Positions 1 to 35,561 of a stretch of 35,561 nt of DNA are shown piece by piece. The DNA lies in NCBI GenBank assembly GCA_031289055.1, contig JAITQE010000012.1:1-35561 (forward strand), in the 5' to 3' direction. Position numbers and translations under genes: made by a program. The stretch's first letter is position 1. The number at the start of each line of letters is the position of its first letter. This DNA comes from Candidatus Endomicrobiellum porotermitis (GTDB lineage Bacteria; Elusimicrobiota; Endomicrobiia; Endomicrobiales; Endomicrobiaceae). The notes beneath the pieces were generated by a model. The model was not told where the DNA came from. It did no database searches and saw only the letters and a program-made list of their open reading frames with translations.

Positions 1-1
1 C

Positions 2-313
2 TTGTTTTCCCATATTGGTTACGTCGATGATTACGCCACCGAGAACGAAAGGTTGGAGCGCAGAGGGTTGCAAGAGCTTCTTGACAGAAAATTCCCAGCG
101 GCAGCATAAAGGATTAAAAATATTCCATTAACAGACCAACAGCTAGACGCATACGAACAGTAAGAAGTACTGCAAGAAGCAAGAAGGAAGTATGACCCAA
201 GTTCACAGACAAAGACGAAAATGATTATAAGAGAAAGAGCGTTGCCTACGCTGGTTCGCGTTGGAACTGGAATTGTAAACGAGGGCAGAGGCATAGGTCT
301 TGTAAATAAATAG
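2..313 (+). pseudogene. 3' remnant of an unidentified gene with two in-frame stops
   Basis: One reading frame runs from the window edge to a TAG at 311-313 and is interrupted by TAA at about 107-109 and 164-166. Between the stops the translation reads like real protein: it starts LFSHIGYVDDYATENERLE, continues IPLTDQQLDAYEQ, and ends RVGTGIVNEGRGIGLVNK. The second stop replaces what could have been a Gln codon (CAA to TAA). The charged, Gln-rich composition and the LTDQQ-DAYEQ stretch are faintly reminiscent of large phage or mobile-element proteins, but I do not recognise the family. Its 5' end lies outside the window. An alternative is chance open frame; the continuity of one frame through both stops argues for a decayed gene. 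Confidence 0.4.
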
Positions 314-320
314 ATATTGA

Positions 321-509
321 TTAAAAAATGGTAATGAAATAAAAATTGAAATTATCAACGAGAAGTATGATAGAGATGAAGTGGCTATCCTTGACCAACG
401 ACAGATTGACATCCCCGCCGCCAGTAAAGTCTTGTTGCGCAAAGCTAAATTGAATTGATGAAATAGACAGCCCTAACGCTGAGAATACGCTTGTTAATTT
501 CTTTAACAT
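321..509 (-). pseudogene. Signal-peptide stub of a truncated exported protein
   Basis: The frame opens with ATG at 507-509 behind a good Shine-Dalgarno (AGGAAGA on the minus strand). It encodes a classic signal peptide: MLKK, then a hydrophobic stretch (LTSVFSALGLSISSIQ), then FSFA-QQ as a likely cleavage site. The mature start (QDFTGGGDVNLSLVKDS) resembles the beginning of a surface protein. After roughly 45 residues it becomes a short hydrophobic tail and stops at 62 residues, too short for an outer-membrane protein. The start region therefore looks genuine and the body missing. It converges on the plus-strand remnant ending at 313, so the break may be an old deletion or rearrangement joint. 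Confidence 0.4.
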
Positions 510-689
510 TTTAATCTCTTCCTAAATCATACCACGCTTCATGTTTAGTAAGGCAATATATTTTGGCTAATAAATTATTTACCGCTTCCAAAATGTAAAT
601 TTTTGTAGAATGCTTTCATGCGTTTATTTATCGGTTCTAGTAATATGACTGTTGTTTTGTTGGCAAGGAGCTAAAGAAAAAACGAGATC

Positions 690-718
690 CGCAAAGCAGA
701 AAATATGCGAGCTTTGCG
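690..718 (-). terminator. Probable intrinsic terminator after cysS
   Basis: An 8-bp perfect inverted repeat (CGCAAAGC at 690-697, GCTTTGCG at 711-718) with a 13-base loop lies 39 bases past the cysS stop. On the minus strand it is followed by GATCTCGTTTTTTC. The loop is long and the T-run starts a few bases late, so it is a plausible rather than ideal terminator. The rest of 510-756 shows no gene. Confidence 0.45.
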
Positions 719-756
719 CGTGCCCTTACTTATAGTTTATGGGCGCGGGCAAGAAA

Positions 757-2148
757 CTAAATCTTTTTCATAAGAATTGACGAGCCGTCTTTATTGTCTG
801 CTATTTTATAGCCTTTTTCATCTATGATGTTTCTAATTTTGTCGGACTCCGCCCAATTTTTGTTTTTCCGCGCTTCATTCCTGTCGTTTAAAAGTTTCTG
901 TAAATCTTCATTATTATTTTGTTCCTTAGGCAAAAGAATTCCTAAAGAAGTTTCAGCAAAATCTTCGTAAAGTTTTCTAAATTGTGCAAGTCTTTGCGAT
1001 TTTGCCGTAAACAGTTCTTTTAATATTATATTCTTTAATTCATGAAAATACGACAAAGCTTTCTCTGAATTAAAATCATCATCCAACGCTTGTAAAAAGT
1101 TTTCTTGTAAATCCAACAAATCTTTGTCGTTTATTTCATTGGCTGATTCTTTAGTAGAAGAAAGAAGTCTCAAATACGCGTCGTCAATTCCTTGCAAAGT
1201 ATTCTTTGCCGCATCAAGACCGGCGTCCGAAAAATCCAAAGGGCTAGAATAGTGCTGCGTTAAAAGATAATAACGGACGACTCTGGGATTATATTTTTCA
1301 AATATAGTTTTTAATGTAAAAAAATTATTTAAAGATTTTGACATCTTCTCTTTATTTACCGTAACAAAGCCGTTATGTATCCAATATTTAACAAAAGGCT
1401 TGCCGGTTTTTGCTTCGCTTTGAGCGATTTCGTTTTCATGGTGCGGAAATATCAAATCTTGTCCGCCGCCGTGTATGTCTATGGTGTCGCCAAACAGTTT
1501 TGACGACATAACGGAACATTCTATATGCCAGCCGGGGCGACCTTTGCCCCATGGGCTTTCCCAAGCCGCTTCTTGAGGTTCGTTTTCTTTTGTTTTTTTC
1601 CACAAAGCAAAGTCAAAGGCCGAAAGCTTATCGTTGCAAACGCCTACTCTGGCGCCGGATTTTAAATCGTCAAGTTTTCTTTTGGAAAGTTTTCCATAAT
1701 CTTTAAATTTAGCGACTGAAAAATATACGTCGCCGTCAACTTCGTAAGCAAAACTTTTAGCCTCAAGGTCTTTTATAAAACTTATTATTTCAGGCATCAT
1801 TTGCGTTACTCTCGGATAAATTTCTGCTTTTAAAATATTTAATTTATCAGTTTGAATAAAATAATCGTCTATGTAAATCTGAACTAGATCGTTAGGTTTG
1901 ATATTTCTTTCCAAAGATCTCTTTATAATCTTATCGTCGACATCTGTAAAATTCTGAACATGTTTTATTTTGTAGCCTCTTTTTAAAAGATGTCTTTTTA
2001 TAACATCAAAAGCTACGTATGCTCTCGCGTGTCCTAAATGAACTTCGTCATAAGTCGTTACGCCGCATACGTACATTGATACAAAATTATCTTTTTGAGG
2101 TTTAAATTCTTCTTTTTTATTTGAAAGCGTATTGTTAACTTTTATCAT
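757..2148 (-). CDS. cysS: Cysteinyl-tRNA synthetase
   Basis: Charges tRNA-Cys with cysteine in the cytoplasm; class I aminoacyl-tRNA synthetase. The 463-residue length is normal for the family. The zinc site is visible as C28 (MYVCGVT), C211 in WHIECSVMS and H236/E240 in FPHHENE. The ATP-site HIGH motif is HLGH at 37-40 and the KMSKS loop is at 268-272. The C-terminal DALR-type anticodon-binding helices follow from about residue 310. Start ATG at 2146-2148 is preceded by AAAGGACT. It lies 15 bases after ispDF and is the last gene of the minus-strand operon from the promoter at 4700-4729; a hairpin at 690-718 follows it. Nothing is broken in it. Confidence 0.97.
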   Translation of the reverse strand: MIKVNNTLSNKKEEFKPQKDNFVSMYVCGVTTYDEVHLGHARAYVAFDVIKRHLLKRGYKIKHVQNFTDVDDKIIKRSLERNIKPNDLVQIYIDDYFIQTDKLNILKAEIYPRVTQMMPEIISFIKDLEAKSFAYEVDGDVYFSVAKFKDYGKLSKRKLDDLKSGARVGVCNDKLSAFDFALWKKTKENEPQEAAWESPWGKGRPGWHIECSVMSSKLFGDTIDIHGGGQDLIFPHHENEIAQSEAKTGKPFVKYWIHNGFVTVNKEKMSKSLNNFFTLKTIFEKYNPRVVRYYLLTQHYSSPLDFSDAGLDAAKNTLQGIDDAYLRLLSSTKESANEINDKDLLDLQENFLQALDDDFNSEKALSYFHELKNIILKELFTAKSQRLAQFRKLYEDFAETSLGILLPKEQNNNEDLQKLLNDRNEARKNKNWAESDKIRNIIDEKGYKIADNKDGSSILMKKI

Positions 2149-2163
2149 TATAATAGAGTCCTT

Positions 2164-3309
2164 TTATTTGCCAAAAATTGAAGCCGCAGCCATTGCCGCT
2201 ACGCCTTCGCCGCGCCCTATAAACCCCATTTTTTCGTTTGTAGTCGCTTTTATCCCTATTCTTTGTTTTGGAAATTTTAACGCTTTTGAAATATTAGTTT
2301 TCATATCGTCAATAAAAGGATATATTTTCGGGGATTCTGCAACAACTGTAACGTCTATGTTGTTAATTTTATATTTTTTCTTTTTGAGTTCTTTGTAAAC
2401 ATATTCCAAAAGCAAAAGGCTTGATATGTTTTTATACGCAACATCCGCGTTTGGGAAAAAATGTCCTATATCGTTTAAGCCAGCGGCGCCAAGCAGCGCG
2501 TCCATTAAAGCGTGAAGAAGAACGTCGGCATCGCTGTGTCCGTCAAGTCCTTTAGGGCTTTGTATTTTTACTCCGCCCAAAACAAGGCTTCTTCCTTTTT
2601 TAAATCTGTGAACATCGTATCCAAATCCAATGTACATTTTTCGCCTTTTCAATAATTTTTCAGCTAATACAAAATCTTGTTTCGCGGTTACTTTAAAATT
2701 TGGGAACTTAGTTTCAACGGCTGAAACTTTTATTTTAAGCCTTTCCGCCAATTGAGAATCGTCAGTTGTTTCTCCCGTAATTCTTTTTGAGTACGCTTTT
2801 TTTAGAAGTTTTGTTTCAAAAATTTGAGGCGTTTGAGCATTTCTTAAAACTTTTCTGTCTAAAGTTTTTAATATTTGCTCTTTGGCTGATACTAGTTTAA
2901 TTGTATCTTTAGTTTTTTCAACGGCAATAGAAGCTTTTGTTTTCTCCGCTTCTTTTAAAACTGCCAAAATATCCCGCTTTGAAATAAGCGGTCTTGCCGC
3001 GTCATGCACAGCTACAAAATCAACGTCGTCTTTAATAAGTTCTAAACCGTTTTTTATAGAATCAAATCTTTCCTTTCCGCCTGGCGCAAACTCAACTTTA
3101 TTTAAAAGATTGTTTTTCCGTTTTCTTAAGCTTTCAATCATATATTCCGGAACAACGACTATTATTTGTTTAAAACTTTTTATTGAAGCGAAAGTTTCAA
3201 CGCTCCACGTCAACATTGGTTTGCCGCTAAGTTTTAAAAATTGTTTTGGAGTTTTATGCCCAAATCTTTTACCGGACCCTGCGGCTGCTATTATAACGGC
3301 ATTTTTCAT
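2164..3309 (-). CDS. ispDF: Bifunctional IspD-IspF, MEP isoprenoid pathway
   Basis: A fusion of 2-C-methyl-D-erythritol 4-phosphate cytidylyltransferase (IspD, about residues 1-222) and 2-C-methyl-D-erythritol 2,4-cyclodiphosphate synthase (IspF, about 225-381), steps 3 and 5 of the non-mevalonate isoprenoid pathway. IspD shows the CTP loop [10 protein letters not shown] (8-17), K22, VHDAARP (101-107) and TPQIF (160-164). IspF shows the metal ligands D232-x-H234 and H266, [26 protein letters not shown] (280-286) and the [14 protein letters not shown] tail. A Met at the domain junction ([10 protein letters not shown]) resembles an old IspF start codon. The start ATG overlaps the stop of the upstream broken PIN/TRAM gene (ATGA), implying translational coupling. 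IspE (step 4) is not in the window. Confidence 0.95.
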
Positions 3310-3833
3310 TTAATTTGTCCCGAAGGTTTTCCAAATATTACTTTTCCTGTTGGAGTAAATATTACAGACGTTACCGCTAAGCCAACGTCTTTTCCTATAA
3401 ATCTTTTGGCGTCTTCGGCTATTATTTTGTTTTATCGTCAAAATATCCTATAGCTTGATTGTGTTGCTCGCCCTCTTTTACTAAGAGAGCGGTTTCTAAA
3501 TCGTTTATATTTAAAACTTGCATATTTCTTAAAGACGCTTCTTTACATAAATTAAAGTCTTTGATGAGAATTTTGCTTTTTAGGGATTTTGCAATGTTTA
3601 TAATTGTTAACGCCGGACTTTTAATTTGTTCTAGTTTTGAGTTTAAAAATTTAATGTTTATAGAAGGCGCAATCAATTTCAATTTAAGAGAAACAAAATT
3701 GGTTTTAATTATATCGTAGATTCTGCCGTCCATAAAAACGCTTGAATCTACGACAACGGCGTCTTTAGCGTTTTTATTGTTTTTAAATCAATAAAATTAT
3801 GATAACGCATAACAAAAATATAATAAATATCAT
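3306..3833 (-). pseudogene. Decayed PIN/TRAM-domain (YacL-like) membrane protein gene
   Basis: Pieces of a YacL-family protein occur in order but in different frames. There is a lone N-terminal membrane helix (ATG at 3831-3833, MIFIIFLLCVIIILLI, then a stop). Next comes a PIN domain start (VVVDSSVFMDGRIYDIIKT), its later part (KILIKDFNLCKEA and MQVLNINDLETA), and the TRAM piece (KEGEQHNQAIGYFDD). After one slip the conserved tail reads AEDAKRFIGKDVG, TSVIFTPTGK and VIFGKP. Compared with the family, most of the N-terminal membrane region, the centre of the PIN domain and the PIN-TRAM linker are deleted. Adding one A to the A4 run (plus strand 3425-3428) would rejoin the last frames. The final TGA overlaps the ispDF ATG, so the old operon coupling is still visible. 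Gene order yacL-ispD-ispF-cysS is a common bacterial arrangement, which supports the identity. Confidence 0.85.
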
Positions 3834-3844
3834 ATATTTTCGCT

Positions 3845-4666
3845 TTATTTTAAAAATTTCTTCAAAAGCTTTTCGGCAATTTTTATGTCTGGGAATTTTC
3901 CGGTCCATAGTTTAAAAGCGTAAGCTCCTTGCCAAATAAGCATTCCTTCGCCTGTAAAAAATTTTAACTTATTATTTTTTGCAAATCTCAAAAAAGGCGT
4001 TTTCTTATTATATATAAGATCGTACACAACCAATCCGGTTTTAATTTTACCAAACTTAAATGGCAGACTATCTTCCTTTTTCATTCCGCAGGAAGAACAA
4101 TTTACAAGTAAATCCGCCTCGCCGAGCGTATCTTTAACGTCGTCTATATTTATACTTTTTACTTTAAATTCTTTTGCAAGCGTTATTGCTTTATCTAAAG
4201 TCCTATTTGCTATGTATACGTTTTTTGCGTTCCCAGCTTTTAAAGCAAACACTATGCCTCTCGCCGCTCCGCCTGCTCCAACAACGATAACATTCTTATT
4301 TTTTATGATAACTTTTTTAGATTCTAAATCTTTGGCAAATCCCAAATAGTCGGTGTTATATCCGTAAAGTTTGTTTTCCTTAATTATTACGGTGTTTATA
4401 CTGCCTATTTTTTTTGCATTCTTATCTATAACGTCAACATATTTAAGCGCTTTAATTTTATGAGGAACAGTTATATTAAAACCGTTAAATTTAAGTTCTT
4501 TTAAGGATTCTATTGCGCATTCAAGCTCGTAATCGTTTGGTTCAAACGATAGATAAGCGCAATTCAAATGTTTTTTTTCAAACCATTTATTTTGCAAAAG
4601 AGGGGAAAAGGAATGTTTTACAGGGCAACCCAAAATTGCAAATAATTTTGTTTCGTTATTTAGCAT
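3845..4666 (-). CDS. aroE: Shikimate dehydrogenase
   Basis: Reduces 3-dehydroshikimate to shikimate with NADPH in aromatic amino acid synthesis. Length 273 is typical. The substrate pocket is visible as KHSFSP (17-22), FNITVPHK with catalytic K70, and GYNTDYLGF with D106. The nucleotide fold has VGAGGAARG (129-137) and NRT (about 154-156). The C-terminal EGMLIWQGAYAFKLWTG is the usual lid with conserved Gln. Start ATG at 4664-4666 follows AAGGATT. It is the first gene of a minus-strand operon driven from 4700-4729; the broken YacL-like gene begins 11 bases past its stop. Confidence 0.96.
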   Translation of the reverse strand: MLNNETKLFAILGCPVKHSFSPLLQNKWFEKKHLNCAYLSFEPNDYELECAIESLKELKFNGFNITVPHKIKALKYVDVIDKNAKKIGSINTVIIKENKLYGYNTDYLGFAKDLESKKVIIKNKNVIVVGAGGAARGIVFALKAGNAKNVYIANRTLDKAITLAKEFKVKSINIDDVKDTLGEADLLVNCSSCGMKKEDSLPFKFGKIKTGLVVYDLIYNKKTPFLRFAKNNKLKFFTGEGMLIWQGAYAFKLWTGKFPDIKIAEKLLKKFLK

Positions 4667-4699
4667 TTTAATCCTTAATTAAGTAAGTCTTGTAACAAT

Positions 4700-4729
4700 A
4701 TTTTACAATTAAAGCTTATTGCCTATCAA
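4700..4729 (-). promoter_or_regulatory. Sigma-70-type promoter for the aroE operon
   Basis: On the minus strand: TTGATA (4724-4729), an 18-base spacer, TAAAAT (4700-4705), about 33 bases upstream of the aroE start. Matches are 5 of 6 in each box. Its upstream edge abuts the palindrome at 4735-4755. Confidence 0.6.
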
Positions 4730-4734
4730 GCCTA

Positions 4735-4755
4735 TTGACAACTGCTAGTTGACAA
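4735..4755. promoter_or_regulatory. 21-bp near-perfect palindrome between divergent promoters
   Basis: Nine of ten base pairs flanking the 11th base are considered here: all but the fourth and tenth are complementary (half-site TTGACAACT, mirrored as AGTTGACAA). The plus-strand promoter's -35 box forms the right end, and the aroE -35 begins 6 bases left of it. That position suits a dimeric regulator acting on both sides, but no regulator is identified. Because TTGACA is itself the -35 consensus, part of the symmetry could simply be two promoter boxes. Confidence 0.35.
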
Positions 4756-4778
4756 AATAAATTTACAGGATATATAAT
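4749..4778 (+). promoter_or_regulatory. Strong consensus-like promoter before the truncated barrel gene
   Basis: TTGACA (4749-4754), 18-base spacer, TATAAT (4773-4778), followed by AAGGAA. Both boxes are perfect. No good start codon follows: the open frame that continues is the interior of a gene whose 5' end is gone. Either a promoter now drives a headless gene, or a short product starts at GTG 4854. Confidence 0.5.
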
Positions 4779-6030
4779 TATAAGGAATACGAAGAGCCTG
4801 CAAAGGGGATATGGGCGCAAGCTAAAGGATCAATTATTGATACTGATAAAGATGTGGAATCGCCGCAGACGTTTAAAGTAAACAATACTGGGTTGTTAGC
4901 CGGGTTTGACATGATGACAAGTTCAACGGCTATGGCGGGAGTGTACGTAAAACAGAACAAGAGTTCAATAAGTAAGAGGAGTAACCTACATAAGGGCGAA
5001 GTTAATAGTTGGGGTTTGGGTTTATACGGCGGTGTAGTCAAAGAGAAATACGACGTAAAGGGATTGTCGTAGTTTAGCGCAGACAATTACGAGACGACGA
5101 GATGCTTAACAAGTGAAATAAAAAAAGCGAAGGGAGAATTTAGCGGCGTTAGCGGGATAGTGGATATAGAAGCAGGGTATAGGATAGGGAGCAACAGCGT
5201 ATTGGGCAAGGTAAAGCTGAGACCTTATATAGGAGCAGGATTAGCGTTGATACACGCGGACGGAGCAGACATCTGGAGTTTAGAAGTAAAGGCGAACGAT
5301 TATGCTAGAGCGGGATTAGCGGGAGGAATAGGATTTACAGGTGAGGGAAGAAGGTTTAGATGGAATGCGTCTTGCGGGCTAGACTATGCGTTGAGTGGGA
5401 AAAATGGGGAGATAACGAGCAGATTTATGGGAGGATATAGTTTGCCTAACGAAGTAGCAAACAAAGATTTTCAGTCAAGGAGCGTAACTCTAGATGCTGT
5501 GAGCGTCAGGAGCGATATAGGCTTTTGGTATTATGTGTTAGACGGGCTAGAGGCGTATTGTAGCGGTGATATAAAGTGGTCGTCAATGGCAAAATATGTA
5601 TGGGAACATAGGAGTAAGATATTCGTTTGGTAAATGGATAGACAAGAATATATCGGAGATAGAAACCGGCAATAAGAAGATAAAACAGTTTAGGATAAAT
5701 GCGGTGTTGTTTGAGTTTGACAAGGCGGATATAAAGCCTGAGGCGGAGGAAGAAATAAAGGCGTTAGCCAAGAAGATAGGAAAGAGGTACAAGTTTGAGA
5801 AGATAATAAGGATAGAGGGTCACACGGATTCGCATGGGAGCGACGCGTATAATAATAGGTTGTCGTTGGCGAGGGCGCACGCTGTGCATGAGGTGTTTGC
5901 CAAATATGGTATAGATGTGGCGAAGATGGAAAAGGTTGGGCATGGAGAAAGCAAGCCGATAGATAGCAACGAGCATGAAGAGGGAAGGGCAAAGAACAGG
6001 AGAGTCGAGATATTTGTTGATTTGTATTAA
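4761..6030 (+). pseudogene. 5'-truncated autotransporter-type barrel with OmpA-like C-terminus, stop and frameshift
   Basis: The frame from 4761 begins inside a protein: GIWAQAKGS is the usual first strand of an autotransporter beta-domain. Barrel-like strands follow (GLLAGFDMM, WGLGLYGGV, VDIEAGYRIG, LRPYIGAGLALI). A TAG at 5070-5072 interrupts the frame after KGLS, yet the same frame continues to 5633. At the A4 run 5591-5594 the frame slips; removing one A restores SSMANMYGNIGVRYSFGKW. The last part is an OmpA-family peptidoglycan-binding domain (VLFEFDKADIKPEAEE, IEGHTDSHGSDAYNN, LSLARA, KNRRVEIFV). No signal peptide or passenger remains, so a normal outer-membrane product is unlikely. 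The region is markedly rich in AGG, ATA and GCG codons compared with neighbouring housekeeping genes. A short soluble OmpA domain from ATG 5596 is conceivable. Confidence 0.85.
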
Positions 6031-6156
6031 CATGGCGACTTTCCCGCCGAGCATAAGCCAAATATAAGTTGGCGAAATCGGTTTGTAAAGACGTCAAAAA
6101 AGACCGTTGTCTTAAAAACCTCATTAGGCGTTAAACCGTTTAAAGAACTATTTTTG

Positions 6157-6162
6157 TATAAT
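6157..6162 (+). promoter_or_regulatory. -10 box placed for leaderless transcription of the methyltransferase
   Basis: A perfect TATAAT ends 7 bases before ATG 6170, so the expected transcription start falls on or next to that ATG. No clear -35 is seen at 16-18 bases and there is no Shine-Dalgarno before either ATG (6161 or 6170). Confidence 0.4.
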
Positions 6163-6169
6163 GCTTGCT

Positions 6170-7756
6170 ATGGAAGAAACCATAGAATATTTAACTGTTA
6201 AAAAAGCCAGCCTTTGGGCTACGGATTACATAGGGAAAAAAGTTACAACTTCAAATATTTCTTATTTGATTCAGTATGGTCGTATTGCCAAAGTAGGGCA
6301 TAACGGCTCAACGCAAATTCCCAAACCAGAACTTGTGAAATACTACCGTTCCTTAAGCAAATCAAGAGAAACCGCTTGGAAAGAAAAACTTGGAAAAGAC
6401 TTAAACTGGAAATTGTCTTTTGACAATTTAAAAGAGTCTGACACTACCAAACACATTCACAGGCTTCACCCATATAAAGGTAAGTTTATTCCGCAGCTTG
6501 TTGAATATTTTTTAGACAATCATACCGATACGTTTAAAACAGAAAAATATTTTAGTAAAAACGATATTGTGTTAGACCCTTTTTGCGGTAGCGGAACTAC
6601 TTTGGCGCAAGCAAATGAGCTTGGGTTGCACGCAATAGGCATAGATGTGTCGTCTTTTAATGCTTTTATTTCAAATTGCAAAATTACCGAATATGACGTT
6701 AAAAATTTAGAAAAGCAAATAAATCAAATAACAATTAAGTTATACGCCAAAGTAAAACTCTTAAAATCCGTAGATTTTGAAAATAGTCTCGCGGAAAAAC
6801 TAAAACAATTTAATGATAAATACTTCCCTGTCCCTGAATTCAAATATAAGGTAAGACAAAACCTTATTGATGAGAATAAGTATGGATTGGAAAAAGAGAA
6901 GCAATTCTTGCCGATTTATAAAAAGTTGATCGCGGATTATAAGATAGCGCCGCTTAAAAAAAATCCTAAAACATTTTTAGAAAAGTGGTACGTTAAAAAT
7001 ATACAAAATGAGTTAGACTTTGTTTTTGACGAAATAAAAACAGTTAAAGACGCAAACATAAAGAAAATACTCGCTTTAATACTCAGGCGCGCAACGCGTT
7101 CATGCAGAGCGACAACGCATTCAGATTTGGCAACGCTTGTAAAGCCGAAATCAACTGCTTATTATTGTTCCAAACACGGCAAAATCTGTAAACCTATATT
7201 TTCAATTATGAAATGGTGGTGCTCTTATTCAAAAGATACTGTTAAAAGATTAAAAGATTTTGAAAAACTAAAGACAAACACGCGCCAATATTGTTTAACC
7301 GGAGACAGCAGAACTATAAATATTGTTTCTGAACTTTCAAAAAAACAAAAAGATTTTGCGCAAGTGTTGCAAAAACAAAAAATTTCAGGCATATTTTCAA
7401 GCCCGCCTTACGTTGGGCTTATAGATTATCACGAACAACACGCTTACGCCTATGACTTATTTGGTTTTGAAAGAAAAGATGAGCTTGAGATAGGTCCGCT
7501 ATTTAAAGGGCGAGGGAAAGACGCTTTAAAGAGTTATGTTGAAGGCGTTTCAAATGTTTTAAATAATTGTAAAAAGTATTTAAAAGATGGTTACAATGTT
7601 TTTTTAGTAGCAAATGATAAATATAATTTATATCCTGAAATAGCAAAAAAAGCAGGAATGAAAATAGTAAATCAATTTAAACGCCCCGTTCTAAACCGGA
7701 CAGAGAAAGACAAAGGCGCGTATTCTGAAATTATTTTTCATTTAAAGGCAAGGTAA
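6170..7756 (+). CDS. SPPY-type site-specific DNA methyltransferase
   Basis: Transfers a methyl group from S-adenosylmethionine to an exocyclic amino group of DNA, most likely N4-cytosine, judged from the SPPY motif. Numbered from ATG 6161: a small N-terminal DNA-binding-like segment (TVKKASLWATDYIGKKVTT, about 12-60); the family signature HIHRLHPYKGKFIPQL (98-113); motif I DPFCGSGTTLAQANELG (139-155) with IGIDVS; a Cys/His-rich middle (SCRATTHSDLATL and YYCSKHGKICKP, 314-345); and motif IV SSPPYVGLIDYHEQH (413-427). Motif I precedes motif IV with a long insert that probably holds target recognition. I prefer ATG 6170 because 6161 overlaps the -10 box. The stop is one base from the next ATG, so it is co-transcribed with the ATPase/DUF4435 gene. 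It is intact. The target sequence cannot be read from the gene. Confidence 0.88.
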   Translation: MEETIEYLTVKKASLWATDYIGKKVTTSNISYLIQYGRIAKVGHNGSTQIPKPELVKYYRSLSKSRETAWKEKLGKDLNWKLSFDNLKESDTTKHIHRLHPYKGKFIPQLVEYFLDNHTDTFKTEKYFSKNDIVLDPFCGSGTTLAQANELGLHAIGIDVSSFNAFISNCKITEYDVKNLEKQINQITIKLYAKVKLLKSVDFENSLAEKLKQFNDKYFPVPEFKYKVRQNLIDENKYGLEKEKQFLPIYKKLIADYKIAPLKKNPKTFLEKWYVKNIQNELDFVFDEIKTVKDANIKKILALILRRATRSCRATTHSDLATLVKPKSTAYYCSKHGKICKPIFSIMKWWCSYSKDTVKRLKDFEKLKTNTRQYCLTGDSRTINIVSELSKKQKDFAQVLQKQKISGIFSSPPYVGLIDYHEQHAYAYDLFGFERKDELEIGPLFKGRGKDALKSYVEGVSNVLNNCKKYLKDGYNVFLVANDKYNLYPEIAKKAGMKIVNQFKRPVLNRTEKDKGAYSEIIFHLKAR

Positions 7757-7757
7757 G

Positions 7758-9986
7758 ATGATGAAAGAGCAATTTTTAAATTTTTTAGAAACTTCATCGA
7801 GTCAGATACAATCGCATAAACAGATTGCGCTTGATAATGGAGTAAATAAAGATGCGATTGAATTGCATGATAAATTGATTGATTATTGCTCTAAACTGAA
7901 ATATATTGTGCAAAATACAGAATTAACAATTAATTATGTAAATAATTTTCAAGTTGATATAAAGCAGGCATTAAAATGCTTGCCATATATAATAGGCAAT
8001 ACGAATCTTCAACTTCATCATAATAAAGAACAGAATAAAGAACAGATTAAAAGCAATATAGAAAAGCAAAAAGATAATCTATCTAAACGATTAGAATCAT
8101 TACGATTTAATCTTGATTTCTTCAAAAAATTAGATTTTTTCAGCGATAATATTGTAGCGATAGGGGCTAATGGAAGTGGAAAAACGACTCTTTCTGATAA
8201 ATTAAAACAATACTTGCCAAAATCAAGCGTTGTTATTTCTGCGCAAAGAATTCTCCTTATCCCTACGTTTGATGGGGTTTCAAATTTTAATCAAACCGAT
8301 AAAAATCTCAAACAAACGCAACAAGCAGACAAATCAATGAGGAATACGTTTTCTATGACTAACAAAGATTGGTTTAACCCTGTACAAACGCTTGCGCGCG
8401 AATTTGGTAATTTAATTGCCAATCTTTTTGCAGAAAGAAACGTACAGAGAAATGAATATGTGAATTCATTGCCAGAGGGCAGTACTATTACAATAACAAA
8501 GCCAAAGACGAAACTAGACGCGGCTTTAGAAATATGGAATTTTTTAATTCAACACCGAGTATTAGAATGTAGTGATGATGGTAGTAATCTTACTTTAAAA
8601 ACAACTTCAAAAACAACTTCTGGGGAAAATTATCCAGCGCATCAAATGAGCGATGGAGAGAAAGTCGCGCTTTATCTAATCGCGCAAGTATTGCAAGCGC
8701 CTAAAAATGGATTCATTATTGCAGATGAACCTGAAATGCACTTGCATAAAGCTATATTAGAAAAATTATGGGATAGATTAGAGCAAGAACGGCGGGATTG
8801 TATTTTTATATATTTGACGCACGATTTGGATTTTGCAACAAGTAGAAATGCAAAAAAAGTTTGGATAAAATCCTATACTCCTCCCGAAAAATGGGATATT
8901 GAAGGTATTCCCAAAGAAAATGAATTGCCGGAACAATTATTGATGGAGCTGTTTGGTAGCCGTAAAAGTATTCTATTTTGCGAAGGTGAACGAGATGGGA
9001 TTGATTACCAAATATACAAAATTCTATTCCATAAATACACAATAACCCCTGTTAGAACTTGTCGTGATGTAATAAATTATACAAAAGCATTTAATAAACT
9101 TCCCAATATCGTAATAAAAGCATCTGGTATAATTGATTCAGACTACCATAGTGCAAGATTAGATGCTTTGAAATGTGAAAACATATTTGCCTTGCCAGTC
9201 GCCGAGATTGAAAATCTTTTATTAGATGAGAAATTTTTAGAATTGGCTGCGCGCGAATTTAAGGTGACTGATGATAAGGCTGTTGATAATATTAAACAAG
9301 GCATAATGCAAGAATTTGAAAAAAATTTAGAATTACAAGTATCTAATTATGTGTCAGCAAAAATTGATTGCCATTTCAAAGATTCACATCTAAATAAAGG
9401 AAATAATAAAAAAGAGATTAAAGACAAATTTGACAACTTTGTAAATGAAATAAAAATTTGCGATTGGCATTCGCAAAGACAGGAAGAATTGAAAAAAATT
9501 ATTGAAAGCAAGGATTACTCAAAAGTTTTGGCCGTATATAATAATAAAGGGTTAAAAAAAATAGTCAATGACCGCTTTGAGATTAAAAATTTTACGGAAA
9601 GAGTCGTTAAACTTTTACAATCAAATAAAGAAGCGCAAGAGATTATTAGGAAAAAGCTTCCAGAAGATTTAAAATGGCAAGATAGTTTGAGAGGTTTTAT
9701 GTTAAAAGAAGAACTTGAAACTACGGCTTTCCTTGCCAGAATAGACGTCAAAGAAGATGAAAAAGAAAAATATCTCGCGGATATCAACGGCATGTTTGAT
9801 TATATTGAAATTTTGCAAGAACCCGACGTTACTGAGTTAAATCCTACAACGCATGTTACTGAACTTAGAAACGTTTGGAGAGAAGACGTTGTAAAATCGT
9901 GTCCGAGAGAAGTTATAGACCAAATGTTAAACGGATCTCCTTTGAGGGAAGGAACTTTTTATAAAATACAAAAGGTTATAGCGTAA
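7758..9986 (+). CDS. AAA/ABC-type ATPase fused to a DUF4435 (TOPRIM-like) domain; candidate defence effector
   Basis: 742 residues. An N-terminal helical, Lys/Glu/Gln-rich segment (1-125) precedes an SMC/ABC-like ATPase: Walker A GANGSGKTT (136-144), signature MSDGEKVALYL (297-307), Walker B GFIIADEPEMHLH (318-330) and H-loop LTHD (353-356). From about 400 a DUF4435-like domain follows: ILFCEGERDGIDYQIY with E409, GIIDSDYH with D460 and D462, and LPVAEIENLLL (479-489). The E and DxD pairs are the acidic pattern of TOPRIM nucleases. In PARIS defence an ATPase (AriA) works with a DUF4435 nuclease (AriB), and fused forms are known. The size and order fit, but the 130-residue N-terminal extension is not what I expect of AriA. 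It lies one base after the methyltransferase and 3 bases before corA. It could instead be the restriction partner of the methyltransferase. Confidence 0.8.
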   Translation: MMKEQFLNFLETSSSQIQSHKQIALDNGVNKDAIELHDKLIDYCSKLKYIVQNTELTINYVNNFQVDIKQALKCLPYIIGNTNLQLHHNKEQNKEQIKSNIEKQKDNLSKRLESLRFNLDFFKKLDFFSDNIVAIGANGSGKTTLSDKLKQYLPKSSVVISAQRILLIPTFDGVSNFNQTDKNLKQTQQADKSMRNTFSMTNKDWFNPVQTLAREFGNLIANLFAERNVQRNEYVNSLPEGSTITITKPKTKLDAALEIWNFLIQHRVLECSDDGSNLTLKTTSKTTSGENYPAHQMSDGEKVALYLIAQVLQAPKNGFIIADEPEMHLHKAILEKLWDRLEQERRDCIFIYLTHDLDFATSRNAKKVWIKSYTPPEKWDIEGIPKENELPEQLLMELFGSRKSILFCEGERDGIDYQIYKILFHKYTITPVRTCRDVINYTKAFNKLPNIVIKASGIIDSDYHSARLDALKCENIFALPVAEIENLLLDEKFLELAAREFKVTDDKAVDNIKQGIMQEFEKNLELQVSNYVSAKIDCHFKDSHLNKGNNKKEIKDKFDNFVNEIKICDWHSQRQEELKKIIESKDYSKVLAVYNNKGLKKIVNDRFEIKNFTERVVKLLQSNKEAQEIIRKKLPEDLKWQDSLRGFMLKEELETTAFLARIDVKEDEKEKYLADINGMFDYIEILQEPDVTELNPTTHVTELRNVWREDVVKSCPREVIDQMLNGSPLREGTFYKIQKVIA

Positions 9987-9989
9987 CCA

Positions 9990-10982
9990 ATGTTAAAGGC
10001 AATCTATTCCGTCAACGGCGCAATTACTGCGACAGAAAATGTTTTGCAAGTTATAGAAGATTGCAAGCAAAAAACCGAACTTGTTTGGATTGATATACAC
10101 CTTGAAAACCACGAGTTAACCCACGACGAAACTTTGCTTCTTTCCGAAGCTTTTAAATTTCATGAGATGTCAATTGAAGATTGCCTTTTCCCTCAGTATT
10201 ATCCAAAAATTGAAGAATTTGAAAATTATGTTTTTGGCGCCGCGCATGGCATACAACTAAAGCCTAACTATTTTCAAGAATTTGAAGACAGCATCTACGA
10301 ACTTAACTTTTTTATCGGCAAAGGTTTTATTATTACCGTGCATACGGAAGAGTTGTTCTTTTTGGAAACTCTTTACGAAAAGGCAAAAGCCAGACCTCAG
10401 ATTGAAATGAAAAGATTTGAGAACTTGCTTTACAATATATTCAACAAAGTGGTTTCCAGTTACGAATTTACTCTTGAAAAAATAGACGACAAAATGGAAG
10501 CGCTTGAGGACGATATTTTAGAAGATCCGGAGACGGAAAACATGGAAGAAATACTTGATATCAAAAAAGTAATCTTTGCCATGAGAAAGATAGCCGAATC
10601 CCAGCAAGCCGTGTACGTTTATTTTACAAGGTCTACAAACAATTTAGTTTCAAGAGAATATCTTGTATATTTTAGAGATATTTATACGCAGTGCGCGAGA
10701 ATGAATCAAGCGATAGTTATGCGAAGCCAAATGGTAGTGAGCTTGATAGAAGTTTACATGTCTAGCGTTACCGTAAGGCTTACGGAAGTTATGAAATTTC
10801 TGACAATCATTGCGACGGTTTTAATGCCGGTGCTTATCGTGTCGGGATATTATGGAATGAATGTGATTTTTCCGGAATACGCGGTGTTTGGGCAAAAAGG
10901 AACATGGTTTTTTGCCGTTGGATTAATGATTGTAGCTATAGTGGCGATGCTTATATACTTTAGAAAGAGAAAGTGGTTTTAA
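9990..10982 (+). CDS. corA: CorA-type magnesium/cobalt transporter
   Basis: Pentameric inner-membrane channel for Mg2+ (also Co2+ and Ni2+). 330 residues: an acidic cytoplasmic domain with long helices (about 1-265), then two C-terminal membrane helices (about 270-290 and 304-324). The diagnostic GMN selectivity motif is seen in SGYYGMNVIFPEY between them, and the positively charged tail FRKRKWF follows. Start ATG 9990 lies 3 bases after the ATPase stop with AAGG upstream. gatA begins 5 bases downstream, so the defence pair, corA and gatA may share a transcript. Intact. Confidence 0.95.
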   Translation: MLKAIYSVNGAITATENVLQVIEDCKQKTELVWIDIHLENHELTHDETLLLSEAFKFHEMSIEDCLFPQYYPKIEEFENYVFGAAHGIQLKPNYFQEFEDSIYELNFFIGKGFIITVHTEELFFLETLYEKAKARPQIEMKRFENLLYNIFNKVVSSYEFTLEKIDDKMEALEDDILEDPETENMEEILDIKKVIFAMRKIAESQQAVYVYFTRSTNNLVSREYLVYFRDIYTQCARMNQAIVMRSQMVVSLIEVYMSSVTVRLTEVMKFLTIIATVLMPVLIVSGYYGMNVIFPEYAVFGQKGTWFFAVGLMIVAIVAMLIYFRKRKWF

Positions 10983-10987
10983 TTACT

Positions 10988-12445
10988 ATGAACGAAATCT
11001 TAAAAATGAAAGCGAAAGAGTTAAAAGCAAAAATTTGTTCAGGCGAGATGAAAAGCGTAGACGCTGTAAAAGCTTGCTTTGAACGCGTCGGAGAAGCTGA
11101 GCCTAAAGTAAAGGCTTTTCTTAAGTTAAACGAGGAACAGTCCTTAAAACAAGCCGAAGATGTTGACAATAAGCTTAAAACAGGCGCAAAATGCGGACAG
11201 CTTGAAGGCGTTCCCATAGCGATAAAAGACAATATCATGGTTAAAGGCGAACCCATGACTTCGGCGTCTAAATATCTTGAAAAGTATATTTCCCCGTACG
11301 ACGCTATGGTAATAGAAAAGCTTAAAGACGCAGGCGCAATTTTTGTGGGAAGGACAAACATGGACGAGTTTGCCATGGGCGGCTCCACTGAAACGTCGGC
11401 TTATCAGAAAACTGCAAATCCTTGGGATATTGAACGCATACCCGGAGGATCTTCAGGCGGAAGCGCCGCGGCGGTCGCTTCAGGAATGGTTCCGGTTGCT
11501 TTAGGGTCCGACACTGGCGGCTCAATAAGACAGCCCGCCGGATTTTGCGGCGTAGTAGGCTATAAGCCGTCTTACGGATTAATAAGCAGATACGGCGCTT
11601 GCGCGTTGGCGTCTTCTTTTGACCAGATAGGAACGTTTGCAAAAAATGTAACCGATGCGGCTTTGCTTACAAGCGTTATAGCAGGTAAAGATTACAGGGA
11701 TCCCGTTTGCGAGCCTAACGAGCGGATAGATTATGCCAACGACATAGACAATCCCGACGCTTTAAAAACGTTAAAGATCGGAATACCAAAACAACTGGCT
11801 GACTATAAAACAGATTCTGAAATATCAAAGTATTTTAACGACGCCGTAAGCAAAATGAAACTTGAAGGCGCGGAAATTGTTGAGATTGACGTTCCAGCGT
11901 ACAAATATGTTCCCGCGCTATATAAGGTAATTATGTGCGCAGAAGTTTCGGCAAATATTGCGACTTTTGACGGTATTCGTTACGGTTACAGATCGCCAAA
12001 CGGTATAAACTTAAATGACGAGTACGCAAAGTCAAGAGCAGAATCTTTAGGATACGAAGTTAAAAAGAGAATATTATTTGGAACGTACGTTTTGGGGGCG
12101 AAGAATTATCGCAGATGTTACCGCCAAGCTCAAAAAGTAAGAACTTTGCTTATAAATCAAATAAGAGAAGCGTATAAAAAATGCGACTTTATATTTTCGC
12201 CCGCGACTTTGCAAATGCCTGTAAAATTTGGCGAGACGTTGTCTGAGGAATGCGACATCTTCCTTACGGCGGCAAATCTCGCAGGGCTGCCTGGCATTGC
12301 TGTGCCTTGTAGTTTTACAAGCGCGGGTATGCCGATGGGCGTGCATTTTATGGGTTCAAGGTTTTCCGATGCAGAACTTTTTAAAGCGGCCCGGTCATTT
12401 GAGAAAATATCCGGCTTTGACGCAAACAAGCGCCCTGTTTTCTAA
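10988..12445 (+). CDS. gatA: Asp-tRNA(Asn)/Glu-tRNA(Gln) amidotransferase subunit A
   Basis: Glutaminase subunit of GatCAB, which converts mischarged Glu-tRNA-Gln (and/or Asp-tRNA-Asn) to the amide form. Amidase-signature family: the Ser-cisSer-Lys triad is visible as K80 (GVPIAIKDN), S155 (GGSSGGSA) and S179 (GSDTGGSIRQPAG). I take ATG 10988 (485 residues) rather than GTG 10973, which would overlap the end of corA. The gene ends at 12445, and gatB follows after about 210 bases without a clear gene. No gatC is found beside gatA or gatB in this window. Confidence 0.96.
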   Translation: MNEILKMKAKELKAKICSGEMKSVDAVKACFERVGEAEPKVKAFLKLNEEQSLKQAEDVDNKLKTGAKCGQLEGVPIAIKDNIMVKGEPMTSASKYLEKYISPYDAMVIEKLKDAGAIFVGRTNMDEFAMGGSTETSAYQKTANPWDIERIPGGSSGGSAAAVASGMVPVALGSDTGGSIRQPAGFCGVVGYKPSYGLISRYGACALASSFDQIGTFAKNVTDAALLTSVIAGKDYRDPVCEPNERIDYANDIDNPDALKTLKIGIPKQLADYKTDSEISKYFNDAVSKMKLEGAEIVEIDVPAYKYVPALYKVIMCAEVSANIATFDGIRYGYRSPNGINLNDEYAKSRAESLGYEVKKRILFGTYVLGAKNYRRCYRQAQKVRTLLINQIREAYKKCDFIFSPATLQMPVKFGETLSEECDIFLTAANLAGLPGIAVPCSFTSAGMPMGVHFMGSRFSDAELFKAARSFEKISGFDANKRPVF

Positions 12446-12657
12446 AATTACTTTTGAATTTAAAGAAATAATAAGAGAAATACGAAATATTAAATAAGCC
12501 TTGTTGCAGATTTCATGAAATAGACAAAGAATCTACCGATAGTTTGACAACGCCCACCTTGCATGTATTTCTTATAATAATTTTGAGATATTGACTGCGA
12601 CTTATCGCGACAACTTTTTGAGACGATATTTAATTTATATAAAAACAGGATAAGCAA

Positions 12658-14112
12658 ATGTCTAAATACGAAACGGTTATAGGGCTTGAAGTACATATGC
12701 AAATTAACACAAAATCAAAAGTTTTTTGCGAGTGTTCTACTCAGTTTGGAGCGGAGCCTAATGCAAACACTTGCGTTGTTTGCACTTCGCAGCCCGGAGC
12801 AATTCCAATTTTAAATAAAAAGGCCGTTGAAGCCGTAGTTAAAACAGGACTTGCTTTGGACTTTACGATAAACAAGCAATGCGCTTTTGCAAGAAAGCAA
12901 TATTTTTATCCCGATGTCCCTAAAAACTATCAAATAACTCAGTCTGAGCCGCCGTTGTGTTCAAAAGGGAAGCTCGCGATAAATGTTGGCGGTAAAGAGA
13001 AAGTTGTAAATATAGCTAGGATCCATCTCGAAGAAGATGCTGGCAAGCTCGTCCACGAAATAGGCGGCAGAAAACTTGATTACTCTCTTCTTGATTTAAA
13101 TAGGGCTAGCGTCGGACTTATGGAGCTTGTTACGGAGCCTGAGCTTAGTTCTCCTGAAGAAGCTCTGGCGTTTTTGACCGAACTTAAAAATATCGTTGAA
13201 TATTTGGGAACCTCCGAGTGCAGCATGGAAGAAGGAAAAATGCGTTGCGACGTAAACGTAAGCATACGACCTATCGGACAAAAAGAGCTTGGAACAAGAG
13301 TAGAAATTAAAAATATGAATTCTATTTCAGGCGTAAGATACGCGATAGCCTACGAAGTTGAAAGACAAGCTGAGGCGCTTGAATCAGGCGGGAAACTTGC
13401 GCAGGAAACAAGGCTTTGGGAAGCTGAAGAAGGCGTAACAAAATCTATGCGTACAAAAGAAGAGGCGTTAGACTACAGATATTTTCCCGAGCCTGACTTA
13501 GTTCCTTTTGATTTGCCCGATTCTTTTATTGAAGATTTAAAGAAACGGCTTCCAGAACTTCCTAAAATAAAAAAAGAAAGATTTATAAAAGGTTATGGTT
13601 TGTCAGAATATGACGCAAATTATTTGACTTCAACAAGAACGATTGCGGATTATTATGAAGACTCTTTACGCTTTTTGCAAGATAAAAAAGCGGCGGCTAA
13701 GCCGATTGCAAATTGGGTTTCCACTGAATTAAACGCTAAATTAAACGCTTCAAAAATAGATATTTCAGAGTCGCCTGTTTCAAGCCAAAATTTAGCTAAA
13801 CTGGTGTCTCTTATTTTAAGCGGCGCTATATCTGGCAAAATTGCGAAAACTATTTTTGAAGAAATGTATGAAAAGTCTTCGGATCCCGAAGTTATAGTTA
13901 AAGAAAAAGGTTTGACGCAGATTTCAGACGAATCTGCGATTATAAAAATTTGCGAAGAAGTTATTGCCGAAAGTCCAAAAGCTGTCGCTGAATTTAAAGC
14001 CGGTAAAGAAAGAGCTATTGGAGCAATAGTGGGGCTTGTCATGAAAAAGTCTAAAGGACAGGCAAATCCTCAGCTTGCAAATAAAATCCTTTTAGAAAAA
14101 TTAAAATCGTAA
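12658..14112 (+). CDS. gatB: Asp-tRNA(Asn)/Glu-tRNA(Gln) amidotransferase subunit B
   Basis: tRNA-binding and kinase subunit of GatCAB, which phosphorylates the mischarged aminoacyl group and transfers ammonia to it. 484 residues, full length. It shows the opening [18 protein letters not shown], the zinc-type cysteines CEC...CVVC (near 22-42), [36 protein letters not shown] and [11 protein letters not shown]. The C-terminal YqeY-like helical domain ends with [13 protein letters not shown]. Start ATG 12658 follows AGGATAAG. The 12446-12657 gap has a TTGACA and a TATAAT that are 23 bases apart, too far for a standard promoter. Confidence 0.96.
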
Positions 14113-14222
14113 AGCGATATTTAAATTTTAGATTTTCAAAGGATACGCTTTCCGCGCTTCTTTGTTTTTTGCGGGTTTAGTCTAAAAGCGCAAATTCGCA
14201 TTATTGATACGCGTTATGTCGT

Positions 14223-14251
14223 TTGACGCGCTTAATTTGAAGCGTTAAAAT
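14223..14251 (+). promoter_or_regulatory. Promoter for proB
   Basis: TTGACG (14223-14228), a 17-base spacer and TAAAAT (14246-14251) lie 37 bases upstream of the proB GTG start; each box matches consensus at 5 of 6 positions. Nothing else was recognised in the 14113-14288 gap. Confidence 0.6.
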
Positions 14252-14288
14252 CTCGTGTAAAAGAAAAAAGTTTTTTATAAGAGGCAAA

Positions 14289-15380
14289 GTGAGATTAGTA
14301 ATAAAAGTTGGCACAAGCACGCTTACGTCAAAAAACGGTTTATTAAATAGAGAATATATATTTAGTTTAGCCGAGCGGATTTCCGGACTGCAAGACGATA
14401 ATCATGAAATTATAATCGTAAGCTCCGGCGCGGTCGGCGCCGGACAGGCAAAGCTTGGAGCGTCTTCTAACCGTAAAACCACAAGGGAAAAGCAGGCTTT
14501 TGCGGCTATAGGACAGCCTTTAGTAATGAATGCGTATTCAGACGCTTTCTTAAAATATGGTAAGACGGTCGCTCAAATTCTTTTAACTAGAGAAGTTTTT
14601 GATAAAAGAGCGGAATATATAAATGCGAGAAACACTTTGAATGTTTTAATGCGGAACAAAGCGATACCTATAATAAATGAAAATGACACGGTCTCCATAA
14701 GCGAAATAAACTTTGGCGATAATGATACTTTGTCCGCGCTTGTCGCCGCTACTATAGATGCTGACAAACTTATAATTTTTACAGACGTGGACGGTTTTTA
14801 TAAAGGCAATCCCGCAACGTCGGAAATTATACCTCAAATTGAAAAAATTACCGAAGAAATAGAAAGATGCGCGACGGGCGGCTCTTCAAGCGGTAAAGGC
14901 ACTGGCGGCATGAAGACAAAAATAACTGCTGCGAAGATAGCCGCAGCTTCAGGCGTAGATACTGTTATAACCAACGGCTCAAAACTTTATCTGTTAACGG
15001 ACATCGTTTCCGACCGTCAAGCAGGAACTGTCATCAAAGCGAAAAAACAATGTCTTCAAGCTAAAAAATCATGGATAGCTTTTAGTAAAAAGTCTAAAGG
15101 AACTATATTCGTTGACAATAAAGCCGCCGACGTTTTATTAAACAGAGGTAAAAGTTTGCTCCCTGCAGGCATCGTCAAAATAAGCGGAACTTTCCATAGG
15201 GGAGATACCGTAAATATAGCTAACGCCGAAACTAAAAAGGACTTTGCCAGAGGATTAACAAATTACGACACTAGCGTTGTTGAAAAAATAAAGGGCAAAA
15301 AAACCATAGATATAAAGAAGATTATGGATACTGAAGAAGACGAAATTATACATAGGGATAACATGGTTTTGTTGCGATAG
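14289..15380 (+). CDS. proB: Glutamate 5-kinase with PUA domain
   Basis: Phosphorylates glutamate as the first step of proline synthesis. 363 residues with the amino-acid-kinase domain (about 1-255) and a C-terminal PUA domain (about 275-355). Seen: VIKVGTSTLT, IVSSGAVGAG, NENDTVS, FGDNDTLSALVA, FTDVDGFY and GTGGMKTKITAA, which line the ATP and glutamate sites. Start is GTG 14289 with GAGG upstream. The usual partner proA is not next to it; the following 400 bases hold only decayed sequence, so proA is either elsewhere or lost. Confidence 0.94.
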   Translation: MRLVIKVGTSTLTSKNGLLNREYIFSLAERISGLQDDNHEIIIVSSGAVGAGQAKLGASSNRKTTREKQAFAAIGQPLVMNAYSDAFLKYGKTVAQILLTREVFDKRAEYINARNTLNVLMRNKAIPIINENDTVSISEINFGDNDTLSALVAATIDADKLIIFTDVDGFYKGNPATSEIIPQIEKITEEIERCATGGSSSGKGTGGMKTKITAAKIAAASGVDTVITNGSKLYLLTDIVSDRQAGTVIKAKKQCLQAKKSWIAFSKKSKGTIFVDNKAADVLLNRGKSLLPAGIVKISGTFHRGDTVNIANAETKKDFARGLTNYDTSVVEKIKGKKTIDIKKIMDTEEDEIIHRDNMVLLR

Positions 15381-15799
15381 AAAACCTTCTTTCTTTAAAT
15401 TTGAGCTTTTGGCAGAATTTTCGGGGTTGGGGGAGGGTATTTCCCTATGAAGTAAAGCAGACAAGAGCGGTGGCAACCCTCGTACGCGATGAGAAGCTAC
15501 GGAAATAATATGTCCCCAGTCGCGATGATACTAAGAAAGGCGGCGGCAAGATCAAAAACAGTGGCAGAAAGACCGCCACTACCACCATAATAGCCGAACC
15601 CCCAGTGATAATCGTTTCCAATCCGAAAATCCAAGCGAGATCCCTAAGCGAAATCGGGAAATATGTTTTCGCGAAAAAAAGCTGAAAGCGAATGAGTTAG
15701 AGCGACATATCCGCCTGTGCGGGGACGACTTATAATTCTCTACCGGGTCTAGGGGAATAGCGAAGTCAGCGGTATAAATACATATTGCATGGAGGGAAA
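15381..15799. other. Gene-free stretch with decayed coding traces and small palindromes
   Basis: On the plus strand one frame can be followed from about 15395 to a TGA at 15683-15685 with a single TAA at 15506-15508. It contains FRGWGRVFPYEVKQTRAVA before the stop and TIIAEPPVIIVSNPKIQARS and LSEIGKYVFAKKS after it. That reads like protein but matches nothing I know, including ProA. A parallel frame (GNNMSPVAMILRKAAARSK) overlaps it, so the call is uncertain. There is also an inverted repeat AGTGGC...GCCACT and a 12-bp palindrome TTTTCGCGAAAA at 15666-15677. GC content appears higher than in nearby intergenic DNA. No RNA gene was recognised. Confidence 0.35.
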
Positions 15800-15976
15800 A
15801 TGAAAGACAAACATAAATTAGGAATTGCGATTTTACTTCTAATAGTAGTAGTTATACTTGCGATAAGCACTCTGCTCAAAACGCCTTTTGCCAAGAGCGG
15901 AAAAGCTTTGCATAACGAAGCAGAATCAGAAGTTGAAGAAATTCAATCTGAGCAAGCTATAGATGAAAACGCTTAA
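15800..15976 (+). CDS. Small single-pass membrane protein, unknown function
   Basis: 58 residues from ATG 15800, which has a strong Shine-Dalgarno (GGAGGG) seven bases upstream; a TTG 15 bases earlier lies before that site and is unlikely to be used. Layout: a basic start (MKDKHK), one hydrophobic helix (LGIAILLLIVVVILAISTLL, about 7-26), then a polar acidic tail (EAESEVEEIQSEQAIDENA). No homologue is recognised. It sits alone between decayed DNA and the convergent helicase gene. The clean ribosome binding site is the main reason to believe it is translated. Confidence 0.55.
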   Translation: MKDKHKLGIAILLLIVVVILAISTLLKTPFAKSGKALHNEAESEVEEIQSEQAIDENA

Positions 15977-16108
15977 ATAATATATTTTATATCTATAGCG
16001 TTGATGCTTCAGGTAAAAATATTTTAAGGAAGGATTTTGTTAAAAAAGCCTTTAATTCCGGTTTTGTTGTGGGGAAATGTACTCCATAATCAATATATTT
16101 GTTTTTTA

Positions 16109-18397
16109 TTAGACGCGCGGCTTAGGAACTATATTCAAATTTGCAACTCTTGCAAGAAGTTTCTTCCATTGTCCCGTTTCAAACAAAACAACAAGCTTTA
16201 AATCGTTCCCTATGCCGTTTTTTTCAATAACCTTGCCTTTTCCAAAAATGGGGTGTGAAACGATGTCTCCTATTTTATAAGGGCTTGAATCTGAAGCGGG
16301 AGTATAAAGAGGCTCATTTTTAGTTAATTCGTCGTTTGTAGGCATATAGTCGTGCGAATCTTCGTTTCTGTAAGAGACTTTTGCTTTTGAAGAATTATTA
16401 TACAGTTTGCGGTTAGTTGACGTATTCCATTTTGCTCTGTTAAATCCTTGATTAAAGTTGCGTTGTCTTTCAATAATTTCTTCCCTAAATCCCGCTTCGG
16501 CGATAAATCTCGAAGGCATGTTCCATTTAGTTTTGCCGTAGACAGTTCTCTCCGTGGCCCAGCACAAATAGAGATTTTTTATCGCCCTTGTCATGCCGAC
16601 GTACATAAGTCTTCTTTCTTCTTCCAACTCTTCAGGATTAAATGCAGATTCCCCTATAGGGAACAAACCTTCTTCAAGTCCGCAAAGAAAAACATTTTTA
16701 AACTCTAAACCTTTGGCTAGATGCAATGTCATTAACGTAACTTTGCCTTTAGATTCGTCTAAAGAATCTATGTCGCTTATCAATGCTATTTGCGTTAGGT
16801 ATCCAGCAAGCGATTTGTCGGGAGAACGTTTCTCAAAATCGTCAATTGCGGAAATCAATTCTTGAATATTTTCTATTTTTGGTCTGGATTCATGGGAATT
16901 TTCAGCTTCAAGCTCTTTTAAATATCCAGAATGCAGTATAACTTTTTCCGCCATTTCCTTGATTGAAGCGTTATTTTTTAAATCAATAAAATCTTTTATA
17001 ACAATAGCAAAAGATTTTAAAGCTGTTGTCGCTCCTTTAGCCAATCCAACTTCTTGAACAGAGTCAATTGCTTGCCAAATAGATATATTTTTAATAATTG
17101 CAAACTTTTCTAACGCTTCCACAGAAGTTTTGCCTATACTTCTTTTGGGGACGTTTATAATTCTTTTAAAGCTTATATTATCATTAGGATTATGTATAAG
17201 CTTTAAGTACGCTATAATATCTTTAATTTCGGCGCGGTCATAGAATTTTAATGTTCCGACTATAGCGTACGCAAGACCTGCTCTTCTAAATGCGTCTTCA
17301 AAAGTGCGCGATTGAGCGTTTGTTCTGTAAAAAACTGCAAAATCGGACAGATTATATCCGTCGGTCGTACTCTTTAGAGATATTAATTCAGCGACTTTTG
17401 CCGCTTCATCGTTTTCTGTCGCAGCGTTTAGTACGGATACTGTTCCGTCGTCAGGGTTTTGCGTCCACAACCGTTTGTTTACTCTTTCATCGTTGTGCCT
17501 TACCACTTTGTGCGCGGTTTCCAGTATTTTAGGCGTTGATCTATAGTTTTGTTCCAACTTAACGGTTTTTGCATTTGGGTAATCTTTTTCAAAATCCAAA
17601 ATGTTGGCGATATCGGCTCCTCTCCAAGAATAAACGAACTGGTCGTCGTCGCCAACGACGCATATATTTTTATTTTTTGCCGCAAGAAGCTTTGCAAACA
17701 TATATTGAGCGTGATTTGTGTCTTGATACTCGTCAATCATTATGTACTTATATTTCTCTTGATAATGCTCCAACAAAGCGGGATATTGTTCCAATGAAAT
17801 AACCGCGCGCATTATTAAATCGCCAAAATCCAAAGAGCCTGAACTTTCCAGTTTTTTTTGATAGAGTTGATATATTTTTGCAATAGCAATACCAAACAAA
17901 TCGCTGTCTTGTTCAGCTTGAGCCGCCGCGTCCGAAGGGGATTTTAAATCGTCTTTTGCGCGGCTTATTTTATCTGCAACGCTTGATAGTTTAAACTTCT
18001 TTTCATCAAGGTTCAGCTCTTTTAAACAGTCTTTAATTACATTTTTTTGTTCGCCAAAATCATATATAAGGAAATTAGGGTTTAATCCTATTTTAGTAGC
18101 TTCAATACGTAAAAAATAAGCGCAAAATGCGTGAAAAGTGGATATCCATACATTTTCGCCCCCGTCGGTAGCTAAATCTATTACTCTTTGTTTCATCTCT
18201 GAAGCTGCTTTATTGGTAAACGTAACGGCAAGTATTGACCACGGAGCAACGCCTAAAGACAACAAATACGCTATTCTGTGCGTTATTACTCTGGTTTTTC
18301 CCGTTCCCGCTCCCGCAAATATTATTAATGGTCCCTCGGTGCAGATCACGGCTTCTTTTTGATGAGGATTTAAATTTTTGGTTAATATTTCTTTCAT
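16109..18397 (-). CDS. pcrA: UvrD/PcrA-type DNA helicase
   Basis: Superfamily 1A 3'-5' helicase for nucleotide excision and mismatch repair and for clearing RNA polymerase. 762 residues. Motifs in order: Q motif LNPHQKEAV, Walker A AGAGTGKT (28-35), motif Ia TFTNKAASEM, Walker B IDEYQDTNHAQ (221-231), motif III GDDDQFVYSWRGAD (249-262), motif IV QNYRS, motif V LHLAKGLEFKNVF and motif VI EERRLMYVGMTRA. The usual HSAKGLEF reads LHLAKGLEF here. A C-terminal Tudor-like segment (YKIGDIVSHPIFGKGKV to the end) is the RNA-polymerase-binding module of PcrA. Whether the name should be uvrD or pcrA cannot be settled here. It is transcribed alone and convergent to the small membrane protein. Confidence 0.94.
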   Translation of the reverse strand: MKEILTKNLNPHQKEAVICTEGPLIIFAGAGTGKTRVITHRIAYLLSLGVAPWSILAVTFTNKAASEMKQRVIDLATDGGENVWISTFHAFCAYFLRIEATKIGLNPNFLIYDFGEQKNVIKDCLKELNLDEKKFKLSSVADKISRAKDDLKSPSDAAAQAEQDSDLFGIAIAKIYQLYQKKLESSGSLDFGDLIMRAVISLEQYPALLEHYQEKYKYIMIDEYQDTNHAQYMFAKLLAAKNKNICVVGDDDQFVYSWRGADIANILDFEKDYPNAKTVKLEQNYRSTPKILETAHKVVRHNDERVNKRLWTQNPDDGTVSVLNAATENDEAAKVAELISLKSTTDGYNLSDFAVFYRTNAQSRTFEDAFRRAGLAYAIVGTLKFYDRAEIKDIIAYLKLIHNPNDNISFKRIINVPKRSIGKTSVEALEKFAIIKNISIWQAIDSVQEVGLAKGATTALKSFAIVIKDFIDLKNNASIKEMAEKVILHSGYLKELEAENSHESRPKIENIQELISAIDDFEKRSPDKSLAGYLTQIALISDIDSLDESKGKVTLMTLHLAKGLEFKNVFLCGLEEGLFPIGESAFNPEELEEERRLMYVGMTRAIKNLYLCWATERTVYGKTKWNMPSRFIAEAGFREEIIERQRNFNQGFNRAKWNTSTNRKLYNNSSKAKVSYRNEDSHDYMPTNDELTKNEPLYTPASDSSPYKIGDIVSHPIFGKGKVIEKNGIGNDLKLVVLFETGQWKKLLARVANLNIVPKPRV

Positions 18398-18407
18398 ATT
18401 TAGGAAT

Positions 18408-18413
18408 ATTATA
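18408..18413 (-). promoter_or_regulatory. Extended -10 promoter of the helicase, near-leaderless
   Basis: On the minus strand the motif TGCTATAAT (an extended -10) ends 10 bases before the helicase ATG. The expected start leaves only 3-4 untranslated bases and no room for a Shine-Dalgarno. No good -35 is seen. Confidence 0.45.
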
Positions 18414-18454
18414 GCATAAAAATCCTTGAAAATTTTATTTTGTATAATAAAAAC

Positions 18455-18481
18455 TTGACAATAAATGGAAGTTTTTATAAT
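18455..18481 (+). promoter_or_regulatory. Promoter for the AAA/DUF4143 gene
   Basis: TTGACA (18455-18460) and TATAAT (18476-18481) are both perfect but separated by only 15 bases, shorter than optimal. The gene's SD (AAGG) and ATG follow within 26 bases. Confidence 0.5.
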
Positions 18482-18506
18482 GTAAAATAAAAAAATGAAG
18501 GTTGTG

Positions 18507-19694
18507 ATGAAACAAATAGTAAGAACGACTTATCTTGAACGATTAAAAAAATATAAAAATCAAAAAATAATAAAAATAATAAGTGGAATTCGCCGTTGTG
18601 GAAAATCAACGATTCTGAAGATGTTTATTGGTTATTTATTAAAAAGTAACGTGAAACAAGAACAGATAATATTTTTGAGTTTGGACGACGTAAACTTAGA
18701 ACATTTATTAGATTATAAAGTTTTGCATAAATATGTGTCTGACAGACTATTAAAAAATAAAATGATGTATATTGTCCTTGATGAAATACAAAACGTTCCA
18801 AGTTTTCAAAAAACTGTCAACAGCTTGTTTTTAAATGAGAATGTAGATATTTATATAACCGGCTCAAATGCTTATATGCTTTCAGGAGAGTTATCCACGC
18901 TGTTATCTGGCAGATATGTTGAGATTCAAATGTTGCCTTTGTCATTTAAAGAATATTTTGGAGCAAGAGGCGGAAACAAGGACGAGTGTTTTAACGACTA
19001 TTTAAAATTCACATCTTTTCCATATGCGGCAACAATAAGCGACCCTGAGATAATTAACGATTATCTAAGAGGGATATATAGTTCTATACTCTTGAAAGAT
19101 GTTGCACAGAGGAAAAAAATATCAGATTTAACCCTTCTTGAAAGCTTAGTAAAGTTTCTGTTTGATAATATTGGAAATATTGTCTCGCCAAAAAAGATAA
19201 GTGATACATTGTCTTCAAATGATAGAAAAACAACCTCTATGACAATAGAAAAATATATAAACGCGCTTTGCGAAAGCTTCATCTTATCTAAATGCCAAAG
19301 ATATGATATAAAAGGTAAACAATACTTGAAATCATTGGAAAAGTACTATTTGGCCGATATAGGATTTAGACATGTCTTGTTGGGCAATAAAAATTTGGAC
19401 ATAGGGCGTATATTAGAGAATATTGTATATTTAGAATTGCTTAGAAGAGGATATAAAGTCAACATAGGTAAAGTTGACAATCTTGAGATTGATTTTTTCG
19501 CGCGATCTCAAAAAGATATTGCGTATTATCAAGTATGTCAAACGGTATCTTCAAAAGATACTTTTGATAGAGAAATAAATCCTCTACAAAAATTACGCGA
19601 TAACTACAATAAATTTATTATAACATCAGACAAAATATTACAATCTGTAAACGGAATTGAAACAAAAAATATAATAGATTTTTTATTGGAGTAA
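18507..19694 (+). CDS. AAA_14 ATPase with DUF4143 domain
   Basis: Member of the large, poorly characterised family of ATPases common in accessory DNA of anaerobes. From ATG 18507 it has 395 residues; the in-frame ATG at 18495 has no ribosome site, whereas AAGG lies 7 bases before 18507. Walker A is GIRRCGKST (27-35) and Walker B is YIVLDEIQ (87-94). A sensor-like TGSNAYMLSGEL and SGRYVEIQMLPLSFKEY follow. The C-terminal DUF4143 has RILENIVYLELLRRGYKV and an LEIDFFA...YYQVCQ pattern, which resembles a degenerate PD-(D/E)XK nuclease fold. It is a single-gene unit between the helicase and the nitroreductase, with its own promoter. Function unknown; mobility- or toxin-antitoxin-related roles have been proposed for the family. 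Confidence 0.88.
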   Translation: MKQIVRTTYLERLKKYKNQKIIKIISGIRRCGKSTILKMFIGYLLKSNVKQEQIIFLSLDDVNLEHLLDYKVLHKYVSDRLLKNKMMYIVLDEIQNVPSFQKTVNSLFLNENVDIYITGSNAYMLSGELSTLLSGRYVEIQMLPLSFKEYFGARGGNKDECFNDYLKFTSFPYAATISDPEIINDYLRGIYSSILLKDVAQRKKISDLTLLESLVKFLFDNIGNIVSPKKISDTLSSNDRKTTSMTIEKYINALCESFILSKCQRYDIKGKQYLKSLEKYYLADIGFRHVLLGNKNLDIGRILENIVYLELLRRGYKVNIGKVDNLEIDFFARSQKDIAYYQVCQTVSSKDTFDREINPLQKLRDNYNKFIITSDKILQSVNGIETKNIIDFLLE

Positions 19695-19804
19695 AATGTC
19701 TAATTCTTAATAATAATTTTGGTATAATTTACAAGAAAAAAAGAAATCACTTGGAAAAGAAAATATAATATTTTATACGGTTTGTCGACGCCAAATTATT
19801 GTAG

Positions 19805-19821
19805 GTTTACAAATAGTAAAC
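19805..19821. promoter_or_regulatory. Inverted repeat upstream of the nitroreductase
   Basis: GTTTAC (19805-19810), 5 bases, GTAAAC (19816-19821), perfect 6-bp arms, 10 bases before the AGGAGA ribosome site. A TGGTATAAT extended -10 lies upstream at about 19729-19737. It could be an operator or a small hairpin; no regulator is adjacent. Confidence 0.3.
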
Positions 19822-19840
19822 TGAATTAACAGGAGATAAA

Positions 19841-20341
19841 ATGGACATTTTACTTAAGAGAAAGAGCGTTCGCAAATATACTGGAGAAGACGTTAAAAAA
19901 GAAGATTTGGACTATATTTTAAAAGCGGGGATTTCCGCCCCTACTGCTAGAAATTCAAGATGCGCGTCTTTTCTTGTAATAAAAGATAAAGAAACTCACA
20001 AAAAACTCGCCGCCGTTCATCAAGCTGCTCAGATGATTTTACAAGCGCCTTTGGCTGTTTTGGTTGTTGGAGACAAAAATTTAGCTTATCAAGATTATTT
20101 ACCTCAAGATTGCGCCGCGGCCACTGAAAATATACTGTTAGCTGCAACGGCAAAAGGGTACGGCTCTGTTTGGTGCGGAGTATACTCAAATAAAGAAATA
20201 TCAGAAGCTGTAGAAAAGCTTTTAAATCTTCCTGAAAACATAAAAGCATTTTCGCTTGTGGTGATAGGTAAGTCTGACGATAATAACCCTCCCCAAGACA
20301 AGTGGGATCCGTCAAAGATTAAGCACGAGGTTTGGAAGTGA
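19841..20341 (+). CDS. Nitroreductase-family FMN oxidoreductase
   Basis: 166-residue FMN-dependent NAD(P)H oxidoreductase; the substrate cannot be told from sequence. Seen: the N-terminal FMN phosphate-binding run KRKSVRKYTGEDV, the SAPTARNSR segment, the DCAAATENILLAATAKGYGSVWCGVY helix and turn, and a C-terminal VVIGKSD followed by a Pro-rich tail. The start has a strong AGGAGAT site. Its TGA overlaps the argS GTG (GTGA), so both are translated from one message. Length and motifs are normal for the short type. Roles in redox balance or flavin chemistry are guesses. Confidence 0.85.
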   Translation: MDILLKRKSVRKYTGEDVKKEDLDYILKAGISAPTARNSRCASFLVIKDKETHKKLAAVHQAAQMILQAPLAVLVVGDKNLAYQDYLPQDCAAATENILLAATAKGYGSVWCGVYSNKEISEAVEKLLNLPENIKAFSLVVIGKSDDNNPPQDKWDPSKIKHEVWK

Positions 20342-21996
20342 TAAAACAAAAAGTAACAATCGCTTTAAGCGGCGTAATCGCTAAATATTTGGAATCTAAA
20401 GGCGTAACGGAAAGCGTTAATTTTACGGTAGAGGTTCCGCCGAAAAATATTGACGCGGATTTTGCGACCAACGCGGCTATGCTTATATCTAAAAAAGTTA
20501 AAATAAATCCTAGAATTACAGCTGAAGAAATAATAGGCATTATATCTAAAGAACTTCCCAATCTTATAGAAAAATCTGAAATTGCAGGCGCTGGGTTTAT
20601 AAATCTTCACGTTAAAAACGATGTTTTGTATAAAGAGTTAAAAACGATTCTTAAAGAAAAAAATAAATATGGAAGCACGGCGGCAAACGCCAAAAAAAAG
20701 ATTTTGGTGGAATTTGTCTCCGCAAACCCGACGGGACCTTTACACATAGGACATGGCAGAGGCGCGGCGATAGGCGATTCTATCGCAAGGATTTTAAAGC
20801 ATTTGGGATATAGCGTCTCAAGAGAGTATTATTTAAATGACGTGGGAAACCAAATGCTTGTTTTGGCAAATTCCGTTGAAATTCGTTACAAGCGGCTTAA
20901 AGGCGAGAAGCTTGAGTTTCCTGCGGATCATTATCAAGGCGATTATATAGTTGATATTGCTAAAAGGCTTATTGCCGAAGGCGGGAAAATTGAAGAAATA
21001 GATTTTAGAAGAGAATCCGTAAAAGATATTTTAAAAACAATAGAAGACGATTTAAAAAATTTTGCCGTTGAGTTTGACGATTGGTTTTATGAAGAAACAA
21101 TTGCATCGGTTAAAGATGAGAACGGCGAAACTGACGTTGATAAAGATTGCCTGTATCTTTTAGAAAAAGGCTACGCTTATGAAAAAGACAACGCTTTATG
21201 GCTTGCTTCAACAAAATTTGGAGACGATAAAGACCGGGTTTTAAAACGAAGCGACGGCAGATATACTTATTTGGCTTCAGATGTCGCATATCACAAGAAT
21301 AAATTTGAAAGAGGTTTCAAGAAACTCATAAATCTTTGGGGGGCGGACCATCATGGCTATGTCGCAAGAATTAAAGCTTGCGTCCAGATGTTTGGTTTTA
21401 GTAAAGAAGATCTAGATATTATTTTATATCAGCTTGTTTCGCTTGTACGCAACGGTCAGCCTGTCGCAATGTCGACAAGAAGCGGGGAGTTTATCACGCT
21501 AAAATCCGTTGTTGACGAAGTAAGCAAAGACGCCTGCAGATTTTTCTTTTTGCTTCGCGCGCCGGATTCCCAATTAGAGTTTGATTTAGAGCTTGCCAAA
21601 AAACAATCTAGCGAAAACCCTGTTTTTTACGTTCAATACGTAAACGCAAGGTGTAACTCTATTTTTAAAGAGGGTAAAAACAGAGCGGATGTTGTTAGCG
21701 ACGATGAAAAAGTAAATTTTGATTTGCTTAACTTAAAAGAAGAAAGAGATTTAATAAAGCAGCTTGCCGCGTTCTATGATACGTTGGCATTGTCAGAAAA
21801 GACAATGAGTCCGCATCACTTTACGGCGTACTTAATGGAGCTTGCGGATATTTATCATAAATTCTATGAGAAATGCAGAGTTTTAACAGACGACGCCGCT
21901 CTTGCTTCGGCAAGGCTTAAGTTGATTGAAGGCGTTATGATAATAATTCGGACAGGACTTGGTTTGCTTGGAGTTTCTTCTCCGGACAAAATGTAG
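20338..21996 (+). CDS. argS: Arginyl-tRNA synthetase
   Basis: Class I synthetase that charges tRNA-Arg. I take GTG 20338 (552 residues), which overlaps the nitroreductase stop as GTGA; a TTG at 20332 would only add two residues. The N-terminal Add-1 domain (about 1-100) is followed by the catalytic core with VEFVSANPTGPLHIGHGRGA carrying HIGH, EYYLNDVGNQ, and LWGADHHGYVARI. The usual KMSKS is replaced by MSTRSGEF, as is common in ArgRS. The DALR anticodon-binding domain closes the protein (YVNARCNSIFKE onward). Intact. Confidence 0.97.
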   Translation: MIKQKVTIALSGVIAKYLESKGVTESVNFTVEVPPKNIDADFATNAAMLISKKVKINPRITAEEIIGIISKELPNLIEKSEIAGAGFINLHVKNDVLYKELKTILKEKNKYGSTAANAKKKILVEFVSANPTGPLHIGHGRGAAIGDSIARILKHLGYSVSREYYLNDVGNQMLVLANSVEIRYKRLKGEKLEFPADHYQGDYIVDIAKRLIAEGGKIEEIDFRRESVKDILKTIEDDLKNFAVEFDDWFYEETIASVKDENGETDVDKDCLYLLEKGYAYEKDNALWLASTKFGDDKDRVLKRSDGRYTYLASDVAYHKNKFERGFKKLINLWGADHHGYVARIKACVQMFGFSKEDLDIILYQLVSLVRNGQPVAMSTRSGEFITLKSVVDEVSKDACRFFFLLRAPDSQLEFDLELAKKQSSENPVFYVQYVNARCNSIFKEGKNRADVVSDDEKVNFDLLNLKEERDLIKQLAAFYDTLALSEKTMSPHHFTAYLMELADIYHKFYEKCRVLTDDAALASARLKLIEGVMIIIRTGLGLLGVSSPDKM

Positions 21997-22085
21997 GATA
22001 TAGTTTTTATCATCGCAACTTATAGACCGCGTATTAATAAACGCGACGTATTGTGTATTTGCGAGAAGATTTGCTGCGAGGTAAT

Positions 22086-23666
22086 ATGCGTAAACTGGTT
22101 CTGGCTATTTTCGCAATAGCGTTTTTTCTATTGCCGCTTTTTGCAGACGTTTCTGTTACGCCTTATGGCGCTGCAGAAACGGTTTCAGGCAGTTGTTTTC
22201 TTTTAGATGCAGGAGATGAAAAGTTTATAGTTGATTGCGGTCTTTTTATGTCTGATAGCGACGATAAAGACGCGAAAAACTTTGCTTTAGAAGAATTTTC
22301 AAATTTTAATATTCCAAAAGAGCTTATAGACGCGAGATCTCTTTTTTTAACGCATGCCCATTTAGACCACAGCGGCAGAATTCCTCTTCTTATATATAAA
22401 GGTTTCAAAGGCAAAATTTACTCTACAAAAGCCACAAAAGAGCTGACGCTTGCGCTTTTTAAAGAAAGAAATGGTTTTGATTTGATAAAAAGAAAATGGT
22501 TCTGGTCGGAAAGCCAATACGAGAAAGCTGAAGATAAAAACGGCACTGTCGCCGCGCATTGGACTGACGAATGTAAGAGAAGCATTAAATCTATAGCTTA
22601 TTCAAAAGATGGCGCGTTGCTAAAGGATTTAGAAAAAAACGGAAGAGTTAAATTTTTGTTATGTAAAAATTGCTGTGAGAGAGAAGCTGAAAAAATAGCC
22701 GAAAGATTTGTTACTGTAGATTATAATGAAGAGATAAAGATTTCCGACAAGTTAAAAGCGAAGTTAATAAACGCAGGGCATATTCCGGGATCCGCTAGCG
22801 TTATTTTCAGCGCCGATAAAGAGAAGGTTCTATTTTCTGGAGATTTGGGAAGCGGTCATTCAAAATTCAACGGCGAGTTTGAAATACCGGAGCCTGCCGA
22901 TTTAATTTTTATGGAGGCTACTTACGGCGGCAAAATTAATAACAATGTTGTCGGCGAGTACGAACTGTTCAGAAAAGATTTAAAAAATGCTTTGGAATCA
23001 GGGAAGACTGTTTGGATTCCGGCGTTTGCTTTAAACAGGACGCAGGAAGTTTTATATGAGTTAAAGCTTATGCAGGACAATGGATATATATCAGCAAAAG
23101 TTCCGATTTATTCAGTGTCGCCTTCGGCGAACGCGATAACGTATTTGTATCAGAAAGAGGTTTCAAAGAAAGAACATGAATCGCGGGAATATAGCGAACG
23201 CGAGTGGTTTTTGGACAGCGTATACCAAAAACAATCTATTCTTCCCGAAAATATAAGATTACAGATGATAAGAACTTATAACATGCAGATGATTTTATTT
23301 TCAGCGAGCGGGAATATGGATAAAGGCAAATCTGAACAGCTTGCGCCAATAATGCTGTCCGATAAAAATGTTTTTGTGATGATAGTAAATTATGTAGAGC
23401 CTTCAAGTTCGGCTGGACTTATTTTGCGCGATAAAAAACCTCGTTTCGGTATAAAAAAACTTGCCGCGAAAGTAAAAAGGTACAACGCGTTCTCGGATCA
23501 TGCGGATTTTGAAACGCTTCAAAAATGGTTATCAAAGCAAAGTAAAGACGCAAAAATATACGTAATACATTCAAATAAACGAAATACGTCTCAAACTGTC
23601 GGGCTTTTACGGGAAAAAGGCTGGACCGGAGCAAACGGCGCAAAACTTGGAGAAGCAGCGCATTAG
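22086..23666 (+). CDS. Beta-CASP metallo-beta-lactamase-fold hydrolase with signal peptide
   Basis: 526 residues from ATG 22086, which has GAGG upstream; an ATG-less longer frame starts at 22053. Residues 1-20 form a signal peptide (MRK, hydrophobic IFAIAFFLLPLFA, then DVSV). The enzyme core has HxHxDH as THAHLDHSG (89-97), GHIPGSAS (231-238), SGDLG (251-255), MEATYGG, the beta-CASP region (WIPAFALNRTQEVLYEL) and RMMBL motif FSDHADF near the end, with a final IHSNKR. Relatives are cytoplasmic RNA-processing nucleases of the CPSF/Int11 type. Here an extra block of about 60 residues lies between the HxHxDH and GHIPGS motifs and includes CKNCC (193-197). An exported member is unusual. It starts an overlapping run with the TPR gene 2 bases downstream. 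Confidence 0.88.
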   Translation: MRKLVLAIFAIAFFLLPLFADVSVTPYGAAETVSGSCFLLDAGDEKFIVDCGLFMSDSDDKDAKNFALEEFSNFNIPKELIDARSLFLTHAHLDHSGRIPLLIYKGFKGKIYSTKATKELTLALFKERNGFDLIKRKWFWSESQYEKAEDKNGTVAAHWTDECKRSIKSIAYSKDGALLKDLEKNGRVKFLLCKNCCEREAEKIAERFVTVDYNEEIKISDKLKAKLINAGHIPGSASVIFSADKEKVLFSGDLGSGHSKFNGEFEIPEPADLIFMEATYGGKINNNVVGEYELFRKDLKNALESGKTVWIPAFALNRTQEVLYELKLMQDNGYISAKVPIYSVSPSANAITYLYQKEVSKKEHESREYSEREWFLDSVYQKQSILPENIRLQMIRTYNMQMILFSASGNMDKGKSEQLAPIMLSDKNVFVMIVNYVEPSSSAGLILRDKKPRFGIKKLAAKVKRYNAFSDHADFETLQKWLSKQSKDAKIYVIHSNKRNTSQTVGLLREKGWTGANGAKLGEAAH

Positions 23667-23668
23667 AT

Positions 23669-24649
23669 ATGTTAAGAAAAATACCAGATAAAAATTTAAA
23701 ATATAGTTTTATTATAACTTTATGTTTTATTGCAGCGGTTGTCTGCGGGTATTTTATTAGAGATTTAAATTATTCAAGAGAGTATCTATTGCAAAAAGCG
23801 AGCAAATATTATTCTAATGAAGAACATTTCCGCGCGGCAAGATATTTTACTAAGGTTATAAAATTAAACGTTTCGGATCCCGAAGTCTATAAAAAATACG
23901 GTACTTCTCTTTTGAAGTTGGGCAACTATGCTTTAGCAGCGAAATACTTTGGACTCGCTTCATCTGATTCGTACGATGACGACTCTTACTATTTTCTTGG
24001 AGCCGCTTTGTACCGCAAAGCTTCAGGTCCGGGCGATAAAGAGACTTTCTTGCAAGCTGTGGAATATATTGAAAAAGGCATCGAGTTAAATCCAGATTCG
24101 GAAAAGTTATATTTGTTGGCTGGTTTATGTCTCCGAGCAGTCGGGCTTTATGAAAAAGCTAGAGATTTTTACAATAAAGCTTTGACGTCTAATAAATTCA
24201 ACAAGGCCGGTTTTTACAATTTAATTGGCAATACTTTTGACGAAGAAGGCAATTATAAAGAAGCGATGTTGTATTACGAAAAAGCAAGCAAGCATGACAA
24301 TTCGTTTGTTGTGGCGTTTTGCAATATGGGAGACATGTTTGTGAAAATGAACGATTATGAATCAGCTCTGCAAAACTATCAAAAAGCCTTAGAAATTGAC
24401 GGAAAATTTATAGCTCCGCATATAAAAATCGCAAGTCTTTATTACTATAAAAATAATTTTGCAGAATCTGCCCGGGAGGCTTTAAAAGCGTTAAAAATAA
24501 ATACAGCGGATAATGAAGCCAATTATATTCTTGGAATGTCGTATAAAAAGCTTGGCAAATATAAAGAAAGTTTAGAATATTTTAAAAAAGCGGCGTTTTA
24601 TGGAAACGATAAAGCCGTAAAAGAAATTAAGAGGCTGAATGTTTTATAA
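23669..24649 (+). CDS. Membrane-anchored TPR protein
   Basis: 326 residues. A short N-terminus is followed by one membrane helix (FIITLCFIAAVVCGYFI, about 14-30), then a string of about seven tetratricopeptide repeats from about residue 43 to the end. Typical repeat pieces are AARYFTKVIKLN, PEVYKKYGTSLLKLGNYALA, AMLYYEKASKHDNS, ALQNYQKALEID and SLEYFKKAA. TPRs usually scaffold protein partners; the anchor would place them outside the inner membrane. It starts 2 bases after the beta-CASP gene, and the next gene overlaps its end by 11 bases, so the three are tightly linked. Partner proteins are unknown. Confidence 0.85.
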   Translation: MLRKIPDKNLKYSFIITLCFIAAVVCGYFIRDLNYSREYLLQKASKYYSNEEHFRAARYFTKVIKLNVSDPEVYKKYGTSLLKLGNYALAAKYFGLASSDSYDDDSYYFLGAALYRKASGPGDKETFLQAVEYIEKGIELNPDSEKLYLLAGLCLRAVGLYEKARDFYNKALTSNKFNKAGFYNLIGNTFDEEGNYKEAMLYYEKASKHDNSFVVAFCNMGDMFVKMNDYESALQNYQKALEIDGKFIAPHIKIASLYYYKNNFAESAREALKALKINTADNEANYILGMSYKKLGKYKESLEYFKKAAFYGNDKAVKEIKRLNVL

Positions 24650-24953
24650 TAAAAAATATCTGTTTTTTATTATCGCTTATTTAATGAATCTTGTTTTGTG
24701 TTTTTTCATTAACAGTCGTTTCGCTTTTGCGGGGATAGATTTTAACTTAATTCTAGGCTCGGTTATAATTTACGGAATCATATTGATTTTTTGTTTTGTT
24801 GCCGCTCTGACGTCGTTATGCTCGGTTAAGTTTTTTAGACGGATATTTAAATTAAAAACTAACAATTTTGTGGCAAAATTTTTATGGAACGTTTTTGCCG
24901 GGTTTGTTTATTTGCTTATGTTGATTACTTTTATTAAGGTTACGGAATATTAG
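24639..24953 (+). CDS. Three-helix membrane protein, unknown function
   Basis: 104 residues with three hydrophobic segments: YLFFIIAYLMNLVLCFFI, FNLILGSVIIYGIILIFCFVAAL and FVYLLMLITFI, separated by a basic loop (KFFRRIFKLK). No family is recognised. It overlaps the TPR gene by 11 bases and ends directly before the ATG of the exonuclease gene, which supports it being a real gene despite its lack of motifs. Possibly a partner of the TPR protein in the membrane (inference from position only). Confidence 0.7.
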   Translation: MFYNKKYLFFIIAYLMNLVLCFFINSRFAFAGIDFNLILGSVIIYGIILIFCFVAALTSLCSVKFFRRIFKLKTNNFVAKFLWNVFAGFVYLLMLITFIKVTEY

Positions 24954-25550
24954 ATGAAGTATGATTTTGAAGTAAAACCTGTTTTTACAAAGAATCCAGA
25001 AAATTTAGTTTTTCTAGATATTGAAACGACGGGGCTTGATCCAGCGAAAGGCGCAAAGATAATAGAGATTGCCATGCTTAAAACCGTAGACGGGGATGAG
25101 CATAGATATGAAAGTTTTGTAAATCCTGGCTTTCCTATACCTGAAGATTGTTCCAAAGTGCATTGTATATATGATGATATGGTTAAAGATGCTCCTTTTT
25201 TTAAACGTATCGCAAAAGACGTTATTTCCTTTATAGGGAACGGAATTGTAGTGTGCCATAACGTTTCTTTTGATTTGCTTTTTGTCTGTAAAGAACTTTC
25301 TCAAGCGGGCGTTCTTTTAAAAAATATTTTTTACGTTGATACTTTGAAACTTGCAAGGCAGTATTTTAATTTTGAATCCAACAAGCTTGGCAGTATTGCA
25401 AACGCCATGGGCATAGAAGTTGAGCTGAGCCACAGAGCGATGGCTGATGTCGTTACAATGAAAGAAGTCGCTAAGCGACTATTTGCCAATATGTATAGAA
25501 AAGATATAGATATAATACAACCGTTAGCGTACGAGCGCAAACAAATATGA
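24954..25550 (+). CDS. DEDDh 3'-5' exonuclease, DnaQ/PolIII-epsilon-like
   Basis: 198 residues. The DEDDh motifs are visible as FLDIETTGLDP (Exo I), VCHNVSFDLLF (Exo II) and HRAMADVVTMKEVAKRL (Exo III with the catalytic His). Family members proofread in the DNA polymerase III core or trim DNA or RNA. The protein is shorter than E. coli epsilon (about 243) and I see no clear clamp-binding motif, so assignment to the replicase is uncertain. Its ATG follows the preceding stop with no gap. It ends the run that begins with the nitroreductase. Confidence 0.85.
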   Translation: MKYDFEVKPVFTKNPENLVFLDIETTGLDPAKGAKIIEIAMLKTVDGDEHRYESFVNPGFPIPEDCSKVHCIYDDMVKDAPFFKRIAKDVISFIGNGIVVCHNVSFDLLFVCKELSQAGVLLKNIFYVDTLKLARQYFNFESNKLGSIANAMGIEVELSHRAMADVVTMKEVAKRLFANMYRKDIDIIQPLAYERKQI

Positions 25551-25857
25551 GTTGTAAAAAGTTTGTAAATAAACGTAGATGAAAGCTAAAGTCTATTCTG
25601 GCATGTGATAAAATATCGCCGTTGGGGCTGGCGTATTATGCTCAAGTTTAACTACTGACACATGCATGATGCCAATGCGTATATATGAAATTCGTAAAGT
25701 TAGGCGCATGGGCTGGCTATTTATGAAAAGATAGTAAATAGTAAAATATAAGAAAATACGCTTAAGGTTAACATTAAAAATAAAAACTTGACAAAATATA
25801 GTAAAATAAGTAAAATTATGGCATAAAAAGATAACTAAAAATAAAGAAGAATAAAAA
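25551..25857. other. Intergenic region with a promoter and possible decayed coding traces
   Basis: About 307 bases between dnaQ-like and the HTH gene. Short open runs such as SILACDKISPLGLAYYAQV (near 25590-25645) look protein-like but are cut by stops and match nothing I recognise. The right third is AT-rich and holds the promoter at 25788-25816. No tRNA, tmRNA or RNase P RNA hallmarks were seen. Confidence 0.3.
25788..25816 (+). promoter_or_regulatory. Promoter for the HTH/duplicated-protein operon
   Basis: TTGACA (25788-25793), 17-base spacer and TAAAAT (25811-25816), 41 bases before the HTH start. One mismatch in total. AT-rich sequence upstream may act as an UP element. Confidence 0.65.
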
Positions 25858-26109
25858 ATGGAAATAATACAGAGCCATTCAAATAAGCAAATAATGGATA
25901 TTAAAGAACTTTCCCAATATTTGGGAATAGGAAAGTCTAAAATTTATAGTTTAATAAGAATGAAAAAAATTCCTGCTTCAAAAATAGGAAGGCAATACAG
26001 ATTCTCAAAAGATATAGTAGATTCTTGGCTTAGAGATAAAATAATTACCAAAAAAGAAAGCGCTTTACAGCAAAATGCAGTTCCGGTGAACTCCGGCGAA
26101 GATAAATAA
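25858..26109 (+). CDS. Excisionase-type (MerR-like) helix-turn-helix protein
   Basis: 83 residues. The core MDIKELSQYLGIGKSKIY followed by SLIRMKKIPASKIGRQYRF and SKDIVDSWL is the excisionase/AlpA-type winged HTH with the wing marked by IGRQYRF. Such proteins bind DNA, either bending it in recombination or regulating promoters. No integrase or phage gene lies nearby, so a regulator of chromosomal genes is more likely. It shares a promoter with the duplicated basic protein 28 bases downstream. The start ATG has only a weak ribosome site (GAAGAA). Confidence 0.82.
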   Translation: MEIIQSHSNKQIMDIKELSQYLGIGKSKIYSLIRMKKIPASKIGRQYRFSKDIVDSWLRDKIITKKESALQQNAVPVNSGEDK

Positions 26110-26137
26110 CTCAAGTTACAACTACAGGAGGCGTAAA

Positions 26138-26404
26138 ATGGCTGAAAAGGTGCAAAAAGTTGGAGTAAAGAGAGAATCTGGATATCTCTATTTTATTGAC
26201 AAACAGGGCGATGTCTCAAGAGCTTTAATGGCAAGAGGCGGGAAAAAAGGCGGGAAACCTTCAAAAATAGCAAAAATAGGGCTTAAGAAAGAAAAAGGCT
26301 ACCTGTACTTCGTTGACAAGCAGGGCGATGTCTCAAGATCAGCTATGAGCAGAGGCGGTAAAAAGAAGGCTAAAAAAACCGTAAAGAAAGGTAAAAAAAG
26401 ATAG
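26138..26404 (+). CDS. Duplicated GYLYF-VDKQGDVSR basic protein
   Basis: 88 residues built of two copies of one unit. Copy 1 has GYLYFIDKQGDVSRALMARGG (about 16-36) and copy 2 GYLYFVDKQGDVSRSAMSRGG (about 57-77), each preceded by VGVK or IGLK plus a charged pair. Copies are linked by KKGGKPSK and followed by a Lys-rich tail (KKKAKKTVKKGKKR). A small beta-rich module with a basic tail suggests nucleic-acid binding; I recall similar short proteins in several uncultured lineages but not a function. A strong AGGAGG site precedes the ATG, so expression is probably high. A 9-bp hairpin follows. Confidence 0.75.
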   Translation: MAEKVQKVGVKRESGYLYFIDKQGDVSRALMARGGKKGGKPSKIAKIGLKKEKGYLYFVDKQGDVSRSAMSRGGKKKAKKTVKKGKKR

Positions 26405-26432
26405 GTTTTGACATATCATCCCGTCGTTTTAA

Positions 26433-26456
26433 GGGCTTCGGCAAAAACCGAAGCCC
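26433..26456 (+). terminator. Strong hairpin between the duplicated protein and rpmH
   Basis: GGGCTTCGG (26433-26441), loop CAAAAA, CCGAAGCCC (26448-26456): nine perfect pairs, followed by TATTCTGTTT. The T-rich tail is broken, but position and stem strength fit an intrinsic terminator. Confidence 0.75.
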
Positions 26457-26464
26457 TATTCTGT

Positions 26465-26493
26465 TTGACACCGCGAAGGTTTTTAGATATAAT
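26465..26493 (+). promoter_or_regulatory. rpmH: Consensus promoter of the rpmH operon
   Basis: TTGACA (26465-26470), exactly 17 bases, TATAAT (26488-26493): perfect sigma-70 consensus, 34 bases upstream of the L34 start. It begins 8 bases after the terminator hairpin. Confidence 0.85.
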
Positions 26494-26527
26494 AATTAAA
26501 CTGTAAATATAGAAATAGGATTTCAAA

Positions 26528-26662
26528 ATGAAAAGAACGTATCAACCAAACAAGGATAGAAGAAAGAAGAAAATAGGCTTTATGGCAAGAATGGCTACTC
26601 CCGGAGGGAGAAAAGTTTTGAGCGCGCGCAGAAGAAAAGGACGCAAAACGATTTGCGCGTAA
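26528..26662 (+). CDS. rpmH: Ribosomal protein bL34
   Basis: 44 residues: [15 protein letters not shown], then [19 protein letters not shown] and RKGRKTICA. The family's KRTYQP start, GF..RM.T..GRKVL...R.KGR pattern and length are all present. It is part of the large ribosomal subunit. It lies first in the rpmH-rnpA-yidD-yidC-jag cluster, 6 bases before rnpA. AAATAGGA lies upstream of the start. It is short but unmistakable. Confidence 0.97.
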
Positions 26663-26668
26663 GCCTTT

Positions 26669-27091
26669 ATGCAGACTAAAAGAAGGAAAGCTTTTTCAAT
26701 TGGTTTATCCGACGATAAATCAAGTAAGAAGAAGTTTTCTTTTGCGTATTTTGAGCGTCTTCATATCCAAAACGATTTCAACAAAATATTTAAAAACGGC
26801 TTAAGGCTTGAAAGCAAAGCCATAAGAATTTTGGCTTATATAAGGAAAGATGGACAAAATATAAGACGACTCGGACTTATAACTCCAAAGAGAGTAGGTG
26901 CGGCAGTTGCAAGGAACAGAACTAAAAGAAGGTTGAGAGAAATTTTTAGAACTAATAAACATTTGTTGAAACTAAGTTTGGATTTGATTTTTATTTTAAA
27001 GCCGGAAACGGCATCGCTTGATTACAAAAAACTTGAAGGCGTTATTTTGGTTTTATTAAAAAATGCCGAGCTTTATTCAGTTTCGGAGTAG
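26669..27091 (+). CDS. rnpA: Ribonuclease P protein component
   Basis: Protein subunit that helps RNase P RNA remove 5' leaders from pre-tRNAs. 140 residues. The core begins with [23 protein letters not shown] and carries the signature [14 protein letters not shown] that contacts the RNA. Compared with typical RnpA it has about 22 extra basic residues at the N-terminus ([10 protein letters not shown]...). ATG 26669 has no visible Shine-Dalgarno but lies 6 bases after the rpmH stop, suggesting coupled translation. The RNase P RNA gene was not seen in the window. Confidence 0.94.
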
Positions 27092-27095
27092 CGCT

Positions 27096-27323
27096 ATGAG
27101 ATTTTTCGCTCTTTTTCTTATCAAATGTTATAAGCTTGTTTCCAAAGTTCTACCCGCTAGATGTCGTTTCTATCCGAGCTGTTCTACATATGCTTATCAG
27201 GCTATAGAAGCGTATGGGTTTTTTAAGGGATCTTTTCTAACCTTTAAAAGAATTATACGATGCAATCCTTTTTCCGATGGCGGACTAGACCCTGTTCCCG
27301 TATTTAAGAAGAAGAAAAAATAA
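27096..27323 (+). CDS. yidD: Membrane protein insertion efficiency factor YidD
   Basis: 75 residues from ATG 27096, preceded by GGAG; the longer open frame from 27063 overlaps rnpA. It has the family pattern [31 protein letters not shown] and [17 protein letters not shown], with three conserved cysteines. An amphipathic N-terminal helix holds it at the inner membrane, where it assists YidC. It sits between rnpA and yidC, as in most bacteria. Confidence 0.94.
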
Positions 27324-27345
27324 TAAAATAAAAAGGAAGTTTATA

Positions 27346-28896
27346 ATGCAGAAGAATTCCATGTTATTTATAGTTTTATCGGCAGCCGTAATTTTCGGCT
27401 GGTACTTTTTTATTGCTCCACAATCTAAACAAGCAAATCAAACTCCAGCTCAAGGTCGGTCCGAAAAGGGAGAATATTCAAGCTCAATGGTTGCTCAAAA
27501 TAATCAAATTCAAGATGAAAACTCTCAACTTGTTGAGGAAGAAAAGATAAATATTGAAACGGAAAAATATAAGGCAGTTTTAACAAACAAAGGAGCCGCT
27601 GTGCTTAGCTGGTCTGTTAAAGAAAAAACCGGCGAGTGGGTGGATTTGGTTTTTCCCGGTTCGTCTCCTGTTATGGCAAATTTCCCGGGATCGGTTTATA
27701 AAATTGTTTCTAAATCCGATTATAGAATAGTTTTTGAATACGCGTCTAAAGAAGGCTGGAAAATTACTAAGACATATAATTTATCTAACTCATACATGCA
27801 CAACTTAAATATTTCTGTTGAGAAAGACGCTTCGCTTGCAGTTCCTGAAATAGCTCTTGAATGGGGACCGGGTTTGGGAACTGACACTAAGGAAGCAAAA
27901 GAAAATGTTTCTTTATCCAGAGCTTTGGCGTACGCAGCGGACAAACCGTATAAACTTAAAAAACTTAAAACTGATTCTGAGCTTGCTTCTTCTTACAAAT
28001 GGGCGGCTGTAGACAACAGATATTTTCTTGCCGCATTTATTCCTGAAAAATCGTCAGATTTTGACAAGATTATTCCTTCAAGACTTGATAAAAAACATCC
28101 TTATTCTGTAACTATGACTGCGACTGTCCCTCAAAACCTAGATAAAAAAGAGTACTCTGTTAACTTTTATTTAGGTCCTAAAGGATACACATGTTTAAAG
28201 AGTTATAATTTAGGTCTTGAAAAAACCGTTGATTTTGGTTTTTTTGGATTTTTAGGAAAAATAGCTTTTGCCGTTTTAATGTTTTTCTATAAAATTACAT
28301 ATAATTATGGTTGGGCTATAATTATGATAACCGTTGTCATACAGATTTTAGTTCTTCCCTTAACGTTGAAGAGTTTAAAATCCGCAACTGCAATGAAACG
28401 TGTACAGCCTCTTATAAAAGATATTCAGACAAAATATAAAAGCGAACCTCAAAAGCTTCAAGCGGAAATGTTGAACGTTTATAGAACGAAAAAAGTTAAT
28501 CCTTTAGGCGGCTGTCTGCCTATGCTTTTACAGCTTCCTATTTTTTGGGCGTTCTTTACAATGCTAAGAAATGCTTACGAGCTTAGAAATGAAGGTTGGA
28601 TTTTGTGGGTTAAAGACTTGTCGGCTTCGGATCAATTTATGCATTTGGGAAATTTTAGCGTTAATCTTCTTCCATTGCTTATGGGTGTGGGAATGTTTTT
28701 CCAGCAAAGAATGACCATGACGGTTTCTGATCCTATGCAGAAGAGAATGATGTATTTAATGCCTATTATATTTACGTTTATGTTTTGGTCTTTTCCGTCG
28801 GGGCTTGTTATATATTGGATTACTAATAGCATAATTTCAATGATAGAACAGTATTTCATAATAAAAGAAGATGAAGTTAAGATTAAGCATTCTTAA
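27346..28896 (+). CDS. yidC: Membrane protein insertase YidC
   Basis: Inserts and folds inner-membrane proteins, alone or with SecYEG. 516 residues: an N-terminal helix (SMLFIVLSAAVIFGWYFFIAP, about 4-24), a polar linker, a periplasmic beta-supersandwich domain (about 60-300) and the conserved five-helix 60KD_IMP core (about 305-505) with NYGWAIIMITVVIQILVLPLT, LGGCLPMLLQLPIFWAFF and FPSGLVIYWITNSIIS. The large periplasmic domain is the gram-negative form. Start ATG 27346 follows AAAGGAAG. Intact. Confidence 0.97.
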   Translation: MQKNSMLFIVLSAAVIFGWYFFIAPQSKQANQTPAQGRSEKGEYSSSMVAQNNQIQDENSQLVEEEKINIETEKYKAVLTNKGAAVLSWSVKEKTGEWVDLVFPGSSPVMANFPGSVYKIVSKSDYRIVFEYASKEGWKITKTYNLSNSYMHNLNISVEKDASLAVPEIALEWGPGLGTDTKEAKENVSLSRALAYAADKPYKLKKLKTDSELASSYKWAAVDNRYFLAAFIPEKSSDFDKIIPSRLDKKHPYSVTMTATVPQNLDKKEYSVNFYLGPKGYTCLKSYNLGLEKTVDFGFFGFLGKIAFAVLMFFYKITYNYGWAIIMITVVIQILVLPLTLKSLKSATAMKRVQPLIKDIQTKYKSEPQKLQAEMLNVYRTKKVNPLGGCLPMLLQLPIFWAFFTMLRNAYELRNEGWILWVKDLSASDQFMHLGNFSVNLLPLLMGVGMFFQQRMTMTVSDPMQKRMMYLMPIIFTFMFWSFPSGLVIYWITNSIISMIEQYFIIKEDEVKIKHS

Positions 28897-28937
28897 AGCA
28901 GTCGGTCTGATTTTAATGAATTACAGGAGCGAAAGGA

Positions 28938-29624
28938 ATGTTGGGAATTGAGTTTAAAGGCAAAAATGTTAAAGACGCTATAGACGCTGGATTAGCCGAG
29001 CTTGGTTGCAATAAAGAAGATGCCGTAATAAGAATTGTCAACGAAGGTTCAACTGGCCTTTTTGGTCTTATGGGAGCAAAGCCTGCGATTGTTCTTATAT
29101 CTGTTGAAAAATCAAAACGTGACATTAAAACTGCCGTAAATACGCAAGTTGACCAAAATAAAGTATGCAAAAAAGCGAAGCTTTTTTTGTCCGAGCTTTT
29201 AAATAAAATAAACGTCAAAATTTCAAGAATTGAAACGTCTTTTAAAGACGATATAATAAATATAAATATTTCTACGGAGGACGGCAATTTTATTATAGGC
29301 AAAAACGGGCAAACTTTGGATTCTTTGGAATATTTGGTTCAGATAATTGTAAATAAAGAGCTTAATTCCAAACTGAAAATAGATTTAGAGTGTGAAAACT
29401 ATAGAAAAAAGCAAAAAGATAAATTAAAAATCTTAACTGACAAAGCCATAGATTATGTTAACCGCACAGGCAAAACGTACCGCTTTGAACCTATGAGCGC
29501 TAAAGAGAGAAAAATAATTCATTTATATCTTAAAGACAATCATTTTGTTGAGTCGTTTTCCGAAGGCGATGGAATTTTGAGAAAAGTTGGAATTAAGCCT
29601 GCAAAATCTACAAAGACAATTTAA
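28938..29624 (+). CDS. jag: Jag/KhpB-type RNA-binding protein
   Basis: 228 residues with three parts: the Jag-N domain (FKGKNVKDAIDAGLAELG, and GLFGLMGAKPAIV), a type II KH domain with GNFIIGKNGQTLDSLEYLVQ (near 115-135), and a C-terminal R3H domain (YRFEPMSAKERKIIHLYLKD; the usual RxxxH). The family binds RNA and affects cell elongation and sporulation in Gram-positives; its role here is unknown. ATG 28938 has AAAGGA upstream. The usual next gene, mnmE, is missing; a collapsed pseudogene follows instead. Confidence 0.94.
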   Translation: MLGIEFKGKNVKDAIDAGLAELGCNKEDAVIRIVNEGSTGLFGLMGAKPAIVLISVEKSKRDIKTAVNTQVDQNKVCKKAKLFLSELLNKINVKISRIETSFKDDIININISTEDGNFIIGKNGQTLDSLEYLVQIIVNKELNSKLKIDLECENYRKKQKDKLKILTDKAIDYVNRTGKTYRFEPMSAKERKIIHLYLKDNHFVESFSEGDGILRKVGIKPAKSTKTI

Positions 29625-29681
29625 TTTTATCAAGCTATTTTTAACTTTACTGATATGTAAAATGGAGTCGCGCGTATAGCG

Positions 29682-29715
29682 TATAATGCCTTCCAAATTA
29701 CGCGTGGGAGCGTAA
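29682..29715 (+). promoter_or_regulatory. -10 box and inverted repeat before the dehydratase-activase remnant
   Basis: TATAAT lies at 29682-29687 with no good -35. A perfect 6-bp inverted repeat (TTACGC 29698-29703, GCGTAA 29710-29715) encloses GTGGGA, directly before GTG 29717. It may have been a translational or operator element for the now broken gene. Confidence 0.3.
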
Positions 29716-29716
29716 A

Positions 29717-31318
29717 GTGGCGCAGGGAATCTTTAAGTCTGGGTTAGATATAGGCTCTACGACTGTTAAATTTTCAATTCTTGATAAAACTGTGCAAGAG
29801 AGATTTCAATCCAATCTTAACGACGGCGTCTTAAGAGCAGCTGCTGAGAAACTTTTAAAAACTGAAGTGATACGTCCTGATATTTCAGGTTTGATGGGGG
29901 GGCTTTTGGTTCTGCTTTGATAGCGTTGCAAAATCAAACTTCTTCAACGTTTCTTATGCCAAAAGAAAAACTTTTAGAATTTTCTTACGAGACAAAAAAC
30001 GCGCGCTGCGCGGGCTGCGAAAATAGATGTCTTTTAAATATTTCAAATTTTAACGATGGCAGATCGTTTGTTTCAGGCAATAGATGCGAGAACGTTTTAC
30101 AAAATAAAAAAGCGCAAAAGATTTTTATACAGTTTTATGTCCGCAGATGTCTCCGATACATTTTAGCTTGGCGGAATCCGTTTTTAGCAAATACGGAGTG
30201 AAATTAAAAGTTTTATCAAAAGTTTCGGCAAATGATATTGAAGAAGGTCTTAAGTACGTAAACAACGATATGTGTTATCCGGCAATAATAATCATAGGAC
30301 AATTTATTAACGCTTTAAAGTCCGGCAAGTATGATTTGGACAATACAGCTTTGGTAATTTCTCAGACGGGCGGCGGTTGCAGAGCTACAAATTATTCCCG
30401 TCTTGTAAGGAAAGCGATTAGTAAAGCCGGTTTTGAAAAAGTATCCGTGTTTCCTTTGAACGCTTCAAAATCGTCGCAAAACAAATCTATTGGATTTTCA
30501 TTCCCAATGTTCAGAGATTTTATTTTAGTTATTCTTTACGGCGGTTTGATTATGAAACTTTCAAATCGTAGGCGTCCTTACGAACGCTGCGTTGGACAAA
30601 CCGACGCTTTGACGGAGTCGTGGCTTAGGCGTCTTTCGGACATTATAAGCAAGAACGCATGGTTTAATTTTAGAAGAACTGTAAAAGAAATAATAAGAGA
30701 TTTTGACAATATAGCCGTCAAAAAAATTAAAAAACCTCGCGTTGGAATTGTAGGAGCGGTTTTGGTTAAATTTCACCCGACGGCAAACAATAATTTAGTT
30801 TCTTCTTTGGAAAAAGAAGGAGCGGATGTTGTGGTTCCTAACCTGATGGATACAATTATTTATTTTGTGTTAGACGACGTTTATAAACATAAATACCTTG
30901 AAGGTAGTTTTAAAAGCAAAATAATATCGCTTATGACAAGCGGGTATATAGAGATGCTGCGCGCGGTTATAAGAAAGGCGCTAAATAAAAGCGATAATTT
31001 CGGCTCTTATCAAACTACAAAAAAATGGCAAAAAAGTTTCTGATATTGTTTCCTTGTGCAATCAGGCAGGAGAGGGGGTGGCTTTTAACCGCCGAAATGC
31101 TTGAGCTTATAGAAAACGACGCAAAAAATATTTTATGCGTACAGCCTTTTTGTTGTTTGCCAAACCACATAACAGGTAGAGTCGTTATGAAAGAATTGAA
31201 GAATCGTTACAATGACGTAAATATAGCGGCTATTGATTACGATTCAGGAGCAAGCGAGGTAAATCAAATAAACAGAATTAAACTTATGATGAGCGTCGCC
31301 CGCCAAAATATCAATTAA
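29717..31318 (+). pseudogene. Collapsed 2-hydroxyacyl-CoA dehydratase activase-related gene
   Basis: Pieces of a roughly 1,400-residue activase/DUF2229-type protein survive in order within about 530 codons. The ATPase start GLDIGSTTVKFSILDK jumps to NDGVLRAAAEKLLKTEVIRPDISGLMG, so most of the first activase is deleted. The Fe-S loop region (CAGCENRCLL, GNRCENVL) is followed by another large deletion. Then come VNNDMCYPAIIIIGQ, ISQTGGGCRATNYS, KPRVGIVGAVLVKFHPTANN and finally CVQPFCCLPNHITGR. Frames change at least four times: a lost G in the G7 run at 29896-29902, a shift near 30110-30150, and gained bases in the A6 run 31030-31035 and the G5 run 31074-31078. The original enzyme family uses a [4Fe-4S] ATPase to inject electrons for radical acyl-CoA dehydration. 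The gene is dead unless several slips are corrected, and even then lacks essential parts. Confidence 0.9.
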
Positions 31319-31371
31319 AATCTTATTTATAAATATAAAGGCAAATAATCTTAAATCTGGGAAATATTTTT

Positions 31372-32238
31372 ATGAAAAAGTTGGTTTTATTGTTTATTTT
31401 TATTTGTTTGGTTACGGGAAGCTCTTTGTCTGTGGCTGTCAGGCAGAAAGAACATTCTATAGGCTTTGAAATAAACGGATATAAGTATCAAGAAGTTAAC
31501 AATAAAGGCGAAGAATTCATGTCTATTGAAGGAGAAAGGCGCGGGCTATCTTACGAATATTTATCGCGTAAAAGTGCCGAGAAATCTTCATTCTGGTCAT
31601 ATCAAGTCGCTCTTTCTTTTGGAGATCTTGTTTATGATGGATGTTCGCGAGACGGAGCGATAAAATTTAAATTAAATTGCCGCGCGGATTTTTATCAAGA
31701 ACATAGATTCTTATACGGTTTAGCATTGCCTTTCAATGAATATAAGTCTGCGGTAATGCCATATTTAGGTTTTGGTTTTAGAGGGTTGTTTAATAGATTA
31801 AAGGATTATTGCTACATTAAAGGCGGAGAACCTGCCGAAATTTCCGGATATGACAGATATTCAACGTATTTATATATACCGTTGGGTATAATAGCGAGGT
31901 CTGATTTGGATAATGGTTGGTTGTTCAATTTAAACCCTGAATTTGATCTGTTTTTGATAGGTCGGCAGACCTCGTGCATAGATATTGAAGGAAAAGGGGA
32001 GACTACAGAAAACTTTCAACATAAAGGATACGGTTTTAGAGCGTCAGCTAGGATTTCTAAGGAAATAGGAGAGAGTTTTGCAGTATTCCTTGAGCCGTTT
32101 GTAAAATACTGGAATATAGATGAGTCCGGGAAAAAGTATTATTCTGTTGTGGAATCTGGAATAGTAAAATATAAATATCTTTTTGAACCAAAGAATACCG
32201 CAATGGAGTACGGCGCTAAGATAGGCATTACGTTTTGA
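31372..32238 (+). CDS. Exported beta-barrel outer-membrane protein
   Basis: 288 residues. Signal peptide MKKLVLLFIFICLVTGSSLSVA (about 1-22), then a body of alternating aromatic and polar strands (SFWSYQVALSFGDLVYDG, AVMPYLGFGFRGLF, YSTYLYIPLGIIAR, GYGFRASARIS, MEYGAKIGITF). The last residue is Phe, the usual C-terminal signal for the barrel assembly machinery. I estimate 10-12 strands. No specific family or substrate is recognised. It is intact, unlike the autotransporter-type gene at 4761-6030. The promoter of rplM overlaps its stop codon. Confidence 0.75.
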   Translation: MKKLVLLFIFICLVTGSSLSVAVRQKEHSIGFEINGYKYQEVNNKGEEFMSIEGERRGLSYEYLSRKSAEKSSFWSYQVALSFGDLVYDGCSRDGAIKFKLNCRADFYQEHRFLYGLALPFNEYKSAVMPYLGFGFRGLFNRLKDYCYIKGGEPAEISGYDRYSTYLYIPLGIIARSDLDNGWLFNLNPEFDLFLIGRQTSCIDIEGKGETTENFQHKGYGFRASARISKEIGESFAVFLEPFVKYWNIDESGKKYYSVVESGIVKYKYLFEPKNTAMEYGAKIGITF

Positions 32239-32263
32239 CATTTGCAGTTTTGTTTAGTAAAAT
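32235..32263 (+). promoter_or_regulatory. rplM: Promoter of the rplM-rpsI operon, overlapping the upstream stop codon
   Basis: TTGACA (32235-32240) contains the TGA stop of the barrel gene; a 17-base spacer leads to TAAAAT (32258-32263). It predicts a leader of about 180 bases before rplM. Secondary TATAAT sequences at 32343-32348 and near 32384 lack good -35 boxes. Confidence 0.65.
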
Positions 32264-32448
32264 TTATTTCTGTTCTGTATGGTACAATAACGACTGGATA
32301 TAGATGTTAAAAGCTTGGTTGCCCCGACAAGGTTTAACAGCTTATAATAGACGATGTCATTGTCGGCGGGTGTATTTTAGAGTTTATAATTGCCGTCGTG
32401 TTTTGTCTTTTTGAAGGCAGTATAATTTTATAGGACAAGGTTTTAGAG
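32264..32448 (+). promoter_or_regulatory. rplM 5' leader with competing helices
   Basis: GTTAAA (32306-32311) can pair with TTTAAC (32333-32338). The stretch CCGACAA (32324-32330), inside that hairpin's loop, can instead pair with TTGTCGG (32360-32366), with neighbouring CC/GG pairs. The two pairings interlock (a pseudoknot or mutually exclusive folds), a layout used by autoregulatory ribosomal protein leaders. Known L13 leaders exist in other phyla, but I cannot match this one to them. Confidence 0.35.
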
Positions 32449-32877
32449 ATGAATAAAAAAACTTATTTACCAAAACAAGGCGAGATTGAAAGAAAATGGC
32501 GCTTGATAGACGCAAACGGGAAAGTTTTAGGGAGACTTGCGGTTGAAATAGCGGAGCTTTTAAGAGGCAAAAAGAAGGTTTTCTATACAAACCATATAGA
32601 TTGCGGCGATTTTGTCGTTGTTGTAAATGCAAGCAAGATTGTTCTTACTGGTAAAAAGCTTGATCAGAAGACATATTTCACATATTCCGGGTATCCAGGC
32701 GGAGCAAAGTTAACGCCTTATTCTGTTTTGATGGAAAAGAGTCCGGAAAAAGCGTTGCTTGCCGCAGTAAAAGGCATGCTTCCAAAGAACAAACTTGCAG
32801 ATAGGCAGATTACAAGACTTAAAGTATTTAAAGAAGACAAACATACGCACAGCGCGCAATTAGCGTCGGCAAAGTAA
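32449..32877 (+). CDS. rplM: Ribosomal protein uL13
   Basis: 142 residues, the standard length. Landmarks: KRKW-type start (GEIERKWRLIDANGKVLGRL), LLRGKKKVFYTNHIDCGDFVVVVNA, GKKLDQKTYFTYSGYPGG and GMLPKNKLADRQITRLKVF. It belongs to the early-assembling part of the large subunit. rpsI starts 12 bases after its stop, the universal pairing. The upstream site AAGGTTTTAGAG serves as ribosome site. Confidence 0.97.
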   Translation: MNKKTYLPKQGEIERKWRLIDANGKVLGRLAVEIAELLRGKKKVFYTNHIDCGDFVVVVNASKIVLTGKKLDQKTYFTYSGYPGGAKLTPYSVLMEKSPEKALLAAVKGMLPKNKLADRQITRLKVFKEDKHTHSAQLASAK

Positions 32878-32889
32878 AGAGGAGAAAAA

Positions 32890-33285
32890 ATGAGCAACGT
32901 TTCTTATTTAAGCGCGGGGCGCAGAAAAAGCGCGATTGCCAGAACAAGGGTGGCAAGCGGCAATGGTAGAATTGTAATAAATAATAAGACTCTAGATGAA
33001 TACTTTGGCGGATTGGAAAGATTAAAAAAGACAGCTTTAAAACCTTTGGATATTTGGGAAGGCGTAAAGAGTTATGATTTTTTTGTCAAGGTAAACGGCG
33101 GCGGCGTAAGCGGTCAAGCTGGAGCTATAAGCCATAGCTTGGCAAGGACGATTTTGGAACTTAATGAAGCATCAAAAGCTGCGTTGAAAAAAGAAGGTCT
33201 TTTAACCAGAGATTCAAGAATGGTTGAAAGAAAAAAACCCGGAAGACCGAAAGCTAGAAAGCGCTTTCAGTTTTCAAAGCGTTAA
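32890..33285 (+). CDS. rpsI: Ribosomal protein uS9
   Basis: 131 residues. It contains GRRKSAIARTRV, the GNGRIVINNKTLDEYFG segment, VNGGGVSGQAGAISHSLART and the basic C-terminal tail DSRMVERKKPGRPKARKRFQFSKR, whose final Lys-Arg reaches the ribosomal P site. AGAGGAG lies 8 bases upstream of the ATG. Intact and co-transcribed with rplM. Confidence 0.97.
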   Translation: MSNVSYLSAGRRKSAIARTRVASGNGRIVINNKTLDEYFGGLERLKKTALKPLDIWEGVKSYDFFVKVNGGGVSGQAGAISHSLARTILELNEASKAALKKEGLLTRDSRMVERKKPGRPKARKRFQFSKR

Positions 33286-33303
33286 TAAAGCGTTAATAAT
33301 GAA

Positions 33304-33772
33304 ATGAGAAATTTACGCGAAAGAGTGTTCAATCCAGCACAAGAAAGACAGGTATAGGACTTGGTTCTGGAGAAGAATGCGGCGTGTGTCGGATATAGGG
33401 CTTCCGGGACGTGTCCCAAGGTAGTACAAAAATACTAGAATGTGGTGGTGAATTATCTGGGCTTGGAAAGAGAGACTATAGAGAAGAAGAAAAGGAGATT
33501 GAAATTCAGAGATGTCCGTCTGCTATTTGGTCAAGGATAGCTTTCTGCTGGCGATGAAATCGGATGAGATGTGCGAAGCGTTAGTTTTTGACATAGCAAA
33601 CGTGATGGATGAAGATTTGCCAAGCTTTAATAAAAGAGGATTTTTAAAGTATTTTTGTTCTCTTTACGAAGACAATATTGATCCGGAGCCTGCCGATACT
33701 GATAAAAAGTTATTAACAAAACCTTACCATTTATTTGATGATTCCGAAAAAGATTCTAGTACGGGACGGTAA
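33304..33772 (+). pseudogene. Unrecognised coding remnant in several frames
   Basis: From ATG 33304 one frame reads MRNLRERVFNPAQERQV, a stop, then LEKNAACVGYRASGTC, PKVVQKY, a stop, then NVVVNYLGLERETIEKKKRR and RDVRLLFGQG. From ATG 33512 another frame is open for 86 residues (SDEMCEALVFDIANVMDEDL, KRGFLKYFCSLYEDN and an acidic end). Both look like genuine protein, which suggests one gene broken by point mutations and a frameshift, or two remnants. I recognise neither. The 86-residue frame alone could be a small gene, but it has no clear ribosome site. Confidence 0.4.
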
Positions 33773-33845
33773 AAACTGAATATGCCGATTTTGGTAGATT
33801 AATTAGGCGTTGGACGCGTGCAAAATTATAATTAGCGGCGCACAG

Positions 33846-35324
<1,479 letters not shown>

Positions 35325-35339
35325 TTAGGCATTCTACAA

Positions 35340-35345
35340 ATTATA
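35340..35345 (-). promoter_or_regulatory. -10 box of guaB
   Basis: A perfect TATAAT on the minus strand, 30 bases before the guaB start. The region where a -35 should be is the T-run of the upstream terminator and shows no consensus. Confidence 0.4.
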
Positions 35346-35375
35346 TAAAAGCATTACAAGAAAAAAAACAAAAAG

Positions 35376-35392
35376 CCCGCTGTGTTAGCGGG
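35376..35392 (-). terminator. Intrinsic terminator of the gene entering from the right
   Basis: On the minus strand: CCCGCT, a 5-base loop, AGCGGG, then CTTTTTGTTTTTTTT. A textbook stem with a long U-tract, upstream of guaB. Confidence 0.85.
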
Positions 35393-35412
35393 ATAAACGA
35401 TTAACTTTAAAA

Positions 35413-35433
35413 ACTCCGACGGCTGGACGGAGT
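35413..35433 (-). terminator. Second tandem terminator hairpin
   Basis: On the minus strand: ACTCCG, a 9-base loop, CGGAGT, then TTTTAAAG. It precedes the stronger hairpin by about 20 bases; the pair would isolate guaB from its upstream neighbour. Confidence 0.6.
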
Positions 35434-35494
35434 AAAATTTTAAAACTCATTAATTTTAACTATCTTATTTTTGCTTCGCAGTTTAATGATAATT

Positions 35495-35561
35495 TTACAG
35501 CAAAAACTTGTTTTCCATATTACTTACGGCAGTAACGCGTCTTTCAAATTCTCTATCATCT
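35495..35561 (-). CDS. C-terminal end of an unidentified gene (partial)
   Basis: The open frame enters from the right edge and ends with TAA at 35495-35497. It encodes 21 whole residues, DDREFERRVTAVSNMENKFLL. Two terminators 60-120 bases downstream support a real gene end here. The fragment is too short to name. Confidence 0.45.
   Translation of the reverse strand, partial: DDREFERRVTAVSNMENKFLL

Follow-up and report, generated by a model that had tools for sequence, protein, structure and literature searches.

A putative Sec-exported beta-CASP hydrolase with a conserved His/Cys insert in the family Endomicrobiaceae

Main finding

The gene at 22086-23666 on the forward strand of the window (the whole stretch of DNA analysed here, the 35,561-nt contig JAITQE010000012.1 of Candidatus Endomicrobiellum porotermitis) probably encodes a Sec-exported, zinc-dependent and RNase-type beta-CASP hydrolase of the TTHA0252/CPSF73 type, located in the periplasm or at the cell surface. 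The kind of enzyme is already known, and the novelty lies in its predicted location and in an insert between two of the metal motifs. The literature was searched for exported beta-CASP proteins with no relevant result and, within the reach of these searches, a role outside the cytoplasm has not been reported for any beta-CASP enzyme. The protein was compared with 51 distinct orthologues and with 30 canonical beta-CASP proteins of the same phylum (Elusimicrobiota). Near relatives were found in Endomicrobium sp. and Candidatus Endomicrobiellum devescovinae.

Gene and domain architecture

The reading frame and its putative ribosome-binding site are located as follows.

22086-23666 (+): coding sequence of the beta-CASP protein, 526 aa and a stop codon, supported by Pfam domains, relatives and purifying selection
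22078-22081 (+): Shine-Dalgarno-like GAGG, 4 nt upstream of the ATG and retained in the closest relatives (L002-L004)

The original prediction had placed the gene at these coordinates and had given it an MBL/beta-CASP/RMMBL architecture, and both statements were found to be correct. In a Pfam search Lactamase_B, Beta-Casp and RMMBL all scored above their curated cut-offs (PF00753 at 48.2 bits and PF10996 at 45.9 bits), and among diverse orthologues Beta-Casp and Lactamase_B were observed in 21/21 and RMMBL in 20/21. The Beta-Casp scores of the orthologues are 39-66 bits as against about 100-147 bits in intact canonical proteins. The beta-CASP domain of the orthologues therefore differs from the canonical one and the substrate may have changed. 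Among the Endomicrobium-type pairs nearest to the window gene the overall dN/dS was 0.12-0.27; judged by its conservation, the frame is not a chance ORF. Upstream GTG and TTG starts (22053 and others) were ruled out as the relatives share the signal-peptide ATG, and the reverse strand was ruled out as coding because it holds many stops. This is the sole beta-CASP protein found in the 1.035 Mb source assembly, and no RNase J above the cut-off was found in the source genome.

Catalytic site

The residues expected of a beta-CASP active site, named according to the scheme of PMC3095777, are located as follows.

22233-22235 (+): motif 1, Asp50, in all members covering the position
22353-22370 (+): motif 2, H90-A-H92-L-D94-H95, the two-zinc site, ligands kept in 50/50
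22779-22781 (+): motif 3, His232, 51/51
22842-22844 (+): motif 4, Asp253, 50/51, with Asn in L013 (genome G007)
22914-22916 (+): beta-CASP motif A, Glu277, 51/51
23499-23501 (+): beta-CASP motif B, His472, 50/50
23568-23570 (+): beta-CASP motif C, His495, 49/50, with Asp in L013

All ten motif residues were observed to be intact in 48 of the 49 members that are readable at all ten, the exception being L013. A passage in PMC3095777, citing Callebaut 2002, describes histidine in motif C as typical of RNA-acting members and valine as the DNA-type residue. The window protein has the RNA-type state at H495, as do 49/50 members. The closest solved protein by sequence is the RNase TTHA0252, and this is also the best fold match of the modelled core (TM 0.82 on the target) in a model of the mature protein with a mean pLDDT of 71 and with much of the core at 80-93. 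By all testable features of its sequence the window protein is a member of the beta-CASP family, and nuclease activity would be expected of it.

Export signal

The start of the protein was assessed by its hydropathy, its charge and the conservation of its cleavage site.

22086-22145 (+): predicted Sec-type signal peptide, residues 1-20, with a predicted signal peptidase I cut between A20 and D21, supported by hydropathy and cleavage-site conservation

The N-terminus reads MRKLVLAIFAIAFFLLPLFA and, after the predicted cut, DVSV, where the first strand of the MBL fold comes directly; the fold begins at residues 22-24 and no linker follows the hydrophobic start. The maximum 12-residue Kyte-Doolittle mean is 3.20, which is on par with the peak of 3.33 in an outer-membrane-type protein at 31372, as against at most 1.9 in the cytoplasmic-type proteins checked in the window. 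The hydrophobic start was observed at the same position in 50/50 orthologues with a 5' end (hydropathy 2.3-3.7), residue 20 (-1) being alanine in 41/50 and residue 18 (-3) being V, L, I or A in 45/50. The features of a Sec/signal peptidase I substrate are thus all present, namely a positive n-region, a hydrophobic core and suitable residues at -3 and -1, and the source genome encodes signal peptidase I.

The convincing signal peptide noted in the original prediction is a feature of the family and not of this copy alone. A start codon opens the signal peptide in 49 of the 50 orthologues with a 5' end, the start having been lost in L032, and every one of these 49 has the signal as against 0/30 of the canonical relatives. 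The latter begin at most about 10 residues before the fold, without a comparable hydrophobic stretch. The homologues were checked for a conserved start past residue 20 and the close relatives for a missing signal peptide, and neither was found.

The insert between metal motifs 2 and 3

22473-22700 (+): insert region, residues 130-205, a putative structural zinc site with the conserved signature H158-W159-x3-C163...C193-x2-C196(C197), absent from canonical relatives

The alignment places 137 residues between H95 of motif 2 and H232 of motif 3, compared with 77 in TTHA0252, and the expected stretch of about 60 extra residues is therefore real. It takes the place of the canonical 'DSA' segment after motif 2 and was found in 0/30 of the canonical relatives in the same phylum. 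Each position of the signature H158-W159-x3-C163...C193-x2-C196 is kept in at least 50/51 orthologues, C163 being histidine in one of them, and W140 is also invariant. The CKNCC cluster that had first drawn attention to this region holds up in part. Its first two cysteines are invariant, but the last (C197) is cysteine in 30/51 orthologues and replaced in 21/51, so that CKNCC itself is not the signature. The dN/dS of the insert, in pairs with the window gene, is 0.10-0.12, and its constraint equals that of the catalytic core.

The four putative ligands H158, C163, C193 and C196 are conserved together, which suggests a structural zinc, and no match to a DsbA-family protein was found in the source genome, which weakly favours zinc over disulfides. 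Judged by its conservation, the insert is likely to bind a structural zinc. The structure prediction that had been proposed for residues 135-210 gave a modelled core around an insert with pLDDT below 50 over nearly all of residues 129-197. Homology of the insert to solved proteins was not convincing, the best hit being to an unrelated G-beta protein (E = 0.02).

Gene context

In the branch of the window the usual gene order was observed to be argS, beta-CASP, a TPR protein, a small hydrophobic protein and a DEDDh exonuclease.

20332-21996 (+): argS, upstream syntenic neighbour, of interest as genomic context only
23669-24649 (+): TPR protein with an N-terminal membrane anchor, by Pfam and its hydrophobic start, a beta-CASP neighbour in most Endomicrobium-branch loci
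24639-24953 (+): small hydrophobic protein, 104 aa, overlapping the end of the TPR gene, with no family match, a neighbour in many loci
24954-25550 (+): DEDDh exonuclease of the RNase_T family, without a signal peptide, a syntenic neighbour

The gap between the beta-CASP stop and the TPR start codon is 2 nt and the TPR gene overlaps the gene for the 104-aa protein, which suggests co-translation. The beta-CASP gene thus most likely sits in a small operon of predicted envelope proteins. The DEDDh exonuclease is probably not part of the exported unit. Some members depart from the usual order, such as G068, where the exonuclease gene is located elsewhere. L012, L013 and L017 keep the beta-CASP enzyme but have a degraded TPR gene or none, and the other branch has different neighbours, among them a 720-aa protein that carries a spermine/spermidine synthase domain.

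Further downstream, at 26138-26404 (+), we noticed a basic protein of 88 aa that consists of two nearly identical repeats ([K/R]xxGYLYF[I/V]DKQGDVSR...), which is conserved downstream in the family and has no Pfam match.

Distribution and decay

A profile search matched 60 of the 96 genomes of the class, where full orthologues were found only in the family Endomicrobiaceae. Nearly all members of this family carry the exported beta-CASP gene, including genera with genomes of 1.4-2.4 Mb. PF10996 was not listed in any other family of the class, and canonical beta-CASP proteins occur in less closely related families of the phylum. In the tree the orthologues fall into a single clade (support 100/100). 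A scan of genome contigs seeded with the window protein returned only Endomicrobium, and the plasmids, phages and viral contigs gave only canonical homologues at about 20-30% identity, which rules out a mobile or phage gene. As far as these collections reach, the orthologues are restricted to the Endomicrobiaceae. One canonical beta-CASP protein, without signal or insert, was observed in a genome of the genus of 0.4 Mb that is 63% complete (L021, G034, contig C1); the tree places it with a protein from a Clostridia plasmid, and its contig may be a binning contaminant.

Within the endosymbiotic genus, the full genome size is estimated at 1.05-1.56 Mb (median 1.34) where an open copy is present, and genomes without one have a median of 0.77 Mb. 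Four genomes of this genus hold a syntenic pseudogene after argS, and the argS tree puts these pseudogenes on two or more separate branches. Earlier stages of decay were also observed. L013 keeps an open frame with two changed zinc ligands (D253N and H495D), and L032 (G066) has lost the start codon. Genomes of free-living size carry the gene and reduced endosymbionts have lost it or hold pseudogenes; by this distribution it is an ancestral trait of the family lost by endosymbionts, and does not represent an adaptation to living within a protist. Most lineages of the Endomicrobiaceae are described as free-living gut commensals (PMC11257099). The original proposal that the enzyme scavenges nucleic acids in the service of an endosymbiont is not supported by the same pattern, and an ancestral trait that endosymbionts lose also goes against the proposal that it modifies host RNA.

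Comparison with known systems

The nearest described relative is the RNase TTHA0252 of Thermus thermophilus (PDB 2dkf, 3iek and others), a member of the bacterial YSH1/CPSF73-like beta-CASP family which is reported to be a 5'-3' exo-RNase, probably with endo activity (PMC4229858). It has MBL, beta-CASP and RMMBL domains and the same zinc and beta-CASP residues as the window protein but begins at the fold, without a signal peptide, and has no HW-C/CxxC insert. The core domains and the motif C histidine are also shared with archaeal aCPSF1/FttA and eukaryotic CPSF73/INTS11, but these lack a signal peptide, carry KH or C-terminal partner domains and work on transcripts inside the cytoplasm or the nucleus. 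Identity with aCPSF1/FttA was ruled out (TIGR03675 at 147.8 bits against a cut-off of 580.2), a signal peptide being present in place of the KH domains. The best NCBIfam score, together with high fold similarity, was obtained for the Type VII CRISPR nuclease Cas14 (NF045584). However, the 190.5 bits fall short of the cut-off of 800 and the match ends before the Cas14 C-terminal part, which rules out this identity; no CRISPR genes were seen among the beta-CASP neighbours examined. RNase J (TIGR00649) belongs to the same superfamily and the first 100 residues align, but at 26.3 bits against a cut-off of 400 this identity was ruled out as well.

Proposed function and alternative explanations

In the reading that we favour, signal peptidase I would cut the signal peptide and the enzyme would act in the periplasm or on the cell surface, where it would most likely trim or degrade nucleic acid arriving at the envelope, be it single-stranded RNA or another kind. 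The HW-C...C-x2-C insert would hold a structural zinc at the edge of the active site, altering substrate access or specificity. Translation beside the membrane-anchored TPR protein and the small membrane protein may help to hold the enzyme in an envelope complex.

The exported fold might instead have become a non-nuclease hydrolase, for example one whose substrate is a phosphate ester or some other compound of the envelope or gut. The diverged beta-CASP domain and surroundings of the active site, where the insert replaces the 'DSA' segment, are consistent with this, and free-living relatives have no obvious periplasmic RNA substrate. This reading nevertheless appears unlikely, as motifs 1-4 and A, B and C are intact, including those characteristic of beta-CASP nucleases, and the best fold match is to RNA nucleases. 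Much less probable is an uncleaved anchor with the catalytic domain facing the cytoplasm, as in RNase Y, which would tether an mRNA-decay enzyme to the membrane. With neither an RNase J above the cut-off nor a second beta-CASP protein found in the genome such a cytoplasmic role could be vacant, but the window protein has positive charges ahead of the hydrophobic stretch and lacks them immediately behind it, which predicts an N-in/C-out orientation. Most members have a V/L/I/A-x-A cut site, the fold starts without a linker, the L017 orthologue has a lipobox-like cysteine (IVGC) and the canonical cytoplasmic relatives have no such start. The charge pattern and the V-x-A site thus speak against the membrane anchor that was first offered as an alternative, and an anchor with a cytoplasmic domain is unlikely. 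Even if it remained uncleaved, an N-in anchor with this charge pattern would put the enzyme outside the cytoplasm.

A competence-linked variant, in which a periplasmic nuclease works with DNA uptake (ComEC, DprA), for instance by removing RNA or by trimming nucleic acid on its way in, seems to us quite unlikely, though it has some points in its favour. The presence of an open beta-CASP copy agrees with that of comEC in 39/42 and of dprA in 39/42 genomes of the genus, and the controls agree less (rimO 28/42, the ATP/ADP antiporter family 25/42); a link to the ATP/ADP antiporters themselves was ruled out as they do not track with the beta-CASP gene. In G018 comEC, dprA and beta-CASP are all pseudogenes, in G007, with the enzyme that has lost two zinc ligands, dprA was not found, and the pseudogenes arose on more than one branch as described above. 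Furthermore, both conservation and expression of competence genes have been reported for Endomicrobium (PMC8809381). However, genome reduction, which takes out many genes at once so that their losses are correlated, confounds the pattern: in the survey of G018 (loci L140-L159, L180-L219 and L237-L239) 41 of 365 scorable genes (11%) are broken, and those recognized by search or by eye include comEC, dprA, cinA-like, rimO-like, murJ-like and beta-CASP genes. The 42 genomes share ancestry and hence are not independent, incomplete assemblies add noise, and the controls are two families, of which rimO scatters for its own reasons. The families of the class outside the Endomicrobiaceae lack the beta-CASP enzyme, no competence genes were seen in its gene neighbourhoods, and the motif C residue is the RNA-type histidine. 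The co-loss is therefore a lead and not a result. The fuller proposal, in which a lineage-specific exported beta-CASP ribonuclease with a zinc insert serves periplasmic DNA uptake or nucleic-acid scavenging and is lost with comEC and dprA as endosymbionts drop competence, is likewise doubtful.

Other loci in the window

At 7758-9986 (+) we observed a PARIS-like AriA-AriB fusion with AAA_21 and DUF4435 domains (PADLOC AriAB, 389 bits), preceded by a type II DNA methyltransferase at 6161-7756. Its C-terminus carries a GatC domain (PF02686, residues 665-736) and it adjoins gatA/gatB; it looks like a defence module inserted before gatC with read-through into gatC; an internal ATG (MLKEELETT) could start GatC alone. 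An AAA_14/DUF4143 gene at 18495-19694 (+), a PADLOC candidate (PDC-S01, 515 bits), lies between uvrD and a nitroreductase gene. The latter two are adjacent without it in three other loci (L033, L035 and L066), and it is therefore probably a recent insertion in the lineage of the window. At 5160-6030 (+) a beta-barrel-like ORF (5160-5633) overlaps an OmpA-domain ORF (5596-6030) in a different frame, and the pair is possibly one OmpA-type gene split by a frameshift.

Significance

The beta-CASP nucleases described so far act inside the cell, on RNA or DNA belonging to that cell. If an entire family exports a version whose active site is intact, the beta-CASP fold would also be at work outside the cytoplasm. 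The stepwise decay in related symbionts, from loss of the start or of zinc ligands to a pseudogene and finally to absence, runs largely alongside that of the competence genes and offers a natural experiment on the role of the enzyme. The cultivated Endomicrobium proavitum very probably carries an orthologue, which makes the question testable.
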